Origin: Actinomycetota bacterium
GTDB lineage: Bacteria > Actinomycetota > Acidimicrobiia > Acidimicrobiales > Ilumatobacteraceae
Length of the DNA stretch: 63,963 nt
NCBI GenBank assembly: GCA_026393575.1
Contig: JAPKZX010000037.1
Coordinates: forward strand, 1-63,963
Direction: 5' to 3'
A program made the position numbers and the translations under genes. Positions within the stretch are counted from its first letter, which is position 1; each line of letters begins with the position of its first letter. This document shows, piece after piece, positions 1 through 63,963 of the stretch. The notes under the pieces were generated by a model. The model worked only from the letters and a program-made list of their open reading frames with translations. It was not told the DNA's origin and made no database searches.

Positions 1-979
1 AATCCGGGTGCATCAGAAGTTCACGACTCATTGATGGAACGCCCGAGAAGTTTGTGATCCGCTCACGTTCGATGAGTTCCAGCGCGCGACCTGGATCCCA
101 CTTGTACGTCATCACAACTTTTCCTCCAACAAGCGTTGCTGGATGCAACAAGCAGTTACATGCAGTCACATGGAAAAGTGGAGTGGGAGCCATGAACGAA
201 GGTGGGTATGCAACAGCTGGTGCCGGCGCGGCGGTGACTTCGCCGAGAGCCACTGCTCTTTGTTCTGCTGTGGTGGTGATTGCCCCCATTGCAGCAATGT
301 TGAAGATGTTCGCAACTGAACCACGATGAGTAAGTTGAGCGCCCTTAGGAAAACCAGTAGTACCTGACGTATAGAAAATTGTTGCATCGTCATCTGGATC
401 GATTGATGCGTCCGGCAGAACTCCTGGATCGGCAGCACTCATCACATCGGCCCAACGCACGCCATCGTTTGGCAAGGCACGATCCGTGCGAACCGCAATC
501 ACATGCATCGGTGGCACATTTGCTAACTGTTGAAAACGCTCTAGTCGTTCATCATCAGCAATCAATACAAGTGGTGCACTGTCGTTCAATGCATATTCCA
601 TCTCTGGTGCTGTCCACCATGCATTCATACCGACTGCTGCTGCGCCTATAGAAATAGTTGCCCAGTAGCCCGCAACCCATTCGGGATAGTTACGCATTGC
701 AAGCGCAACGCGAGTTCCACTACCAACGCCGTGCGCGACGAGATGCTGTGCCAGTTTGCGCACCATTGCGTGCATTTCGTTATATGTGAAACGCTCGTCT
801 TCGTACACGAGATAATCCTTGTCACCATGCCCAGCCGACATCTCCCACATGGAGCGCATATTTGGTGGGGCTGCAGCAAAACTCTTGAGGGCCACACCAC
901 GAACCACTTCGGTGGTCACAGCAAATGGCGAACCAGGTCCGGTTATTTCGTTACGGGCGGCCAGATAATGCTCAATCAT
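1..979 (-). CDS. Acyl-CoA synthetase (AMP-forming), 3' end outside window
   Basis: Class I adenylate-forming enzyme that would activate a fatty or other carboxylic acid to its acyl-CoA through an acyl-AMP. I translated the minus strand by hand: the frame opens MIEHYLAARNEI and stays open for 326 codons to the window edge, so the C-terminal lid domain is missing here. The P-loop-like A3 motif YTSGTTGFPKGAQ lies near residue 210, and the later stretch TPLFHVTACN matches the usual A4 region. The start at 979 is preceded by GGAGAG at good ribosome-binding distance. It faces away from the Cys-rich gene at 1044. The substrate cannot be told from the sequence; a medium- or long-chain fatty acid is likely given the desaturase nearby. 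Confidence 0.88.
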   Translation of the reverse strand, partial: MIEHYLAARNEITGPGSPFAVTTEVVRGVALKSFAAAPPNMRSMWEMSAGHGDKDYLVYEDERFTYNEMHAMVRKLAQHLVAHGVGSGTRVALAMRNYPEWVAGYWATISIGAAAVGMNAWWTAPEMEYALNDSAPLVLIADDERLERFQQLANVPPMHVIAVRTDRALPNDGVRWADVMSAADPGVLPDASIDPDDDATIFYTSGTTGFPKGAQLTHRGSVANIFNIAAMGAITTTAEQRAVALGEVTAAPAPAVAYPPSFMAPTPLFHVTACNCLLHPATLVGGKVVMTYKWDPGRALELIERERITNFSGVPSMSRELLMHPD

Positions 980-1006
980 CTCTCCATCTTGGTACAAAAG
1001 TGACCG

Positions 1007-1037
1007 TTGACACATAGTCCAACAACACCCGTATCGT
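1007..1037 (+). promoter_or_regulatory. Candidate promoter of the 1044 gene (leaderless)
   Basis: TTGACA at 1007-1012 and TATCGT at 1032-1037 are separated by 19 bp, a little longer than usual. The -10 ends six bases before the ATG at 1044, which places transcription start at or next to the start codon. This fits the TANNNT-N6-start pattern seen at many other genes in the window. Confidence 0.5.
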
Positions 1038-1043
1038 GGTTAC

Positions 1044-1694
1044 ATGGATGCTTTCGAGGAAATCGCTACAGGCGAGATCGTGTGGCGTTTTGAGAGAGAT
1101 TTTCTCACGTCGAACTGGACCTGCATTTGGGGTCGTGGGTGCAAAGGAATTGGTGAAGTAGAGAACACCGAGAATGGACAAGGGTGCTGCTCGGTTGGTG
1201 CCGAACTTGATGGTGAGGACGAAGCCCTCAATCTGTCTGCCAACGCCGCCTTTATTCCCCAATCACTTTTTCAGTTTCATGAAGAAGCGGCCCGTGCTGG
1301 CGTGTTTCGAGACGAGAAGCGCAACGCCACACGCGTTGTCGATGGAGCGTGCATCTTCCTCAATCGTCCAGGTTTTGCTGGTGGCGCGGGATGCGCCCTG
1401 CATCTTGCGTCAACACACTTTGAGGAATCCCCGATTGATTGGAAGCCATCGGTTTGTTGGCAACTGCCCATCAAAGTGGATTGGGAACAAGGCCCCGGAA
1501 ACACTGAGATCGCCACTGTTCGCAGGTGGAGCCGAAAAGACTGGGGCGAGGATGGCGAACCCATGGCATGGTGCTGCACCGAGGGAGCCGATGCATATGT
1601 TGGCGCCCAACGGGTCATTGAGTCATTGTCTGATGAACTAACGGCAATCACAGGCGAAGCCGTCATGGTAGAGCTCCGTCAGCGCCTGAGGTAA
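1044..1694 (+). CDS. Conserved Cys-rich protein of unknown function
   Basis: A 216-aa soluble protein that I cannot assign to a named function. Near the N-terminus it has a cysteine-rich stretch (TCIWGRGCKG, then GQGCCSVGAE), followed near residue 105 by CIFLNRPGFAGGAGC and ALHLA. This spacing of Cys residues suggests a bound metal ion or cluster, as in YkgJ-like proteins, but that is inference. Similar proteins with a CIxGRGCxG...GCC signature are, as far as I recall, common in actinobacterial genomes as hypothetical proteins. It stands alone between the divergent ligase gene and the desaturase, with its own leaderless-type promoter. Confidence 0.75.
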   Translation: MDAFEEIATGEIVWRFERDFLTSNWTCIWGRGCKGIGEVENTENGQGCCSVGAELDGEDEALNLSANAAFIPQSLFQFHEEAARAGVFRDEKRNATRVVDGACIFLNRPGFAGGAGCALHLASTHFEESPIDWKPSVCWQLPIKVDWEQGPGNTEIATVRRWSRKDWGEDGEPMAWCCTEGADAYVGAQRVIESLSDELTAITGEAVMVELRQRLR

Positions 1695-1710
1695 AGGTCA
1701 CCCTACGTTC

Positions 1711-1730
1711 CCTACCTATCAGTAGGTAGG
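1711..1730. promoter_or_regulatory. Perfect inverted repeat, likely operator of the desaturase gene
   Basis: CCTACCTA and TAGGTAGG form a perfect 8-bp inverted repeat around the centre TCAG. It ends five bases before a -10 element (TATCCT, 1735-1740), so it covers about -36 to -17 relative to a start of transcription at the ATG of 1747. This is a usual place for a repressor site, and the sequence resembles operators of TetR-family regulators. A hairpin ending the upstream gene is possible but less likely, since no T-tract follows. Confidence 0.55.
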
Positions 1731-1734
1731 GGGC

Positions 1735-1740
1735 TATCCT
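1735..1740 (+). promoter_or_regulatory. -10 element of the desaturase gene
   Basis: TATCCT lies exactly six bases before the ATG at 1747, so the mRNA would begin at the start codon. No Shine-Dalgarno sequence is seen. Confidence 0.5.
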
Positions 1741-1746
1741 GAGAGC

Positions 1747-2808
1747 ATGAGCCCAGAGACCTCTGTCAAACCAGGACCACGCGAACGATCGCTCAATGAC
1801 GTGCGAGCAATCATCCCTGAGAGTTGTTATGAACGTTCCGTTCCCAAAGCAACTCGTGCACTCGTACAAGCGTCTGTTTTGTATGTGCTGCCAATGATTG
1901 GTCTTGCCATTACGAACAACATCTGGGCACTCATCGGATTATGGGCACTGACTGGTCTCGCAATTGCCGGACTATTTGTATTGGGTCACGATGCGTCACA
2001 CAATGCGCTGCTCGATTCTCGTCGTATGAATCGCATCATTGCGCAGATTTGCATGGGGCCAAGTGTTCACGTTGAGTCCGCATGGGACTTAGGCCACAAC
2101 CGCATTCACCACGGCTACACATCACGCCAAGGTTTCGATTTCGTATGGCACCCACTTACTACCGAAGAATTCAACAAACTCAGTGCCTTTGCAAAGATGC
2201 GTCACCGTTTGGAATGGTCAGCCTTTGGTTCTGGGGCTTATTTCTTGCGTGAAGTGTGGTGGCAGAAAATGTGGCGTTTCAACGCACCAGGAAAACGCCA
2301 TGATGCAATTGTTCGCGACAAAATTGTTCTCGGTACTGCACTTGCGGTATTCGTTGCAGCACTCGCAGTACTTGGCGCAATGACAGGCACATGGTTGAAC
2401 GCATTGTGGATGCCTACAAAGATGCTTGTGATTCCATTCCTCGTCTTCATGCAAATCTTTGGTTGGACTGTGTACGTTCACCATGTGGACCCAGAAATTC
2501 GCTGGTGGGCACGTCGTGAATGGTCACAATTTCAAGGTCAGATGGAATCAACCACCATTCTTGATTTTCCAAAAATCATTAACTACTTGTGGTTCTACAA
2601 CATCTTTGTTCACGTCCCCCACCATGTGGATGCGCGAATACCATTTCACCAACTTCCAAAAGCTGCTGCTGCCATTCAGAACGCCTACCCGGACACCGTT
2701 CGTTCGGGTAAGTACTCTGCTCGCACCTATATGAACGCTGTTCGTACATGCAAGCTGTACGACTTTGAAGCCGGCACATGGCTTCCGTACTCTGCCGCCC
2801 GCTCATAA
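1747..2808 (+). CDS. Membrane fatty-acid desaturase
   Basis: Integral-membrane di-iron desaturase that would introduce a double bond into acyl chains. It has the three histidine boxes of the family: HDASHN near residue 81, HNRIHHG near residue 114, and HVPHHVD near residue 292. Hydrophobic stretches lie at about residues 38-78 and 195-240, as expected for a protein with two membrane hairpins. At 353 aa it has normal length. The start ATG is supported by a -10 element six bases upstream. A palindrome just before the promoter suggests repression by a lipid-responsive regulator. The position of the double bond cannot be read from sequence; the box pattern resembles the plant/cyanobacterial omega (DesA-like) group. 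Confidence 0.88.
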   Translation: MSPETSVKPGPRERSLNDVRAIIPESCYERSVPKATRALVQASVLYVLPMIGLAITNNIWALIGLWALTGLAIAGLFVLGHDASHNALLDSRRMNRIIAQICMGPSVHVESAWDLGHNRIHHGYTSRQGFDFVWHPLTTEEFNKLSAFAKMRHRLEWSAFGSGAYFLREVWWQKMWRFNAPGKRHDAIVRDKIVLGTALAVFVAALAVLGAMTGTWLNALWMPTKMLVIPFLVFMQIFGWTVYVHHVDPEIRWWARREWSQFQGQMESTTILDFPKIINYLWFYNIFVHVPHHVDARIPFHQLPKAAAAIQNAYPDTVRSGKYSARTYMNAVRTCKLYDFEAGTWLPYSAARS

Positions 2809-2871
2809 GCCTTTACTTTTCGACTCTCTAAGCCCTATTGGGCGCCGCAACCCCACTAGCCTCAATCCTCT

Positions 2872-4848
2872 ATGGGTTCCGATCAATCAGCTGGTCCAGA
2901 GTCGAACGAAGTTGCTCGTCGTCTTTTTGAAGAGGCAGAGCACATTCACGAAAACAGCGCTGGACACAGCCACGAGGAGCACGGCCACTCCAAAGCTGGC
3001 ACCGCAGCGTTAGCGCTCGGAGCACTCGGGGTCGTCTACGGAGACATCGGCACAAGTCCGCTGTACTCACTCAAAGAAGCATTCACCGAGAAATCGCACA
3101 TCATGACTGTGGACCGCATCAATGTCTACGGAATCTGCTCGCTTGCTTTCTGGGCCTTAGTCATCATCATTTCCATCAAGTACCTGCTCTTCGTTATGCG
3201 CGCAGACAACAAGGGTGAAGGCGGCATTCTTGCGTTGACTGCACTTGTAATGCCTCGACGTGGACCAGTAGCTGCCAAAGCAGGACTCCTTGTTGCTCTC
3301 GGAATTTTTGGTACTGCACTTTTGTATGGAGACGGAATCATCACTCCAGCCATTTCAGTGTTGAGTGCGGTGGAAGGACTAGAGGAAGTTTCGCCTGCGT
3401 TTAGCTCTTGGGTGATCCCTATTGCCATCGTGATCTTGCTTGGATTGTTTATGGTGCAAAAACGAGGCACCGGAACCGTTGGCAAGGTGTTTGGCCCGAT
3501 CATGGTTGCGTGGTTCGCAACGCTTGCCCTGCTTGGTCTTTCAAAAATCATTGACGAGCCAGGCATCATCGCTTCCGTCAACCCCATTTACGCAATTCGA
3601 TACTTCACACATGAATCACAAAGTGCCTTCTTGTCTCTCGGATCAATCTTCCTAGTAGTCACAGGTGGAGAAGCTCTGTACGCCGACATGGGACACTTCG
3701 GCCGACGCCCCATCACTATCGGCTGGTACGGCATGGTATTGCCGTCGCTTCTTCTCAACTATTGGGGGCAAGGCGCATTCCTTCTGACTCACCCAGAAGA
3801 CATTGAGAGCGTGTTCTTCCGTATGGCACCAGAGAGCCTTTTGTTGCCGCTTGTTCTGCTCGCAACATGTGCCACCATCATTGCGTCGCAAGCCTTGATA
3901 TCCGGAGTTTTTTCTCTCACAGCACAAGCAGTCCAGATGGACTATTTACCTCGTATCCAGATTCGTCACACTTCGCAAAGTCATTCCGGACAGATCTACG
4001 TACCGCTCGTGAACTGGGTACTCATGGTTGCGTGCATCGGCTTGGTGGTCGGGTTTCGCTCGTCCACCAACTTGGCGGCCGCATACGGCATTGCCGTCAC
4101 CATGACAATGGCAATTACCACGTTGATCTTCTTCCGTGTTCTCACCGACCGGTGGAATTGGAGCAAATTCCGTTCCATGTTGGTGTGCGGTCCACTCTTT
4201 GTTTTTGAGCTTGGTTTCTTGGGCGCAAACATCATCAAGATTCCTCATGGCGGATGGTTTGCCCTTGCTGTCGGACTCATCTTGATGGTGCAGATGCAAA
4301 CATGGCGCCGCGGACGCGCCCTTGTTGCCGAACGCATTCATCGTGGAGAACAGGACATTGTTGATGTTCTCGATGCAACAGACGACGTAAAGCGTGTCGC
4401 GGGCACAGCAGTCTTTATGTTCAAGGACCTTGGTAAGGCACCACCAGCAATGGTGAACAACCTCAAGCACAACAAAGTTCTGCACAAAACAACCTTGATT
4501 GTTGCTGTGGAAACAGCTGCTCAACCTCGTGTTCCACTTGAAGAACGCGCGCACATCACAAAAGTTGGACCAGGCGTATTCCAAGTACAAATCGAATTCG
4601 GATTCATGGATGACCCAGACGTTCCTGCAGTGTTGTCAGCACTCAATCATCACGGACTTGATTACGACCCTGAAGACGTCACCTATTTCTTGGGTCATGA
4701 ATCGATCATTGCAGGTAAAGCGCCCGGCATGAACCCTCTGCAAGAACATCTTTTCGTTTTCTTGAACCGCGGAGCAGACAGCGCAAGCCGTTTCTTCAAT
4801 TTGCCTATTGATCGCGTGTTCGAAGTAGGCACTCGCGTCGAGATCTAA
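2872..4848 (+). CDS. kup: Potassium uptake protein Kup
   Basis: KUP/HAK/KT transporter, importing K+ with protons across the cytoplasmic membrane. The family's opening GALGVVYGDIGTSPLYS is at about residues 49-65, followed by the hydrophobic core (about 12 segments) up to roughly residue 480 and a cytoplasmic C-terminal domain; total length of 658 aa is typical. The first 42 residues form an unusual histidine-rich extension, with seven His between about residues 24 and 39. The ATG is preceded by TAGCCT nine bases upstream, so the leader would be very short. It is separated from the desaturase by 63 bp and faces the converging ligase gene. Confidence 0.95.
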   Translation: MGSDQSAGPESNEVARRLFEEAEHIHENSAGHSHEEHGHSKAGTAALALGALGVVYGDIGTSPLYSLKEAFTEKSHIMTVDRINVYGICSLAFWALVIIISIKYLLFVMRADNKGEGGILALTALVMPRRGPVAAKAGLLVALGIFGTALLYGDGIITPAISVLSAVEGLEEVSPAFSSWVIPIAIVILLGLFMVQKRGTGTVGKVFGPIMVAWFATLALLGLSKIIDEPGIIASVNPIYAIRYFTHESQSAFLSLGSIFLVVTGGEALYADMGHFGRRPITIGWYGMVLPSLLLNYWGQGAFLLTHPEDIESVFFRMAPESLLLPLVLLATCATIIASQALISGVFSLTAQAVQMDYLPRIQIRHTSQSHSGQIYVPLVNWVLMVACIGLVVGFRSSTNLAAAYGIAVTMTMAITTLIFFRVLTDRWNWSKFRSMLVCGPLFVFELGFLGANIIKIPHGGWFALAVGLILMVQMQTWRRGRALVAERIHRGEQDIVDVLDATDDVKRVAGTAVFMFKDLGKAPPAMVNNLKHNKVLHKTTLIVAVETAAQPRVPLEERAHITKVGPGVFQVQIEFGFMDDPDVPAVLSALNHHGLDYDPEDVTYFLGHESIIAGKAPGMNPLQEHLFVFLNRGADSASRFFNLPIDRVFEVGTRVEI

Positions 4849-4854
4849 CTGCGA

Positions 4855-6303
4855 TTACTGAGCGTTTCCTAAACGTTCAGCGCGTAGAGCCGAACGACGC
4901 ACTTTCCCGGCGTCATCGCGCAGAGCAAAATCTACAAACTCGTATGTGCGTGGAATTTTGTACACCACGAGACGCTCCCCTAGGAATGACTTCAGTTCTT
5001 CTTCCGACAATGCATCCACGTCAGCCTCGACAATGGCGTGAATCAGATTCCCCTTGTCTTCATCTGGAATACCAATAACTGCGCAGGACTTCACTAATGG
5101 ATGCTCTTGTAACGCTGATTCAATTTCTGCTGGATAGATATTTGCACCACCAGACAGAATCATGTCAGCTGCTCTATCCCCCAGATATAAATATCCATCT
5201 GCATCGAGATAACCCATGTCACCCAAAGATTCCCATCCGCCCTCGCGGGTGCGAGCAGTAGCGCCGACATAGATGTACGTCGGCGTCGTACGCAAACTAC
5301 GCATCCACACTTCGCCCATTTCTCCGACACCGAGCTCATTGCCGTCTTCATCGGTAATCAAAACCGTCCCCGGCACAGTCATTCCCACCGAACCACGATG
5401 CGCTAGCCACTCATGTCCTGTAATCACTGTTGCCGTTTGTGCTTCGGTACCTGCATACAACTCAAAGATGCGCTCGGGACCGAGCCAATCAATCCATTCC
5501 TGTTTTAACCATTCAGGACATGGCTCGGCAAGATGCCACACCACTTGCAGACTGGAGATATCAAAACTCAATCGGTCTGACTCTGGTAACCGAGTGATGC
5601 GTTTCATCATGGTTGGAACCATGTACAGAACAGTGCCTCGATGTTTCTCAATTGCTTCCAATGTTCCCATTGCGTCAAACTTCGCCAGCAATACGACATG
5701 GAGTCCGTGCAGCCACGCCTGGCAACTCCAGACTGCTGGACCATTGTGATACAACGGCCCGGGCATCACTAGACATCCACCTTTTTGCATCAGCAACGGC
5801 ACTGCAGCATCGGGGTCGAGTGCAGCAGGGTCGCCAGACACAATGAGTTTTGGTCGCCCAGTACTTCCACCAGACGTGGGCGCTTTCCATGCCTTCGAAA
5901 CCACATTAGGCAGATGTGACGCATCTGCATTTGGCGCGCGAAAACCAAGAGGAACACATGTGCGATCAACGAATGCTTGATCTTCAACACCGATAATGGC
6001 GCTTGAATTAGCAAGTTCGATAATGGCTTCTAATTCTCGTTGGGGCAGACGAGACGAAATTGGCTGTGGAGTTGCACCCAGGCGCCATGCCGCTACATAT
6101 GCAATAAAGAAATCAATACTGTTCGGAACAGCGACTGTCACCATGTCGCCTTCACGTGTTCCGTGTTCATGCAAATACACCGCAAGGTTGTAACCGCATT
6201 CCATCAACTCAGATCGAGAGATGGACTCTGCTCCGCAGGTAATCGCGGTTGCGCGACCATCTTCTGCTGCTAGATCCTCTAGGCGCTGAATGAAAGAAAT
6301 CAT
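4855..6303 (-). CDS. AMP-dependent acyl-CoA ligase
   Basis: Second adenylate-forming ligase of the window, complete at 482 aa. The A3 motif is TSGGSTGRPK near residue 142, A5 is YAGTEAQ near residue 275, the hinge region is SLGDMGYLD near residue 357, and the C-terminal catalytic lysine region reads AGKVRR near residue 470. The relatively short N-terminal domain and GGSTGRPK form resemble the bile-acid-CoA ligase group, so aromatic, steroid-like or other non-fatty substrates are possible. It is the last gene of a minus-strand run with the AEC permease (46 bp upstream) and the DedA-like gene, which hints that the permease might move the substrate. That link is inference only. Confidence 0.88.
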   Translation of the reverse strand: MISFIQRLEDLAAEDGRATAITCGAESISRSELMECGYNLAVYLHEHGTREGDMVTVAVPNSIDFFIAYVAAWRLGATPQPISSRLPQRELEAIIELANSSAIIGVEDQAFVDRTCVPLGFRAPNADASHLPNVVSKAWKAPTSGGSTGRPKLIVSGDPAALDPDAAVPLLMQKGGCLVMPGPLYHNGPAVWSCQAWLHGLHVVLLAKFDAMGTLEAIEKHRGTVLYMVPTMMKRITRLPESDRLSFDISSLQVVWHLAEPCPEWLKQEWIDWLGPERIFELYAGTEAQTATVITGHEWLAHRGSVGMTVPGTVLITDEDGNELGVGEMGEVWMRSLRTTPTYIYVGATARTREGGWESLGDMGYLDADGYLYLGDRAADMILSGGANIYPAEIESALQEHPLVKSCAVIGIPDEDKGNLIHAIVEADVDALSEEELKSFLGERLVVYKIPRTYEFVDFALRDDAGKVRRSALRAERLGNAQ

Positions 6304-6349
6304 GTACCGAGTTCTAGCCCAGATTCATTAGTGTCCTCGCACTGAACGC

Positions 6350-7240
6350 TTACAAAGCGAGCGACAACAGCGGCAGAGACACAAAAGCAATCAATGTGCC
6401 TGCTCCCACCATGAATGCAACAAGGTCTTCTGAAAACCCCGCACCTACAGCAACGACTCCAGCAGTCACCATTGGTGGTGCCGCACTCTGAAGTACCGAG
6501 GCCGACCATGCGATATCTGTAGGCGTAGCCACGATGAATGCGACAACATAAACAATGAGTGGCAGAAGAGCCATCTTGCATATCAACCCTATGAGTGCCG
6601 GCGTTATGACATTTCGAGATAGTCGCAACGAAAATCTCAATCCGAATGCACCCATAGCTACGGGAGCCACAGTCTTGCCAATGAGTTGCAATACGTCATA
6701 CCCCTGTGATGGAAGTTCAATCCACCGAAGGGGCACACAGATAATCAATGCAAGGAATGGACCGAACCGTATAAGGCGCTGAACAATTGGTCGCCACCCA
6801 CGCGCACCATCGCCATAGGTACTGGCAACAAATGACCCCCACAGTGACAGACCGACAAAAGTCCCTATCTGGTCATATGCAATTGCAGAGGCAAGATGAT
6901 CTGCCCCAAGCAAACTCTCCACCATTCCTAAGCCAAGAAAACTTGTATTGCCAAGTACTCCGACCAACAAGAGTGCACCCACAATACTTCGGTCCCATGA
7001 GAATGCTTTTCCCATGAGAAGGACAATCACAACGAGTGTTGCCATTACTAACCACGAGATAACGATGGGAAGGGCTACTGCTTCGTTTAGCGAGACTCGA
7101 GAAATCTTTGCAACGATTAATGCAGGAAGAGCACATCGCAACACATATTTATCAGCCCACGCAACGACCTGAGGAGGAACCGACCACAATGAGTTCACCA
7201 GCCAGCCAACAAGAAAAGCAGCAATGACAATGGCGAGCAC
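6350..7240 (-). CDS. AEC-family transporter (auxin efflux carrier type)
   Basis: A 296-aa integral membrane protein with about ten hydrophobic segments and the two-fold pseudo-repeat typical of AEC permeases. Family-like stretches are LRCALPALIVAKIS near residue 34 and LGNTSFLGLGMVESLLG near residue 95, where Asn and Pro break helices. Members export or import small carboxylates or similar solutes. It starts at GTG, 12 bases after the end of the upstream DedA-like gene, and precedes an acyl-CoA ligase. The solute is unknown. Confidence 0.82.
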   Translation of the reverse strand: MLAIVIAAFLVGWLVNSLWSVPPQVVAWADKYVLRCALPALIVAKISRVSLNEAVALPIVISWLVMATLVVIVLLMGKAFSWDRSIVGALLLVGVLGNTSFLGLGMVESLLGADHLASAIAYDQIGTFVGLSLWGSFVASTYGDGARGWRPIVQRLIRFGPFLALIICVPLRWIELPSQGYDVLQLIGKTVAPVAMGAFGLRFSLRLSRNVITPALIGLICKMALLPLIVYVVAFIVATPTDIAWSASVLQSAAPPMVTAGVVAVGAGFSEDLVAFMVGAGTLIAFVSLPLLSLAL

Positions 7241-7252
7241 CTGTCAAAACTA

Positions 7253-7741
7253 CTAGCGCAACCCTCTTACCGTCATGACAATGAGTGCCAGATACAGGAC
7301 TGTGCTCACGACATCAACAGAAAACACTGTTCTCGTCTTTAATCCCACCACGCCCGACAACATCAGGTGACGAGAAATGGGACGCAACATAAGTAGTGCA
7401 AGAACTGCGCACTTCTGAATTCTCACGCTGCACTGCATCAAACGACGCGTCAGTCGAGACTTCATGAGCAATGTACGACCATGTCTCCGTCCTAGGTCGA
7501 ACCAATGCCAATCAGTTACAGACAATCGAGCGCCAAGAAGCGCAACGAACAGAACGGGATTGGTTCCACCCGCAGCGAGAACCAGAAACGGCAATCGTGG
7601 ACTGAGCATCGCAAGTACCAGTGGCACCTTGAACAATGCTGGACTAAGCGCCGTCCCAATCGCCGAGATGACCGAGATGACCGAGATCGGTCTTATGGCG
7701 CGCTCGCCAACTACCGTGCTGATCAGGGGGTGGATCCTCAC
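7253..7741 (-). CDS. Small DedA/VTT-like membrane protein
   Basis: A 162-aa membrane protein, first of a three-gene minus-strand run. The segment from about residue 24 to 90 (AIGTALSPALF, LAMLSPRLPFLVLA, then TDWHWFDLGRRHG) resembles the shortened DedA/SNARE-associated proteins found in actinobacteria, in which a reentrant loop and a DPxxYxLGRxYG-type motif occur. Typical DedA proteins are about 200 aa, so this is a compact or divergent member. The GTG at 7741 is the longest possible start; no clear Shine-Dalgarno or spaced -10 supports it, and a later start is possible. Role in lipid flipping is only a family-based guess. Confidence 0.55.
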   Translation of the reverse strand: MRIHPLISTVVGERAIRPISVISVISAIGTALSPALFKVPLVLAMLSPRLPFLVLAAGGTNPVLFVALLGARLSVTDWHWFDLGRRHGRTLLMKSRLTRRLMQCSVRIQKCAVLALLMLRPISRHLMLSGVVGLKTRTVFSVDVVSTVLYLALIVMTVRGLR

Positions 7742-7857
7742 GAATGTAAGAGTGCACTACCTAAATGGACTGACAGCGATGTTTAGGTAATTCACATGTG
7801 GCTACTTGGTAAACGTTCAACCTGATGTGACAAACGGCAGATGTGAGACAATGAGCC

Positions 7858-9687
7858 ATGGCTACCCACGACGTCTCCTCGCCCATTCTCGGCACTGTGT
7901 TCAAAATTTCAGTGAAGCCCGGTGACACGGTGCGCGCCAATCGCGAAATCGTGATCTTGGAATCGATGAAGATGGAACATCCTGTCGAGGCCGGCGTCGA
8001 AGGAACAATCTCAGCGGTGTTGGTCAAAGAAGGCGACACCATTACCGCTGGTCAAGTGCTCATTCAGATCACTCCAGGCGCGATTGAAGACACCACAGCT
8101 ACCGGAGCATCGACAATCACCACAACCGGAGAACGGGCAGATCTTGCTCGATATCGCACACGACGCCACCTCACGACTGATGAGGCACGACCTGAGGCTG
8201 TTGCGCGGCGCAGCGCGAAAGGGCAACGAACAGCGCGAGCAAATATTGCAGACCTTGTTGATGAAGGTTCGTTCATGGAATACGGATCGTTTGCAGTTGC
8301 TGCCCAACGTCAACGGCGCGAACTTGATGATCTCATCCGCAATACGCCAGCCGATGGCCTCGTCGGCGGTCTTGCAACAGTAAATGGTTCATTGTTTGAT
8401 GAAGACGCATCCCGAGTTGCAGTGGCGTCATATGACTACACCGTTCTTGCAGGAACCCAAGGCTCGCTGAATCACAAGAAGAAAGATCGACTGTTTGCCG
8501 TCGCAGAGAAACTTCGCCTGCCATTTATCTTGTTTGCAGAAGGCGGTGGGGGCCGTCCAGGTGATACCGACTCCCCCGGTGTTGCAGGTCTTGATTGTTT
8601 TGCTTTTGCTTACTTCGCACAACTGTCTGGGCTTGTTCCCATTGTCGGCATTACATCTGGCTATTGCTTTGCAGGAAACGCCGCGTTACTCGGGTGCTGC
8701 GACGTGATCATCGCTACAGAAAATTCAAACATCGGCATGGCAGGGCCAGCGATGATTGAGGGCGGTGGACTCGGACTCGTGAAGCCCACCGATATTGGCG
8801 ACATCAATGTTCAAACAGCCAACGGCGTTGTTGACATTCGTGTTGCAAACGAAGAAGAAGCCGTCACCGTTGCCAAGCAGTACTTGTCATACTTCCAAGG
8901 CCCGTTATCAACATGGGATCGACATCCAGATGACGTCATGCGAGGACTCATCCCCGAACAACGCACACGTGTGTACGACGTCCGCACAGTCATTGATGCT
9001 TTGGCCGACATTGGAACTGCTCTTGAACTGCGCCCCACTTTTGGAATCGGTATTCTCACCACATTGATGCGCATTGAAGGTCGCGTTGTGGGTGTTCTTG
9101 CCAACAATCCCGCCCACCTCGGCGGTGCCATTGATTCAGACTCATCCGATAAGGCATCACGTTTTATTCAACTCTGCGACGCATACGACATTCCGATTGT
9201 CAGCCTGTGCGATACGCCCGGCTTTATGGTGGGTCCCGACGCCGAACAAACTGCCCAGGTTCGTCACTTTGGTCGCATGTTTGTCACCGCAGCAAGCATC
9301 ACAGTTCCATGGATCACTGTCGTACTGCGTAAGGGGTACGGACTTGGTGCACAAGCAATGGCTGGTGGAAGTTTTCACGCAAACACGATGACCATTGCCT
9401 GGCCGACTGGCGAGTTCGGTGGCATGGGCCTCGAAGGTGCAGTGCGGCTTGGTTACCGCAAAGAACTTGAAGCAATCACCGATGAATCAGAACGCGCCGC
9501 ACTCGAAGCAAAACTGATTGCAAGCGCTTATGAACGTGGCAACGCATTAAACATGGCGAGCCATGTGGAAATTGACGATGTCATTGACCCAGCTGAGACT
9601 CGTGCACGCATTTTGTCAATAGTTGGCAAAGGCACAACGTGGCGTCAGCGCACGGGCAAGAAACGCCCCATGATTGACACCTGGTAA
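7858..9687 (+). CDS. Biotinyl-domain/carboxyltransferase fusion of an acyl-CoA carboxylase
   Basis: Residues 1-72 form a biotinyl (BCCP) domain with the biotin-lysine motif ESMKMEH near residue 39. The rest, to residue 609, is an acetyl/propionyl-CoA carboxylase beta-type carboxyltransferase, with the paired crotonase-like halves seen in FILFAEGGGGRPGD and GYCFAGNAALLGC, then LCDTPGFMVGP and GYGLGAQAMAGGS. Such an enzyme passes CO2 from biotin to an acyl-CoA. BCCP is more often fused to the biotin carboxylase (AccA3-type) than to the carboxyltransferase, so the biotin carboxylase must come from elsewhere; none is in the window. It converges with the flavin reductase gene with no gap. Substrate is unknown. 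Confidence 0.88.
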   Translation: MATHDVSSPILGTVFKISVKPGDTVRANREIVILESMKMEHPVEAGVEGTISAVLVKEGDTITAGQVLIQITPGAIEDTTATGASTITTTGERADLARYRTRRHLTTDEARPEAVARRSAKGQRTARANIADLVDEGSFMEYGSFAVAAQRQRRELDDLIRNTPADGLVGGLATVNGSLFDEDASRVAVASYDYTVLAGTQGSLNHKKKDRLFAVAEKLRLPFILFAEGGGGRPGDTDSPGVAGLDCFAFAYFAQLSGLVPIVGITSGYCFAGNAALLGCCDVIIATENSNIGMAGPAMIEGGGLGLVKPTDIGDINVQTANGVVDIRVANEEEAVTVAKQYLSYFQGPLSTWDRHPDDVMRGLIPEQRTRVYDVRTVIDALADIGTALELRPTFGIGILTTLMRIEGRVVGVLANNPAHLGGAIDSDSSDKASRFIQLCDAYDIPIVSLCDTPGFMVGPDAEQTAQVRHFGRMFVTAASITVPWITVVLRKGYGLGAQAMAGGSFHANTMTIAWPTGEFGGMGLEGAVRLGYRKELEAITDESERAALEAKLIASAYERGNALNMASHVEIDDVIDPAETRARILSIVGKGTTWRQRTGKKRPMIDTW

Positions 9688-10209
9688 TTAGAACGCGGCA
9701 AGACCGTCGCGAAGTTGTTGTGCAAGAGCCTCGTCTGTAACAACGCCTGACTCAGCTTTCAGTTTTTCGTGCACACCTGCCACGCCCACTTGAGCAACCA
9801 CTGTGCCACCAAGCAACTGCAACAACGTGCTGGTCGCCTCTAACGCGTGCACACCACCACCTGGGCCAGGACCAGCAGCAACCACCATGGAGCGCTTGCC
9901 AATGATCGGGCCCTTCATGAACGGACGCGATGCCCAGTCAATCAAATTCTTTGTCACTGCTGAATATGTGTGGTTGTACTCCGGGGTTGCGATGACAACG
10001 CCATCTACTTCAGCAATCGCTGCACGAAGCGCCGCCACTATCTCGGGAACCGTATCTGCATCTAGATCCTGGTTATAGAACGGCAACTCAGAGATATCGA
10101 ATTGAATCACCGTGGTTCCCTCGGGGGCTAGAACTCCAAGAGCATGAATGAGGCGGGTGTTAAAGGAATCGGCTCGCAAAGAACCAGAAAAGGCAAGGAG
10201 AGTTGTCAT
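9688..10209 (-). CDS. NADPH-dependent FMN reductase
   Basis: Flavodoxin-like reductase of 173 aa. The phosphate-binding loop GSLRADSFNTRL is near residue 9, and the second family motif TPEYNHTYSAVTKNLIDW is near residue 80. It would reduce FMN or quinone-like substrates with NADPH in the cytoplasm. Its start overlaps the stop of the flavin-binding protein gene upstream by four bases, so the two are co-translated and may act together. Confidence 0.9.
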   Translation of the reverse strand: MTTLLAFSGSLRADSFNTRLIHALGVLAPEGTTVIQFDISELPFYNQDLDADTVPEIVAALRAAIAEVDGVVIATPEYNHTYSAVTKNLIDWASRPFMKGPIIGKRSMVVAAGPGPGGGVHALEATSTLLQLLGGTVVAQVGVAGVHEKLKAESGVVTDEALAQQLRDGLAAF

Positions 10210-10661
10210 TGCCGATTGACGCTACGGACACCATGCTCCTTATCCCACATGGTGACTATGAGATCTTTGCCCCGAACTTCAACTAGGTGCATGGAGAGAA
10301 TGTCAACTTCGTAGAAGACACCATTTTCGGGTGTCTCAGGACGCCAAGCCCGCACCCGCTTGGGCACTAGCGAGCGTGCGACACCGGATATCACAGCGTC
10401 TCCCCCGTCGAGTGATTCCAACAGTGGGGCTGAATGGAGAGAGATTCGATAATCTCGTTCGATGTCGATTCCCTTGCGCGAATCTGGCATACAACCAAAC
10501 CACAAGACCTCATCGTTGCGCATGACGTTGATGCCACTGAGTCGAGGGGCCCCATGACGATTCAATGTCCCAAGGACATGATGAGGGTGCCCCATGAATC
10601 GAGCAAGAATTGCTGCCGCAAGGGCTGGCGCGTGTGCTTCAACTTCTGTCCATGTCGCCAT
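10206..10661 (-). CDS. Pyridoxamine 5'-phosphate oxidase-like flavin-binding protein
   Basis: Split-barrel protein of 151 aa with HHVLGTLNRHGAPRLSGINV near residue 24, a pattern typical of the PNPOx-like family that binds FMN or F420. I place the start at 10661 (MATWTEVEAH) rather than the longer GTG/ATG option at 10715, because the longer form would run through the promoter of menB and because TATCGT lies eight bases before 10661. It overlaps the FMN reductase gene by four bases. In actinobacteria many members use F420 and this window encodes F420 synthesis genes, but the cofactor cannot be told here. Confidence 0.8.
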   Translation of the reverse strand: MATWTEVEAHAPALAAAILARFMGHPHHVLGTLNRHGAPRLSGINVMRNDEVLWFGCMPDSRKGIDIERDYRISLHSAPLLESLDGGDAVISGVARSLVPKRVRAWRPETPENGVFYEVDILSMHLVEVRGKDLIVTMWDKEHGVRSVNRQ

Positions 10662-10702
10662 CGGTTTCCACGATATAGGCGTTGGCGTGAAACAATGAGC
10701 CT

Positions 10703-11605
10703 GTGACAATCTCACCTATTTTTGACCCCACTGCATGGCGCGAAGTACCTGGCTTTTCGTTTACAGACATCACCTATCACCGTGCCGTTGATCAGGGCAC
10801 GGTCCGCATCGCGTTTAATCGCCCCGAAGTACGCAATGCCTTTCGACCACACACGGTTGACGAGCTGTACACCGCCCTCGACGATGCACGTATGACAACA
10901 GATGTTGGTTGTGTATTGCTCACCGGCAATGGTCCTTCACCTAAAGATGGCGGGTGGGCATTTTGCAGCGGCGGCGACCAACGCATCCGTGGCAAAGACG
11001 GTTACAAGTACGCAGACGGAGTTACTGAAGACACGGTTGATCGTGGAAGGTCAGGGCGTCTTCATATCTTGGAAGTACAGCGACTCATCCGCTTTATGCC
11101 CAAAGTTGTCATCTGTGTTGTCCCAGGCTGGGCAGCAGGCGGTGGCCACAGTTTGCACGTGGTATCAGACCTCACCATTGCAAGTCGTGAACATGCACGT
11201 TTCAAGCAAACCGATGCAGACGTTGCTTCCTTTGATGGCGGTTATGGCTCGGCCTACTTAGCAAAGATGGTCGGACAAAAATTCGCTCGCGAGATTTTCT
11301 TTTTGGGTCGTGAATACTCCGCAGATGAAATGAAAGCAATGGGAGCAGTCAACGAAGTTGTGGCGCATGCAGACCTCGAAAAGACAGCACTGCAATGGGG
11401 TCGCGAAATAAATGGCAAGAGTCCCACTGCTCAACGCATGTTGAAGTTTGCATTTAACTTGGTCGATGATGGCCTCGTAGGTCAACAAGTATTTGCAGGC
11501 GAAGCCACTCGTCTTGCCTACGGAACGGACGAAGCCGCCGAAGGGCGCGAATCATTCCTTGAGAAGCGTGACCCTGACTGGTCACCTTTCCCCTGGTACT
11601 ACTGA
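10703..11605 (+). CDS. menB: 1,4-dihydroxy-2-naphthoyl-CoA synthase MenB
   Basis: Crotonase-fold enzyme closing the second ring in menaquinone synthesis (o-succinylbenzoyl-CoA to DHNA-CoA). Diagnostic stretches are FCSGGDQRIRG near residue 88, PGWAAGGGHSLHV near residue 146, and the C-terminal DWSPFPWYY, which is a signature of MenB. Length 300 aa is normal. The start is GTG at 10703. No other men gene is in the window. It is followed, 10 bp later, by the RNA methyltransferase gene on the same strand. Confidence 0.95.
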   Translation: MTISPIFDPTAWREVPGFSFTDITYHRAVDQGTVRIAFNRPEVRNAFRPHTVDELYTALDDARMTTDVGCVLLTGNGPSPKDGGWAFCSGGDQRIRGKDGYKYADGVTEDTVDRGRSGRLHILEVQRLIRFMPKVVICVVPGWAAGGGHSLHVVSDLTIASREHARFKQTDADVASFDGGYGSAYLAKMVGQKFAREIFFLGREYSADEMKAMGAVNEVVAHADLEKTALQWGREINGKSPTAQRMLKFAFNLVDDGLVGQQVFAGEATRLAYGTDEAAEGRESFLEKRDPDWSPFPWYY

Positions 11606-11615
11606 TTAGACAATC

Positions 11616-12431
11616 GTGATCACCTCCGTTACAGATGTTGGTGATCCACGCCTTGATGCGTTTCGTTGGCGTGACCGTCAACTTGCGAGTCGACTTGATC
11701 GTCTCGACAACGTAGGTGCAGGGCTCTTCATTGCAGAGGGCGACCTCGTCGTAGATCGCGCACTTACTACCGGACATCAACCAGTTGCACTTCTTTGTGA
11801 AGAAACGATGGGGCAACTCTTGTCATCGCGCGTTGATCCTTCAGTTGAAATCTTTGTTGGCTCGGATGATTTGCGTAGTGAAGTAACAGGACTAGGTGTT
11901 CCACTACGCGCTACAGGCCTGTTTCGTCGCCCGGCTTTGCGTGACCCACTCGAACTGCTTGCCCACTCCACACGCATCGTGGTGGCCGAAGCCATTGATA
12001 ACCCCACCAACCTCGGTGCAATCACCCGCAGCGCTGCGGCGCTTGGCTGGAGTGGCCTTCTGCTGTGTGCGGGAAGTGCCGACCCCCTTGCCCGCCGCGC
12101 ACTTCGTGTCTCCATGGGTTCTGGACTCGTGATGCCTTTTGCGCGTCTCTCCCCTCACCACAACCTCACCCAGTTGTTGAGTGACGCCGGCTTTATTTCT
12201 TATGCACTCACTCCAGATGTTGCAGCACGCGATATCGCAGAAATACAACACAATCCATCAGAACGAGTGGCTCTGTTGATGGGAAGCGAACGCGATGGGC
12301 TAGACGAAAACACAATGACGAATGCAACACAGATGGTGCGCATCCCAATGCACTCAGAGATTGATTCACTCAATGTGGGTGCAGCAGCCGCAATTGCACT
12401 TCACATGCTCGGCCCAAACGCCCATCAGTGA
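11616..12431 (+). CDS. TrmH/SpoU-family RNA methyltransferase
   Basis: SPOUT enzyme that would 2'-O-methylate a ribose in tRNA or rRNA with S-adenosylmethionine. The three family motifs are visible: NPTNLGAITRSA near residue 128, LLMGSERDGL near residue 220, and IPMHSEIDSLNVGAAAAIA near residue 243. A 100-residue N-terminal domain precedes the catalytic knot, as in the RlmB/TsnR group. It starts at GTG, 10 bp after menB. The RNA target cannot be predicted from these motifs. Confidence 0.9.
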   Translation: MITSVTDVGDPRLDAFRWRDRQLASRLDRLDNVGAGLFIAEGDLVVDRALTTGHQPVALLCEETMGQLLSSRVDPSVEIFVGSDDLRSEVTGLGVPLRATGLFRRPALRDPLELLAHSTRIVVAEAIDNPTNLGAITRSAAALGWSGLLLCAGSADPLARRALRVSMGSGLVMPFARLSPHHNLTQLLSDAGFISYALTPDVAARDIAEIQHNPSERVALLMGSERDGLDENTMTNATQMVRIPMHSEIDSLNVGAAAAIALHMLGPNAHQ

Positions 12432-12434
12432 TTG

Positions 12435-12839
12435 CTACTGATTACGCATCGCTTCTGCTGCGTTCACCATGTAAGTAGCCAGTTCCATCGTCACATGTTC
12501 ACGATCTGATTCGGGCACGTCACCAATGACGGACTCAATCGCAGTGGCCATGTGCAGCAACCAGTGATCACGTTCGAGTTCACCAATCACATAAGGCGCA
12601 TGGCGCATGCGTAAACGTGGATGTCCGCGCTCTTCCATGTATGTATCGGGCCCGCCCCAATATTGAATGAGAAAGAGCGCTAAACGATGTCGAGCACCGA
12701 CCGTGTCTTCGCCCTCCGGATAGAGCGGTATCAGAACTTGATCGTTTTGTACTCCGTCATAAAACGCGTCTACCAATCGAACGAAGAAATCTGCTCCGAC
12801 AATGTCGAAAACCGATTGGTTGCGCGCATCATTGCTCAT
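12435..12839 (-). CDS. glbO: Group II truncated haemoglobin
   Basis: A 134-aa 2-on-2 globin of the trHbO type. FVRLVDAFYDGVQNDQVL near residue 19 contains the B-helix, and the heme-proximal region is RHAPYVIGELERDHWLLHM near residues 84-102, with Trp at the conserved G8 position (DHWLLHM). It would bind oxygen and detoxify reactive oxygen or nitrogen species. It sits right behind an enoyl-CoA hydratase gene (3 bp), so the two are probably transcribed together. Confidence 0.92.
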   Translation of the reverse strand: MSNDARNQSVFDIVGADFFVRLVDAFYDGVQNDQVLIPLYPEGEDTVGARHRLALFLIQYWGGPDTYMEERGHPRLRMRHAPYVIGELERDHWLLHMATAIESVIGDVPESDREHVTMELATYMVNAAEAMRNQ

Positions 12840-12842
12840 GCG

Positions 12843-13703
12843 TTAGAAAAATTCAGGTTCTTGCCACTGAGGAAAGATGTCGGGCAACCCATTGCTGACT
12901 TTGTCCGGGTACACGGCTGGCCTTTTCTCAAGAAAGCTCACCACTCCCTCTTTCGAGTCTGCACTGCGTCCGCGCTCCATAATTCCCCGAGAGTCTGCAC
13001 GATGCGCTTCCATCGGATGCGACGCTCCAAGCATCTGCCACAACATGCGTCGCGACATGGCCACTGATACAGGTGCCGTGTTATCTGCAATCTCGCGTGC
13101 AATTTCTCGCGCAGTATTCATGAGGTCATCTCCTGAATGCACACTTCGGACAAGTCCACCGGACAACGCTTCATCAGCGCCAAAGACGCGACCTGTGTAC
13201 ACCCATTCGGTCGCCTGCGAAATACCTACAAGGCGAGGCAAGAAATATGAAGAACACGCTTCAGGGACAATGCCACGCTTAGCAAAAACGAACCCGAACT
13301 TTGCTGTGTCACTTGCTAGACGGAAATCCATGGGAAGAGTCATAGTGACACCCACACCCACGGCAGGTCCATTGATCACGCCAATCACTGGTTTTTTGCT
13401 GTTGAAAATACGAAGCGAAACTAATCCGCCACCGTCACGCGGCACGCCTTGTTTGGTCTGCACATCGCTACCGCCCTTTGAAAAGGTCTCTCCCCCAGAA
13501 GACAAATCTGCTCCCGCACAATATGCACGGCCGGCGCCAGTGAAGATGACTACCTTTACATCATCATCTGCGTCGGTGATATCGAGTGCAGAAATGATTT
13601 CGTACATCATGCGACCAGTGAACGCATTGAGTTTGTCCGGCCTGTTCAACGTAATGGTGGCGATGCCTTCGCTGACTTCGTACAAAATGTCTTGAAATTC
13701 CAT
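12843..13703 (-). CDS. Enoyl-CoA hydratase/isomerase family protein
   Basis: Crotonase-fold protein of 286 aa. The oxyanion-hole motifs are AYCAGADLSSGG near residue 60 and NGPAVGVGVTMTLPMDFRLA near residue 114. Substrate position glutamate is likely the E in GIVPEACSSYFLPRLVG near residue 148, while the first catalytic Glu typical of hydratases is less obvious (VGVGVT in its place), so isomerase activity is possible. Start ATG at 13703 has a -10 element (TAAGGT) six bases upstream. It is followed by glbO on the same strand. Confidence 0.85.
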   Translation of the reverse strand: MEFQDILYEVSEGIATITLNRPDKLNAFTGRMMYEIISALDITDADDDVKVVIFTGAGRAYCAGADLSSGGETFSKGGSDVQTKQGVPRDGGGLVSLRIFNSKKPVIGVINGPAVGVGVTMTLPMDFRLASDTAKFGFVFAKRGIVPEACSSYFLPRLVGISQATEWVYTGRVFGADEALSGGLVRSVHSGDDLMNTAREIAREIADNTAPVSVAMSRRMLWQMLGASHPMEAHRADSRGIMERGRSADSKEGVVSFLEKRPAVYPDKVSNGLPDIFPQWQEPEFF

Positions 13704-13709
13704 GCAATG

Positions 13710-13715
13710 ACCTTA
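13710..13715 (-). promoter_or_regulatory. -10 element of the enoyl-CoA hydratase gene
   Basis: TAAGGT on the minus strand is separated from the ATG at 13703 by exactly six bases, implying a leaderless mRNA. Confidence 0.45.
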
Positions 13716-13745
13716 GCCATGGCGAGATACGGGTGTCTCTTTGGA

Positions 13746-14651
13746 CTACACGTCGAGGAATTTACTGGATGCGACTCCTGAGCCAACACCACCAGCTACT
13801 GCACCAATGATGAGCAGCGCAATCATGACGCCATTGACGTATGACCCTGGCACTACCAATGAACTGACACCTGTGCCAGCCTTGAATTCCGCGACACCAG
13901 ATGTCCATGCCTTATTGAGAGTCCACAGACCACCGCAGGAAACGATTGCACCCACTAGACCTTGAATGAGGCCTTCCAAGATAAACGGAACCCGAATAAA
14001 CCAATCTGTTGCGCCCACGAGTTTCATCACTTCAATCTCTCGCCGTCGAGCAAAGATTGCAGTACGAATGGTGTTCCAAATAAGAATGACAGCAACCGCC
14101 AACAGCACAAGCGACATAGCAATGGTGACAGTGCGCACAAATCCCGACAACGTAGAAATCACGTCAAACTCATCTTCAGCAAGCGACACGCCTGCTACTC
14201 CTGGCAACGTTCGGTACTGAGTCGCCAAACTGCGCACCAGTTCAGGGTCAGTGGTTTTGGGAACAACCTTGAATTGCGATGGAATCGTCTCCACCGACAG
14301 CAAACTCAATGTTGTCGGGTCACCAGCAAAGACTCTCTTTGCTTCTTCATAGCTACCAGCTTTGTCAAGGTAAGCGATCTTGCCCACGTCAATGACATTT
14401 GGTTGAGATTTGAGATTCTCTTCGATGAACGTAAGAGCTTCAGGAGTCACATCCGGACGAACAAAAACGATCATTCCCACGTCACCACGCCATTGCACCA
14501 ATAAGTTGTCGAATGCACGTTGAATGAGGAATGTTGCACCCACCAGCAGCAGCGACACCGCTGACGTAATGATGGCCGCTACCGACAATGTGACATTGCG
14601 ACGAAAGCTGGCAATAGTTTCACGAAACGCATACGAAATTCTCTTAATCAT
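13746..14651 (-). CDS. ftsX: Cell division protein FtsX
   Basis: Membrane partner of FtsE, which together gate peptidoglycan hydrolases at the division site. The 301-aa protein has an N-terminal membrane segment (residues 21-45), an extracellular loop of about 120 residues, and three further membrane segments after about residue 170, with the cytoplasmic REIEVMKLVGATDWFIRVPF loop near residue 205 that is typical of FtsX. Its ATG overlaps the stop codon of ftsE by one base (TAATG), so the two are translationally coupled. Confidence 0.95.
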   Translation of the reverse strand: MIKRISYAFRETIASFRRNVTLSVAAIITSAVSLLLVGATFLIQRAFDNLLVQWRGDVGMIVFVRPDVTPEALTFIEENLKSQPNVIDVGKIAYLDKAGSYEEAKRVFAGDPTTLSLLSVETIPSQFKVVPKTTDPELVRSLATQYRTLPGVAGVSLAEDEFDVISTLSGFVRTVTIAMSLVLLAVAVILIWNTIRTAIFARRREIEVMKLVGATDWFIRVPFILEGLIQGLVGAIVSCGGLWTLNKAWTSGVAEFKAGTGVSSLVVPGSYVNGVMIALLIIGAVAGGVGSGVASSKFLDV

Positions 14652-15325
14652 TAGTAGACCCCCCTCTCTTGGTCGCGCACGATGACGCCACGATCTAATT
14701 GAATAACGCGCCGACGCATTGCGTTGACCACTCGATGGTCATGTGTTGCCATCACGACCGTGGTGCCCGTCTTATTGATTGCTTCAAGAAGCGCCATGAT
14801 GCCCTCACCGGTGGCAGGGTCAAGGTTTCCCGTGGGTTCGTCGGCCAACAAAATAAGTGGACGATTCACGAATGCTCGCGCGATAGAAACGCGTTGTTGT
14901 TCGCCACCAGATAACTGATGTGGAAAGCGATCTTCTTTGCCGGACAACCCAACAAGTTCCAATACTTGAGGGACTTGCTGACCAATCACATGCTTCGGCT
15001 TACCGATTACTTCAAGAGCAAATGCAACGTTTTCAAATACGGTCTTGTTTGGCAACAGCTTGTAGTCCTGAAAAACATTTCCCATGCCGCGACGCAAGAA
15101 CGGAATCTGCGTATTGGCCATTTCGTTGATGTTCTTGCCGGCCACCCAGACGTTCCCGCGCTCGGGACGTTCTTGGCGGTTGATGAGTCGCAACAACGTT
15201 GATTTGCCAGAACCTGAAGGCCCAACAAGGAACACAAACTCACCCTTCGCAATATCGAAGGATGCGTCACGTACGGCTGGTGTCTCATTGCCGTACATCT
15301 TGGAGACATTCTCAAGACGAATCAT
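14651..15325 (-). CDS. ftsE: Cell division ATP-binding protein FtsE
   Basis: ABC-type ATPase of 224 aa. Walker [10 protein letters not shown] is near residue 36, the signature LSGGEQQRV near residue 137, and Walker [12 protein letters not shown] near residue 158. The reading frame is open upstream to 15493, but the conserved N-terminus [12 protein letters not shown] fixes the start at 15325. It follows prfB by 61 bp, in the order secA-prfB-ftsE-ftsX; smpB, which often follows in actinobacteria, is absent here. Confidence 0.96.
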
Positions 15326-15386
15326 GAAGTAACACAACCTAGCAATGCATGTTGTGCCACATGGTGCGCCTGTAAAACCCTTGCCA

Positions 15387-16487
15387 TTATTCAGATTGAG
15401 CCCTGCGCCACCGCAGGTACCCCTCCATAAATTCATTGAGACCACCGTCAAGCACTCCAGCAACGTTGCCTGACTCCACTTCGGTGCGAACATCTTTCAC
15501 CATCTGGTACGGCTGAAGCACATACGAGCGAATCTGACTTCCCCACCCGCTTTGTGCAGGTTTTCCAGCAATGGCGTCTTGTGCAGCCTGATGTTCTTCT
15601 TCGATCTTTGCAACAATCATCGCCTTCAATCGAGTGAGCGCCTTTTCACGGTTTTGTAATTGACTGCGCTCTTCTTGACTGCTCGCAACAGCACCCGTTG
15701 GTTCGTGAATAAGGCGAACCGCCGACGATGTCTTGTTCACGTGCTGACCGCCTGCACCCGATGCACGGAAAACTTCCATGCGAATTTCAGATTCATTCAC
15801 TTCAAGATCTGGTGCATCCATAACTGGCCAGACCTGCACTGTGGCAAAACTTGTTTGCCTGCGACCCTGATTATCAAATGGACTAATTCGAACAAGTCGA
15901 TGCGTGCCACGCTCGGAGGTCATTAGGCCATATGCATAACGACCCTTGATGACAAACTCTGCAGACATGATTCCGGCTTCTGCTCCTGGCGAGACATCGG
16001 CTATCTCGATATCGAATCCACGTTGTTCTGCCCATCGCGTGTACATCCGCAACAACAGTTCAGCCCAATCTTGTGCGTCAACGCCACCATCCTTAGCGTT
16101 GATCTGAACGATGGCATCAGAACTGTCATGTTCACCAGTGAAAAGACTGCGTAATTCTAAATCTGACAGCCCCGATGAAAGCTTCGAGATACCGGCAGCT
16201 ATCTCTTCTTCTTGAGATGCGTCATCAACTTCTCGAGCCATCTCGTGAAGCACTTCAAGGTCTTCTAATTCCGAGACCATTGTGTTGTAGGTGTCAAGGT
16301 CAGAACGAAGATTCGCATATTCAGCGTTTACTTTCTTTGCAGCCTCTTGGTCATCCCACAAATCTGGGCGAGAGACTTCAATCTCCAATTCACTGACACG
16401 CGCACGCGTTTGCTCGATACGCAGATAACTCTGCGCTTCGGTGATTCGTTGCGATAACTCGCGAAGGTCTGATGTGAAGTCACGCAT
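15387..16487 (-). CDS. prfB: Peptide chain release factor 2
   Basis: Class I release factor that ends translation at UGA and UAA. The stop-codon recognition tripeptide is within RISPFDN near residue 201, and the catalytic GGQ loop is [10 protein letters not shown] near residue 243. The whole 366-aa protein lies in one frame, so the +1 programmed frameshift that regulates prfB in many bacteria is not present. It lies 27 bp downstream of secA and upstream of ftsE. Confidence 0.96.
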
Positions 16488-16514
16488 GGCGGATTAATGC
16501 TCTGTAGTGGTCAG

Positions 16515-19298
16515 TCAGGCGGCAGAGCCGTGACACGTTTTGTACTTTTTGCCGGACCCACAAGGACACGGAGCGTTACGAGGCGTTGTCGACCAATCAC
16601 TCGCATCTTTCACAATCGGCTTGCGTATTTCTTCTTGCGAGGGGGCGAGAAGTTCCGGATCAACATCGCCGACAGCAAGCGCTGCAGCAGTAAATCCATC
16701 TTCTACGACATTGTCGCTACTTGTCTCGGTGATGTTTTGTACGCGCACTGCGGGCTGGTCTTCGTTCACCACTTGAACATGCATGACATATCGAACGAAG
16801 TCCTGGGCGATGCCAGTCATCATGGTTCCGAACATTTCGAAACCCTCACGTTGCCATTCAGTAAGCGGGTCTTTTTGACCCATAGCGCGAAGGTTGATGC
16901 CTTCTTGCAAATAGTCCATCTCTTCCAAATGCTCGCGCCAACGCTGATCAATGATGCTCAACATGACTTGGCGCTCGATTTGGCGCAACATGTCCGAACC
17001 CAATTCTTCTTCACGTTGCTGATAATGCGCGTTGGCATCTGCCATTACGAGGTCGTAAATGCCATCCGTGCTGTCACAAGCAGCGATGCTCTCGGCACTA
17101 ATTGTTGATGGCCAATAACTGCTTAACTCAAGCGCAAGTCCGTCTGCATCCCATTCATCGCTCGCCTCGGAAACACAATGCGTAGCAATAAGGGAATCGA
17201 CAGCTTCAGCGAGATATTCCATGGCAGCAGATTTGAGATCTTCACCAGAGAGAATTTGATCACGACGCATGTAAATGACTTTGCGCTGCTCGTTCATCAC
17301 CTCGTCGTACTTCAGCACGTTCTTACGGATTTCGCCGTTGCGCTGTTCAACAGTTGTCTGGGCGCGCTCAATTGCTTTGGTGACCATCTTGGCCTCAATT
17401 GCCTCGTCGTCTGGCAATGCTCTGCCCATCACCCAACTAAGTGCTCCGGTGGCAAACAAACGCAACAGTTCATCGTCGAGGCTGAGATAGAAACGGCTCG
17501 CTCCGGGGTCTCCCTGACGACCTGCACGACCACGCAACTGATTGTCGATACGACGGCTGTCGTGGCGTTCGGTACCTAAGACATACAAGCCACCAAGAGC
17601 ACGCACCTTGTCGCCTTCTTCCGTACATTGTTTTTTCTGGAGAGGAAGTAATTCGTCGTATCGCTTCAGCGCATTGCTGCGCTCAGCCTGAAACTCTTCA
17701 GGCATCTGCTCAATTGGTACTGGCAGAGCAAATTCATCAACTAGCGACTCAGGAGAGAAACCTTCGGAGAGCACCTGTTGACGCGTCAAGAGTTCTGGGT
17801 TGCCACCCAACAGAATGTCAACACCACGACCAGCCATGTTGGTAGCAACCGTGACGGCTTTTAGGCGGCCGGCCTGAGCAACAATTTGTGCTTCACGTGT
17901 GTGCTGCTTTGCGTTCAGAACTTCATGCTGAATTCCGCGCTTAATGAGTTCCCGAGACAAGTGCTCGCTCTTCTCGACGCTGATTGTTCCTACCAAGATG
18001 GGTTGCCCGAGCGCATTACGTGCAGCAATATCTTCTACGACAGCGCGGAACTTGGAGTCTTCAGACTTATAGATGAGATCTGCTGCATCATCACGCACGA
18101 CATTGCGGTTAGTAGGAATTGGCACTACTTGGAGGCCGTATGTGTTCACCAATTCGGCAGCTTCTGTTTGCGCGGTTCCGGTCATGCCCGACAATTTGTC
18201 GTACATACGGAAATAGTTCTGCAATGTGATGGTTGCCAACGTTTGGTTTTCTTCGTTAATACGAAGACCTTCTTTTGCTTCTACAGCCTGGTGAATACCC
18301 TCACTCCAACGGCGACCTTCCAGAATGCGTCCAGTGAATTCATCGACAATCTTCACTTCGCCGCCATCAACGATGTAGTCCTTGTCGCGGCGATACAACT
18401 CTTTTGCCTTGAGAGCAACAGCGAGTTGGTGCACCAAGTTCTGCTGAATTGCGTCGTACAAGTTGTCGACACCGAGGCTCTCTTCAACTTTTTCGATGCC
18501 GGATTCAGTTGGAACGACGATCTTCTTGTCTTCTTCGACTTCGTAGTCTGTTTCGCGGACAAGGGTGCGAACGATAGACGCAAACTTGTAATACATAGCT
18601 GCAGCATCGGCAATACGGCCGGAAATAATGAGCGGCGTTCGGGCTTCGTCAATGAGAATGCTGTCCACTTCGTCGACAATCGCAAAGTTATGACCACGTT
18701 GCACTTTGTCATCCAGCGACGCCGCCATGTTGTCGCGAAGGTAATCAAAACCAAATTCATTGTTAGTTCCATAAGTGATGTCGCAGGCATAGTCCTGACG
18801 TTTCTCGCCAGGTGATTCACGGAAACCTGGGATAACAAGACCGACATTCAGACCCATGAATTTATGGATACGCCCCATCCACTCGGCATGAAAACGAGCG
18901 AGATAGTCGTTGACGGTGATGACGTGAACGCCTTTGCCCGACAGTCCGTTGAGATACGCAGGCAAGGTAGACACCAACGTCTTTCCTTCACCGGTTTTCA
19001 TTTCGGCTACCCAGCCAAAGTGCAACGCTGCTCCACCCATGAGCTGCACATCAAAGTGGCGTTGGCCGATGACGCGATCAGATGCTTCACGCATGACTGC
19101 AAATGCTTCAACAAGAAGGTCATCCAGTTCTTCGCCGCGGTCAAGTCGTGAACGAAACTCAGCGGTCTTGCCTCGAAGAGCCTCATCTGACAAAGCAGAC
19201 ATGGCCTGAGCGAGGGCATTGATATCGGGAACCAGGCCTTGCAGAGCTTTCACCCGCTTGCCGTCTCCCGCCCTCAGGACGCGATCAAGAACTTTCAT
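16515..19298 (-). CDS. secA: Protein translocase ATPase SecA
   Basis: Motor ATPase that drives proteins through SecYEG. I set the start at 19298 (MKVLDRVLRAGDG), giving 927 aa; the open frame extends to 19640 but the extra part is not SecA-like. Walker A region MKTGEGKTL is near residue 102, the DEAD-type VDEVDSILIDEARTPL near residue 205, and the C-terminal zinc-binding APCPCGSGKKYKTCHG occupies the last 20 residues. Length and the SEC-C tail fit the housekeeping SecA1. First gene of the secA-prfB-ftsE-ftsX run. Confidence 0.97.
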   Translation of the reverse strand: MKVLDRVLRAGDGKRVKALQGLVPDINALAQAMSALSDEALRGKTAEFRSRLDRGEELDDLLVEAFAVMREASDRVIGQRHFDVQLMGGAALHFGWVAEMKTGEGKTLVSTLPAYLNGLSGKGVHVITVNDYLARFHAEWMGRIHKFMGLNVGLVIPGFRESPGEKRQDYACDITYGTNNEFGFDYLRDNMAASLDDKVQRGHNFAIVDEVDSILIDEARTPLIISGRIADAAAMYYKFASIVRTLVRETDYEVEEDKKIVVPTESGIEKVEESLGVDNLYDAIQQNLVHQLAVALKAKELYRRDKDYIVDGGEVKIVDEFTGRILEGRRWSEGIHQAVEAKEGLRINEENQTLATITLQNYFRMYDKLSGMTGTAQTEAAELVNTYGLQVVPIPTNRNVVRDDAADLIYKSEDSKFRAVVEDIAARNALGQPILVGTISVEKSEHLSRELIKRGIQHEVLNAKQHTREAQIVAQAGRLKAVTVATNMAGRGVDILLGGNPELLTRQQVLSEGFSPESLVDEFALPVPIEQMPEEFQAERSNALKRYDELLPLQKKQCTEEGDKVRALGGLYVLGTERHDSRRIDNQLRGRAGRQGDPGASRFYLSLDDELLRLFATGALSWVMGRALPDDEAIEAKMVTKAIERAQTTVEQRNGEIRKNVLKYDEVMNEQRKVIYMRRDQILSGEDLKSAAMEYLAEAVDSLIATHCVSEASDEWDADGLALELSSYWPSTISAESIAACDSTDGIYDLVMADANAHYQQREEELGSDMLRQIERQVMLSIIDQRWREHLEEMDYLQEGINLRAMGQKDPLTEWQREGFEMFGTMMTGIAQDFVRYVMHVQVVNEDQPAVRVQNITETSSDNVVEDGFTAAALAVGDVDPELLAPSQEEIRKPIVKDASDWSTTPRNAPCPCGSGKKYKTCHGSAA

Positions 19299-19376
19299 GC
19301 AGGTTCCGAGCCTACCTGCGAGCCTCCCATCACCCAGTTCGCCAGATTTGACCAAAACAGGCAAGAATCGCCCATT

Positions 19377-20027
19377 ATGAGTACACGTGAAGTAGATGTC
19401 GTCATTTTCGACCTGGGCGGCGTCATTATGCGCAATGGTGGTCCTCGTGACTTCACACGGCGCTACCCAGACCACGACCCAGCAGTGGTCGCTGAACTCG
19501 TGATGGGTCCGCACCATCTTGATACCGATCATCAATGGCACCGGGTGGAACGCGGCGAGATCACTTTTGCCGAGTGCCGAGCAATCACTAAAGAAAAAAT
19601 GGACGCTGCCGGAATCGTGGCGAGTGTGCCAGCGGAACAACCCATGTCAGGGTCGTCCTCCGCATTCAATTTTCAACTGAACGAGGACATGGTGGCATTC
19701 ATCCATGACTTGAAGTCGGCAGGCCTCCCAATTGGAATCCTCACGAACAATGTGAAGGAATTTCGTGAAATGTGGTGGCCACTCATGGACTTCGCCACCA
19801 TCTTTGACACCATCGTCGACAGCCACGAAGTTGGCATGCGCAAACCAAACCCCGCCATCTATCAACTCACAATGAGCCGCTTAGGAGCCACCCCATCAAG
19901 AACTGCGTTTCTTGATGACCTTGAAGCCAATGTTCATGCCGCAAATGCCCTCGGCATGCACGGGGTCCATGTGGAAGAAGACTCCTCGGGGGCCATTGCT
20001 CGGGCTCGCGAACTAACTGGCCTGTAA
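19377..20027 (+). CDS. HAD-family hydrolase
   Basis: A 216-aa haloacid dehalogenase-like phosphatase. Motif I is VIFDLGGVI near residue 9 with the nucleophile Asp, motif II is ILTNNVKEFR near residue 122, the Lys of motif III is in GMRKPNPAIYQ near residue 155, and motif IV is AFLDDLEANVHAA near residue 178. The GGV form and short cap resemble the acyl-CoA dehydrogenase-associated/epoxide-hydrolase-like HAD group. The start at 19377 (MSTREVD) is chosen over the longer open frame from 19239, which overlaps secA. Substrate unknown. Confidence 0.88.
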   Translation: MSTREVDVVIFDLGGVIMRNGGPRDFTRRYPDHDPAVVAELVMGPHHLDTDHQWHRVERGEITFAECRAITKEKMDAAGIVASVPAEQPMSGSSSAFNFQLNEDMVAFIHDLKSAGLPIGILTNNVKEFREMWWPLMDFATIFDTIVDSHEVGMRKPNPAIYQLTMSRLGATPSRTAFLDDLEANVHAANALGMHGVHVEEDSSGAIARARELTGL

Positions 20028-20092
20028 CCCAGCTCCCGCCAGGGCCGGTGCATATTTCATTAGGGGTCGCTTATAGAAATTAGGCACGCTGT

Positions 20093-20098
20093 TATTGT
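20093..20098 (+). promoter_or_regulatory. -10 element fixing the sortase start
   Basis: TATTGT lies exactly six bases before GTG at 20105. This favours that GTG over the TTG at 20099 as start codon and implies a leaderless mRNA. Confidence 0.45.
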
Positions 20099-20104
20099 TT
20101 GCGT

Positions 20105-21160
20105 GTGAAACAGCGCTATTCAGCAAGTGTGCTTGACCCCGAAGGAATCAGCCATGTTTCGGTGATCACACGGGCTCAACACACTCGGAGATCACGCAGC
20201 ACAGTCATTACTGTGCAGTCTCGAATTGATCGCCCATCAGGCTCTCAATTCTTCTTGTCATTTCATGTACGAGGCGAACGAGTCTCTAGTTCCTCCGTCA
20301 AACTCGAAGTCGACTCTCTCTCACCTACATTGCACAAAGTCACCGTGGAGATTCCTCGTTCTTCAGACTGGACTAAAACCTCATTCGCGGTTACTCGCGC
20401 GTACGACATTCGTCAACCACTGTTGAATGTAAAAATTTCTGGTCAAGATGTAGCAGAACACTCCCGTCATCATCGGGTTTCATTCTTCATTTCAGGAATT
20501 GCTGCTGCAGCCTTACTTGTCTTCGGATCTCTTATTGCACAAAACAGATCGAACGACCGCAGTGCCAATGCAGCAATCGTGACGACCACTGCTGTTACAA
20601 CGACTACATCAGTAACTGAACTACCGAAGTCAAATATTTTGAACGGCCATGCACTCCCTCCATATTCAACCTTTCCCCCACTAACGCAAGATGCCGACAA
20701 AACGCTGTTGGCAGACGTACCCGACGATGGCCGAACATGGTTAGTGATTCCTCGTCTGTATCTCCGGATTCCAGTGGTGAATGGGACGGACAATCCTGAT
20801 CTTGACATGGGAGCTGGCTGGTACCCATCTACAGATTCGCCAGGAACGACGGGAAATACTGGGCTTGCAGGACACCGCACGACTTCACCCGCACCATTTT
20901 TCTTTCTCGACAAATTGGAAGTGACTGATTCGATCTATCTCGTGGTCAGGGACCAATTGTTTCGTTATCTAGTAGTGCCAACCGATGACGGTGCGGCACA
21001 CAAGATTGTGAAGCCAGCCGATATCTCAGTCATCAGTGATTTAGGTTTTGACGCCGTCACTCTCACCACTTGTACTCCCATCGGTAGCGATGCCGAGCGA
21101 CTTGTTGTTCACGCCAAGTTGTCGAATTCTCAAACCATCAGTAGAAAGCAATCACAATGA
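20105..21160 (+). CDS. Membrane-anchored sortase with a cytoplasmic N-terminal domain
   Basis: Sortase that would cleave a sorting signal and join a protein to the cell envelope. The protein has 351 aa. The catalytic residues are His in GLAGHRT (about 257), Cys in LTTCTP (about 323) and Arg in DAERLVV (about 332), the class E/D pattern of actinobacteria. A membrane segment at about residues 125-146 is followed by a Thr-rich linker. Unusually, some 120 residues, rich in predicted beta strands, come before the membrane segment and so should lie in the cytoplasm; normal sortases have only a short tail there. The last four bases overlap the coiled-coil gene, so the two are coupled. No LPXTG-type substrate gene was seen in the window. 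Confidence 0.85.
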   Translation: MKQRYSASVLDPEGISHVSVITRAQHTRRSRSTVITVQSRIDRPSGSQFFLSFHVRGERVSSSSVKLEVDSLSPTLHKVTVEIPRSSDWTKTSFAVTRAYDIRQPLLNVKISGQDVAEHSRHHRVSFFISGIAAAALLVFGSLIAQNRSNDRSANAAIVTTTAVTTTTSVTELPKSNILNGHALPPYSTFPPLTQDADKTLLADVPDDGRTWLVIPRLYLRIPVVNGTDNPDLDMGAGWYPSTDSPGTTGNTGLAGHRTTSPAPFFFLDKLEVTDSIYLVVRDQLFRYLVVPTDDGAAHKIVKPADISVISDLGFDAVTLTTCTPIGSDAERLVVHAKLSNSQTISRKQSQ

Positions 21161-21651
21161 CAAAAGAAATAGATTCAGCCAACAACGTCGACGAAATAGC
21201 GCATACCTCAATAATCTCGCAGATGAGCACGCCTCACCGGAAGATTGTTTTCCCCAATATTCGGCCTCGATTCGGCAGGTACAAAGCCAAAAAGGTGGAA
21301 CAAGCATTTCGTGAAATCTCAGTACAGGTTGACGACCTTCAGAACGAGATAACCCAAGAGGTCCTTCAAATACTTTCCACCATCATCACTGAAGTGCACC
21401 GAGAAACTCACCGAGTGCGAGAAGCAGCACTAATGGAAGAACTCGAGATGCGTGAACAGCTGCAACAGGACCGCAACCTTCTTGAACAACAGCGTCAGGC
21501 AACGATGGAAAAAACCAAGAACGAAGCACAGTCCATCATGAACGCTGCTCAACAGGAATCTGACAAAGTTGACAAGAAAATTGATGAACTTCGCAGGATG
21601 ATTGCCGAAGTGAGTGCAGTTATTGAAGACAAACCGGACACGAGTTCATAA
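21157..21651 (+). CDS. Coiled-coil protein coupled to the sortase
   Basis: A 164-aa hydrophilic protein with no membrane segment. From about residue 50 to 155 it is nearly continuous predicted coiled coil, rich in Glu, Gln and Arg (EELEMREQLQQDRNLLEQQ). A short stretch before it (RFGRYKAKKVEQAFREI) is loosely like the DivIVA-type entry into a coiled coil. I do not recognise the family. ATG overlaps the sortase stop as ATGA, so it is made together with the sortase and may bind its cytoplasmic domain; that is inference from position. Confidence 0.75.
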   Translation: MTKEIDSANNVDEIAHTSIISQMSTPHRKIVFPNIRPRFGRYKAKKVEQAFREISVQVDDLQNEITQEVLQILSTIITEVHRETHRVREAALMEELEMREQLQQDRNLLEQQRQATMEKTKNEAQSIMNAAQQESDKVDKKIDELRRMIAEVSAVIEDKPDTSS

Positions 21652-22146
21652 CGAAGTAGATGGCGCGATACAGAGAACTGAACGCGCACCACTGGCCACC
21701 AAAGCTTTTGCTGCTGCATGAAACGTTGACCCTGTTGTCACTACATCATCAATGACCGCTACATCACGAAATCGCCCCAAAGGTCGAGCAGTAAACAATG
21801 GTTGCCGTAATCGTTCGTCTCTTGAAGCGCCGGTTTGAGATTCAGTATTGATTCGTCGTAGGTACTTTCTAATTGGTAATCCTGTTAGTCCTGCAACATG
21901 CCGTGCAATAAGTTCAGCATGATCCATTCCTCGGTCACGAATGTGCTTCTTGTTTGTAGATGCCCAGGTCAATACGTCTGCATGTGAATGCTCCGCAACG
22001 AAGGGCGCAATGATGCGTGCCAAGTGCAAAGCATGCTGTCTCTCATGTCCATACTTCAACTGCAACACATGGTGACGCACATGTTCTTCATGGCGTGCAA
22101 CGCCCACGATTGTGACTGTTATTAATGCACCCGTGGGTGAGGGCAT
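21646..22146 (-). CDS. ComF-like phosphoribosyltransferase
   Basis: PRTase-fold protein of the ComF group, named after the competence protein. The PRPP-binding loop is VAVIDDVVTTGSTFHAA near residue 137, and the preceding RDRGMDHAELIARHVA stretch matches the usual RGFNQAxxLA region. The N-terminal zinc-ribbon (paired CxxC) of full ComF proteins is missing, and the gene starts directly with the barrel region. The frame is open to 22179; I choose ATG 22146 because longer starts run into the start of the divergent gene at 22169, but 22167 or 22179 remain possible. It converges with the coiled-coil gene and overlaps it by six bases. Confidence 0.78.
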   Translation of the reverse strand: MPSPTGALITVTIVGVARHEEHVRHHVLQLKYGHERQHALHLARIIAPFVAEHSHADVLTWASTNKKHIRDRGMDHAELIARHVAGLTGLPIRKYLRRINTESQTGASRDERLRQPLFTARPLGRFRDVAVIDDVVTTGSTFHAAAKALVASGARSVLCIAPSTSL

Positions 22147-22168
22147 ATGCTCAGTACGATGTAATTCC

Positions 22169-22819
22169 ATGAGCCACACTCCGCTTCCACCACTTCGAGA
22201 AAACTTCTTCGAACGACTCCTTCGATGTGTAACTGGATTGGCTTGTTTCGGTACTGGAATTGCATTCTTTGTGCGTTCAGAACTTGGCGTTCCACCGTGG
22301 GATGTTTTCCACCAGGGGGTCTCACGTCACACAGGTCTTGGTCTCGGTACGGTGCTCATCATCGTGGCGTTTTGCGTTTTGCTTTTGTGGATACCACTTC
22401 GTTTACGGCCCGGCCTTGGAACACTGCTCAACGCAATTGAAATTGGCCTTGTAGAAAACCTCGCTCAGGACCTAATCCCTGAAACCAAGAACATGGTGAT
22501 TCGCATCATCTTCATGTTGCTTGGTTTGACCATCATCGCTGCTGGTTCAGGGTTGTACATAGGTGCCCAATTCGGATCAGGCCCACGAGATGGCCTCATG
22601 CTCGGACTCAATAAACGATTCGGTATCAGCGTTCGTCTTGCCCGCACACTGGTGGAGATAGTCGTCATGGTGATTGGCATCTTCATGGGTGGTCACATTG
22701 GTCTTGGGACATTTGTTTTTGCATTCGGAATTGGGCCAATGGTGCAAGTTGCACTTCGCACATTCAAAATGTCCACCACCCAACAAGACGCTGTAGTCGG
22801 AGAAGCTTCCGAGCAATAA
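22169..22819 (+). CDS. YczE/YitT-like membrane protein
   Basis: A 216-aa membrane protein with about five hydrophobic segments. FVRSELGVPPWDVFHQGVS near residue 32 and the later GAQFGSGPRDGLMLGL near residue 136 are the two repeated loops typical of the YczE/YyaS group (GxxPWDVFxxG and GPRDG). Function of the family is unknown; members are often annotated as integral membrane proteins. The start ATG has TACGAT eight bases upstream and is divergent from the ComF-like gene. It ends just before a strong bidirectional terminator. Confidence 0.82.
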   Translation: MSHTPLPPLRENFFERLLRCVTGLACFGTGIAFFVRSELGVPPWDVFHQGVSRHTGLGLGTVLIIVAFCVLLLWIPLRLRPGLGTLLNAIEIGLVENLAQDLIPETKNMVIRIIFMLLGLTIIAAGSGLYIGAQFGSGPRDGLMLGLNKRFGISVRLARTLVEIVVMVIGIFMGGHIGLGTFVFAFGIGPMVQVALRTFKMSTTQQDAVVGEASEQ

Positions 22820-22828
22820 CGGCATAGA

Positions 22829-22858
22829 AAAAGGGCGCCGGTTTCCCGACGCCCTTTC
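22829..22858. terminator. Bidirectional rho-independent terminator
   Basis: AAAGGGCG (22830-22837) and CGCCCTTT (22850-22857) form an eight-base stem, extended inside by CGG/CCG with one mismatch. It lies between the converging yczE-like and ahcY genes, so it can end both transcripts. Confidence 0.8.
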
Positions 22859-22870
22859 CCGTGTATCGGT

Positions 22871-24319
22871 CTAGTAGCGGTAATGCTCTGGCTTGAACGG
22901 TCCTGAAGGATTCATGTCCATGTACTCAGCCTGTTCGTCTGTGAGTTGCGTTAACTTCACACCCAATGCTTCAAGGTGTGCGAATGCAACCTTTTCGTCA
23001 AGATGCTTCGGCAATACATACACACCAAGTGGATATGCCTTGAGGTTGGTGAACAGTTCAATCTGAGCAATGACTTGGTTGCTGAATGAGCAGCTCATTA
23101 CAAAGCTTGGGTGTCCGGTTGCACAACCAAGGTTTACCAAACGACCTTCAGCCAAAACAATCACAGCGTGACCGTCTGGGAATGTCCACAGGTCTGTTCC
23201 AGCCTTCAACTCGTCGCGGCTTGCACCACTACGAGCAAGACCAGCCATATCAATTTCGTTGTCGAAGTGGCCAATGTTGCACACAATTGCGTTGTGCTTC
23301 ATGCCCGACATGTGCTCTGCAGTAATGATTGCTTCGTTGCCAGTTGCAGTTACGAAAATATCTGCTTCACCGAGTGCTGACTCGATTGTGTTGACTTCGT
23401 AGCCCTCCATTGCGGCCTGCAATGCGTTAATTGGGTCGATCTCAGTAACGATGACTCGTGCACCTTGGCCTCGAAGGCTCTGCGCACAACCCTTACCAAC
23501 ATCGCCGTAGCCACAAACAACTGCGAGCTTTCCAGCAATCATCACGTCTGTTGCACGGTTAATCGCATCGATGAGCGAGTGACGACATCCGTACAGGTTG
23601 TCAAACTTGCTCTTAGTCACACTGTCGTTCACGTTGATAGCTGGGAACAACAATTCGTTCTTCTCTGCCATTTTGTACAAACGCTTCACGCCGGTTGTGG
23701 TCTCTTCGGTTACACCTTTGATAGATGCCGCCATACGTGTCCACTTTGTGGGCTCAGTCTTCAATGAACGCTGCAAGAGGCCAAGGACGAGTGCAAGTTC
23801 GGGGTTAGATGCCGATGTTGGGTCTGGCACCGCGCCAGCCTTTTCGTACTCAACGCCCTTGTGCACCAACAACGTGGCATCGCCACCATCGTCCAGAATC
23901 ATGTTGGGAAGGTCACCGTCTGGCCATGTCATCATCTGCTCGGTACAGAACCAATACTCTTCGAGCGTTTCGCCCTTCCAAGCAAAGACAGGAACACCCT
24001 GTGGGTTGTCTTGCGTACCGTTTGGTCCGACAACGACCGCAGCAGCAGCGTGATCTTGGGTAGAGAAAATGTTGCAACTTGCCCAACGCACTTCAGCACC
24101 CAACTCAACAAGGGTCTCAATGAGAACTGCGGTCTGGATGGTCATATGAAGTGAGCCAGAAATGCGAGCACCCTTCAAAGGCTTTGAAGGTCCGAACTCT
24201 TTGCGCAACCAGCGAAGGCCGGGCATTTCGTGTTCAGCAAGATGGATTTCCTTGCGACCAAAAGGCGCAAGGCTGAGGTCGGCGACGCGATAATCACGAC
24301 GTTCGGCGAGAGAGGACAT
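22871..24319 (-). CDS. ahcY: Adenosylhomocysteinase
   Basis: NAD-dependent enzyme splitting S-adenosylhomocysteine into adenosine and homocysteine, clearing the product of SAM-dependent methylation. The N-terminal domain has [15 protein letters not shown] near residue 57; the NAD-binding loop [19 protein letters not shown] is near residue 252, and [10 protein letters not shown] near residue 337. The C-terminus ends FKPEHYRY, as is usual. Start at 24319 ([10 protein letters not shown], 482 aa) is set by AAGGAG nine bases upstream rather than the longer frame to 24364. This is one of the few genes in the window with a clear Shine-Dalgarno. It ends the manB-Trm112-ahcY run. Confidence 0.97.
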
Positions 24320-24352
24320 GGGGACTCCTTGAAATGAGTGGTAATGGATCCT

Positions 24353-24385
24353 GGCTGGGGCCAACTGGCTCCGCTCTAATCAGCC
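24353..24385 (-). promoter_or_regulatory. Possible hairpin in the ahcY leader
   Basis: On the transcript, GGCUG pairs with CAGCC around an inner stem GGAGCC/GGCCCC with one mismatch. It lies between the Trm112 stop and the ahcY ribosome-binding site. It could be a weak attenuator or a processing site. I see no match to the conserved core of the SAH riboswitch. Confidence 0.3.
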
Positions 24386-24408
24386 GGACTATCTCAGTGT
24401 AGCGATGG

Positions 24409-24645
24409 CTACGCAGTGAAAGTGGGTTTGATGCCCTGGGCTGCAATAACAGCCTCTAAACGGGCGTGATCGGCGTCTGACACCTGAGTGGATTCTTGAA
24501 TCAACATGACTGGAATGCCGTCAATAACTGCGTATGAGCGATGCAAGCGCGGGTTGTACAGAAGAGATTCGGACTCAACGAAAAACAGAGGTCCTTTGTC
24601 TTCTGGACACGCAAGGATGTTGAGTAGGGATTGATCAAGGCTCAT
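24409..24645 (-). CDS. Trm112-family protein
   Basis: A 78-aa protein. The family features are the opening LLNILACPEDKGPL and the middle SYAVIDGIPVMLIQES. In other organisms Trm112 proteins are zinc-binding activators of methyltransferases; here only one Cys (ACPEDKG) of the usual zinc set is present. It sits between manB and ahcY, 18 bp after manB. The AhcY neighbour removes the SAH made by methyltransferases, which fits functionally. Confidence 0.87.
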   Translation of the reverse strand: MSLDQSLLNILACPEDKGPLFFVESESLLYNPRLHRSYAVIDGIPVMLIQESTQVSDADHARLEAVIAAQGIKPTFTA

Positions 24646-24663
24646 ATAGATATCTTTCCAGTT

Positions 24664-26031
24664 TTACACCGAAGTCACAAGCGAGAGAACTTCTGCAACG
24701 TAGGTATCACAGTCGTCTCGCGTCGATGCCTCGAGATTGAGTCGTAGCAGTGGTTCCGTGTTTGACGGACGCAAGTTGAACCACCAATCACCGCAATCCA
24801 CAGTTAATCCGTCGATCCAGTCTTGAGGGAACTTGGAGTACACCTTGGCCACTTCTGTCATCACGACTTGCGAATCAGACACGCTGGTGTTGATCTCGCC
24901 ACTTGCTTCATAACGCTCAAATGGCTTTCGCAGTTCCGACAATGGTTGTTGTGCTCGCGATAACTCCTGCAACATAAACATCGTGGCGATGATGCCTGAG
25001 TCAGCACGGTAGTTATCGAGGAAGTAGTAGTGAGCCGAATGCTCTCCACCAAAAACCGCACCAGTCTCAGCCATCACTTGTTTGATGTTGCTGTGGCCAA
25101 CTTTGGTGCGAACGGGTACTCCCCCATTTTCTGTGATCACTTCAGGCACCGAACGAGAACAGATGAGGTTGTGCAAGACAGTTGCGCCCGGGTTTGTGCG
25201 CAATACAGCCGCTGCCAAGATCGCAGTAGTCGTAGAACCCGACACCCCGCGCCCTTGTTCGTCAACCACAAACACTCGGTCTGCATCACCATCAAATGCC
25301 AAACCAATGTCGAATCCACCACTCACAACTCGCGCTTGAAGATCGCGTTGATTCGCTGGCTGAATGGGATCGGCTGGATGATTCGGAAAACTGCCGTCAA
25401 GTTCTGGGTACATCACTTCAAGTTGCATCATTGGCAGACGGTCAAACACGACAGGCACAATGAGCCCACCCATGCCGTTTGCAGTATCGGCCACAACTTT
25501 CATCGGAATCAATGAATCAACATCAATGAATGACACGACATGATCTGCAAAGTCATTCAACATGTCACGTTCTGCAATTGTCCCGAATGCAGCAACGTCA
25601 GCAGGCCCACGCCCTGCCAACACTTCTTTAGCGGCATCGCGAATAGTGGCAAGTCCGGTGTCAATACCAACGGGTCTTGCACCAGAAAGACAGAACTTGA
25701 TGCCGTTGTATTCAGCCGGATTGTGAGAAGCAGTAAACATTGCTCCGGGAGCATCCAACGAACCAGCAGCGAAATACACAAGATCCGTACTTGCTAATCC
25801 AAGGTTCACAACATTGACGCCACGAGAAATCACGCCACGTGAAAAAGACTCGGCAAGAGATTCGCCAGTAACACGCATATCGCGACCCACAAGAACCATG
25901 GGAGCCTTCACAAAATCCGCAAAGGCAACGCCCAATGCATAAGCAACATCGTCGTTCATTTCATCGGGTGTGGTGCCTCGAATGTCATACGCCTTGACAA
26001 TGCGGTCAAGTACTGCAGGGTCTGTACTCAT
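24664..26031 (-). CDS. manB: Phosphomannomutase/phosphoglucomutase
   Basis: Alpha-D-phosphohexomutase interconverting the 6- and 1-phosphates of mannose or glucose. The phosphoserine loop TASHNPAEYNG is near residue 99, the metal site DGDADRVFVVD near residue 243, the sugar-binding GEHSAHYY near residue 326 and the phosphate site RPSNTEPLLRL near residue 424. Length 455 aa is typical. It supplies mannose-1-phosphate for the guanylyltransferase at 41644. It follows the large membrane protein gene by two bases. Confidence 0.93.
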   Translation of the reverse strand: MSTDPAVLDRIVKAYDIRGTTPDEMNDDVAYALGVAFADFVKAPMVLVGRDMRVTGESLAESFSRGVISRGVNVVNLGLASTDLVYFAAGSLDAPGAMFTASHNPAEYNGIKFCLSGARPVGIDTGLATIRDAAKEVLAGRGPADVAAFGTIAERDMLNDFADHVVSFIDVDSLIPMKVVADTANGMGGLIVPVVFDRLPMMQLEVMYPELDGSFPNHPADPIQPANQRDLQARVVSGGFDIGLAFDGDADRVFVVDEQGRGVSGSTTTAILAAAVLRTNPGATVLHNLICSRSVPEVITENGGVPVRTKVGHSNIKQVMAETGAVFGGEHSAHYYFLDNYRADSGIIATMFMLQELSRAQQPLSELRKPFERYEASGEINTSVSDSQVVMTEVAKVYSKFPQDWIDGLTVDCGDWWFNLRPSNTEPLLRLNLEASTRDDCDTYVAEVLSLVTSV

Positions 26032-26033
26032 CG

Positions 26034-28499
26034 TTAGACGAGGTTATCGGAGTCGTCGTCTTTGTCAGATGAATTATCAGAAAGCTCGCTTATGACAGGA
26101 GAAATAGCAACGCCATAACGGAATCTGCGGCGATACATGAACACTGCCATCACAATGCCAATCAAGGTAAGCACATAGGCAGAGCTATCGAGGCGAGATG
26201 CTTCATACGACAACGTGACATTTTTTGATGTGGGGACAACAACCATCATGTTTGGTGCTGCGCGATACACCCCACTCGCGCCAGATGCTTTCCAATTAGG
26301 AAAGTAACTTACTTTGACGAGAACTGGTACACCAATCTTGTCGACCGTAAATGAAATCGATTCAGTTCCCTTTTTCACATTAGAGACTGTGACTGGCTCA
26401 AGATCGCGAGCCGAATACGTCGTAGCTGGAGATGCAGTGACAATGTCTACTTGGCGTCCAGACTCTCCTGGTTCACCAATTGTTCGTGTTGTATCTGGAA
26501 TGACATCAATGCGTTGCCATTCGTCAGGGCCGTGGTCTACCAGCAATGCAGACCATTCATCGTTGTGCTGGAAATATGACGTACCTACTTCGAGCCATCG
26601 TTCACGACGGTCGCCAGCGCGTTCGTTAACAACAACAGGCTCAACCGACAACGGCTCAACCAATGTTGTGTCTTGAATCTCATACACATGCCATGGACCA
26701 GATGTTGCGACCTTCGCCAGTTCAGGCAAAACATCTGCCTTAGAAATTGCTTCAGGCGTCAGTGCCATGTAGTAGCGCACGCCCAGCATGCGCATGTAGG
26801 CAACGCCTTTCACTGGGTCGTTATTGTCGTATCGCAATTCTCGCACTGGGTTACTGCTTTGTTTAGACAATGCTGCAGCGGTGATGAAGTGATACGGAGT
26901 AGTTCCTGACGCTTCGAAATACAAACCTTCCATTGAGCCAATGCAGCCATGCGTCCAATACGGAAGCAGCATTAGAGCCATCGTCGTGCCGTATTTGTTG
27001 AGGTCAGAGTTATTTTCCCAAATGGATTGGCCACAACCGTGTTGAGGATCCTTGCCAAGACCATCCATGGTGTCGAGGAGTCCGCGATACTCGCCGTATG
27101 ACGACTTGCCTTCATACCCTTCGAAGTTCCAACGCGCCCAACCATCTGAGAATGCGCGCGCAGAAGAAAACTGCAACGGTCCCCACGAATACTTTGTTCC
27201 TGCTGCAGAGTTAGTCAATTCGCCACCGGGCAACGTGTGATAGCGAGCCCCGAGAACGACGAGACACAAAAGCGTCGTTACCCACAGAAGAGATGTAGAC
27301 ACATTTGTACTTGCTGGGCGTGGAATTTGACCAGGCGACTTTTGTAAAGCAATTGATTGCCGAAGGAACAGCCCCAGCTCATATACGCCGATTGCAGCAA
27401 GCATGTATCGCAGCAAATAAATGAACGGCAAGATGCGTGGATTCCAAAGTAAACCAATCACAGGAAGCCCGCCCTGAGCCACCTTGACACCAATCATCAA
27501 AATGATCGTGTACGTGCCCATCCAGATTCCAAAGAACCTCTTCTTCGCAATAGATGCAACGAACCCCACGATGGACAGTGATACAAGAAGAATGTCTAAT
27601 GACGTAACCAATGGGAAATACATGTCCCACATCGTTGTGAAGCTGCCGCCACCTGGTTCAGATCCGTATTTCATATCGGTCATGAACGAATGACCACCAA
27701 GGAACGGAACAACCCAGAATGCGGAGAGCAAGAACGCCGTCAACAATGTGGTGAATGCGTAACGAAAACGCTGTTTGTCTATGCGTAGAAGGAACATCAC
27801 CACTGCTCCACCAAAGACGAATATGAGCACAATGCCATGGCTCAAGGCAGACAAGGCAATAAACACTGCGGCCCACACGCGATGTTTTCCATCATCTAAA
27901 CCACGAGCAAAGAACCCAAAAGCGACCATTGACAATGCCAAGGCAATGGAGTGTGAGAACTCGCCCGCCATTGTTGAAGCGATGTTGCCTCCGTAGATGG
28001 TGAAGCTCTCATCAAAAATGAACATGGTTGCGCCGATGACCATTAATTCAGGCAATGGGTACAACAGTTTCGCAACGCGAGCCATGATGTAGACGCACAC
28101 AGGAAATGCAACTAACCCTGCAACAACAATCAACTTAAATGCGATGCCGTAGGGCATCACAAGATCGAGGAGCACAATGGCGAGTGCCGGCACCACCATG
28201 TAAAAGCGGTACGCCGGTAATCCGGAATACCAATCCATGCTCCATCCGGTGAGTCTCCAGTGAGGCAAGAGAACATCTCGCAAATACGCAGGTCCCCAAA
28301 CGTGCGCACCCATGTCGCCACCTGTAGGCGTGTTATTTCGCAAAATCAAATTCGGATGCAGTACCGACAAGATGAGCAACGTTGCACCCAACACGACGGC
28401 CGTAGTGCTCATGGCCTTGAATGTGGCAGTCCACTCTTCACGTCGCGAGAACTTTTCTTCGTCTCGCAAGTCAAGTTCTTCTAAATTGTCATTCTTCAT
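26034..28499 (-). CDS. Large membrane protein, GT-C-like (PTPS-related domain type)
   Basis: An 821-aa protein with an N-terminal cytoplasmic tail of about 28 residues, then about ten or more membrane segments up to residue 430, and a large extracytoplasmic C-terminal part closed by a last membrane helix near residue 770. The early loop GGDMGAHVWGPAYLRD near residue 59, with an Asp right after the first membrane segment, is the arrangement of GT-C glycosyltransferases and of the membrane 6-pyruvoyl-tetrahydropterin-synthase-related domain. It probably transfers a sugar from a lipid carrier outside the membrane; donor and acceptor are unknown. It precedes manB by two bases, in keeping with a role in mannose-containing glycans. 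Confidence 0.7.
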   Translation of the reverse strand: MKNDNLEELDLRDEEKFSRREEWTATFKAMSTTAVVLGATLLILSVLHPNLILRNNTPTGGDMGAHVWGPAYLRDVLLPHWRLTGWSMDWYSGLPAYRFYMVVPALAIVLLDLVMPYGIAFKLIVVAGLVAFPVCVYIMARVAKLLYPLPELMVIGATMFIFDESFTIYGGNIASTMAGEFSHSIALALSMVAFGFFARGLDDGKHRVWAAVFIALSALSHGIVLIFVFGGAVVMFLLRIDKQRFRYAFTTLLTAFLLSAFWVVPFLGGHSFMTDMKYGSEPGGGSFTTMWDMYFPLVTSLDILLVSLSIVGFVASIAKKRFFGIWMGTYTIILMIGVKVAQGGLPVIGLLWNPRILPFIYLLRYMLAAIGVYELGLFLRQSIALQKSPGQIPRPASTNVSTSLLWVTTLLCLVVLGARYHTLPGGELTNSAAGTKYSWGPLQFSSARAFSDGWARWNFEGYEGKSSYGEYRGLLDTMDGLGKDPQHGCGQSIWENNSDLNKYGTTMALMLLPYWTHGCIGSMEGLYFEASGTTPYHFITAAALSKQSSNPVRELRYDNNDPVKGVAYMRMLGVRYYMALTPEAISKADVLPELAKVATSGPWHVYEIQDTTLVEPLSVEPVVVNERAGDRRERWLEVGTSYFQHNDEWSALLVDHGPDEWQRIDVIPDTTRTIGEPGESGRQVDIVTASPATTYSARDLEPVTVSNVKKGTESISFTVDKIGVPVLVKVSYFPNWKASGASGVYRAAPNMMVVVPTSKNVTLSYEASRLDSSAYVLTLIGIVMAVFMYRRRFRYGVAISPVISELSDNSSDKDDDSDNLV

Positions 28500-28503
28500 T
28501 TTC

Positions 28504-29214
28504 TTACACCAGTGCTACAAGCAGAAGGCCTGCCACATTGAATGCCATATGGGTAACAATGGGGAGTCCCAGTCTTCCAGAATTCTTTCGCAACAGTCCG
28601 AGAACTAGTGCAAACGCAAACAGCCCCGGAATTTCTACTGGGGAGAAATGTACAAGAGCAAAGATTGCAGCTGTCGTCACTAGGCCAGGCATTACGCCTA
28701 AGAGTGCGGTTACTCCGTTCTGTAATACACCGCGGTACAGAATTTCCTCGGCAATCGGTGCACCAACAACTACAACAAGTACCAAGACAACAATCCACAA
28801 ACCCTGCGCCTGATCTGTTAACTCTGTAGCGCGCCGTGATACTTCATCAAATGAGAAGGCATCAGGAAACAACTGAGCAAATGGCCATGTCACAACGTTG
28901 ACAAGCACGAATTGCGATGCGAGACCAATAGGTATTCCAACGAGCCAGTCACGCTTGGTGATTGACAAGCCGAAACCATCTCGCAATGTGGTGTTGTTGG
29001 CAGTGCAGAACCGTTGTGCAACCACACAGAACACCGCCCACATACAAAAGGCGCTGGCCGCCATTGTTGAAGTGCGCACAACAGAATCTGTCGATGCATC
29101 AGGTTCTAGCGCTACGAATACGGTTAAAGATGCGAGGTTGCCAAAGATGAAGGCCGTTACCCAGTAGCCAAGGGCTCGCTTTTGAGGCTGAAGACCACTG
29201 GTCTCAGTTGACAT
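28504..29214 (-). CDS. CPBP-family intramembrane metalloprotease
   Basis: A 236-aa membrane protein of the CAAX protease/bacteriocin-processing family. The diagnostic AEEILYRGVLQ (Glu-Glu-x3-Arg) is near residue 156, the first histidine motif is ALVHFSP near residue 192 and the second is THMAFN near residue 224. Start at 29214 (MSTETSGLQ) is chosen over a longer open frame to 29343, which would overlap the DUF3499 gene. Its substrate is unknown. It lies between DUF3499 and the GT-C-like gene on the same strand with gaps of four bases, so it belongs to this operon. Confidence 0.87.
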   Translation of the reverse strand: MSTETSGLQPQKRALGYWVTAFIFGNLASLTVFVALEPDASTDSVVRTSTMAASAFCMWAVFCVVAQRFCTANNTTLRDGFGLSITKRDWLVGIPIGLASQFVLVNVVTWPFAQLFPDAFSFDEVSRRATELTDQAQGLWIVVLVLVVVVGAPIAEEILYRGVLQNGVTALLGVMPGLVTTAAIFALVHFSPVEIPGLFAFALVLGLLRKNSGRLGLPIVTHMAFNVAGLLLVALV

Positions 29215-29218
29215 GCGA

Positions 29219-29449
29219 TTATCCGGCGAGGCGGCCAGGGTTATACACATGCACCCGCTGGCGACGATCCTCGAGATGCCAGCCAGATGGAGCAGTCGTG
29301 CGATTGGCGTGTTGATCACACAAATCGTATGAATGTGGGTCACGCTCGGGACTCAGATTGTCTAGCCAGACAAGGGAACGGGCATATTGATAGGTAAGAG
29401 TCACTGTTGCCACGTGGACGCATCCCTGTCGAGTGCACTGTCTTGCCAT
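29219..29449 (-). CDS. DUF3499 family protein
   Basis: A 76-aa protein starting MARQCTRQGC, with TLTYQYARSLVWLDNL near residue 17 and YDLCDQHANRTTAPSGW near residue 40. This arrangement, with Cys near the N-terminus and a later CDQH, matches the small actinobacterial DUF3499 family and suggests a zinc site. Function is unknown. The frame is open to 29479; ATG 29449 is chosen because TACCGT lies seven bases before it. First gene of the run leading to manB and ahcY. Confidence 0.85.
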   Translation of the reverse strand: MARQCTRQGCVHVATVTLTYQYARSLVWLDNLSPERDPHSYDLCDQHANRTTAPSGWHLEDRRQRVHVYNPGRLAG

Positions 29450-29533
29450 ACAGGTAACGGTAGTCACATAGCCGACCATTTTCGGCGACCCCGCAGAGAC
29501 ACTCGTTCACCCCAGCCGTAGCATGGGTGGATT

Positions 29534-30064
29534 ATGAGCGATATGCCGCCACCACCGCCACCACGTAACCCACAATCACGAAACCCCATCAAGGGTCTGC
29601 GCGACCAAAAGCCAAATGCCGACGGAAAGCCAGCGATGCCAAAGTGGGCCATCTGGGCCATCATCGGCGCGGTTGTAGTTCTGGCATTTGGAAGCCAACT
29701 GTTCACACAACCAACTGGCGAGAAACTCAGCTACACAGAATTTTTGGCACAGGTGCGCAATGGTGATGTCAGCGAAGTCACCATCAATAACTCCACCAAT
29801 ATCATCTCCGGTGTGCTCGACAATGGTTCGAAGTTCACCACCACTGGCGCAAACACCCTCAGTGACGCTGATGAGACTCTCCTCAAGCAAATGGGAGTGA
29901 ACTACGACTACAACACTCCACAAGCCAACTGGATCACCAGCATTCTTCCCATCATCTTGCCGTTCCTTCTTGTTGTCGGATTCTTCATGTGGATGCAACG
30001 TCGCGCCATGGCGTGCCGTAGCCGGCGAAGCAGGAGTCGGATTCTTGTCCGTTACAGGTTCTGA
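29534..30064 (+). CDS. ftsH: FtsH protease, N-terminal fragment (frame broken)
   Basis: This frame holds the N-terminal part of the membrane AAA+ metalloprotease FtsH: a Pro-rich cytoplasmic tail with PPPPPP, a membrane helix at about residues 38-57 ([19 protein letters not shown]), an extracellular domain containing [20 protein letters not shown], and a second membrane helix ending at MWMQRRA near residue 157. After about base 30010 the frame leaves FtsH and ends with 16 foreign residues (CRSRRSRSR...). The rest of the gene continues in another frame. The start has TAGCAT nine bases upstream. Confidence 0.85.
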
Positions 30065-31223
30065 CTTCATGGAAATGTTTGTTGGTGTAGGCGCTAGTCG
30101 TGTGCGTGACTTGTTCTTGCAAGCACGCAAAATGGGTAAAGCAATCATCTTCATCGACGAAATTGATTCCATTGGTCGTAAGCGTGGTGCAGGTCTAGGT
30201 GGCGGTCACGACGAACGCGAACAAACCCTTAACCAGTTACTTGCCGAGATGGATGGTTTTGAAACCTCTGAGGGAATTGTGATTCTCGCTGCCACTAACC
30301 GACCAGACATTCTCGATCCTGCTCTCTTGCGTCCAGGTCGATTTGATCGCCAGATCGTTGTGCCACTTCCTGAATTCGAAGAACGTCTTGCCATTTTGAA
30401 AGTGCACTCACGCGACAAGCGTATGGGAACCGATGTCGACCTTGAAACCATGGCTCGTGCAACTCCAGGTATGAGCGGTGCCGACCTTGCCAATCTTGTA
30501 AACGAATCAGCATTGTTTGCCGTACGTCGCGGTTCATTGAACATCGAACGAATCGACTTTGAGAACGCACGTGACCGAGTAGTTATGGGTGCTCGTCGCG
30601 AAAGTCTGGTTCTCAACGCCGAAGAAAAACGAGCAACAGCTTTCCACGAAGGTGGCCATGCTGTTCTTGCGACAGTTCTTCCTCATTCAGATCCACTACA
30701 CAAAGTCACCATCCTTCCTCGCGGTATGGCACTCGGTGTTACATGGTCATTGCCTGAAGAACGTCACACATATTCACGCGAATACTTTGAAGACCTCATC
30801 TGTAAAGCAATGGGCGGCCGCGTTGCCGAGAAGATAGTTTTCGGACAACTTAATAGCGGTGCGGCAAACGATCTTGAACAGGCCACTTCTATTGCACGCC
30901 GCATGGTGCGCGAGTGGGGCATGTCCGACAAAGTTGGTCCAATGGCATGGAACGGACAACAGCAAGTGTTCCTTGGCGAAGACCTCATGACAAGCGGTCG
31001 TGAGTACTCCGACTCAACTGCACAATTGCTTGACGAAGAAGTCTCACGCATTCTGCTTGAGCAAGAACAACGAGCTCACGAATATCTCACGAAGCATCGC
31101 AAGGGCCTAGAACTTGTTGCCGAGGCATTGCTTCGCGACGAGACAATCGATGGGCCAACAGTTGGCAAACTTGTTCAAGAATCTCTTGGCGTTGCCGTTG
31201 AAAGCGAATTGCCGACAGCGTAA
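30012..31223 (+). CDS. ftsH: FtsH protease, C-terminal fragment lacking the Walker A region
   Basis: From base 30012 the second frame reads [12 protein letters not shown], which in intact FtsH comes just after the Walker A loop (GPPGTGKT). Everything after it is present: the pore loop [16 protein letters not shown], Walker [11 protein letters not shown], the second region of homology [17 protein letters not shown], the zinc motif HEGGH, and the third metal ligand in AANDLEQAT. About 80 residues between the second membrane helix and RAVAGEA, including the Walker A loop, are absent, and the frame shifts. As written this fragment cannot bind ATP properly. The first in-frame ATG after the junction is at 30069; an upstream ATG at 29970 lies inside the other fragment. 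It converges with the thioredoxin-like gene. Confidence 0.85.
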
Positions 31224-31679
31224 TTACGGATGCTCGTGCTGACTGCACGATTCAGGCACAGAACCTGGATCCCTGCACTCAGCCATTGCAGCCCACATAT
31301 CTTGTGCCTTCATCGGCCCTAAGAAACCCTTCAGCACTACCCCATCGTGGTTCGCCATCACCAGAGTGGGCACCGCCTCAATGTTGTACTTCTTATGCAG
31401 TGCCGGATGCTCAGTGAAGTCAACGCGCTGCACCGCAACATCGTGCGACAAAAGAACGTTCGCCTTGGTAGCAACGTCTGCGCAGGTTCCACATGTCGCC
31501 GACGTGAACACAACCACCAACCATGGCGTTGCAGGTGACTCAAAATCAGATCGATCTAATTGTGAAGGAATCTCGAAACTTGCTTGCGTAGGAGCATCGG
31601 GTTGACGTCGGCGCAGAACAAAAGCCACACAAAAAGCGACAGCGATACAGACACCCAGTAATGCAAGTCGCGTCATCAT
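31224..31679 (-). CDS. Membrane-anchored thioredoxin-like protein
   Basis: A 151-aa protein with an N-terminal membrane helix (residues 5-23, then RRR) and a thioredoxin fold outside or inside the cell. The active-site motif is ATCGTCADV near residue 59 and the cis-proline loop is VPTLVMAN near residue 102. The tail is unusual, with further Cys (AECRDPGSVPESC) and His. It is the last gene of the GT2-DUF5719 operon; its ATG overlaps the stop of the DUF5719 gene by four bases. A role in disulfide formation of exported proteins is possible. Confidence 0.82.
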   Translation of the reverse strand: MMTRLALLGVCIAVAFCVAFVLRRRQPDAPTQASFEIPSQLDRSDFESPATPWLVVVFTSATCGTCADVATKANVLLSHDVAVQRVDFTEHPALHKKYNIEAVPTLVMANHDGVVLKGFLGPMKAQDMWAAMAECRDPGSVPESCSQHEHP

Positions 31680-33139
31680 TTTGAGATCACCGGAAGCGCA
31701 CCAACAATTCCGAACCCCACCAATCCATGACCACGGTATGTACGACGCTGTACAACGAGTGGAACGGTCGACCTGATGACTACTTCACCATCGTTTACGC
31801 CCGCTGGAACATCAAGACTGATACGCGCAGCTGCGCCGATTGGCACATCGATGAGTTGAGGAAGATCTACGACGCCACCAGGACCAACAGCCGACACTGT
31901 GTACGTGCCATCTTGCGCCGTGGTGTTCACGAGTGACAACGCATTACGGGCTCCATTAGAAAGTCCGCTCGGTATTCGCCATTCCTGTGTCGCCAATGCC
32001 GCTGGGACACCGTTTGTAATTGCAGTAAAAGAACTGCCGCCCGTGATCTGACTAAGAACATGCTCAACAACTACTGGCACCTTGCCAATAGACGACACCA
32101 CCATTGCGTGTTCACCTTTTGGAAGATCCGCAAGGTCATCAGTGTTTATCAACAACACCGAGCCAGCAGGAATGTCGACAGTTGCCGACGGCGCTGCAGC
32201 GGACGCATTTTCATCGATGATTGTGCCGTTCGTGATTCCTTCACCAAAGAATGAAACGTTCACCTGCGCCAATGAGGCTGACGGATTGAAAACAACCAGA
32301 CGTTCCGACACCTGTGGCCCTGTTCGACCAGCGGCAAACCACCATTCGTTTAACGCAACTGGAATTCCAATTGTGGTGGAATAGCCCAATCGACCACCGC
32401 CCAAATAGTGCTGCATTCGCGAAGCGATGATTTGTCCAGTTGTCGCTTCTACTTCGAGCGCAATGCTTGATTCATCCGTTGCACCAAACTCTGCTAAAGA
32501 CAAACTGCGAGACGTGCGGGGACCAAGAATGAGTCCCTGCAATCCTGTCGGGCTTCGCTTTCCTTCTTTGGTGACGTAGGCAACATTTACTACGGCACTC
32601 TCGGGATACGGATTAGTCAGCACGAGACGCTGTGATGAACCTTGAGCTGTGAATCCATCGGCGAAATACCACGTGGATGATGTTTGTGAAACACACTGAG
32701 ATGTAACGTCGCCCGCGGCATATATCAATTGTTGTTCCACAGTGCCCACAGAACCAATGATCTCAACTACCGGAACGATCACCCCAACAGTTCTTCCGCG
32801 AAGAACATCAACCACTGAGTGATTACGGGCTGGTACTTCAACTGTCTGGGACTCCATTGGAGAATTACTGAGAAAACTCACCGCAGCCGTAATTGCTGTG
32901 TCACTCGGATTGGAAATAAACACCGACGCACTATCGAGACCATCGCCCGCTGCTGCACCTGGGCAGAACCACGAACTACTAATGCGGTTGCTCTTTATGG
33001 AGTGAGGAAAGCCCGCCATGGAAACGATTCCTCTAGAAGCACCCTCGCTCAGTTCTGTTTGACGTTGATCGATGTATACAACTCCACCCATCACAGCCAC
33101 TATGAGAAAAATAGAGATTGCACGCCGAATGATGTTCAT
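31676..33139 (-). CDS. Exported DUF5719-family protein
   Basis: A 487-aa protein with a single N-terminal membrane anchor (IFLIVAVMGGVVYID) and an extracellular part. This part is built of repeats of about 100 residues starting with a STWYFADGF- or EWWFAAGRT-type stretch followed by RLVLTNPYPESAVVNVAYV-like beta strands. That is the appearance of the actinobacterial DUF5719 family. Role is unknown; association with the cell envelope glycan genes is inference. It overlaps both neighbours by four bases: the small membrane protein gene before and the thioredoxin-like gene after. Confidence 0.8.
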   Translation of the reverse strand: MNIIRRAISIFLIVAVMGGVVYIDQRQTELSEGASRGIVSMAGFPHSIKSNRISSSWFCPGAAAGDGLDSASVFISNPSDTAITAAVSFLSNSPMESQTVEVPARNHSVVDVLRGRTVGVIVPVVEIIGSVGTVEQQLIYAAGDVTSQCVSQTSSTWYFADGFTAQGSSQRLVLTNPYPESAVVNVAYVTKEGKRSPTGLQGLILGPRTSRSLSLAEFGATDESSIALEVEATTGQIIASRMQHYLGGGRLGYSTTIGIPVALNEWWFAAGRTGPQVSERLVVFNPSASLAQVNVSFFGEGITNGTIIDENASAAAPSATVDIPAGSVLLINTDDLADLPKGEHAMVVSSIGKVPVVVEHVLSQITGGSSFTAITNGVPAALATQEWRIPSGLSNGARNALSLVNTTAQDGTYTVSAVGPGGVVDLPQLIDVPIGAAARISLDVPAGVNDGEVVIRSTVPLVVQRRTYRGHGLVGFGIVGALPVISK

Positions 33140-33312
33140 TGCACTACTCCATCATTCATATGTATGACAGCACCCTCGGCGCCTAGTTGTGCCGACACCT
33201 CTGACGGTTTCTTCTTTCGCCTACGCGAGACCGCGATAAAAGCAACAGTGCACCAAGCAACAAATTGCAACAGCACGACACACGTATGCAGAAGAGAAGC
33301 CGAGAAACTCAT
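33136..33312 (-). CDS. Small single-span membrane protein (58 aa)
   Basis: A small gene squeezed between the giant GT2 gene and the DUF5719 gene. Translation gives MSFSASLL, one membrane helix (HTCVVLLQFVAWCTVAFIAV), a basic stop-transfer stretch SRRRKKK and a short polar tail. The ATG at 33312 overlaps the GT2 stop as ATGA, and its own stop overlaps the next ATG in the same way. Such perfect coupling on both sides is strong evidence that this is a real gene. A TTG at 33318 is a possible alternative start. No family is recognised; it may help anchor or link the two neighbouring proteins. Confidence 0.75.
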   Translation of the reverse strand: MSFSASLLHTCVVLLQFVAWCTVAFIAVSRRRKKKPSEVSAQLGAEGAVIHMNDGVVQ

Positions 33313-36179
33313 CTCCAATTAGACTCAGGACGTAATGCTGAAGGTAACGCTGTTGCGCCCGCAATGTCTGTTGCAATCATGGACGATGCGCCAGCAAGTG
33401 TGCTGCTCTGCGCACCAGCAGCCGTCAACTGTGACCGCACCGGTACCCAAGTGGTGTTTTCAAAAATCACTACGTCTGACGATGCATATCGCCGACGAAG
33501 GTCGAGCTGTCTGGAGAGTGACTCGACAAGCCCTCGAGGAGCAGCAATTGTGTGCGAACGAGTGGATTGCCCCCCATCAATGATCGGAACAACAATGAAA
33601 CGAACAGACAATGGCGCGAGTAATCGACCGGCGCGCGATGTTTGACCGCGCACAATTCCGTACATTGCGTCCACCGCATTGTCACGCAAACGAGTCGGTG
33701 GAGTTTCCCAGCTCTCTTCTGCAGAGGGATCTGCCCCGTTGACTACTGAGTACGCAATGCCCCATCCAAAGTTCAGAGGCGAACCAGGCAAGACACGCGA
33801 GTCTCCAATAAATAGTGTTCTGTATCCACCGTCTGCTTCAGCACTTGGCAACTGAGCCAACAACTGCGGGAGCGATAACGATGGTTGATTCCAAGAACCA
33901 CCAAGCGTATTAATGCCCGCCGGAACCATGGCTACTAAAAACGCAATTGCCACAAGTGCGCTTAGTGGCTGGCGCCAACCAAAACGTGCTTTGCGTAAAT
34001 CGAGTACGAACGATGCACCCATTGCACCAGCACATACGGCAATTCCAAATGCAACTATGACAAGAAGAATTGCTGGTTCTGGCAAATGCGCAGGAAGCAA
34101 TAATGCATCGTCAAGCAACGCCAGCAATAAACCAACAGCAACTAATGCTGCTCCGCGTAACGCCCATACAGCACGCGGTCCAGTAACTAAAAAGATTGAT
34201 CCGAGAACGACGCCATATAACAAGATCGTGACAGACGAAAGCGCAAAACTTCCGACATCGAATTGTGCTAACCCGAACAATCCAAGATTGCGGCCAGACT
34301 CAACTGGCGCACCAGTGAGCGCTTCCCACCATCCAGAGCGAAGGTACGTTGCCGACCATGGAATGTTCATCGCAATTGCGGCAACGACAATGCCTGCGGT
34401 AACCCCCACCCACCGAAGAACCCATTTCATAGCGACACCTTGAGTAATGGATACAACAGCAATCACTGCCGCGATTACTGGGAGCACTAACAACACTGAA
34501 GGTTCAAACGCGGCCACGACTGCCACCACCAAAGTCAAGGAGGCAAACCACCGTCTCCATTGAAGAGGCGGCGCTTCAGCCATCACTTCTTTCACCTCGG
34601 AGTCATCTATGTCTGCATGACCAACAAGCATTCGCCCGAGGTGCACTATCCACGGAACCGTGGCATAGAGCAACAGTGCTCCCCATCGCCCCGAAGCAAT
34701 TGATGCATAGGGCAAAGGAACTGCGGCGTACGCAACTGTCGACGAAATTCGGCCGGCGCGAGTACCCAGCACCGAAGCAAACCTCCACACACCGAGCCAC
34801 CCAATGACAGGCAGTAAACACACAGACAATGTGTGCAGTAACCCCATGTTGCCAAGCGTTGTGATGGCACCAGTTGCAATGAGTGCAATACCCGTTGGCA
34901 AAGCAGACACTTGACCAAACCCTGCACCCCACCAGCCTGATGCATACGAAGCAACAAGCTCACGTGCAGATCCTCTAAACGGTGCAAACTGCCCGACGGA
35001 TACAACACCATTCACAAAGAGCGAGCGAGATCCAATAACAAACAAAAGAAGTAGCGATATCCACATCACATACGAGCTGCGTGGTGGCGCTTCATGTACA
35101 ACGCCAGATGCCTGAGATTGTGAAATTCCTGCTCGTCGCGCTTTGCGTCGCACATATGCCGTGACATACGAACTTCCACTCAACTGCAAAGCACGAATTT
35201 CACTTCCGTCTACTTCACGATGTTCTGAGAGTTCATCGCGGCGGCGGCGAATATCGCCCAGTCCAAATGGAAGTGACCACATTGCTCGAACTTCAATGAG
35301 CGCCTGAGAAGTACGGCCAGTGACGAGAAGCAAGACAACACGAACAATGGTCAATATATACATCTGCATCACAGTGAACGGGACCTGCGAAATGGAGGAC
35401 AACGCGACCACTGATTGGACTCGCACAATCTCGGCTTCGAGATTCGAATCTGTCACCATGTCGCTAGCCAACGACATGGTCGAGTTTTCTTTGTGGCGCG
35501 CGATGGCCGCCGGGACAACCACTACACGAGCACCTGCAGCATGAAGTCGCCAACACAAGTCAAGGTCGGCTCCGCTTGTGGCAAGAGATTCTGTAAAGCC
35601 CTTTACAGTACGAAAAAGATCTGCGCGCACAAGCATGCATGCAGACGACAACTTGAAAACGTCTCGCACTGCGTCGTGTTGTTCTTGATCAAGTTCGCCG
35701 TCGTCAGCAATCGGAAGTTCAACACCGAATCTGTCAACATCAACTCCAACACTTTGAATCATCTTGGGGTTATCCCAATAGGTCAACTTCGGACCGACGG
35801 CACCCGCGTTCGAGCGATACAACTCTTTGACGAGCATCGAGATTGCCTCGGGGGCGAGCGCCACGTCGTCATGCATGAAGCAGAAAAAGCCACTGTCTCC
35901 CTGCACGAGGTTTAAGACACTGTTACAAGAGGCAGCAAAACCAGGATTACCTCCCAAGAAACGCACCACTGCCGCAGGCATTTCGGTGGCAATCGTGTCA
36001 AGAATTGCTCGGGACAAAGGGTCGGACTCTTCGCCAGTCACCAAGATGAGGGCCTGCAGCGATTCATAGGTCTGCTGAGCTAAGCCCCGAAGGGACTCTG
36101 TGAACCAATCACCCGGTTCGTGGGCCACCATTACGGCCACCACGGGGGGAAGGGAAGAAACAACCTGAGGCTCTGTCAC
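33309..36179 (-). CDS. Family 2 glycosyltransferase fused to a large membrane domain
   Basis: A 956-aa protein. Residues 1 to about 300 form a GT2 domain: VVAVMVAHEPGDWFTESL at the start, LGGNPGFAASCN near residue 75, the metal-binding FMHDDVALAP near residue 101 and GADLDLCWRLHAAG near residue 198. From about residue 365 to 830 there are roughly a dozen membrane segments, and a periplasm-like C-terminal part follows. The GT2 part is like rhamnosyl- or galactofuranosyltransferases of actinobacterial cell walls (WbbL type). The start is GTG at 36179, with TAGCCT nine bases before it. First gene of the operon with the 58-aa protein, DUF5719 and thioredoxin-like genes. Confidence 0.82.
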   Translation of the reverse strand: MTEPQVVSSLPPVVAVMVAHEPGDWFTESLRGLAQQTYESLQALILVTGEESDPLSRAILDTIATEMPAAVVRFLGGNPGFAASCNSVLNLVQGDSGFFCFMHDDVALAPEAISMLVKELYRSNAGAVGPKLTYWDNPKMIQSVGVDVDRFGVELPIADDGELDQEQHDAVRDVFKLSSACMLVRADLFRTVKGFTESLATSGADLDLCWRLHAAGARVVVVPAAIARHKENSTMSLASDMVTDSNLEAEIVRVQSVVALSSISQVPFTVMQMYILTIVRVVLLLVTGRTSQALIEVRAMWSLPFGLGDIRRRRDELSEHREVDGSEIRALQLSGSSYVTAYVRRKARRAGISQSQASGVVHEAPPRSSYVMWISLLLLFVIGSRSLFVNGVVSVGQFAPFRGSARELVASYASGWWGAGFGQVSALPTGIALIATGAITTLGNMGLLHTLSVCLLPVIGWLGVWRFASVLGTRAGRISSTVAYAAVPLPYASIASGRWGALLLYATVPWIVHLGRMLVGHADIDDSEVKEVMAEAPPLQWRRWFASLTLVVAVVAAFEPSVLLVLPVIAAVIAVVSITQGVAMKWVLRWVGVTAGIVVAAIAMNIPWSATYLRSGWWEALTGAPVESGRNLGLFGLAQFDVGSFALSSVTILLYGVVLGSIFLVTGPRAVWALRGAALVAVGLLLALLDDALLLPAHLPEPAILLVIVAFGIAVCAGAMGASFVLDLRKARFGWRQPLSALVAIAFLVAMVPAGINTLGGSWNQPSLSLPQLLAQLPSAEADGGYRTLFIGDSRVLPGSPLNFGWGIAYSVVNGADPSAEESWETPPTRLRDNAVDAMYGIVRGQTSRAGRLLAPLSVRFIVVPIIDGGQSTRSHTIAAPRGLVESLSRQLDLRRRYASSDVVIFENTTWVPVRSQLTAAGAQSSTLAGASSMIATDIAGATALPSALRPESNWR

Positions 36180-36281
36180 GCCCCTGCGAGGCTAGTGCGA
36201 TGACCCCACCCCCTGTCGGCAGACACCCCTAGGTGACATACGCCATCTCGCAGAGTGCTAGCAATAGTTTGCACTTCGGGG

Positions 36282-36287
36282 TATCGT
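36282..36287 (+). promoter_or_regulatory. -10 element of the 36294 gene
   Basis: TATCGT lies six bases before the ATG at 36294, identical in sequence and spacing to the element before the 1044 gene. Confidence 0.45.
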
Positions 36288-36293
36288 CTGGTC

Positions 36294-36593
36294 ATGAGCA
36301 AATTCACGTTCCCCCACATTTCCCTTCCCCACTTTGATATTCCTCGTCTCGACAAGCTTCCAAAGATGGAACTTCCCAAGATCTCCATTCCTCAGTTCCA
36401 CTCAATTGACCTCACATCTATCGACCTTCGCCGCATTAACCCGCAAGCAGTTTTGGAATCACCTGTGGTGAAGCAAGCAACTGAAGCCGGTTACACCGCC
36501 GTTGGTTTTGCAGTTCTTGGTTTTCAAAAGATGCAAGTTCGTCGTCGCGAACTTCTCGATTCTTTGAAGAACCGCAACAACACAGCACAGTAA
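36294..36593 (+). CDS. Small protein with proline-periodic repeats
   Basis: A 99-aa protein that I do not recognise. Residues 4-40 follow a repeating pattern of hydrophobic residue-Pro-x-hydrophobic spaced every 4-7 residues (FPHISLPHFDIPRLDKLP), ending in IDLTSIDLRRINP. The second half holds a short helical stretch (QATEAGYTAVGFAVLGFQKMQ) and a basic tail. The hydrophobic part is too weak to be a certain membrane helix. ATG 36294 is set by TATCGT six bases upstream. It stands alone ahead of the flippase gene. Confidence 0.7.
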   Translation: MSKFTFPHISLPHFDIPRLDKLPKMELPKISIPQFHSIDLTSIDLRRINPQAVLESPVVKQATEAGYTAVGFAVLGFQKMQVRRRELLDSLKNRNNTAQ

Positions 36594-36607
36594 AACTGAC
36601 TGTCCCT

Positions 36608-36626
36608 GCCTTCTCTTCATGAAGGC
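36608..36626 (+). terminator. Weak hairpin after the 36294 gene
   Basis: GCCTTC and GAAGGC form a six-base stem with a seven-base loop, 14 bases after the stop codon. No strong T-tract follows, so it may only slow transcription into the flippase gene. Confidence 0.3.
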
Positions 36627-36643
36627 AACTAGCCTCTCTCTTT

Positions 36644-37969
36644 GTGTCAGAGGGTCAAAACAATCTAGAGACCCCAAAGGCTCCACTTCCTGAAGGAACT
36701 ATTCCTGTTGGAATCGGTCTTCTGATTTCAGGTCTTGCGGCGTACATCTTCTTTAAGGTGGGTCAACTTGCGCTCGGCAAAGAAGGATTCAAACCCATCG
36801 TTGCACTGTGGTTCACTTCGTTTGCCCTGATCCCAGGCTTCTTCATGCCGGTAGAGCAAGAACTTGGTCGCGCACTCGCCCACCGTCGCGCACTGCACCA
36901 AGGTGGTCGCCCCGTTGTTCGACGCATGTTGATGCTCACGTGTGGCATTGCTGCACTGCTCACCGCCGTTACCTTGGGCGCATCTCAATGGCTCACAAAC
37001 GACATGTTCGAGGGCTACGGAATAGTCACTGTTGCGCTCATCCTCGGGTTTTGTGCATACGCGCCAATGCACCTTGCGCGCGGTATCGCTTCTGGTTCTG
37101 GACGCTTCACTGCATACGGAATCATCATGGGCGTCGATGGACTGATGCGCACTGGCACATGCATTCTGCTGTGGGCGCTCGGTATAACAAGCGTGGGTGC
37201 ATACGCACTTGCTGTCGCATTGTCTCCACTTGCTGCAGTGCTTGTTGTTGCCGCTCGAGGCGACATAAAAACAGATGACGGACCTCCTGCAAGTTTTTCT
37301 GAAGTAACGCCGAATCTTGGGTGGCTCATCCTCGGCTCGATCATGGGCGCAGCCCTAGTAAACGCCGGGCCACTTGGCATTGACATCCTTGCTCATTCAG
37401 ACGACGCCGCTCGCGTGACTGCATTTGGAAATGGCGTGCTGTTGTCACGAATTCCACTCTTCCTTTTTCAAGCAGTGCAGGCTGCATTGCTTCCACGTCT
37501 TGCTCGACTTGCAGCGAAAGGCGATCTTGCTGAATTCAAACATGGACTCTCTCTGCTTCTCAAGATCGTCATCGCTGTAGCAGTCCTTGGAACCGTTGGT
37601 TCATTCCTTGTGGGCCCACCCATTCTCGACATCATGTATGACGGCGGACTTGACCGTCGCACGCTGACATTATTGGCCCTGGCAAGTGGCTTGTACATGC
37701 TTGCGCTTGCAGTTGCTCAAGCAGTGATTGCGCTCCAAGGCCACAAATACGTAGCAATTGGTTGGCTATCTGCCATGGTGAGCTTCTTGGTGGTCACTGC
37801 CATTTCCAGCAATGACCTATTCCTGCGCGTGGAGTTAGGCCTTGTTGCTGGTTCAACAGCAGCACTCATTGTCTTCAGTTATGCATTACGCACACGCATG
37901 CAAGCGGGTGCAATTCCCGATGCGGAATCCATGATTGATGGAATATTGGATAACCCATTAGAGAGTTAA
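36644..37969 (+). CDS. MATE/MurJ-like lipid-linked sugar flippase
   Basis: A 441-aa membrane protein with about twelve hydrophobic segments. The pattern resembles the MOP superfamily of polysaccharide flippases, with GQLALGKEGF-like N-terminal helix ends and repeated FLFQAVQAALLPRLARLAAKGDLAEF near residue 275, a loop form common in actinobacterial O-antigen/teichoic acid exporters. The start is GTG at 36644, with TAGCCT eight bases upstream. It converges with gmd. Probably flips an undecaprenyl-linked glycan built by the GT4 enzymes further on; that is inference from location. Confidence 0.75.
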   Translation: MSEGQNNLETPKAPLPEGTIPVGIGLLISGLAAYIFFKVGQLALGKEGFKPIVALWFTSFALIPGFFMPVEQELGRALAHRRALHQGGRPVVRRMLMLTCGIAALLTAVTLGASQWLTNDMFEGYGIVTVALILGFCAYAPMHLARGIASGSGRFTAYGIIMGVDGLMRTGTCILLWALGITSVGAYALAVALSPLAAVLVVAARGDIKTDDGPPASFSEVTPNLGWLILGSIMGAALVNAGPLGIDILAHSDDAARVTAFGNGVLLSRIPLFLFQAVQAALLPRLARLAAKGDLAEFKHGLSLLLKIVIAVAVLGTVGSFLVGPPILDIMYDGGLDRRTLTLLALASGLYMLALAVAQAVIALQGHKYVAIGWLSAMVSFLVVTAISSNDLFLRVELGLVAGSTAALIVFSYALRTRMQAGAIPDAESMIDGILDNPLES

Positions 37970-37978
37970 TCCGCTCGT

Positions 37979-38965
37979 TTATTTCCTGGCGCGAGCAGTT
38001 TCAATAGCCAAGTCGTTTTGCACCATCATGGATACAAGTGACTTGAAGTCCACTTCTGGAACCCAACCCAACTTTTCGCGAGCCTTCGTCGGATCACCGA
38101 TCAGAAGATCAACTTCAGCAGGACGGAAGAAACGTGGGTCTTGACGCACATAGTTGTGCCAATCATCAAGGCCAACTTCGCTAAATGCCAATGTGAGGAA
38201 TTCCTCGATGGAGTGTGTCTCGCCTGTTGCCAAAACGTAATCATCAGGTTCATCTTGTTGCAACATCAGCCACATACCGCGCACATAGTCACCAGCAAAA
38301 CCCCAGTCACGCTTCGCATCTAGGTTGCCCATAACCAATTCTTTTTCAAGTCCGAGCTTGATGCGTGCTGCTGTGTTTGAGATTTTGCGCGTTACAAACT
38401 CAAGACCACGGCGTGGACCTTCGTGGTTGAACAAAATTCCAGAGCATGCATAAATTCCGTAGCTCTCGCGATAGTTCACGGTGATGTCGTGGCCAAAGAC
38501 TTTGGCGCAGCCATACGGCGAACGCGGGTGAAACGGAGTGAGTTCAGTTTGTGGCACTTCACGCACCTTGCCGAACATCTCAGATGACGACGCTTGGTAA
38601 AAGCGAATGGGGTTGTTTTGCGAGCCGCCAACCATGCGAATGGCTTCCAGCATGCGCAATACGCCAAGGCCGGTGATGTTTGACGTCAGTTCTGCTTGAC
38701 CGAAGGAGATGGCAACAAACGAAATGGCTCCGAGGTTGTACACCTCATCTGGCTGCACATACTCGAGCGCAGAGACCAAACTGGTCAGATCTGCCAAGTC
38801 ACCGGGTACGAGTTCTACATACGGGAATTCGTCGCGGATCCGCAAGGCGTGGGGGTTGTTTTGCCCCTTGAGCATGCCAAAGACCTCGTAGCCCTTGGAA
38901 TGAAGGAATTCAGCTAGATGCTGACCGTCTTGGCCTGTGATGCCGGTGATAAATGCGCGGGGCAT
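37979..38965 (-). CDS. gmd: GDP-mannose 4,6-dehydratase
   Basis: NADP-dependent SDR that converts GDP-D-mannose into GDP-4-keto-6-deoxymannose. The dinucleotide loop is [16 protein letters not shown] near residue 6, the catalytic SSSEMFG near residue 126 and the YxxxK pair [11 protein letters not shown] near residue 150. Gmd-type NHEGPRRG is near residue 180. Length of 328 aa is typical. The start is MPRAFITG at 38965; the longer open frame is unlikely. GDP-fucose synthase at 46857 would use the product. Confidence 0.95.
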
Positions 38966-39054
38966 TGTGGGACCTCGTATATCGATAATCGGACCTAGTG
39001 ACGGTACCACTACCACCCCCATGAACGGGGTGAATGCCTCAGCATTCAAGCCCC

Positions 39055-39060
39055 TACGAT
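39055..39060 (+). promoter_or_regulatory. -10 element of cofD
   Basis: TACGAT lies six bases before the ATG at 39067, implying a leaderless cofD-cofE mRNA. Confidence 0.45.
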
Positions 39061-39066
39061 GAATGA

Positions 39067-40038
39067 ATGATTGTGGTGATAGCTGGCGGTGTGGGGGCTG
39101 CCCGTTTTCTTTCAGGACTCGTTCAGGTGGTGGACCCGGCGCATATCACTGCGGTAGTCAACACTGGGGACGACACAGAACTTCACGGCCTCAGCATTTC
39201 TCCCGACATTGACACCGTGACATACACCTTGGCGAACGCAATAGATCCAGGTCGCGGTTGGGGCTTGCGCAATGAATCATGGCGCGCGATGGAATCGCTC
39301 GCGCGATTTGAAGGCGTACGTCCAGAAGGTTCTGCCGCTGCCCCACGATGGTTCAACCTTGGCGATACAGATTTGGCCACACATTTTTATAGAACTGCTC
39401 GTCTACGTGAAGGCGCAACATTGCGAGAAGTCACCGACGAAATTCGGCAAGCGTTCGGAGTGGGAATTTCAATTCTTCCAATGTCCAACGATTCCGTTCG
39501 CACGATCGTTCACTTGGAAAAAGAAACTGTTCCCTTCCAGGAATACTTTGTGCGCCTACAACACGGTGTCCCTGTAACAGGCGTTGACTTTGTCGGTGCA
39601 TCTGCCGCAACATTCATTGATGAATCAGTTCTCGAGAATGCGGAATCCATTGTGATTGCTCCATCTAACCCCATCGTTTCCATCGGACCCATCCGTGCAT
39701 TGCCACGCGTAGAGGCTTTGCTGCGATCACGACGAAACGACACCGTTGCAATCTCCCCCATCGTGGCTGGTGCCGCACTCAAAGGCCCTGCTGACCGCAT
39801 GCTCGTTGAATTGGGTCACGAACCCACAGTTGTAGGCGTTGCCCGCATGTACGCCGACATCTGTTCCACGCTTATCATCGACACACAAGACGAACATCTC
39901 GTATCTGCAGTGGAACGAGAAGGCGTCAGATGCATCGCAACAGACACCATCATGTCTCGTGATGGCGTTGCCGCAGCACTAGCGCAAATTACGGTTCGTA
40001 GTACACCACGAAAGGGAGGCCTGCAATGGCACGACTAA
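39067..40038 (+). CDS. cofD: 2-phospho-L-lactate/PEP transferase of F420 synthesis (CofD/FbiA)
   Basis: Transfers the phospho-lactyl or phosphoenolpyruvyl group from the guanylylated donor to the deazaflavin Fo, making F420-0 (or its dehydro form). The family start [14 protein letters not shown], then [20 protein letters not shown] near residue 32 and the phosphate-binding [11 protein letters not shown] near residue 204 are all present in a 323-aa protein. The donor is made by CofC, encoded at 62257. The gene is the first of a pair with cofE, with a 13-base overlap. Confidence 0.95.
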
Positions 40039-40739
40039 TGGCATGGAGCGTCGAAGGAATCGGCGAAATTGTTCCTGGTCAACAACTGGGAGACGTCATT
40101 GTTGAAGCGTGCTCACAAGAGCCAAATGGCCCATTACGCGATAACGACGTCCTAGTGGTGACGCAGAAGATTGTGTCAAAAGCAGAAGGCCGCTTAGTCG
40201 AAATTGATCCAGATGATCCCCTCTCTCACAAAGCGTTAGTTGAAGAAGAAGCAGTTCGTATCGTTCGTCGACGCGGAGACCTCATCATCACCGAGACAAA
40301 GCATGGCTTTGTGTGCGCTAACAGCGGAATTGATTTGTCGAACGTGGAACGTGGCTATGCAGCACTATTGCCACTTGATAGTGATCGCTCAGCGCGTCGC
40401 ATTCGCGACATAGTGCGGGCAAAACTTGGCGTCACTGTAGGCGTCATCGTGAGCGACACTTTTGGTCGTCCATGGCGTAAAGGTCTCACCGACGTTGCTA
40501 TTGGTGTAGCTGGCATTGCCGGCGTCGTTGATTTACGCGGAACCGAAGATGCCCTCGGACGCGTCATGCAAGTAACAGAAGTTGCTGTTGCTGACGAGTT
40601 GGCATGCGCTGCCGAGCTAGTAATGGGTAAATCAACAGGCGTACCTGTCGCCATCATCCGTGGTGCAGACCCAATGTGGTTCAGAGATTCATCGATGGAC
40701 GAAATTGTTCGACCACCGAGCGAAGACCTCTTTCGCTAA
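40026..40739 (+). CDS. cofE: F420-0:gamma-glutamyl ligase (CofE-type)
   Basis: GTP-dependent ligase that adds glutamates to F420-0. LVVTQKIVSKAEGRLVEID near residue 43, the stretch ANSGIDLSNVERG near residue 98 and SDTFGRPWRKGLTDVAIG near residue 140 are family motifs. With 237 aa it corresponds to CofE of archaea, or to the N-terminal half of mycobacterial FbiB; the C-terminal nitroreductase-like domain of FbiB is missing, so the dehydro-F420 reduction must be done elsewhere or not be needed. It overlaps cofD by 13 bases and converges with the SDR gene. Confidence 0.92.
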   Translation: MARLMAWSVEGIGEIVPGQQLGDVIVEACSQEPNGPLRDNDVLVVTQKIVSKAEGRLVEIDPDDPLSHKALVEEEAVRIVRRRGDLIITETKHGFVCANSGIDLSNVERGYAALLPLDSDRSARRIRDIVRAKLGVTVGVIVSDTFGRPWRKGLTDVAIGVAGIAGVVDLRGTEDALGRVMQVTEVAVADELACAAELVMGKSTGVPVAIIRGADPMWFRDSSMDEIVRPPSEDLFR

Positions 40740-41644
40740 CGAAGAGTAGCGAGACCTTTTTCCAAAGTTGTGAATGGAGACCATCCCAATTGGATGCGTG
40801 CACGAACTGGTGACAATGCAATACGTGCAATATCGTTGGGGCGAGGCGCACTTGTACGTGGCACCGGCGCAGCTGCACCAGCCATGATGGCCCACAAATC
40901 TGCAATAGATGTTGCGGTGCCTGTACCTACATTGATGACAAGACCACCAGCACGGTCTAATGAGCGAGCTAACGCGTCAATGACATCGTCGATATATACA
41001 AAATCACGTGTTTGTTTTCCATTGCCGTGCACAATTGGTGCATGTCCGTGGGATAAGGCGTCTACAAAAGCAGCCACTACGCCATCTTCTGAACGCTGAC
41101 GTGGTCCGTACACATTTCCCATCGCAAGAACTGTGAACTCAACTCCATGACGCTCTCGGTACACGGTGTGCAGTTCGGCTGCGGCTCGACCGAGCACTTC
41201 TTCACTTGTGCGAGGATTATTCAAATGCCCCTCTTTGATGGGCAAATCACGCGTTGCAACTTCGCCGTACACGAGGGCACCTGGCATTGCGGTAATCACT
41301 TTTGAAACACCAGCAAGTCGTGCGGCCTCTAACACTGCAACGGTGGATTGCATGCTCGTAATTGCTCCGTTTGTATGCAATTGCGAAGGGCAAAAAACAG
41401 CCAGGTTCACCATGACTTCTGGGCGGCGTAGCGATACCAGTTCTGCAAACTCGGGCGATTCAATTGCAATGTTTTGAATCTTGAGGCGTCCCGTGGTGCT
41501 ACGTGCTTCGGCCAAATTAGCCAGCGAACCTGTTGACAAATTGTCGACTACGTCAACTTCGTGTCCTTCAGCAATGAGACGTTCAACAAAATGTGAACCG
41601 ATGAAACCGGCACCACCACAGACAAGTATTTTCTTAGGACCCAT
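40736..41644 (-). CDS. SDR-fold nucleotide-sugar epimerase/dehydratase without catalytic Tyr-Lys
   Basis: Extended SDR of 302 aa. The Rossmann loop is VCGGAGFIGSHFVERL near residue 8, and the later NVYGPRQ and IVHGNGKQTRDFVYIDDV stretches are those of GalE/RmlB-type epimerases. At the active site, where YxxxK is expected, the sequence is NPRTSEEVLGRAAAEL: Tyr is replaced by Glu and Lys by Arg. The Ser/Thr motif before VYG is also changed (AMPGALVYGE). It may be inactive, regulatory, or use another chemistry. It starts at 41644, one base overlapping the stop of the manC-like gene (TGATG), so the two are coupled. Confidence 0.82.
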   Translation of the reverse strand: MGPKKILVCGGAGFIGSHFVERLIAEGHEVDVVDNLSTGSLANLAEARSTTGRLKIQNIAIESPEFAELVSLRRPEVMVNLAVFCPSQLHTNGAITSMQSTVAVLEAARLAGVSKVITAMPGALVYGEVATRDLPIKEGHLNNPRTSEEVLGRAAAELHTVYRERHGVEFTVLAMGNVYGPRQRSEDGVVAAFVDALSHGHAPIVHGNGKQTRDFVYIDDVIDALARSLDRAGGLVINVGTGTATSIADLWAIMAGAAAPVPRTSAPRPNDIARIALSPVRARIQLGWSPFTTLEKGLATLR

Positions 41645-42651
41645 CAGTTCGCCACTTCCGAGGGATCGGGAACTTTGACACCAACTAATGATGCATTCGG
41701 TGAAACATGACCATCGAGGCCAACAACACAATCCACAAGTGACGCTCCATCGCCCACCGAACCCATGACGAGAGAACGTTCTAAGCGCACACGTGCACCG
41801 ATGTGTGCACCGGGGAGTAGAACGGAATCAGACACCACACAGCCATCCTCAACAACACAGTTGTCGCCAATGACACTGTGCGTAATGGACGCCGATGCAG
41901 CAACGTGGGCATTAACCCCCACGGACGAGAGAATACGACTACGAGATCCGTCGATGAGATCAAGGTTTGCTTGAAGATACGTATCGGGACGACCGGTATC
42001 TATCCAATAATCATCTGTTGCCATTGCAGCGAGTCGACTATCGGCCACCATCGCAGGAAACACCACGCGCTCAATAGACATCTTTTGATTTTCTGGAATG
42101 CGATCAAGAACAGCTGGCTCCAAAACATATGTACCTGCGTTCACAACATTGCTTGATGTCTCGCCTGGCTGTGGCTTCTCTACGAAGCGCTGCACCCAAC
42201 CATCTGCATCAATCTCTACAACGCCATATTGAGACGGATCATCAACGGGTGTGAGGTGCAGAGTTCCTTCTGCGTCGTGTGCTTTGTGGAATGCAACTAA
42301 TGCAGTGAGATCAACATCACACAAGATGTCGCCATTCATCACAATAAATGTGTCAGAGATGCCTGCATGACGAGCAGCAAACGCAATTGCACCTGCAGTG
42401 TCTAACGGCTCGGGTTCGACCGCGTAATGAAGCGCAACTCCTGCACACACCCCATCAGGAAATGCATCAAGAAACGGCTGCGGCTTGAAACCGATGGCGA
42501 GAACAACTTCTGTCACTCCAGCAGTACCTAATGCAGCGATGAGATGCTCTAGTTGACGCACATTCGCGATGGGCAATAGCGGTTTAGGCGTAGAGAAAGT
42601 AAGTGGTCTCAGCCGGGTTCCGAAACCCCCGACGAGCACCACCGCGTGCAT
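41644..42651 (-). CDS. manC: Mannose-1-phosphate guanylyltransferase
   Basis: Nucleotidyltransferase of 335 aa. The signature VLVGGFGTRLRPLTFSTPKP is at residues 5-24, VMNGDILCDVDL near residue 103 holds the metal-binding Asp, and FVEKP is near residue 150. The C-terminal third is a left-handed beta helix of hexapeptide repeats. It would make GDP-mannose from the ManB product. The sequence does not fully exclude another NDP-sugar (for example glucose), but the neighbouring gmd and fcl argue for GDP-mannose. It is coupled on both sides by one-base overlaps. Confidence 0.85.
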   Translation of the reverse strand: MHAVVLVGGFGTRLRPLTFSTPKPLLPIANVRQLEHLIAALGTAGVTEVVLAIGFKPQPFLDAFPDGVCAGVALHYAVEPEPLDTAGAIAFAARHAGISDTFIVMNGDILCDVDLTALVAFHKAHDAEGTLHLTPVDDPSQYGVVEIDADGWVQRFVEKPQPGETSSNVVNAGTYVLEPAVLDRIPENQKMSIERVVFPAMVADSRLAAMATDDYWIDTGRPDTYLQANLDLIDGSRSRILSSVGVNAHVAASASITHSVIGDNCVVEDGCVVSDSVLLPGAHIGARVRLERSLVMGSVGDGASLVDCVVGLDGHVSPNASLVGVKVPDPSEVAN

Positions 42652-43418
42652 CAGCCGCCGGTAGTTGTTGGGGCGGCAACCGAGGTTGTGGTTGCGCCCT
42701 TCACAGTTGTGGTGGGTGCAGCACCATATTCAGCAGCAACGATCTCTGCAAGCTTCTCTGCTGAATCTGGCATTGGGATGTCGGCACCTGTTGGAACGAA
42801 TGCAATGGTGATTGCCATTTCGTCACGATCGATGCGGATGTTCTTGAAGTCTGTGATGTATCGCTTAGAGACTGTTGAGTCGCTGGCTTTTTCCCACACA
42901 ATTACTTGCACGTTTGCATCTACTTCTTTGCCGTTTTCGTCTTTGCACTTATCGGTGTCGACTTTGTACGACACACCTTTGTTCTGATCTGCAGGAAAGG
43001 TAATGCCCTTTGTATCAACGGTGATGCCGTACGTTTCGAGGTACACGCCGAGCTTGGCTTTTTTGCCAGCAGCCGCAATCTGTGGATACCAACGAATGAC
43101 ACCGTCGTCCTTACTGAAGACGCCGTATTTGGTGAAATTCGGATCGGCGACATCTCCGCCTTGTTTGTCACCTTGAAGGTCTTGCAGGAATGCATCACAG
43201 TGGTAGAAACCGATGGGAATGTGCCAACGATCGCTGACAGTTGGTGGAGCGTCTGTCACCGAAGGTGCTTGACGTGCGTACGAGATGAGACCGAACCCCA
43301 AAATGACAACTACTGCCATGACAGTGGGGAACAAGGTGCCGTCTTGAAAACGCACCTTCTTGCCTTTGCCCTTTTGCGCGAGTCGGGCGACCTTTTTCGC
43401 TGATGAACCACTAGCCAC
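42651..43418 (-). CDS. Membrane-anchored protein of unknown function
   Basis: A 255-aa protein with a basic N-terminus (KKVARLAQKGKGKKVRF), one membrane helix at about residues 30-47 and an extracellular domain. A distinctive segment is WHIPIGFYHCDAFLQDLQG near residue 65, with a second Cys later (TDKCKDENG). It ends in a Thr-rich tail (TTTVKGATTTSVAAPTTT), like wall- or glycan-attached linkers. I do not recognise the family. It overlaps the GT4 gene before it by eight bases and the manC-like gene after it by one, so it belongs to the glycan operon. Confidence 0.75.
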   Translation of the reverse strand: MASGSSAKKVARLAQKGKGKKVRFQDGTLFPTVMAVVVILGFGLISYARQAPSVTDAPPTVSDRWHIPIGFYHCDAFLQDLQGDKQGGDVADPNFTKYGVFSKDDGVIRWYPQIAAAGKKAKLGVYLETYGITVDTKGITFPADQNKGVSYKVDTDKCKDENGKEVDANVQVIVWEKASDSTVSKRYITDFKNIRIDRDEMAITIAFVPTGADIPMPDSAEKLAEIVAAEYGAAPTTTVKGATTTSVAAPTTTGG

Positions 43419-44673
43419 GAGGACTTGAGGCTACCTGCTCGGAGCCCCGACGAGCGATTACATCGAGATACGCCTTGGCAACAACCGCTGGTGACACATG
43501 GGTTTCCACCCAACGTCGCCCCAAAAGACCCTTGGCCTGAGCGTCACTCACATCATTCACGAGCACACGAATTGCCTCCGTGAATAACGCCGAGTCGTCC
43601 GGGGCAACAGAAATTCCCGCTCCGCTTTCGGCAATTATTCGCGTGACTTCAGTGCCGGGGTCGATGGCCGCCACTACCGGGCGCCCCGCCGCCAAGATGC
43701 TGTACGTCTTTGAAGGAACGCTGACTGAGCCGAGACCAGTTCTTAGCGGCACGACCAGCACATCAGCAGTTGCGAGAACTTCTGATACTCGATTTGCAGG
43801 TTGATAACCGTTGAATCGCAGATTCGAGATACCGACTGCTTTACGTTCAAGTTCGTCACGAGCAGATCCGTCACCATTGATAACAAACGTCACCGACGGC
43901 ATCGCCCTTGCAGCATCAATCATCATCTCGAGTGACTGCGAGTAACCCACATTGCCCGCATACATCACCACTTGCTCGGAGCCAATTTTCAATTCACTTC
44001 GATACGAAGTCATTCTGTCCATCGGACGAATGAAGTCGGCATCAACAAAATTAGGAATGACAACGACTTTCTTCACGTGTCGCAACGAAACCTTTGCAGC
44101 CACATTACGACGAAGGTCTTCCGAGAGCACAACTACACAATCGGACCGCTGATAACTCACTCTCTCTAGCCATCTAGCAACTGCAATGATTCTTTTGTTC
44201 GTTATTGCGCCCGTCTCGATTGCGGCATCGGGAAAAACATCTTGAATGTTAAAGATTGATTGAGTAAATCTCATTCGACTTGCTAACCATCCCGTTAAGC
44301 CCAATGTCAATGGTGGAGACATGGAGACAATCGCACGAGGACGTCGATGAATGCCGCCTGCAAACAATGTGCACACACCAGCGATTGCACTAAACGCACC
44401 GAAACCTACGGCACGACGCAAGAGATTCGATTTGCTCTTCCCCGGAAACGGATGAATACGAATAATCGAACCAAACGAGGTCTTTTCACGACGAATGAGT
44501 CGCCCCGACCAGCCATCTTCAATTGCATGATTGCGATACCACGGCAAAGCGGTGACTACATGCACTCGCTCCCCTGCGCGCACAAACTCATCAACAATGC
44601 GCGTAATGACGTCGCCAGTGGGGGCTGTGTCTGGTGCAAAATGTGGGCACAACACAACTATGGGCCGCTTCAC
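43411..44673 (-). CDS. GT4 glycosyltransferase (WcaI-like)
   Basis: A 420-aa GT-B enzyme. The opening VVLCPHFAPDTAPTGDVITRI and FNIQDVFPDAAIETG near residue 135 are characteristic of WcaI-type fucosyl/colanic acid glycosyltransferases. The sugar-nucleotide-binding region near residue 315 reads SVPSKTYSILAAGRPVVA. It probably adds a sugar, perhaps fucose, to a lipid-linked glycan. It overlaps the next GT4 gene by four bases and the membrane-anchored gene by eight. Confidence 0.88.
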   Translation of the reverse strand: MKRPIVVLCPHFAPDTAPTGDVITRIVDEFVRAGERVHVVTALPWYRNHAIEDGWSGRLIRREKTSFGSIIRIHPFPGKSKSNLLRRAVGFGAFSAIAGVCTLFAGGIHRRPRAIVSMSPPLTLGLTGWLASRMRFTQSIFNIQDVFPDAAIETGAITNKRIIAVARWLERVSYQRSDCVVVLSEDLRRNVAAKVSLRHVKKVVVIPNFVDADFIRPMDRMTSYRSELKIGSEQVVMYAGNVGYSQSLEMMIDAARAMPSVTFVINGDGSARDELERKAVGISNLRFNGYQPANRVSEVLATADVLVVPLRTGLGSVSVPSKTYSILAAGRPVVAAIDPGTEVTRIIAESGAGISVAPDDSALFTEAIRVLVNDVSDAQAKGLLGRRWVETHVSPAVVAKAYLDVIARRGSEQVASSPRG

Positions 44674-45809
44674 AATGCAGCCTTTCTATCAGAAACAATT
44701 GTGTCGTACTCACGCAGAAGATCTGCAGCAGAGAGAGCCGCCGTAAACATTCGCGCACGCTCGCGACCGCTGTGCACAAGTTCTTCACGACGCACACGTA
44801 CCGCATCAAGTGCTCGACCCCACGCATCGATGTCGAGCGGACACACCATTCCTGCATCGCCCACTACTTCAGGCAAACTTCCCCTGTCGCTGCAGATAAC
44901 AGGACAACCAAACTTCATTGCCTCGATCACGGGTGCACCGAAGCCCTCGTATTCACTGGGAAACACCATTGCGTCAGCCATAGCCAACAATCCATTGCGA
45001 TCCGCATTGGATACCCGACCTGGCATCAAGACTCTGTCGCCCAGTTGATGTTCTGCGATAAACGTTTCAACTTCTTCTTGTGCAGAACCTGCGGAGCCGG
45101 CGAACACCAACCGCAATGTCGGGTCTGCCCACGCACCAATCCCTGATGCAAGCAGGCCCAATAGAAAGAGGTGGTTCTTATGTGGATGCGTGATGGCTGG
45201 GTAGACAAGCACTGGCCCGTCTCCCAATTCGAACTTATTGCGAATACCCGTGCTACTCGTGATTTCGGTATCTATGTTTTCCTGCAAACCGTGGCGTACA
45301 ACAGCCATCTTGTCGCGAGACACACCGAAAGCTTTTTCAAGAGTGCCCACCACAAAGCGTGATGGAACAGCGATACGGCGTGCGCGACGCAACGATGATG
45401 GAACGGTTGCTTTCAGATACTTCAGTTTTACTGGTGATACATATTCGGGGTACTCAGTCCATTGCACATCGTGCACAGTGAGTAATGTTCGTCTGTTTCC
45501 AAGTCGCGGAATCGTGCCGCCACCATGATGAACAACATCAAAAGATTTCGTATTCCAAGCCAGCCATGTGTGCTCTAAAACGATGCGTTGCGAACGACGC
45601 AAGCATTCATTGGGCGCCTCATGCACAACAAAATCATTAGCAATTTCTGGATGTCGTAGCGAAAAGCCACGAGGCGCAAACACTTCTACTTCGTAATCGT
45701 GTGCGATAGACGAGAGTCCCACTAACTGACGAATGAGATATTCCTCACTGCCGCCAACACCAGGCACACACCACAACAAGTTCATGGCAACACGTTTCGC
45801 AGCCATCAT
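44670..45809 (-). CDS. GT4 glycosyltransferase
   Basis: A 379-aa GT-B enzyme. The C-terminal nucleotide-binding half has PAITHPHKNHLFLLGLLASG near residue 195 and the conserved EGFGAPVIEAMKFGCPVICS near residue 281. It starts at ATG 45809, overlapping the true stop of the upstream GT gene as ATGA (see the frameshifted gene at 45745). Acceptor and donor are unknown. Confidence 0.9.
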   Translation of the reverse strand: MMAAKRVAMNLLWCVPGVGGSEEYLIRQLVGLSSIAHDYEVEVFAPRGFSLRHPEIANDFVVHEAPNECLRRSQRIVLEHTWLAWNTKSFDVVHHGGGTIPRLGNRRTLLTVHDVQWTEYPEYVSPVKLKYLKATVPSSLRRARRIAVPSRFVVGTLEKAFGVSRDKMAVVRHGLQENIDTEITSSTGIRNKFELGDGPVLVYPAITHPHKNHLFLLGLLASGIGAWADPTLRLVFAGSAGSAQEEVETFIAEHQLGDRVLMPGRVSNADRNGLLAMADAMVFPSEYEGFGAPVIEAMKFGCPVICSDRGSLPEVVGDAGMVCPLDIDAWGRALDAVRVRREELVHSGRERARMFTAALSAADLLREYDTIVSDRKAAL

Positions 45810-46818
45810 GCACGTTCCAATGTGTCACGGTACGCCGCAACCGTAAGTTCTGCTGTGACATCGCTTTTCGAATGCCGTCAACAATGGAATCAACATTGAG
45901 TGGGTCAACGAGCACCGCGGCTCCACCAGCCACTTCTTCAGTAGAGATTCCACGCGATGTAACAACAGGGGCGCCGTGCGCCATAGCTTCAATCACTGGC
46001 AACCCGTACCCTTCGAAGATGGAGGGGAATGCAAACACTGTGCAGGCTTCATAGATGGCAGGCAAATTGTGTGCGGGAACAAAACCAAGGAATCGCACAT
46101 CATGATTCAGTACAGGCGCTTCTTCACCCCAACCTTCCATTCCTGCAATCAAAAGTGGAGGCGCATCTCGCATAGATGACACAGCCTGTATCAATCGGCT
46201 CAAATTCTTTCGCGGCTCCAACGTGCCCACAAAGAGAATGAACTTCTCTGGCAATTCATAAGTTGCCTGCACTCTCCGGCGATCCACATCTGTCACTTCA
46301 TGCGTAGTGACCCCGAGTGGCACATGGCGAAGTCGTTCTTCATCAAAACCTGCTGCGCGACAATCATGCATTGTTGCTTCCGACGAACACAGCACCATCG
46401 CCGCGTCGTCTAACAACATCTTCAAACTGCGACGAAACACTTTGTTGCCACGCTTTGTAAAAAACTCTGGGTGATACAAAAACGCAAGATCATGCACTGT
46501 GACAACAAGTGGTTTACGAGTAGCTGGCGGGATGATGGAAGTTCCGTGCACAAGGTCGATGTTGTCAACAACAGATTCCACAAGTGGCCATCGAAAGCGT
46601 GTCCATGTCTCGTATAACCATGGCGACCCCAATGGAAGTGTGGTCACGGGTACTGGAGGCGTGAACCCTGCCGTTGGCCCATGACGATGTCTGCCCGCCA
46701 CCCCAATCAGTTCTATTTCAGGGGTCTCCATCAGGTGGCGAGCCACCTCGATAGCCGAAATTCCGGTGCCACCTGGGACTCGCTGCCAGCACTGTTCGAG
46801 GGTGTAGGCGATACGCAC
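45745..46818 (-). CDS. GT4 glycosyltransferase with a frameshifted C-terminus
   Basis: Residues 1 to about 318 form a normal GT4 enzyme: the glycine-rich GGTGISAIEVARHL near residue 16, FVGTLEPRKNLSRLIQAV near residue 195 and EGYGLPVIEAMAHGAPVVTS near residue 270. After IRKAMSQQN the open frame turns into a Cys/Trp-rich tail (HDGCETCC...) that overlaps the next gene by 65 bases. In the neighbouring frame the same bases read DVTAELTVAAYRDTLERA and stop at 45806, overlapping the next ATG perfectly. So the original gene ended at 45806, and about 25-30 residues were lost near 45858-45872 together with the frame. It starts at GTG 46818. Confidence 0.82.
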   Translation of the reverse strand: MRIAYTLEQCWQRVPGGTGISAIEVARHLMETPEIELIGVAGRHRHGPTAGFTPPVPVTTLPLGSPWLYETWTRFRWPLVESVVDNIDLVHGTSIIPPATRKPLVVTVHDLAFLYHPEFFTKRGNKVFRRSLKMLLDDAAMVLCSSEATMHDCRAAGFDEERLRHVPLGVTTHEVTDVDRRRVQATYELPEKFILFVGTLEPRKNLSRLIQAVSSMRDAPPLLIAGMEGWGEEAPVLNHDVRFLGFVPAHNLPAIYEACTVFAFPSIFEGYGLPVIEAMAHGAPVVTSRGISTEEVAGGAAVLVDPLNVDSIVDGIRKAMSQQNLRLRRTVTHWNVHDGCETCCHELVVVCAWCWRQ

Positions 46819-46843
46819 CCCTTCATTCTGTCCGTTCCCGTCC

Positions 46844-46849
46844 TACGAT
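46844..46849 (+). promoter_or_regulatory. -10 element of fcl
   Basis: TACGAT overlaps the first possible ATG (46848) and lies seven bases before the second (46857). This argues that 46857 is the true start. Confidence 0.45.
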
Positions 46850-46856
46850 GGCATCT

Positions 46857-47816
46857 ATGTCGGAATTTTGGTCGGGTCGCAGCGTCGTCGTCACAGGTGG
46901 TAACGGTTTCCTCGGACGGGTCGTGGTGCGGTTATTGACCGAAAAAGGGGCTTCAGTGGTCGCCCCCACCCATGACGAGTATGACCTCACGGTTCCAGGG
47001 CAAGCAGACGCCATGCTGAAGGCCTTCGCCCCTACCCACGTGATCCACCTCGCAGCTCGAGTCGGCGGTATTGGATACAACCAAGTTGCTCCGGCCCCGC
47101 TGTATCTCGACAACCTCATGATGGGAACTCACATCATCGAAGCCACCCGTGCTGCAGGAACTGAGAAAACTGTTTTACTCGGCACCGTGTGTTCGTATCC
47201 AAAATTCACACCAGTGCCATTCAAAGAAGAATCCTTGTGGGACGGTTACCCCGAAGAAACAAATGCACCATACGGAATTGCCAAGAAAGCGCACCTCGTG
47301 CACGCACAAGTGAACCACGCTCAATACGGCCAACAGTTTGCATATCTCATTCCTACAAACCTGTACGGCCCTGGCGACAAATTTCATCCGTCCGTTTCAC
47401 ATGTCATTCCCGCACTCATCAAGAAGTGTGTTGAAGCAAAAGAAAATGGTGACCCATTTATTGATGTATGGGGAACCGGGTCTGCAAGTCGCGAATATCT
47501 ATACGTTGAAGATGCAGCAGCTGCGATTGTGTTGGCAGCAGAATCACACAACGGAACAGAACCAATCAACCTTGGATCAGATCGAGAAATCACAATTCGT
47601 GAAACCGCTGAAACGATTGCGCGCGTTACTGGTTACACAGGCGAGCTGAAGTGGGACGCCACAAAACCCGATGGTCAACCACGTCGTCGCATTGATGCAC
47701 ATCGTGCAGAAGAACTGCTTGGTTGGAAGGCCGCGATGGAATTCTCAGAAGGCCTTGCGCGTACTGTGCAGTGGTACTTAGAAAATCGCGAGCAAGCCGA
47801 AGCTGCACCTCGATAA
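46857..47816 (+). CDS. fcl: GDP-L-fucose synthase
   Basis: NADPH-dependent epimerase/reductase turning GDP-4-keto-6-deoxymannose into GDP-L-fucose. The dinucleotide loop is VVTGGNGFLGRVVVRLL near residue 11, the catalytic region LGTVCSYPKF near residue 104 and YxxxK within APYGIAKKAHL near residue 134; IPTNLYGPGDKFHP near residue 163 is diagnostic of fucose synthases. I prefer the start at 46857 (MSEFWSG, 319 aa) because of the promoter position; 46848 adds three residues. It is divergent from the GT4 operon. Confidence 0.94.
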   Translation: MSEFWSGRSVVVTGGNGFLGRVVVRLLTEKGASVVAPTHDEYDLTVPGQADAMLKAFAPTHVIHLAARVGGIGYNQVAPAPLYLDNLMMGTHIIEATRAAGTEKTVLLGTVCSYPKFTPVPFKEESLWDGYPEETNAPYGIAKKAHLVHAQVNHAQYGQQFAYLIPTNLYGPGDKFHPSVSHVIPALIKKCVEAKENGDPFIDVWGTGSASREYLYVEDAAAAIVLAAESHNGTEPINLGSDREITIRETAETIARVTGYTGELKWDATKPDGQPRRRIDAHRAEELLGWKAAMEFSEGLARTVQWYLENREQAEAAPR

Positions 47817-47826
47817 GACTCGCCAG

Positions 47827-48660
47827 ATGTCGCTTCCCCCACCCATCCTCGAATACTGCACACGACATCCACAGATTGTCACCGGTCGTCATTGCACTCG
47901 ATGCGATCGACCTGCATGCAACGACTGCTTAACCCTGGCGGACGTCGGTTCACACTGCACCGAGTGCGTACGGCGCGCGCGGCCAGCAACGAGCGAACGA
48001 ATTCGTTTCTGGAACGCTGCACAACCTGTTCTTGTCACTCGACTAATCATCGCTGTCAACGTCATCGCCTATGTGTGGGTACTTACTGGCACACGATTGA
48101 GTTCCGTCGCCGGCTCCATCAATTCAAACGAGTTAGATATGGGACTTTCGCAAGTCTTCATCGACAACGGCGAGTGGTATCGCATCATCTCGTCGGGATT
48201 TCTTCACTTTGGTCTCATCCATGTGGGCATGAACATGCTTCTTCTATGGCAACTCGGTCAACTACTTGAGCCGGCTCTTGGTCGGGCACGGTTCACGTTG
48301 CTGTATTTCACTGCAATGGTGGGTGGCGCAACCGGCGCGTTGCTCATGAATCCACACGGACTGACCGGCGGAGCATCTGGTGCAGTGTTTGGTCTGATGG
48401 CAGCAGCTGCTGTTGGCTTTCAACAACGTGGGGTGAATCCGATGCGCACAGGAATTGGCGCAACACTCATGCTGAACTTGCTCATCACATTTGCAATCCC
48501 TGGTATTTCCATAGGTGGCCACCTCGGCGGAGCACTGGTAGGCGGCGTCATCGGTTACGCAATGCTTGAACCCACATGGCAGCGTGATGCACCGTGGATT
48601 GCCTGGGTCGCACCAGTCATTTGCATAGCAAGTTCATTGCTTTTCATCTCCACCTTCTAA
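47827..48660 (+). CDS. Rhomboid-family intramembrane protease with zinc-finger N-terminus
   Basis: A 277-aa protein. Residues 10-50 form a B-box-like zinc finger (CTRHP, HCTRCDRPACNDC, HCTEC). Then come about six membrane segments with the catalytic Ser in GGASGAVFGLMAA near residue 181 and the His in GGHLGGALVGGVIG near residue 233. HFGLIHVGMNMLLLWQLG near residue 132 is the typical rhomboid loop. It cuts membrane proteins within the bilayer. It lies 10 bp after fcl on the same strand; no functional link is evident. Confidence 0.93.
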   Translation: MSLPPPILEYCTRHPQIVTGRHCTRCDRPACNDCLTLADVGSHCTECVRRARPATSERIRFWNAAQPVLVTRLIIAVNVIAYVWVLTGTRLSSVAGSINSNELDMGLSQVFIDNGEWYRIISSGFLHFGLIHVGMNMLLLWQLGQLLEPALGRARFTLLYFTAMVGGATGALLMNPHGLTGGASGAVFGLMAAAAVGFQQRGVNPMRTGIGATLMLNLLITFAIPGISIGGHLGGALVGGVIGYAMLEPTWQRDAPWIAWVAPVICIASSLLFISTF

Positions 48661-48730
48661 CGACACACCCGCTTTCTACGCTGGCCTCGTTTCCCCCACC
48701 GTTATTTGCTATCTACAACGTAGGGAAACC

Positions 48731-49165
48731 ATGTTTGCTTCCACTCTTCTCGATGTGCCGCGTCCGTACATCGATCCCATTTATTCACTCGTTGAAGCGC
48801 TCGGTGTCGCGTGTCTTGCACTACGTCGTCCCGCCGCGGATTCCACCATCACTCTCGTGCTCGACAACCAGCGGCGCGGCATACATCTGTTTCCCTCAAC
48901 ACCACTCACGCAGTCAACAATTCATCACATCATTGGCCATGTCAGTGCAGTTCCGAACGCACATGGTGTTGTCATCATCTCCACTCGCACTGCTGCCCCC
49001 ATTCAGCCACAAGACTCAACGCTTCTTATTCACACAACCGTGGCGTGCCAGTCTGCTGGCTTCGAACTCATCGACTGGGTAGTTATCGGCTCCGGAGGTC
49101 TCTACTGCCCGCGATCACTCACCGACGCCCCAGATCCTTGGTTGGCATCTGCCACATTTTTGTAG
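48731..49165 (+). CDS. Conserved protein of unknown function
   Basis: A 144-aa soluble protein with an alternating alpha/beta look: ITLVLDNQRRGIHLF near residue 40, HGVVIISTRTAAP near residue 78 and FELIDWVVIGSGGLYCPRSL near residue 111. The end of this stretch (WxVxGxxGxxCPR) suggests a JAB/RadC-like or related nucleic-acid-linked fold, but this is weak. TAGGGAAACC before the ATG gives a fair ribosome-binding site. Its 3' end overlaps the opposite DUF4031 gene by 64 bases. Confidence 0.6.
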   Translation: MFASTLLDVPRPYIDPIYSLVEALGVACLALRRPAADSTITLVLDNQRRGIHLFPSTPLTQSTIHHIIGHVSAVPNAHGVVIISTRTAAPIQPQDSTLLIHTTVACQSAGFELIDWVVIGSGGLYCPRSLTDAPDPWLASATFL

Positions 49166-49431
49166 TCGCGTCGCTCTTTTGCCGTCACTCGTAATCCTGC
49201 TGCATTCAACGCACGCAACAATTCCCTGCTGGTCACCTCTAGTGCGCCTTCCGATATCGCCATCTCACGAATATGCAGTGGCACGTCGTAATGATCGCCA
49301 TGAAATCCCCGTTTAGGTATCGCCAAGCGTTGCGCAAACTCGTGCAGTTCTTCAAGTGACGCGTCACTCACCATGTGGCACCACTGGCGTTCCTTGAACC
49401 ACCACCGACACTCATCCACCAAAATCGTCAC
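49102..49431 (-). CDS. DUF4031 family protein
   Basis: A 109-aa protein starting MTILVDECRWWFKERQWCHM. LEELHEFAQRLAIPKRGFHGDHYDVP near residue 27 is the family's core. DUF4031 proteins are small actinobacterial/proteobacterial proteins of unknown role. The start is a GTG at 49431. It converges with the 48731 gene and overlaps its last 64 bases. Confidence 0.85.
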   Translation of the reverse strand: MTILVDECRWWFKERQWCHMVSDASLEELHEFAQRLAIPKRGFHGDHYDVPLHIREMAISEGALEVTSRELLRALNAAGLRVTAKERRDYKNVADANQGSGASVSDRGQ

Positions 49432-49494
49432 TCTGCGTCCACCCGTGGCATCTCGTCAGTGTAGGACGATGCCATCTCGTGGTTGACTGTGTCT

Positions 49495-49785
49495 ATGGCT
49501 ACTCCGCTCAAGACCAGACCAGCAGAAGTTCGTCCCGACACCGAAATGGTGACTGAAACTGGCGAGCCCATTGTGGCCCACATCGTGAAAACTGAACCAG
49601 GCGAAGATGCTGCAGCCAAAGTTCTTGAAGCGCGCATCAATGGCACTCCTCTCGAAGCATTGTGCGGACACGTTTGGGTGCCATCGCGAGATCCGAAACA
49701 AGTTCCGATGTGTCAAAAGTGCAAAGACATCTATGAGACATATCGAATGTTTAACGACGGCCTAAACGAAACACCTAACGAATAA
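49495..49785 (+). CDS. DUF3039 family protein
   Basis: A 96-aa protein with HIVKTEPGEDAAAKVLEARINGTPLEALCGHVW near residue 29 and CQKCKDIYE near residue 72. The Cys pairs (LCGH and CQKC) suggest a zinc ribbon, as in the actinobacterial DUF3039 family. ATG 49495 is chosen; GTG 49489 and TTG 49483 in the same frame are alternatives. It converges with dnaE2, with six bases between. Confidence 0.85.
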   Translation: MATPLKTRPAEVRPDTEMVTETGEPIVAHIVKTEPGEDAAAKVLEARINGTPLEALCGHVWVPSRDPKQVPMCQKCKDIYETYRMFNDGLNETPNE

Positions 49786-49791
49786 GCGTGA

Positions 49792-52700
49792 CTAGCGAAA
49801 ATCTCGGCTAGGGACAGTTGCCGGAGCAAACAACGGCGTGATGTGCTCTGCCACAACATTGATGACACCGCTTGCAGATTCAATACGGCCCCGCACCAAC
49901 AATGCAGAAGCATCTCGTGCAACTGCGCGATGACGTGCCCAACATCCTTTTGAACACACCACATTGATGAGACCTGTTTCATCTTCCAAACTGATGAACG
50001 TTGCACCCTTTGCGCTCATGGGTCGCTGACGATGAGTAACAATGCCAGCAACCATGGCCCGATCACGATGCGGCACTGCTGGCAATTGGTCTGCAGTGAT
50101 AACTCCTTTGGCTTGCAGTTGCTCACGCAAAAAAATTGTGGGATGACCATCGGGCGAGATACCTGTAGCCCATAAGTCTGCAATTGCTTCCTCTATCGGT
50201 TCCATGCCCGGCAAAGTGGGACGTGTTTGCAGACCCATAACTCCTTGCAACTTGTCAATGTTCCCGTGCCCATATGCACCCGCTTCCCACAATGCATGGC
50301 GTCGGTCGTCTCCGAAGCTGGCAGTAAACGCACCAGACGTAGCCAACGCTTCAACCTGTTTACGAGACAACGCCGGCACACGTGTCACCAACTCTTCAAT
50401 TGATGCATACGGCCGATGTATTGCGATCTCGCGAGCCAGTTCAGAACCAATACCGCGCACTGAGCCAATGCCCAGGCGTACTGCAAGACCAGTTTCTGAT
50501 TCGCCGTGTTGTTCAAGCGTTGCTTCGTGACTTGATGCATTGATGTCTGGCGTATGCACCAACACTCCGTGACGTCGTGCGTCACGCACCAATGTGTGGG
50601 GAGACCAAAAGCCCATCGGTTGAGCATTGAGTAACGCGGCACAAAAAATTGCAGGTTCATGCAATTTGATATATGACGATGAATACACCAAGTACGCAAA
50701 ACTCACAGAGTGACTTTCCGGAAATCCGTAGTTAGCAAACGCTGCCATCTTCAAGAAAATCTCATCAGCAATCGCGTCAGTGATTCCCCGTTCCGCCATG
50801 CCTTGATACAGCCGCATCTTCAGTCGCTCCATGCGCGCCTGCGACCTTTTTGAGCCCATAGCTTGGCGTAGTTGGTCTGCTTCGCTTGCCGTAAAGCCAG
50901 CAACATCGATTGCCATTTGCATCAGTTGTTCTTGAAACAACGGCACGCCCAATGTTTTGCCCAAAGAATTTTCTAACAACGGATGCAAATACGTAATGGG
51001 TTCGAGTCCATTACGCCGGCGAATGTACGGATGCACAGACCCGCCCTGAATAGGGCCAGGACGAATGAGTGCAATCTCCACCACCAAGTCATAAAAGCGA
51101 CGCGGCTTCAACCGAGGCAACGTAGACATTTGCGCGCGTGACTCCACTTGAAATACACCCACCGTGTCTGCACGACACAACATGGAATACACATCGTCTT
51201 CTTGCGGAATGGTTGCAAGGTCAAGTTCATACCCGCGATGTTCAGAAATAAATGACACCGCATTGGATAGTGCCGACAACATGCCCAGACCCAGCAAGTC
51301 GAACTTCACTAACCCTGCAGCAGCACAATCATCTTTGTCCCACTGCAACACACTGCGGGTAGCCATGCGCCCCCACTCCACAGGGCACACTTCAATAATG
51401 GGTCTGTCACACTTCACCATTCCGCCTGAGTGAATACCCAGGTGTCGTGGCATGTGTTCCACTTCAGCTGCCATCTCTAATACCAAGTCGGGAATGTCGT
51501 GGTCACGTTGTGTAGCGGTGATAGCAACAGTGCCCCATGCGTCAACTTGTTTGCTCCATGAATCCTGCTGATCGGGTCTGTGCCCTAATGCACGTGCCAT
51601 GTCACGCACTGCTGAACGTGACCGATACGTAATGACATTGGCAACTTGTGCTGCATGATGACGCCCATGGCGGGCATACACATACTGAATGACTTCTTCC
51701 CGTCTACCACTTTCAATATCAATGTCAATGTCGGGCGGACCATCACGCTCTGGCGACAAGAATCGTTCAAACAACAAACCAAGCGACACCGCATCGGCTT
51801 TTGTAATTCCTAACGAATAGCACACTGCACTGTTGGCAGCACTGCCCCGACCCTGACACAAAATGCCCTGCTCCGTACAGAACCGCACGATGTCCCACAC
51901 CACTAAGAAATAGCCAGCAAAACCGAGCGTTTCAATAATTTCTAATTCATGATCAATGGTGCGCCATGACCGTGCACGCAACGATAAATCTTCACTTGAT
52001 TCAACTGGTTTCTCACCGTATCGATGTTGAGCAACGCGCGCCACAAGGTGCCGCAAGTACGACATTTCTGTATGGCCATCAGGACACGGAAACGGTGGCA
52101 ACTGTGGCGCCACCAATGACAAGTCAAATGCAATTTCCTGCGCAAGTGTTGCTGTGCGTTCCACAACACCTGGGTAGCGCGCAAAACGTCGTTGTTGCTC
52201 AGCGCCTGAACGCAAGTACGCCGTTGCTGCCGCGGGCAAAAGATGATCGATGCTGTCGAGGCCACATCTGTTTCGCACCGCAGCCAATGCTGTTGCTAAA
52301 CGATGCTGTGCTGGCACTGCATACATAACGTTGTTGCTGGCAACACACTCAAGATCGAGCATTGCTGCCAACTGCACCAATTGGTCGTTTCGCACAGCGT
52401 CAATAGGGTCGCCGTGATCCCACAGTTCCACCAACACATTTCGTTGTCCGAAATGTTCAACCAATGAACGCAGTATTCGTTCTGCTTCTGCTGGACCATG
52501 TTGCACCAGTGCCTGCACTACAGCACTAGTGCGCCCACCTGTGAGAACTATGCAATGGTCACGCACTGTTTCGCCCACTGTAGGAAAAGAAAACACGGGA
52601 GCGCCTTTACTGCCGGCAAGTTGCCCTTCACTAATAGCTCGCGCCATGCGTGCATACCCAGAAGGCCCACGCGCCAACAACACAATGTCGCCACCAGCAC

Positions 52701-53067
52701 AATCAAGTTCCACACCAAAGATGGTGGGCAGGTTTACTGCACGTGCTGCTTCAGCAAAACGCACGACTCCGTACAAACCATTGCGATCAGTAATGGCAAG
52801 TGCAGATAATCCGAGAGCCGCTGCCACCTCTGCTAATTCTTCGGGGTGCGCTGCACCTTCTAAGAAAGAAAAATTTGATGTGCAATGCAATTCTGCATAC
52901 GGCACTGTGGGTTGTTGACGCGACAACACGGGTTCAAACGGTTGACGTGTTGCACTAAATGCGGGGCCATCGCCACCGGCATTCCAGCCCACTGAAGACG
53001 GCGCTCGACCATCAGACAGTCGCGCTTCTAATTCGTGCCACGGCATCGCCGGATTATTGAACCCCAC
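49792..53067 (-). CDS. dnaE2: Error-prone DNA polymerase DnaE2
   Basis: C-family polymerase of the mutasome that copies past DNA damage. The 1091-aa protein has a PHP domain at the N-terminus (YAELHCTSNFSFLEGA near residue 56) and the palm motif PPDIDIDIESGRRE near residue 440, with the catalytic acidic residues. The start MGFNNPAMPWHELE matches DnaE2 proteins of mycobacteria, and GTG 53067 has TAGAAT six bases upstream. A LexA-type box overlaps that -10, so it should be repressed until DNA damage. imuB and imuA' lie upstream on the same strand. Confidence 0.95.
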   Translation of the reverse strand: MGFNNPAMPWHELEARLSDGRAPSSVGWNAGGDGPAFSATRQPFEPVLSRQQPTVPYAELHCTSNFSFLEGAAHPEELAEVAAALGLSALAITDRNGLYGVVRFAEAARAVNLPTIFGVELDCAGGDIVLLARGPSGYARMARAISEGQLAGSKGAPVFSFPTVGETVRDHCIVLTGGRTSAVVQALVQHGPAEAERILRSLVEHFGQRNVLVELWDHGDPIDAVRNDQLVQLAAMLDLECVASNNVMYAVPAQHRLATALAAVRNRCGLDSIDHLLPAAATAYLRSGAEQQRRFARYPGVVERTATLAQEIAFDLSLVAPQLPPFPCPDGHTEMSYLRHLVARVAQHRYGEKPVESSEDLSLRARSWRTIDHELEIIETLGFAGYFLVVWDIVRFCTEQGILCQGRGSAANSAVCYSLGITKADAVSLGLLFERFLSPERDGPPDIDIDIESGRREEVIQYVYARHGRHHAAQVANVITYRSRSAVRDMARALGHRPDQQDSWSKQVDAWGTVAITATQRDHDIPDLVLEMAAEVEHMPRHLGIHSGGMVKCDRPIIEVCPVEWGRMATRSVLQWDKDDCAAAGLVKFDLLGLGMLSALSNAVSFISEHRGYELDLATIPQEDDVYSMLCRADTVGVFQVESRAQMSTLPRLKPRRFYDLVVEIALIRPGPIQGGSVHPYIRRRNGLEPITYLHPLLENSLGKTLGVPLFQEQLMQMAIDVAGFTASEADQLRQAMGSKRSQARMERLKMRLYQGMAERGITDAIADEIFLKMAAFANYGFPESHSVSFAYLVYSSSYIKLHEPAIFCAALLNAQPMGFWSPHTLVRDARRHGVLVHTPDINASSHEATLEQHGESETGLAVRLGIGSVRGIGSELAREIAIHRPYASIEELVTRVPALSRKQVEALATSGAFTASFGDDRRHALWEAGAYGHGNIDKLQGVMGLQTRPTLPGMEPIEEAIADLWATGISPDGHPTIFLREQLQAKGVITADQLPAVPHRDRAMVAGIVTHRQRPMSAKGATFISLEDETGLINVVCSKGCWARHRAVARDASALLVRGRIESASGVINVVAEHITPLFAPATVPSRDFR

Positions 53068-53073
53068 CTCGTA

Positions 53074-53079
53074 ATTCTA
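53074..53079 (-). promoter_or_regulatory. -10 element of dnaE2
   Basis: TAGAAT on the minus strand is separated from the GTG start by six bases. It overlaps the first three bases of the SOS box, so repressor binding would block it directly. Confidence 0.55.
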
Positions 53080-53100
53080 TACGAACATATGTTCGTATAG
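53077..53100. promoter_or_regulatory. LexA (SOS) box of dnaE2
   Basis: A perfect 24-bp palindrome with the core CGAACATATGTTCG, which matches the actinobacterial LexA consensus CGAAC-N4-GTTCG. It lies 9 bases upstream of the dnaE2 start codon. Confidence 0.88.
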
Positions 53101-53109
53101 ACAAGGGCG

Positions 53110-53655
53110 CTACATGCCCAGTAAGGCTTTCGTGGCGCGCAACCCGCCTAATAGACCCACATCAGCAATGGCCTCTGCTTCGTCCCACGCAAACCATCGC
53201 ACCAGTTGGCTCTCGCCTTCTGCAGGAGCCGGCGCAACATCAGGAGCTCGCACCACATAACGCAGATCAAGATGCGTATGCCCTTTCGGGCCCGCATGCA
53301 CATCAAGATGCACAAACACTCCACCATCACTTTCGTGTCGCACAGGCAAACCAATTTCTTCTTCTGCTTCACGCAATGCACCTTGTGCAGCAGTTTCGCC
53401 TGCTTCGATATGGCCACCTGGTTGCAACCACATGTTGAGTCGCTTGTGCATGTGCAATGCAACTTTGTCTCCAGCATCACTCACCACGATTGCCGATGCT
53501 GTGATGTGCACAAGATCTGCATGTTCATTAAATGGGTCCGTAAGAACCGGTGCGAGAGATAAGAACTTCTCTATTGACTCACGTTCACGTTCATCTACTG
53601 GTGTGCGTGCGCCGACTAATTCACACCAGTGTTGAGCATCGCGATGTATCGGCAC
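53110..53655 (-). CDS. NUDIX hydrolase within the mutasome cluster
   Basis: A 181-aa protein. The NUDIX box lies near residues 80-102: GHIEAGE, then REAEEEIG, with all the acidic metal ligands. An N-terminal stretch of 50 residues comes before the domain. It would hydrolyse a nucleoside diphosphate linked to another group, such as a damaged nucleotide. The start is GTG 53655. It lies 24 bases after imuB and has no promoter-like sequence of its own, so it is probably read through from the LexA-controlled imuA' promoter. Its stop lies 9 bases before the palindrome of dnaE2. Confidence 0.88.
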   Translation of the reverse strand: MPIHRDAQHWCELVGARTPVDERERESIEKFLSLAPVLTDPFNEHADLVHITASAIVVSDAGDKVALHMHKRLNMWLQPGGHIEAGETAAQGALREAEEEIGLPVRHESDGGVFVHLDVHAGPKGHTHLDLRYVVRAPDVAPAPAEGESQLVRWFAWDEAEAIADVGLLGGLRATKALLGM

Positions 53656-53679
53656 GCACCAAGTGTGCCACGAGAATGA

Positions 53680-55143
53680 CTAGTCGTAGCGTGCGAGCAG
53701 GGTCCATTGCTGATTTTCTAAACCAACAAGAAACACCCCAACACCACGCCGTGGATGACGCACCAACACCTGCATACGTACTTGGCGGCGTTTGCGACGC
53801 GGATCCCACCATCGCTCTTCAAGTGGCCATGGCCCAGCAACTCGCACCACGTCATACTTTTGGCTACCAACTTCGACATGCGACGGCACGGTGTTTAGTT
53901 CGTGCCTGCCAGTAACTCCAACATCAGTGCCACGTGCATCAGTGACGCGAATGAGTGGTGGCTCGACGGCAACAGATGCAGGTGATGGCGACGGCACAGA
54001 GCCCGACCAATGACGCGCCACCCCATCACCCGTTTGTACTCGTTGTTCACTTGCGTCTGGATTTGTGATGTCAACAAGAGACAGCGGCACACGCGAATAC
54101 ACCGTTGCCATATCGCGACCACCTTCCCACCGCGGCACCGTGACCTGCACACTGCTGTTCACTGCCATCGCCATGCTGGCTGCACGCGCTGCTCGCTCGG
54201 TGTTTTCTTGACTGCCACCCCACAACAACGGTTGCGACACCAATACTTCGCGACTTTCTAACGGCATGAATTCAACTCGCACCACTCCGCTAGTGGGCGC
54301 ATCGGGGTCTGCGGCTGAATTAGTGAGCCACCCTTCAAGTTGATACAACAGTCGTTGCGCAGTGACTGCAGAACTAAACCCTCGCGGCTCACCCCAAATG
54401 CGACTTGCACTCTCTGCATGATCGGTATGACACGTGATTAACAGTCGCACGCATTGCTGACCATGACCCGCAATGGCGTTGACCATGGCATTGATGGCGT
54501 CGCGCGCAGCAGACACCACATGTGCCGCATTAGCCAACGGTGATTCGAATTCAACACTGCACGCAAAGTCTGATGGTGGCGCACCAGGTGCAAGATGCTG
54601 CACGTCGTCACCTGATATCAACAGATACACCCGTTTGCCTTCGATACCGAAACGATCAATAAGAGCAGCTTCTCCCACCGCCAACAATGCGCCACACGTA
54701 CCAAGACCTAACCGTTGAAAGAGATCAACACTGTCTGCTGTAATACCGCCCACGCGAGACAATGAGGCCACCGGTAACGCGGCTATGAACTCAGCCGTAA
54801 TACCAGTGTCGATAACGCACGGGCGTTGGCGTGACACCGCCAAGTGTGCTGCAGCGAGTGCTGCAAAACGTGAATCTGCAATACCTACGCCAAAGGCAGA
54901 ATCCGTGTTGGTATCAATACAGATTTCATGCAGTTTTTGCGCCACCGCGTTATCGCCACCGAAGTAACGCGACGGACCGCGCGCCGACAACACAATGGTG
55001 CCAATGTCTTGCACTTCAACAAGTGGTGACAACGCAGTGACCGCACGCACCACATGCTCGAAAGTGCGAAAAGCGTGTTCTTCACCAAGTTGACCATGTT
55101 GTTGCATCCAGTACGGAAACACCACCGCAATAGAGCGACTCAT
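53680..55143 (-). CDS. imuB: ImuB, Y-family polymerase-like mutasome protein
   Basis: A 487-aa protein starting MSRSIAVVFPYW. It has the fold of Y-family polymerases but the N-terminal metal-binding Asp and the SIDEA catalytic motif are missing (VEVQDIGTIVLSARG instead), as in all ImuB. Near residue 304 it has the stretch SQPLLWGG, comparable to the beta-clamp-binding QLPLWG of mycobacterial ImuB. It would bring DnaE2 to the clamp. ATG 55143 overlaps the imuA' stop as ATGA. Confidence 0.93.
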   Translation of the reverse strand: MSRSIAVVFPYWMQQHGQLGEEHAFRTFEHVVRAVTALSPLVEVQDIGTIVLSARGPSRYFGGDNAVAQKLHEICIDTNTDSAFGVGIADSRFAALAAAHLAVSRQRPCVIDTGITAEFIAALPVASLSRVGGITADSVDLFQRLGLGTCGALLAVGEAALIDRFGIEGKRVYLLISGDDVQHLAPGAPPSDFACSVEFESPLANAAHVVSAARDAINAMVNAIAGHGQQCVRLLITCHTDHAESASRIWGEPRGFSSAVTAQRLLYQLEGWLTNSAADPDAPTSGVVRVEFMPLESREVLVSQPLLWGGSQENTERAARAASMAMAVNSSVQVTVPRWEGGRDMATVYSRVPLSLVDITNPDASEQRVQTGDGVARHWSGSVPSPSPASVAVEPPLIRVTDARGTDVGVTGRHELNTVPSHVEVGSQKYDVVRVAGPWPLEERWWDPRRKRRQVRMQVLVRHPRRGVGVFLVGLENQQWTLLARYD

Positions 55144-55787
55144 AATGCACTCGGTAACTGCACTGTGCATGAACGGTGCGCATACACACGACGCCCCGAA
55201 GCAGACACTTCCACCGTGCGTGAATGAGCATGAGTATCAAACTGCCAATCAACGGTCCGCGCGCTAAACGATGCGTCGAGAGAGAATGCACCAGGGTTTC
55301 CCAATACAAACAACACAGTGCCTTGCGCTTTCACACGCGTGGCAATGCGTCGTGCTTCAGATTGCGAACACACAGGCGACGACACTGCAACAAGATCGAC
55401 ACCGTCGACCAATGCACCTACTACTGGCGACATGACAGACGATGTGTTGTCGCCAGACACACACAATGTGCGATGCAACGCCACGCCATGTTCGTATGCA
55501 GACATAAGGCCGGCGCTAGGCATGTTGACCATGGCAAACCATGAACCGCCCCTAGTGGCTGCAGCAACAAGACCAAACAACAGCGACGTAGCGGCGTCAC
55601 CCGTGCAGCCATATATGTAGCCGCGCTCGAGACCTGCTGCCGGCAACAACGGCGCTAATTGCGAAGCAACTGCAATGGGACCAAACCCACTGGCAACATG
55701 GGCATGCATACGTTCAGCAAACTGCACACCAGTTTCCACGCCCGCAATGCGCATGCCTGCAAGTTCTTCAAAAGCGACGCGTCCCAT
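55140..55787 (-). CDS. imuA': ImuA', RecA-like mutasome protein
   Basis: A 215-aa protein, the first gene of the mutasome operon. The overall layout is that of mycobacterial ImuA', with GLERGYIYGCTGDAATSLLFGL near residue 53 in the place of a Walker A loop (degenerate: no GKT/S), and LVAVSSPVCSQSEARRIATRVKAQGTVLFVLG near residue 130. It would support ImuB and DnaE2. It has TACGCT six bases before the ATG and an SOS box directly before that. It is coupled to imuB by a four-base overlap. Confidence 0.85.
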   Translation of the reverse strand: MGRVAFEELAGMRIAGVETGVQFAERMHAHVASGFGPIAVASQLAPLLPAAGLERGYIYGCTGDAATSLLFGLVAAATRGGSWFAMVNMPSAGLMSAYEHGVALHRTLCVSGDNTSSVMSPVVGALVDGVDLVAVSSPVCSQSEARRIATRVKAQGTVLFVLGNPGAFSLDASFSARTVDWQFDTHAHSRTVEVSASGRRVYAHRSCTVQLPSAL

Positions 55788-55793
55788 GGGGCC

Positions 55794-55799
55794 AGCGTA
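55794..55799 (-). promoter_or_regulatory. -10 element of imuA'
   Basis: TACGCT on the minus strand is separated from the ATG at 55787 by six bases; it abuts the SOS box. Confidence 0.5.
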
Positions 55800-55800
55800 G

Positions 55801-55814
55801 CGAACACATGTTCG
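55801..55814. promoter_or_regulatory. LexA (SOS) box of imuA'-imuB
   Basis: CGAACACATGTTCG keeps the CGAAC and GTTCG half-sites with four bases between. It lies one base upstream of the -10, between -10 and -35. Confidence 0.85.
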
Positions 55815-55848
55815 GTAGTTTCAGGGCCTCATACGAAGCCCAAGGGCT

Positions 55849-56310
55849 CTAGCCCTGTTTTGCCAACCAACGCTCGCGGCCGAGACGGCTGCGTTCCCAC
55901 AAGTGCGCAGGAATACGAGGGTCACGACCAGAGGCTGCAGCATCTTCGGCTGACTCCACTGGAGCAGCGGCGGCTTCGGCAGGCATGTTGGCTAATAGTT
56001 CTTCCAGAGTTGGTTGCACCATTCCTGGCTTCCAGTACTGGTACAAATCGCGAACAATTTCGTCGAGACCAGACTGCGTGGCACCAGGAGCCAACGTTGC
56101 AGAGATGATGTTGCCGTACACATGCACGCCAGCTACTTGGCCAGACTCAAAGAATCGACGCGCAAGAACTGCAGCGGGGCGTGGGCCCTTGGCCTGATCG
56201 GCACTGGTGAAACGTTCGTGCCCCATGCCTGTGAGAGACCGATTGGTTTCAAAGCGCACAATGGCGGGAGACCCACCGGCTGACTGTTCGACTGCTACTG
56301 GTTGACCCAT
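55849..56310 (-). CDS. NifU/Nfu N-terminal-domain-like protein
   Basis: A 153-aa protein. Residues 1-95 resemble the N-terminal domain of Nfu scaffold proteins (SPAIVRFETNRSL, then PAAVLARRFFESGQVAGVHVYGNIISATL), in which a small segment GVxxVHVxxNxVTV recurs. The Cys-containing iron-sulfur domain of complete Nfu proteins is absent, so an iron-sulfur role is uncertain. The rest is Ala/Glu-rich and basic at the end. TATCGT lies six bases before the ATG, so the start is well supported. Confidence 0.6.
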   Translation of the reverse strand: MGQPVAVEQSAGGSPAIVRFETNRSLTGMGHERFTSADQAKGPRPAAVLARRFFESGQVAGVHVYGNIISATLAPGATQSGLDEIVRDLYQYWKPGMVQPTLEELLANMPAEAAAAPVESAEDAAASGRDPRIPAHLWERSRLGRERWLAKQG

Positions 56311-56316
56311 ATGACC

Positions 56317-56322
56317 ACGATA
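56317..56322 (-). promoter_or_regulatory. -10 element of the Nfu-like gene
   Basis: TATCGT on the minus strand is six bases before the ATG at 56310. Confidence 0.45.
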
Positions 56323-56442
56323 CTCAATGGGCTATGTGACAAAGGCACCAATCGGTTGGCTTCGCAAAAATACCCCCTCCCCAAGTACCGTAAGGCACAG
56401 CAATGAGCGACCTACGGGTCTGATTCAGGGGAATTCACCACC

Positions 56443-57684
56443 ATGGCAAACATCAGTATTGAACAGTTCGAAAAAGAAGCACTCGCTTTCCTTGAGTCGA
56501 ACGCCGAACGCCGTCCCGTTGAAAAAGCATTTGTATGGGGCGAGGGTTCCGACAACTTCTACCGCGAGAAAGATCGCGAACAAGAAGCCATCAACGCTGA
56601 AGAAGGAAAAATCTGGCGCCAGAAAAAGTTTGATGCTGGTTACGGATGGATTACCGGACCCGAGGCATACGGCGGACGTCAACTTCCCCCTGCATACGAC
56701 CGTTTGTACAACCAACTTGAAGCAACATTCCGTGTGCCCGACCAAAGTGTGTTCGCCATCAGCCTTGGCATGGTGACGCCAACCATCTTGGATCACGGTT
56801 CACAAACTGCACGCGACCTATACGTGCGTAAATTGTGGCGCGGCGAAATGATCGCCTCACAGTTGTTCTCTGAACCAGGCGCAGGTTCCGACCTTGCATC
56901 TCTCACCACAAAAGCCGTGAAAGACGGAGACGAGTGGGTCATCACTGGTCAGAAAGTGTGGACAACTGGTGCGCACTATTCAGACATTGGTGAAATCATG
57001 ACTCGCACCGACTGGAACTTGCCAAAGCACAAGGGCCTCACTGCATTCATCATCGATTTCAAAGATCCAAATGTCGAAGTACGCCCACTCAAGCAAATGA
57101 CCGGCGGCGCAAGCTTCAACGAAATCTTCTTCAACGAGGTTCGCGTAAAAGACGACCATCGTTTGGGTGACGTGAACAACGGCTGGAACGTTGCTCTCAC
57201 CACACTGATGAACGAGCGAGCATCTATCGGCAGCAACAACGCTGGCGACAACAACCTCATCACACGTGTCATTGCAATGGTGAAGCACTATGGCCTCGAG
57301 TCAGACCCGCTTATTCGTCATGACCTTGCCGACATCGTGATGAACTACCGCATCGCCAACATGAACGCACAACGCGCAACAGCAAAAGCAAAGGCCGGAC
57401 AGTTGCCCGGACCAGAAGGCTCTATCGGCAAGATGGTGCTTGTGAACAATCAGGCTCGCCTCGTGAAGTTCATCTCACATGTTCTCGGACCAAAACTCAT
57501 CGCAGACAGCGGCGAGTGGGGCACCTTTGCATGGGCAAACTTTGTTCTCGGAACACCAGGTCTTCGTATCGCAGGTGGCTCCGACGAAGTGATGCGCAAC
57601 ATCGTTGGTGAGCGCGTACTTGGTCTTCCAAAGGACATGGGAATCGACTCCCGTTCACCTTTCAAAGACATCAAGGTTTCCTAA
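56443..57684 (+). CDS. Acyl-CoA dehydrogenase
   Basis: FAD-dependent flavoprotein of 413 aa that oxidises an acyl-CoA to the enoyl-CoA. ASQLFSEPGAGSDLASL near residue 138 and QKVWTTGAHYSDIGEIMTRT near residue 170 are the two signature stretches; GGASFNEIFFNEVRV near residue 221 and the C-terminal PGLRIAGGSDEVMRNIVGERVLGLP near residue 371 complete the pattern. The catalytic base is not certain by eye. GGGGA lies 12 bases before the ATG. The 131-bp gap before it holds no other gene that I can see. It probably works with the other CoA enzymes of the window. Confidence 0.93.
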   Translation: MANISIEQFEKEALAFLESNAERRPVEKAFVWGEGSDNFYREKDREQEAINAEEGKIWRQKKFDAGYGWITGPEAYGGRQLPPAYDRLYNQLEATFRVPDQSVFAISLGMVTPTILDHGSQTARDLYVRKLWRGEMIASQLFSEPGAGSDLASLTTKAVKDGDEWVITGQKVWTTGAHYSDIGEIMTRTDWNLPKHKGLTAFIIDFKDPNVEVRPLKQMTGGASFNEIFFNEVRVKDDHRLGDVNNGWNVALTTLMNERASIGSNNAGDNNLITRVIAMVKHYGLESDPLIRHDLADIVMNYRIANMNAQRATAKAKAGQLPGPEGSIGKMVLVNNQARLVKFISHVLGPKLIADSGEWGTFAWANFVLGTPGLRIAGGSDEVMRNIVGERVLGLPKDMGIDSRSPFKDIKVS

Positions 57685-57691
57685 ACCTCAC

Positions 57692-57705
57692 GTCGCATTA
57701 GCGAC
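57692..57705. terminator. Short hairpin between converging genes
   Basis: GTCGC and GCGAC form a five-base stem around ATTA, between the stops of the acyl-CoA dehydrogenase and rnhB genes. No strong T-tract. Confidence 0.3.
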
Positions 57706-57708
57706 TAG

Positions 57709-58332
57709 TTACACACCTAAGTTCCATGACTTGCGATGTAAGTCGGTTACTCCATGAGTCTTGATTGCATCAGTATGTATGGCTGCGCCATACCCCTTGT
57801 TGCCACTCCATCCGTAATGCGGAAACTGCTCATGCAGTTGCGTCATTAATGCATCGCGTTCCACTTTGGCAATCACACTTGCGGCAGATACACACGCACA
57901 ATTCTGGTCTGCTTTCACACGCGTGATCACTCGTGGCCCGTTGTCTTCTTCCAACAAGAAACTGTTGTTGCCATCCAAGATGATGATGTCTGGCCTCACA
58001 CCAAGCGAAGTTAAAGCTCGACTGCCAGCAAGACTTAATGCAGCCATGATTCCGTGCTTATCTATCTCGGCTGCAGTGGCAGAACCCGTTGCCCACGCAA
58101 TGCCCCATGCTTGAGCCACTGGCACCATTGCCTCACGCCGCTTTATAGTCATCAACTTCGAATCGGCAAGACCTTCGGGCACAGCACCAATAGACGCATC
58201 AATAGCCACCACACCCACCGTCACCGGCCCAGCAAGCGCACCGCGACCCACTTCATCCATGCCTGCGACAATGCGAGCACCAGTTGCAAACAATTCGCGT
58301 TCGAATTCAAGTGTGGGAACCGGACGAGCCAT
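57709..58332 (-). CDS. rnhB: Ribonuclease HII
   Basis: Cuts RNA in RNA-DNA hybrids and single ribonucleotides in DNA. The 207-aa protein has the active-site MDEVGRGALAGPV near residue 25, DSKLM near residue 57 and ILDGNNSF near residue 116; KADQNCACVSAASVIAKVERD near residue 142 is also typical. ATG 58332 (MARPVPTLE) has TACGCT seven bases upstream and is chosen over the longer frame to 58371, which overlaps the divergent MOSC gene. Confidence 0.95.
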   Translation of the reverse strand: MARPVPTLEFERELFATGARIVAGMDEVGRGALAGPVTVGVVAIDASIGAVPEGLADSKLMTIKRREAMVPVAQAWGIAWATGSATAAEIDKHGIMAALSLAGSRALTSLGVRPDIIILDGNNSFLLEEDNGPRVITRVKADQNCACVSAASVIAKVERDALMTQLHEQFPHYGWSGNKGYGAAIHTDAIKTHGVTDLHRKSWNLGV

Positions 58333-58339
58333 AGCAACG

Positions 58340-58349
58340 AGCGTAGGCT
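58340..58349. promoter_or_regulatory. Overlapping divergent -10 elements (rnhB and MOSC gene)
   Basis: TACGCT for rnhB (minus, 58340-58345) and TAGGCT for the MOSC gene (plus, 58344-58349) share two base pairs. The start codons lie seven and six bases away. Both mRNAs would be leaderless, and RNA polymerase could serve only one side at a time. Confidence 0.5.
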
Positions 58350-58355
58350 TCACAC

Positions 58356-59150
58356 ATGCCCCGCCACGCATCCATCACTGTCGGAAACTATGCGTACACA
58401 GCACAAGATGCACGTGGCACCCTCGAAGAACTGAATGATATTTGGGGTCACTACACACATGCGTCAACTATCCCTGAAGGCTGGCTTGCTGGCGCACGTG
58501 GTTATCTCGCCGAGATGTCATCACTTGCGGGCATCACATTGCCGTCACTCGAGAACGTTGACTCAGCATTTGCCGCCGTGCATACATCTGTCATAGAAAA
58601 ATACGACGATCTCACTGAACCACAGATTGAGTCATTGCTTGCCGCTATGTGGCGCTTCTTTCCCACAATGCGTTCTTTAGAGATTGAGCACATCGGTACC
58701 GTTGCACATCTGCACGCTTCAAAAGGACTACCGAAGAAGCCAATCGATTCAGCGGTGATTGCCTGGAACGGCGTTCAAGGCGATGTGCAGTCCTGGCGCG
58801 TAGGGCACGGGCGTCCGTGGCAAGCGTTGTGTATTTGGTCAACCGATGCCATTGACACATTGCGCGCAGAAGGTCATCCGATTGGTCCAGGGTTTGCCGG
58901 CGAGAACATCACGGTCTCTGGTATCCCATCTGCTGCATTTCGTCCTGGTGCACATTTTCGCATTGGCACCATGCGCGGTTTTCTTACTTCATACGCAATC
59001 CCTTGCAAACAAAACAACGATTGGTTTGCGAACAAAGATTTCAAACGCATGAGCCACGAACGCGGCGATGAATGCCGGCTCTACGCAATGGTTACGACGT
59101 GTGGAACCATCAGCATTGGCGACACATTCGAGTTGTTCACAGATCGTTAG
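58356..59150 (+). CDS. MOSC-domain protein with N-terminal extension
   Basis: A 264-aa protein. The MOSC (molybdenum cofactor sulfurase C-terminal) domain starts near residue 130, with GVQGDVQ, HGRPWQALCIWS, GPGFAGENITVSG and the conserved Cys in IPCKQN near residue 217. The domain is found in enzymes handling sulfur or N-hydroxylated compounds with molybdenum cofactor. The preceding 120 residues are not usual for YiiM-like proteins; they are helical and I do not recognise them. It overlaps the secernin gene by four bases at the end (convergent). Confidence 0.85.
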   Translation: MPRHASITVGNYAYTAQDARGTLEELNDIWGHYTHASTIPEGWLAGARGYLAEMSSLAGITLPSLENVDSAFAAVHTSVIEKYDDLTEPQIESLLAAMWRFFPTMRSLEIEHIGTVAHLHASKGLPKKPIDSAVIAWNGVQGDVQSWRVGHGRPWQALCIWSTDAIDTLRAEGHPIGPGFAGENITVSGIPSAAFRPGAHFRIGTMRGFLTSYAIPCKQNNDWFANKDFKRMSHERGDECRLYAMVTTCGTISIGDTFELFTDR

Positions 59151-60046
59151 ACCACAGCGATCAACCGCGACATTTCGCTGAATCTGGCAGTGGCGTACGG
59201 CGTGCTGCATGGCGAACCTTGGGCCCACCACAAATGGGGATCATCGTTGATCTCCACAATCATCGAAGCCGTGGTTGCTTCAACTAACTCACCATCACTA
59301 TTGGCATGCATGCAGACAGTCCAGCCATCGTCTCCGCCCACATGAGATTGCAAGTGTTGTTGCAACAACTCGGTTGAGACTGAATCTGTGGCCAACACTT
59401 CTCGCGAAGCGGTCAAACGTGGGTCGACTAACAGATGCACTGGCTGTTTGGGGTGACGATGAGCAGCATCGAATGCAGGAATGGTGGTGCGATTCGAAAT
59501 TGCCCATGTGCGCGTCACTTGCATTGCCTCCACAACGTTGCCGCTGGTCTCCACCACCCACGCATCGGCTGGGTCGGCAATCAGGAAACTCGACCAATAT
59601 GGTCTTGCACGCTCACCATTGCTCGTGTCATGCCCACTTCCACCCTGTCCGTACGTATCAATCATCACTGAGACAACGTGTACGGCCTCCACAGCGCTTG
59701 CCGCACGCTCTAGTGCTAATCGCACCAAATCCATCCCAATCAGTGCAGGAGGCGCCGTACGAGGATCGTTGGTGGTGTAGATGGTTTCGTTTCCCATCGC
59801 AACGCCTGCTTCGTTCACACCGTGCTCTGCACCCCAACACCATTTCGGCATCGACAACACGGACGCCAATGTCTCACCGCGCGCCGGCGCAACATTTATA
59901 TGTGTGGCGGTTAACGAGCCAACATCTCGACGTGGTGGGTTCCAACGAATGATCTGTTGCTCTGTTGGTGGCCTGTCTGAGTTCTTTGCAAACAGTGTGT
60001 GCCCCGTAGAGCTATGTGACGGCAGTGCTACGAGACAATCACACAT
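59147..60046 (-). CDS. Peptidase C69/secernin-like protein
   Basis: A 299-aa N-terminal-nucleophile hydrolase. After Met the sequence is CDCLVALP, then GHTLFAKNSDRPPTEQQ near residue 17, which is the family's signature with Cys as the nucleophile. EHGVNEAGVAMGNETIYT near residue 75 and the later SWxxGNxxT-like pattern also fit. Members are dipeptidases or acyl hydrolases. The start is ATG 60046 (MCDC), because the nucleophile must follow the Met. It overlaps the gene before it by eight bases. Confidence 0.88.
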   Translation of the reverse strand: MCDCLVALPSHSSTGHTLFAKNSDRPPTEQQIIRWNPPRRDVGSLTATHINVAPARGETLASVLSMPKWCWGAEHGVNEAGVAMGNETIYTTNDPRTAPPALIGMDLVRLALERAASAVEAVHVVSVMIDTYGQGGSGHDTSNGERARPYWSSFLIADPADAWVVETSGNVVEAMQVTRTWAISNRTTIPAFDAAHRHPKQPVHLLVDPRLTASREVLATDSVSTELLQQHLQSHVGGDDGWTVCMHANSDGELVEATTASMIVEINDDPHLWWAQGSPCSTPYATARFSEMSRLIAVV

Positions 60047-61211
60047 GCGATGAAACAGGAGCTTCGAGCAATGCCTCACCAGATGCATCTGCTGTATGCC
60101 AATTCATGTCAGCACGGCCTCCAGATATCAATAATCCGGGCGCACCAGTTACTTCCCACAACACAGCAGGACGCGCACCGTGCCACCGCACTGCATACGC
60201 GATGGTGCGATGCGGGTCTGCGGTGAGGCCTCGAGCATCAAACGGAGCCCCCCACCAGGTTTCTGGAATGCCGTACGGCAATAGTGCGCAATGACCCCCA
60301 CTCGGAGAAGCCTGAGCCAACAGAGTTTCGGTCCACGCAATCAGCGAAAGATCACGGGGTGCTTCCACGGGAAGTTCTTGCACGTCGCGGTCGGCCATGC
60401 GCAACCACGATGCGCCAATGTCTCCGGCAGCAACATCGTCACCCAACAACACACATGCGCGTGCGGCTGCTGCCAACTGATGCGGTGTATCCCACGCAAG
60501 AATCTTTGAACGCTTTTCCTTCTTCAAAAGTCGCTGAACTGACTCCACCACATCAACAATGGAATCGTGATGCGTTTCACCGAGCCTTGCTAGTTCAACC
60601 GCAGCATCCCCTGAAGTAACTCCCAGCAAAATATCGCTACGCAGACGCGCTACGCCGGCAACCACTGTGTGATCAGGAACAGTCACACGAGAAGCCACAT
60701 CACACGCCGCTTCCCAACCGCGCACAACCTGTTGATGAGCGGGCGTATCTTCTGGAAGTCGACCAGCGTGGGGCGATGAATGCGCCAGTGCAATTCGCAC
60801 GGTGCTCTTGTGGCCCACCGGCAAGACAATCGAGCCTGCTGGAAGATCAATGCCTTGTGGCGGGTTTTCTGCCGGTGCGCGTGTTGTAAACACATCAGAA
60901 CGCGTCACAGCGATTGCTACAGGAAGTGTTGATTCGTTCTCGAATTCAATCACTGTCATTCCACCAAGGTCTGCCACGCAATACACGCGTTGCACCATGT
61001 CGCCGTTGGGAATTCGTATGCGTGTTTCAGAAACTGGAAAACCTGCGTACCACTTCTGACGAAGACTGGGTTCGTTTTGTGGGGTGTACCACCGATCATC
61101 AGCTGCAACATGCCATGACAACTCCGCAGACCCGTCTGAAGGAATAATCGAACCGTGATCCGTTACAACGCCACGCCATGTGCCTCCACGGTTACCAATG
61201 ACGCGCGACAT
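60039..61211 (-). CDS. Conserved protein of unknown function (390 aa)
   Basis: A soluble protein that I cannot assign. The N-terminal half is beta-rich (MTVIEFENESTLPVAIAVTRSDVF near residue 85), the second half is helical with LIAWTETLLAQAS near residue 295 and the C-terminal VRWHGARPAVLWEVTG near residue 350. The fold might be that of a six-hairpin glycosidase with a beta-sandwich in front, but no catalytic residues could be named. ATG 61211 overlaps the gpsA stop by one base (TAATG), so it is co-translated with gpsA. Confidence 0.7.
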   Translation of the reverse strand: MSRVIGNRGGTWRGVVTDHGSIIPSDGSAELSWHVAADDRWYTPQNEPSLRQKWYAGFPVSETRIRIPNGDMVQRVYCVADLGGMTVIEFENESTLPVAIAVTRSDVFTTRAPAENPPQGIDLPAGSIVLPVGHKSTVRIALAHSSPHAGRLPEDTPAHQQVVRGWEAACDVASRVTVPDHTVVAGVARLRSDILLGVTSGDAAVELARLGETHHDSIVDVVESVQRLLKKEKRSKILAWDTPHQLAAAARACVLLGDDVAAGDIGASWLRMADRDVQELPVEAPRDLSLIAWTETLLAQASPSGGHCALLPYGIPETWWGAPFDARGLTADPHRTIAYAVRWHGARPAVLWEVTGAPGLLISGGRADMNWHTADASGEALLEAPVSSHV

Positions 61212-62209
61212 TATTTGATCTCCGGACGTGCTCGACGTGACATCAATGCAACAAGCGCATCGGGAACTGAAGCACCCTGATGGCACACCGCCACGACTTG
61301 TTCTGTAATTGGCATATCAACATTGTGCCGTTGCGCCAACTGCAACACAATTGCCGAACTACGCACACCTTCAGCGACCATGGTGGTGGAACTCACAATG
61401 TCTGCGAGGGATTCACCTTTGCCCAGGCGAATACCAACCGAAGTGTTTCTACTGCTTGTCGAAGAGCATGTTGCGATGAGGTCACCCATGCCTGCAAGAC
61501 CCGAGAGCGACATGGGATGACCACCAAGTGCAACTGCTAACCGAGTCATCTCTGCAAGTCCACGTGTAATCAACGTGGCGCGCGTGTTGTCGCCAAAGCC
61601 CATTCCTTGCGCCATACCCGATGCAATTGCAATGACATTCTTAACGACACCTGCAATTTCACAACCCACAACATCGGGGTTCGTGTACACGCGAAATGTA
61701 GGACTAGAAAACAATTCCTGCAGCGCGGTTGCAATAACAGCGTCGTCGATTGCAACCACTGTTGCCGCAGGTTGACCGAGTGAAATTTCAGATGCCAAGT
61801 TCGGTCCAGTGAGAACTGCAACAGGATGACCAGGGAGAACTTGTTTTGCCACTTCCGACATTCGCAACATGGACCCTGCCTCGAGGCCTTTCGACAAACT
61901 GACGACTGGCACCCATGGTCGAAGAAATGGTTTTGCTTCTTCTAAAACTTGACGGAAACCTTGAGAAGGCACTGCCATCACAAGCACGTCTGCTGAACTA
62001 ACCGCTTCTTCCAACGAACTAGTGGCACGGAGTTTGGCTGACAGTGGGACGGAATTGATGTAATCCGGATTCACATGATCGGTGTTAATGGCCTGCACCA
62101 CAGACTCGCGGCGCGCCCATAAGACCGTAGGCGTATTGGCTGCTGCCACAGAGGCCACCGTGGTTCCCCATGAGCCTGCACCAATGACTGCCATGCGGAT
62201 ATCTGCCAT
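61211..62209 (-). CDS. gpsA: Glycerol-3-phosphate dehydrogenase (NAD(P)+)
   Basis: Makes sn-glycerol-3-phosphate for phospholipids from dihydroxyacetone phosphate. The 332-aa protein has the Rossmann loop AVIGAGSWGTTVASVAA near residue 7, LSKGLEAGSM near residue 107, GPNLASEISLGQPA near residue 140 and the catalytic-Lys region GVVKNVIAIASG near residue 190. ATG 62209 is supported by TACGCT six bases before. It is divergent from cofC, as is gpsA2 from fbiD in mycobacteria. Confidence 0.95.
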   Translation of the reverse strand: MADIRMAVIGAGSWGTTVASVAAANTPTVLWARRESVVQAINTDHVNPDYINSVPLSAKLRATSSLEEAVSSADVLVMAVPSQGFRQVLEEAKPFLRPWVPVVSLSKGLEAGSMLRMSEVAKQVLPGHPVAVLTGPNLASEISLGQPAATVVAIDDAVIATALQELFSSPTFRVYTNPDVVGCEIAGVVKNVIAIASGMAQGMGFGDNTRATLITRGLAEMTRLAVALGGHPMSLSGLAGMGDLIATCSSTSSRNTSVGIRLGKGESLADIVSSTTMVAEGVRSSAIVLQLAQRHNVDMPITEQVVAVCHQGASVPDALVALMSRRARPEIK

Positions 62210-62215
62210 CTCATC

Positions 62216-62221
62216 AGCGTA
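62216..62221 (-). promoter_or_regulatory. -10 element of gpsA
   Basis: TACGCT on the minus strand, six bases before the ATG at 62209. Confidence 0.45.
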
Positions 62222-62244
62222 GAGCACCCACGCCACAAGGTTCG

Positions 62245-62250
62245 TAGGCT
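62245..62250 (+). promoter_or_regulatory. -10 element fixing the GTG start of cofC
   Basis: TAGGCT lies six bases before GTG 62257. An out-of-frame ATG two bases earlier is not the start. Confidence 0.45.
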
Positions 62251-62256
62251 GACAAT

Positions 62257-62841
62257 GTGCAGTGTGCCGTAATCATCCCCGTGAAGTCATTCACCATTGC
62301 AAAGGGTCGCCTCGCTGACACTCTTCACGCTGATGAGCGGGAAAAACTGGCTCGCACATGCGCCGAGACAGTGGTACTTGCTGCTCGCCCATTACCTACG
62401 TACGTGGTGTGTAATGACGACTCCGTTGCACAGTGGGCTATCGCGCTCGGAGCCAACGTAGTTACTTGCATTACCCCTGGTCTCGACATTGCAGTCAATG
62501 CAGGTCGCACCGAGGCCACACAAAATGGCGCAGATCACATCATCGTTGCCCACGCAGACCTGCCACTAGCTGTCACGTTTGAACATGTGGTGCGCGAAGG
62601 AAAAGTAACGCTTGTCCCCGACCGTCATAACGATGGAACAAATGTGCTCGCCTTCCCTGCCCACAGTGCGTTCACTACTGCTTACGGCCCAGGAAGTTTC
62701 GACAACCACAAACGCATTGCGCAACAGGCCGGGATCGACTGTGAAGTCATTAACGACAACATGCTCGAACTAGACCTCGATACTGCCGATGACCTCACAG
62801 AACTAGCCCGAAGAGAAAGTGAAAACGATGAGCGCGAATGA
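62257..62841 (+). CDS. cofC: Phosphoenolpyruvate/2-phospholactate guanylyltransferase (CofC/FbiD)
   Basis: Makes the GDP-activated three-carbon donor that CofD joins to Fo. The 194-aa protein has the opening IIPVKSFTIAKGRLAD, VCNDDSVAQWAIALGANV near residue 51, the DXD-like HADLPLA near residue 103 and PDRHNDGTNVLAFP near residue 126. It is far from cofD-cofE, in a locus that also holds gpsA and a hupB-like gene, as in mycobacteria. Its end overlaps the start of the PIG-L gene by 14 bases. Confidence 0.92.
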   Translation: MQCAVIIPVKSFTIAKGRLADTLHADEREKLARTCAETVVLAARPLPTYVVCNDDSVAQWAIALGANVVTCITPGLDIAVNAGRTEATQNGADHIIVAHADLPLAVTFEHVVREGKVTLVPDRHNDGTNVLAFPAHSAFTTAYGPGSFDNHKRIAQQAGIDCEVINDNMLELDLDTADDLTELARRESENDERE

Positions 62842-63601
62842 ACCAGGCCAACCACCAGTGAATGCGACGACATTTACGTACAACCTTGAAACACCTGCAA
62901 TAGTGCTCGCCATCGGCGCACACCCAGACGATGTTGAATTCGGTTGTGGTGGCACACTTGCAAAATGGTCAGCAGCCGGTGCGGTTGTCCATCACCTTGT
63001 GTGTACAGATGGCTCGAAAGGAACATGGAACCCTGAAGCAGATATTGCTGCACTAGTGACATCTCGCCAACAGGAACAGCGAAATGCTGCACGTGCTCTT
63101 GGCGCCACCGGCACCGTTTCTTTTCTGGAATACATCGATGGCGAACTTGAACACTCAAAAGAAGCCATCGACCGAATCGCACTTGCAATTCGCACCTTGA
63201 AGCCAAACATCGTGCTCTCACATGACCCATGGAAGCGCTACAGACTGCATCCGGACCATCGCAACACAGGACTCAACGTGTGCGATGCAATCGTGGCTGC
63301 TCGCGACCCACACTTCCTAAAACATCACATGACAGACCATGGTGTACAACATCACCGTCCAGATGCTTTGTTGTTGTGGGAAGCGGATGAAGCAAACCAC
63401 GCAGAAGACATCTCGTCGCAGGTCAACGCCAAACTTGCAGCTCTCGAGAGCCACATAAGCCAGTTTGAATCAACAATGAAAGCCACCGACGAAGATGGAA
63501 TGGCTGTGTTTCGCGATCGCATGCGCTCTCGCATGGCAGATCTGGGTTCTGCGCACTCATTTGGTGCAGCCGAGATATTTCATCTCATGAATCGTCTATA
63601 G
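62828..63601 (+). CDS. PIG-L/LmbE-family deacetylase
   Basis: Zinc-dependent N-acetyl-sugar deacetylase family of 257 aa. The metal-binding motif AIGAHPDDVEFGCGG is near residue 28 and SHDPWKRYRLHPDHRNTG near residue 135 provides the second His-x-x-His. In actinobacteria related enzymes act in mycothiol synthesis (MshB) and conjugate cleavage (Mca); which of these, if any, is not clear. ATG 62828 is preferred over GTG 62819. It is co-transcribed with cofC. Confidence 0.88.
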   Translation: MSANEPGQPPVNATTFTYNLETPAIVLAIGAHPDDVEFGCGGTLAKWSAAGAVVHHLVCTDGSKGTWNPEADIAALVTSRQQEQRNAARALGATGTVSFLEYIDGELEHSKEAIDRIALAIRTLKPNIVLSHDPWKRYRLHPDHRNTGLNVCDAIVAARDPHFLKHHMTDHGVQHHRPDALLLWEADEANHAEDISSQVNAKLAALESHISQFESTMKATDEDGMAVFRDRMRSRMADLGSAHSFGAAEIFHLMNRL

Positions 63602-63607
63602 ATAGAG

Positions 63608-63633
63608 AAATGGAGGGCTTTCGCCCTCCATTT
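63608..63633. terminator. Strong bidirectional terminator
   Basis: An 11-bp perfect stem (AAATGGAGGGC with GCCCTCCATTT) around the loop TTTC, right after the PIG-L stop and ahead of the end of the opposite hupB-like gene. Confidence 0.88.
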
Positions 63634-63702
63634 CAACACTCCGAACCAATTTGGTTCTACATTTTTTGAAGATTTAGTGAAGGCCAATGACCTTCAGCAA
63701 AA

Positions 63703-63963
63703 TTACTTCTTTTTTGCTGCAGCCTTTTTACGGGCTGTCTTGCGCTTCTTTGCAGGAGCTGCTTTCTTAGCAGCCTTCTTGCGCTTTGCAGGATCTGCTT
63801 TTTTGGCAGCTTTCTTGCGCTTCTTTGCAGGAGCTGCTTTTTTGGCAGCTTTCTTGCGCTTCTTCGCAGGAGCTGCTTTCTTAGCAGCTTTCTTGCGCTT
63901 AGCAGGAGCCTTCTTGGCTACTGCCTTCTTCTTACGTGCAGGAGCTTTCTTAGCTGCTGCTTT
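63703..63963 (-). CDS. Lysine/alanine-rich C-terminal tail of a HupB-like histone-like protein (5' end outside window)
   Basis: The frame, open to the window edge, encodes 86 residues made almost only of Lys, Ala, Pro and Arg and ends AAAKKK. It is built of about four copies of the 13-residue unit AAPAKKRKKAAKK. Such tails occur in the actinobacterial nucleoid protein HupB (HU domain followed by PAKKA repeats) and in histone H1-like proteins. The folded N-terminal domain is outside the window, so the identity is not proven. Its neighbours cofC and gpsA are near hupB in mycobacteria as well, which favours HupB. Confidence 0.75.
   Translation of the reverse strand, partial: KAAAKKAPARKKKAVAKKAPAKRKKAAKKAAPAKKRKKAAKKAAPAKKRKKAAKKADPAKRKKAAKKAAPAKKRKTARKKAAAKKK
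63740..63895 (-). repeat. Tandem 39-bp coding repeat in the hupB-like tail
   Basis: Four near-identical units (one of them three bases shorter) each encode AAPAKKRKKAAKK or a close variant. The copies differ mainly at third positions (for example Lys as AAA or AAG). The array is direct, without spacers of unique sequence, and stays in frame, so it can grow or shrink without breaking the protein. Confidence 0.75.

Follow-up and report, generated by a model that had tools for sequence, protein, structure and literature searches.

The closest described counterpart of the locus presented here is the mycobacterial ImuA'-ImuB-DnaE2 mutasome, as set out in the accessible portions of PMC10421592, PMC11791113 and PMC12926913. 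The two have three proteins in common, and in both, LexA-type boxes lie at imuA' and at dnaE2. The LexA motif of our locus also agrees with the Streptomyces consensus tCGAAC-N4-GNNCGa given in the available part of PMC9380542. Within the window, by which we mean the whole 63,963-nucleotide stretch of DNA analysed, imuA', imuB and dnaE2 are all found at one locus, and a gene for a NUDIX hydrolase lies among them. Open reading frames and profile matches bear out the gene order of the preliminary description, imuA', imuB, NUDIX, dnaE2, all on the minus strand:

55140-55787, minus strand: imuA', 215 aa (NCBIfam NF058630, 84.5 bits, cut-off 65)
53680-55143, minus strand: imuB, 487 aa, with weak, sub-cut-off DNA polymerase IV matches
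53110-53655, minus strand: NUDIX hydrolase gene, 181 aa, GTG start, intact NUDIX box (Pfam PF00293, NUDIX, 1e-14)
49792-53067, minus strand: dnaE2, error-prone C-family polymerase, 1091 aa (NCBIfam NF004225, 1403.6 bits, cut-off 939)
55801-55814, unstranded: LexA box CGAACATGTGTTCG, upstream of imuA'
55794-55799, minus strand: predicted imuA' -10-like element TACGCT, 6 nt before the ATG and adjoining the LexA box
53662-53670, minus strand: TGGCACACT, a -10-like element of the extended kind that ends 6 nt upstream of the NUDIX start codon
53076-53101, unstranded: perfect 26-bp palindrome, predicted dnaE2 operator, containing the LexA box CGAACATATGTTCG (53082-53095)
53074-53079, minus strand: dnaE2 -10-like element TAGAAT, 6 nt before the GTG and partly within the palindrome

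The start of imuB overlaps the imuA' stop (ATGA), and the spacing between imuB and the NUDIX gene is indeed 24 bases. No model scored above cut-off for imuB, which is identified by its place between imuA' and dnaE2 and by its homologues; an imuB match is present in 199 of 221 family genomes. The SOS box placed next to the imuA' -10 is there, whereas the dnaE2 palindrome, which is perfect and overlaps the -10-like element as claimed, measures 26 bp and not 24. Its box, CGAACATATGTTCG, occurs at a single place in the genome sequence. Perfect CGAACnnnnGTTCG sites number 7 in the 1.9-Mb genome versus 3 for the reversed pattern, which is beyond chance; by ORF reading they belong to imuA', dnaE2, lexA, recA, ruvC and an FtsB-like gene, with the seventh inside a lipoamide-acyltransferase-like ORF. 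The imuA'B and dnaE2 promoters thus share their LexA-type palindrome with lexA and recA. Judged from its sequence, this is the usual ImuA'-ImuB-DnaE2 mutasome under LexA control, in an actinobacterium of Ilumatobacteraceae type.

A survey across imuB loci shows the NUDIX gene to be conserved at this place within the window's family: 52 of 59 fetched family loci, from 20 of 22 genera, have it after imuB and in the same orientation, so its placement is not peculiar to this genome. In all 40 linked family loci with dnaE2 in the stretch, dnaE2 lies downstream of NUDIX, and the gene is under purifying selection (dN/dS 0.05-0.06 against three near relatives). The neighbourhood holds other recurrent genes as well: 53/60 family loci and 16/19 other loci of the order have an Nfu_N-like gene in their stretch, and 24/60 family loci a DUF3039 gene.

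Linkage takes two forms. In 26 of the 52 linked loci an opposite-strand OmpR-type regulator stands between imuB and NUDIX, head to head with the latter, and in the other 26 it is absent; on the ImuB tree, with two f4 rows excluded, its presence or absence changes at least four times within the family. The NUDIX gene might accordingly be the target of this regulator, the two forming a divergent pair to which the mutasome is incidental, and the one regulator checked, that of L119, carries the fitting Pfam domains Trans_reg_C and Response_reg. Yet the regulator retained by genus g119 is paired divergently with another gene (PF01053 in L106), and the window's own locus has no regulator; we regard this reading as very improbable, and it is in any case compatible with the explanation preferred below. 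The imuB of L096 shares 94% identity with that of the window, and in this locus an antisense ORF, roughly 110 aa long, intervenes; L094 and L099 have homologous ORFs.

Beyond the family the association thins out. Only 2 of 40 fetched ImuB loci carry a NUDIX motif, both in family f4 and inverted, and the stretches of the other 38 have none; within the family, g119 keeps imuB, and no NUDIX orthologue was found there. Thus NUDIX does not accompany the mutasome across lineages as a mutasome component should. Across the sample of the order, ImuB sits on a different contig from 16 of the 23 strong NUDIX matches. A NUDIX gene stands head to head with dnaE2 in family f55 (G055), on a single 3.1-kb contig from a genome with 6% contamination, a case on which we do not rely. 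By NUDIX phylogeny the f4 rows are nested among those of the window's family, whereas f4 ImuB and DnaE2 fall outside it; horizontal transfer of NUDIX into f4 was considered and dropped, since an AU test that left out six long or gappy free rows did not reject a single family NUDIX clade (p 0.315).

With neighbours such as the Nfu_N-like and DUF3039 genes conserved too, NUDIX could be a pure passenger in a neighbourhood inherited by synteny, having no functional or regulatory tie to the mutasome and receiving no read-through. We think this decidedly unlikely: the linkage outlasts the change of regulator in several lineages, and it turns up again in f4, in inverted form, and in f55, next to dnaE2.

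The preliminary description had seen no promoter before the NUDIX gene and had expected it, for that reason, to be induced together with imuA'B. Neither claim is supported. The string TGGCACACT-N6-GTG spans 53653-53670 at the NUDIX start, with the -10-like element at the same spacing as at imuA' and dnaE2; the latter two have a LexA box in addition, and the NUDIX element has none. A consensus promoter scan found nothing before NUDIX, but nothing at imuA' or dnaE2 either. Elements at this offset are conserved in the family, subject to the proviso that NUDIX and dnaE2 starts were chosen by nearness to the alignment start and that some are wrong (imuB start calls, unreliable outside genus g1, were left out of the promoter statistics). 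TAnnnT lies 6-8 nt before the NUDIX start in 9 of 27 loci where NUDIX is adjacent to imuB (0.2 expected; 7 loci after dropping two in which the imuB stop codon forms the hexamer) and in 13 of 26 regulator-type loci (0.4 expected), and the looser nAnnnT in 21 of the 27 adjacent loci (3.8 expected), with p-values for this enrichment that ignore kinship. TGnCACAnT stands exactly 6 nt before the NUDIX start in the window and in 6 of 10 other fetched loci of the genus; the same arrangement recurs in 8 of 77 named loci holding imuB, which are partly the same contigs as the fetched loci, and its distance from the imuB end ranges from 15 to 432 nt.

Not all observations point to a promoter of its own. 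The window's hexamer is CACACT and not TAnnnT; TAnnnT is absent at the called NUDIX start in half of the regulator-type loci, and in L099 and L100 of g1 even nAnnnT is missing before NUDIX. Genome-wide, TGnCACAnT-N6-RTG is unenriched, with 11 sites versus 9 for the reversed pattern, and the more canonical TGnTAnnnT-N6-RTG has 13 sites, fewer than the 69 of its reversed control, a control that differs in composition. The imuB-NUDIX gap contains no terminator-like site, which together with the close packing fits co-transcription.

Among adjacent-type family loci, a perfect LexA box is found at imuA' in 26 of 27 (window included) and at dnaE2 in 23 of 26; the other three, L102, L127 and L131, have a perfect box nearby, which the upstream scan missed because the start calls are wrong. 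None of 53 NUDIX upstream regions (-200 to +20) has a perfect box. Boxes with one mismatch occur in three of them (L123 and the near-identical L144 and L145); LexA control of NUDIX in regulator-type genomes, considered on that account, was rejected, the three being judged chance.

The NUDIX box has the pattern GX5EX7REUXEEXGU. The protein belongs to the NUDIX superfamily by fold and box, the first U position being Ala here, and its predicted structure has a mean pLDDT of 94.2. No MutT model reached its cut-off (TIGR00586, 30.2 bits against 97.9). A structure search excludes no fold family. The closest known counterparts are Thermus thermophilus Ndx1, an Ap6A hydrolase (1vc8, 26% identity), and M. 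smegmatis MutT1 (6m72, 21%), from neither of which a substrate can be transferred, and the Clostridium perfringens NUDIX hydrolase 3fcm (22%), whose entry title names none. The substrate is not readable from sequence or fold; the protein probably serves in the general clean-up of nucleotides or dinucleoside polyphosphates.

These results bear on the preliminary description's functional proposal, by which NUDIX would come third in an operon under LexA control, in genomes of the compact type, and would purge damaged dNTPs to steer incorporation by DnaE2. Close packing would suit such an operon. Against it stand the promoter-like element, the missing LexA box, the regulator or antisense ORF that intervenes in other loci, the retention of imuB without NUDIX in g119 and the sub-cut-off MutT scores, and we consider it unlikely.

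Overall, we believe, with a probability of about 0.62 and from sequence comparison, that the NUDIX gene is a lineage-specific housekeeping gene with its own LexA-free promoter and, at most, some extra SOS read-through in compact genomes: a conserved neighbour that merits interest but is not proven to belong to the mutasome. It would have settled in the LexA-controlled mutasome locus early in the family, with imuA' and imuB, then an opposite-strand OmpR-type regulator, then NUDIX and dnaE2 as the probable ancestral order, and loss of the regulator in several lineages may have moved NUDIX close to imuB, in most cases to a distance of 10-60 bases. Transcription probably starts from its own promoter, leaderless and SOS-independent, and in compact genomes induction of imuA'B may add a further transcript by read-through. 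Closeness to DnaE2 would be a mild advantage at most.

A bolder version is a long shot: NUDIX would be a lineage-specific mutasome accessory, combining a basal promoter with an SOS read-through boost where the genome is compact. It would tune the supply of (d)NTPs or dinucleoside polyphosphates during DnaE2 synthesis on damaged templates, and more than one family of actinobacteria would have acquired it between imuB and dnaE2. If NUDIX and DnaE2 do work together, the mutation spectra seen under damage would hinge on how the pool is cleaned during error-prone synthesis, and the regulator-type, adjacent and NUDIX-less genera offer a comparative set for testing the idea. The locus also carries a caution, in that tight gene packing suggested an operon, whereas comparison across the family reveals both a promoter-like element belonging to NUDIX and an alternative layout in which an opposite-strand gene intervenes.

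In the mostly open-access literature, as far as its text was available, we found no description of NUDIX as part of the imuA'-imuB-dnaE2 cassette; in PMC12926913 the section on the DnaE2 module mentions no NUDIX partner, and the word 'hydrolase' is absent from the main text in the form accessible to us. The locus here differs from the mycobacterial mutasome in having a NUDIX gene between imuB and dnaE2. The mutT-phrB operon of Prochlorococcus MED4, as described in the accessible part of PMC2955971, which does not show LexA control, is alike in that a NUDIX gene neighbours one concerned with DNA damage, in an aquatic organism with a small genome, and unlike in that the partner there is a photolyase, which is error-free.

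In the window's family the mutasome locus has NUDIX as a conserved resident specific to that family. Among 221 genomes of this family, f1, a NUDIX match at E <= 0.001 was obtained in 208 and an ImuB match in 199; by hand count the NUDIX match was strong (E <= 2e-24) in 166, many of the remaining genomes being incomplete, and in none of the 24 genomes of genus g119. We compared 59 fetched family loci from 22 genera, 55 picked through ImuB and four through NUDIX position, and found a same-strand NUDIX gene 3' of imuB in 52 (48 of the 55 picked through ImuB); the seven loci lacking it belong to g119 (six) and g120 (one). Forty of the 52 linked loci include dnaE2 in the stretch, every time on the same strand and downstream of NUDIX. 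A further set of 80 named loci, picked by NUDIX similarity and partly overlapping the fetched ones, has imuB followed by NUDIX with no regulator in 61, a regulator between them in 16, only dnaE2 in two and neither gene in one; their titles read Ilumatobacteraceae, Acidimicrobiaceae, Actinomycetota MAG and the like, and a few bear a species name that is hardly plausible, for instance Bifidobacterium breve. The preliminary description had allowed that the gene might be a chance neighbour present here in a single genome, and this reading can be set aside.

Neighbourhood conservation alone is weak evidence, because Nfu_N-like and DUF3039 genes are also conserved at this locus. The Nfu_N-like gene is in fact a more constant cassette neighbour than NUDIX: relatives turn up within the fetched stretch at 53 of 60 loci in the family, at 16 of 19 elsewhere in the order and at 1 of 19 from the class or phylum; the DUF3039 gene occurs in 24 of 60 family loci. 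In the window the former is:
55849-56310, minus strand, upstream of imuA': Nfu_N-like protein of 153 aa, sub-threshold in Pfam (E 0.02)

Twelve of the 59 fetched family loci (L093, L094, L095, L098, L100, L110, L111, L113, L114, L115, L120 and L148) have a second, distinct NUDIX gene, convergent with dnaE2 and about 320-1010 bases past its stop; many of the stretches end sooner, and in the window no such gene lies within 1.5 kb of dnaE2. The five copies checked match RNA pyrophosphohydrolase and general Nudix models best in NCBIfam, with scores that fall far short of the cut-offs.

Of 148 genomes sampled across the order, 23 have a NUDIX match at E <= 1.5e-28, and by hand seven of these are cassette-linked: four in f1 (G000, G006, G102, G134), two in family f4 (G003, G062), where NUDIX is on the opposite strand, and one in f55 (G055), where it stands head to head with dnaE2. 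G064, also of f1, is linked as well, with a weaker match truncated by a contig end. In the remaining 16, NUDIX and ImuB are on separate contigs, and no imu or dnaE2 ORF lies near NUDIX within the available stretch, contig ends restricting the view; a C4-type zinc-ribbon protein adjoins several unlinked copies (L036 by Pfam; L039, L047, L048 and L049 by eye). Starting from ImuB, we looked at 40 fetched loci outside f1. The NUDIX motif is absent from all 19 taken from the order and all 19 taken from the class or phylum, in stretches that stop where the contig does or some 6-7.5 kb from imuB and would miss a remoter gene; the two f4 loci, which had been chosen for their NUDIX matches, both have it. 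As a positive control, the motif was found in all 55 loci with a called NUDIX gene (52 family, two f4, the window).

The interval between imuB and NUDIX varies. In 26 of the 52 linked loci it holds a gene on the opposite strand, some 250-300 aa in length and divergent from NUDIX, that encodes an OmpR-family response regulator (L119 by Pfam, the others by BLAST against L119); the other 26 and the window lack it. Genus g119 keeps the regulator and has in the NUDIX place, divergent from it, a Cys/Met-metabolism PLP enzyme (L106-L111; PF01053, checked in L106). On the ImuB tree the regulator label requires four changes within the family, or five with the f4 rows included, and the regulator has therefore been repeatedly lost or gained; its presence in g119 and most larger-genome genera leads us to infer that it is ancestral. 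A receiver domain normally carries a TKPF-like motif at its conserved lysine; the regulator (L119:6524-7402 and equivalents) has SMPV there, seemingly without that lysine, and would thus seem to be an atypical response regulator.

Of the 27 adjacent-type loci, those with no regulator, 20 have a gap of 10-60 nt, three one of 140-154 nt and four one of 392-552 nt. One of these four (L136) has a broken imuB; the others, from relatives within the window's genus, hold homologous ORFs of about 107-120 aa, antisense to imuB:
L094:8867-9190
L096:8884-9216 (no Pfam match)
L099:8959-9318
The imuB of the L096 genome is 94% identical to that of the window, yet an ORF occupies the gap, so direct adjacency varies even among near relatives. 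In some larger genomes (g4, g127) the NUDIX protein of the cassette is a fusion with a GNAT domain, and so, by BLAST, is an unlinked orthologue in family f5:
L137:9788-10768, NUDIX-GNAT fusion (by Pfam)
L129:8945-9994, NUDIX-GNAT fusion
L037:146-1144, NUDIX-GNAT fusion, unlinked, f5

The set of four genes, their order and strand, and both LexA-type boxes agree with the preliminary description by window sequence and profile searches. The dnaE2 operator is a perfect palindrome of 26 rather than 24 bp, at 53076-53101. The 1.9-Mb genome (82% complete) has seven perfect CGAACnnnnGTTCG sites, against three for the reversed pattern; their neighbours are as follows, with the names for L272-L276 taken from the translations rather than from a model search:
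imuA'
dnaE2
lexA (L272)
recA (L276)
ruvC-ruvA-ruvB (L274)
FtsB-like gene (L273)
inside a lipoamide-acyltransferase-like ORF (L275)
Because the boxes are real and shared with the lexA, recA and ruvC-ruvA-ruvB sites, predicted LexA control of imuA'B and dnaE2 is well founded. The L273 box (G000 contig C42, 1501-1514) lies just 5' of the FtsB-like gene, itself downstream of an enolase-like gene, and may be an SOS link to cell division.

Across adjacent-type family loci the box upstream of imuA' is perfect in 26 of 27 and has one mismatch in the other, and upstream of dnaE2 it is perfect in 23 of 26, the remaining three having a perfect box nearby. For the regulator type, g119 included, the imuA' box is perfect in 22 of 32, with one mismatch in five and worse or no sequence in five, and the dnaE2 box is perfect in 18 of 20 and has one mismatch in two. 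Upstream of NUDIX (-200 to +20) there is no perfect box in any of 53 family loci, and three (L123, L144, L145) have one with one mismatch.

What does directly precede the NUDIX start in many loci is a -10-like hexamer. Of the 27 adjacent loci, 9 have TAnnnT ending 6-8 nt 5' of the start, where 0.2 would be expected, and of the 26 regulator-type loci 13 do, against 0.4; for the looser nAnnnT the counts are 21 (3.8 expected) and 17 (2.8 expected). Expectations derive from neighbouring offsets, and the p-values ignore kinship. Offsets peak at 6 and 7. Two of the nine adjacent hexamers (L091, L092) are made by the imuB stop codon, leaving 7 of 27 free of that overlap; with 6-9 nt allowed, 5 of the 9 adjacent genera and 4 of the 11 regulator-type ones have TAnnnT in at least one locus. 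Within the genus of the window the element frequently takes the form TGnCACAnT and stands exactly 6 nt from the start codon (5-9 permitted), as in the window and 6 of 10 other fetched loci. It recurs in 8 of 77 named loci holding imuB, not sorted by genus, one of which (L178) is the L096 contig, and across these loci its spacing to the start is the same at 15 as at 432 nt from the imuB end. As counter-evidence, L099 and L100 of the window's genus are without it, and the pattern is not enriched across the window's whole genome. The window's starts are alike (imuA' TACGCT-N6-ATG, NUDIX CACACT-N6-GTG, dnaE2 TAGAAT-N6-GTG), with a LexA box only at imuA' and dnaE2, and the N6 spacing suggests leaderless transcripts, given the general features of actinobacterial promoters. 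A generic consensus scan of the gap, where the preliminary description saw no promoter, likewise speaks against one, returning neither promoter nor terminator, though it also misses the imuA' and dnaE2 promoters.

Overall, the simplest account is that NUDIX is an independently expressed gene, because it has its own promoter-like element, no LexA box and, in half the linked loci, the regulator-type arrangement. In some lineages, regulator loss would then have moved it close behind imuB, and in compact genomes read-through induction is plausible. The competing explanations partly overlap, and their probabilities need not sum to one.

A 2026 survey of DnaE2 modules (PMC12926913) describes, in its accessible part, ImuA-ImuB-DnaE2 along with other PolY, RecA and ImuB-C modules; the word hydrolase is absent from the main text of that survey and from PMC6511836, and both hydrolase and nudix are absent from PMC3765255. 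In mycobacteria, according to the available portion of PMC3855555 on MazG and 5-OH-dCTP, dnaE2 expression goes up when pool cleaning fails under oxidative stress. The nearest precedent we found is the mutT-phrB pair of Prochlorococcus, as presented in the accessible text of PMC2955971.
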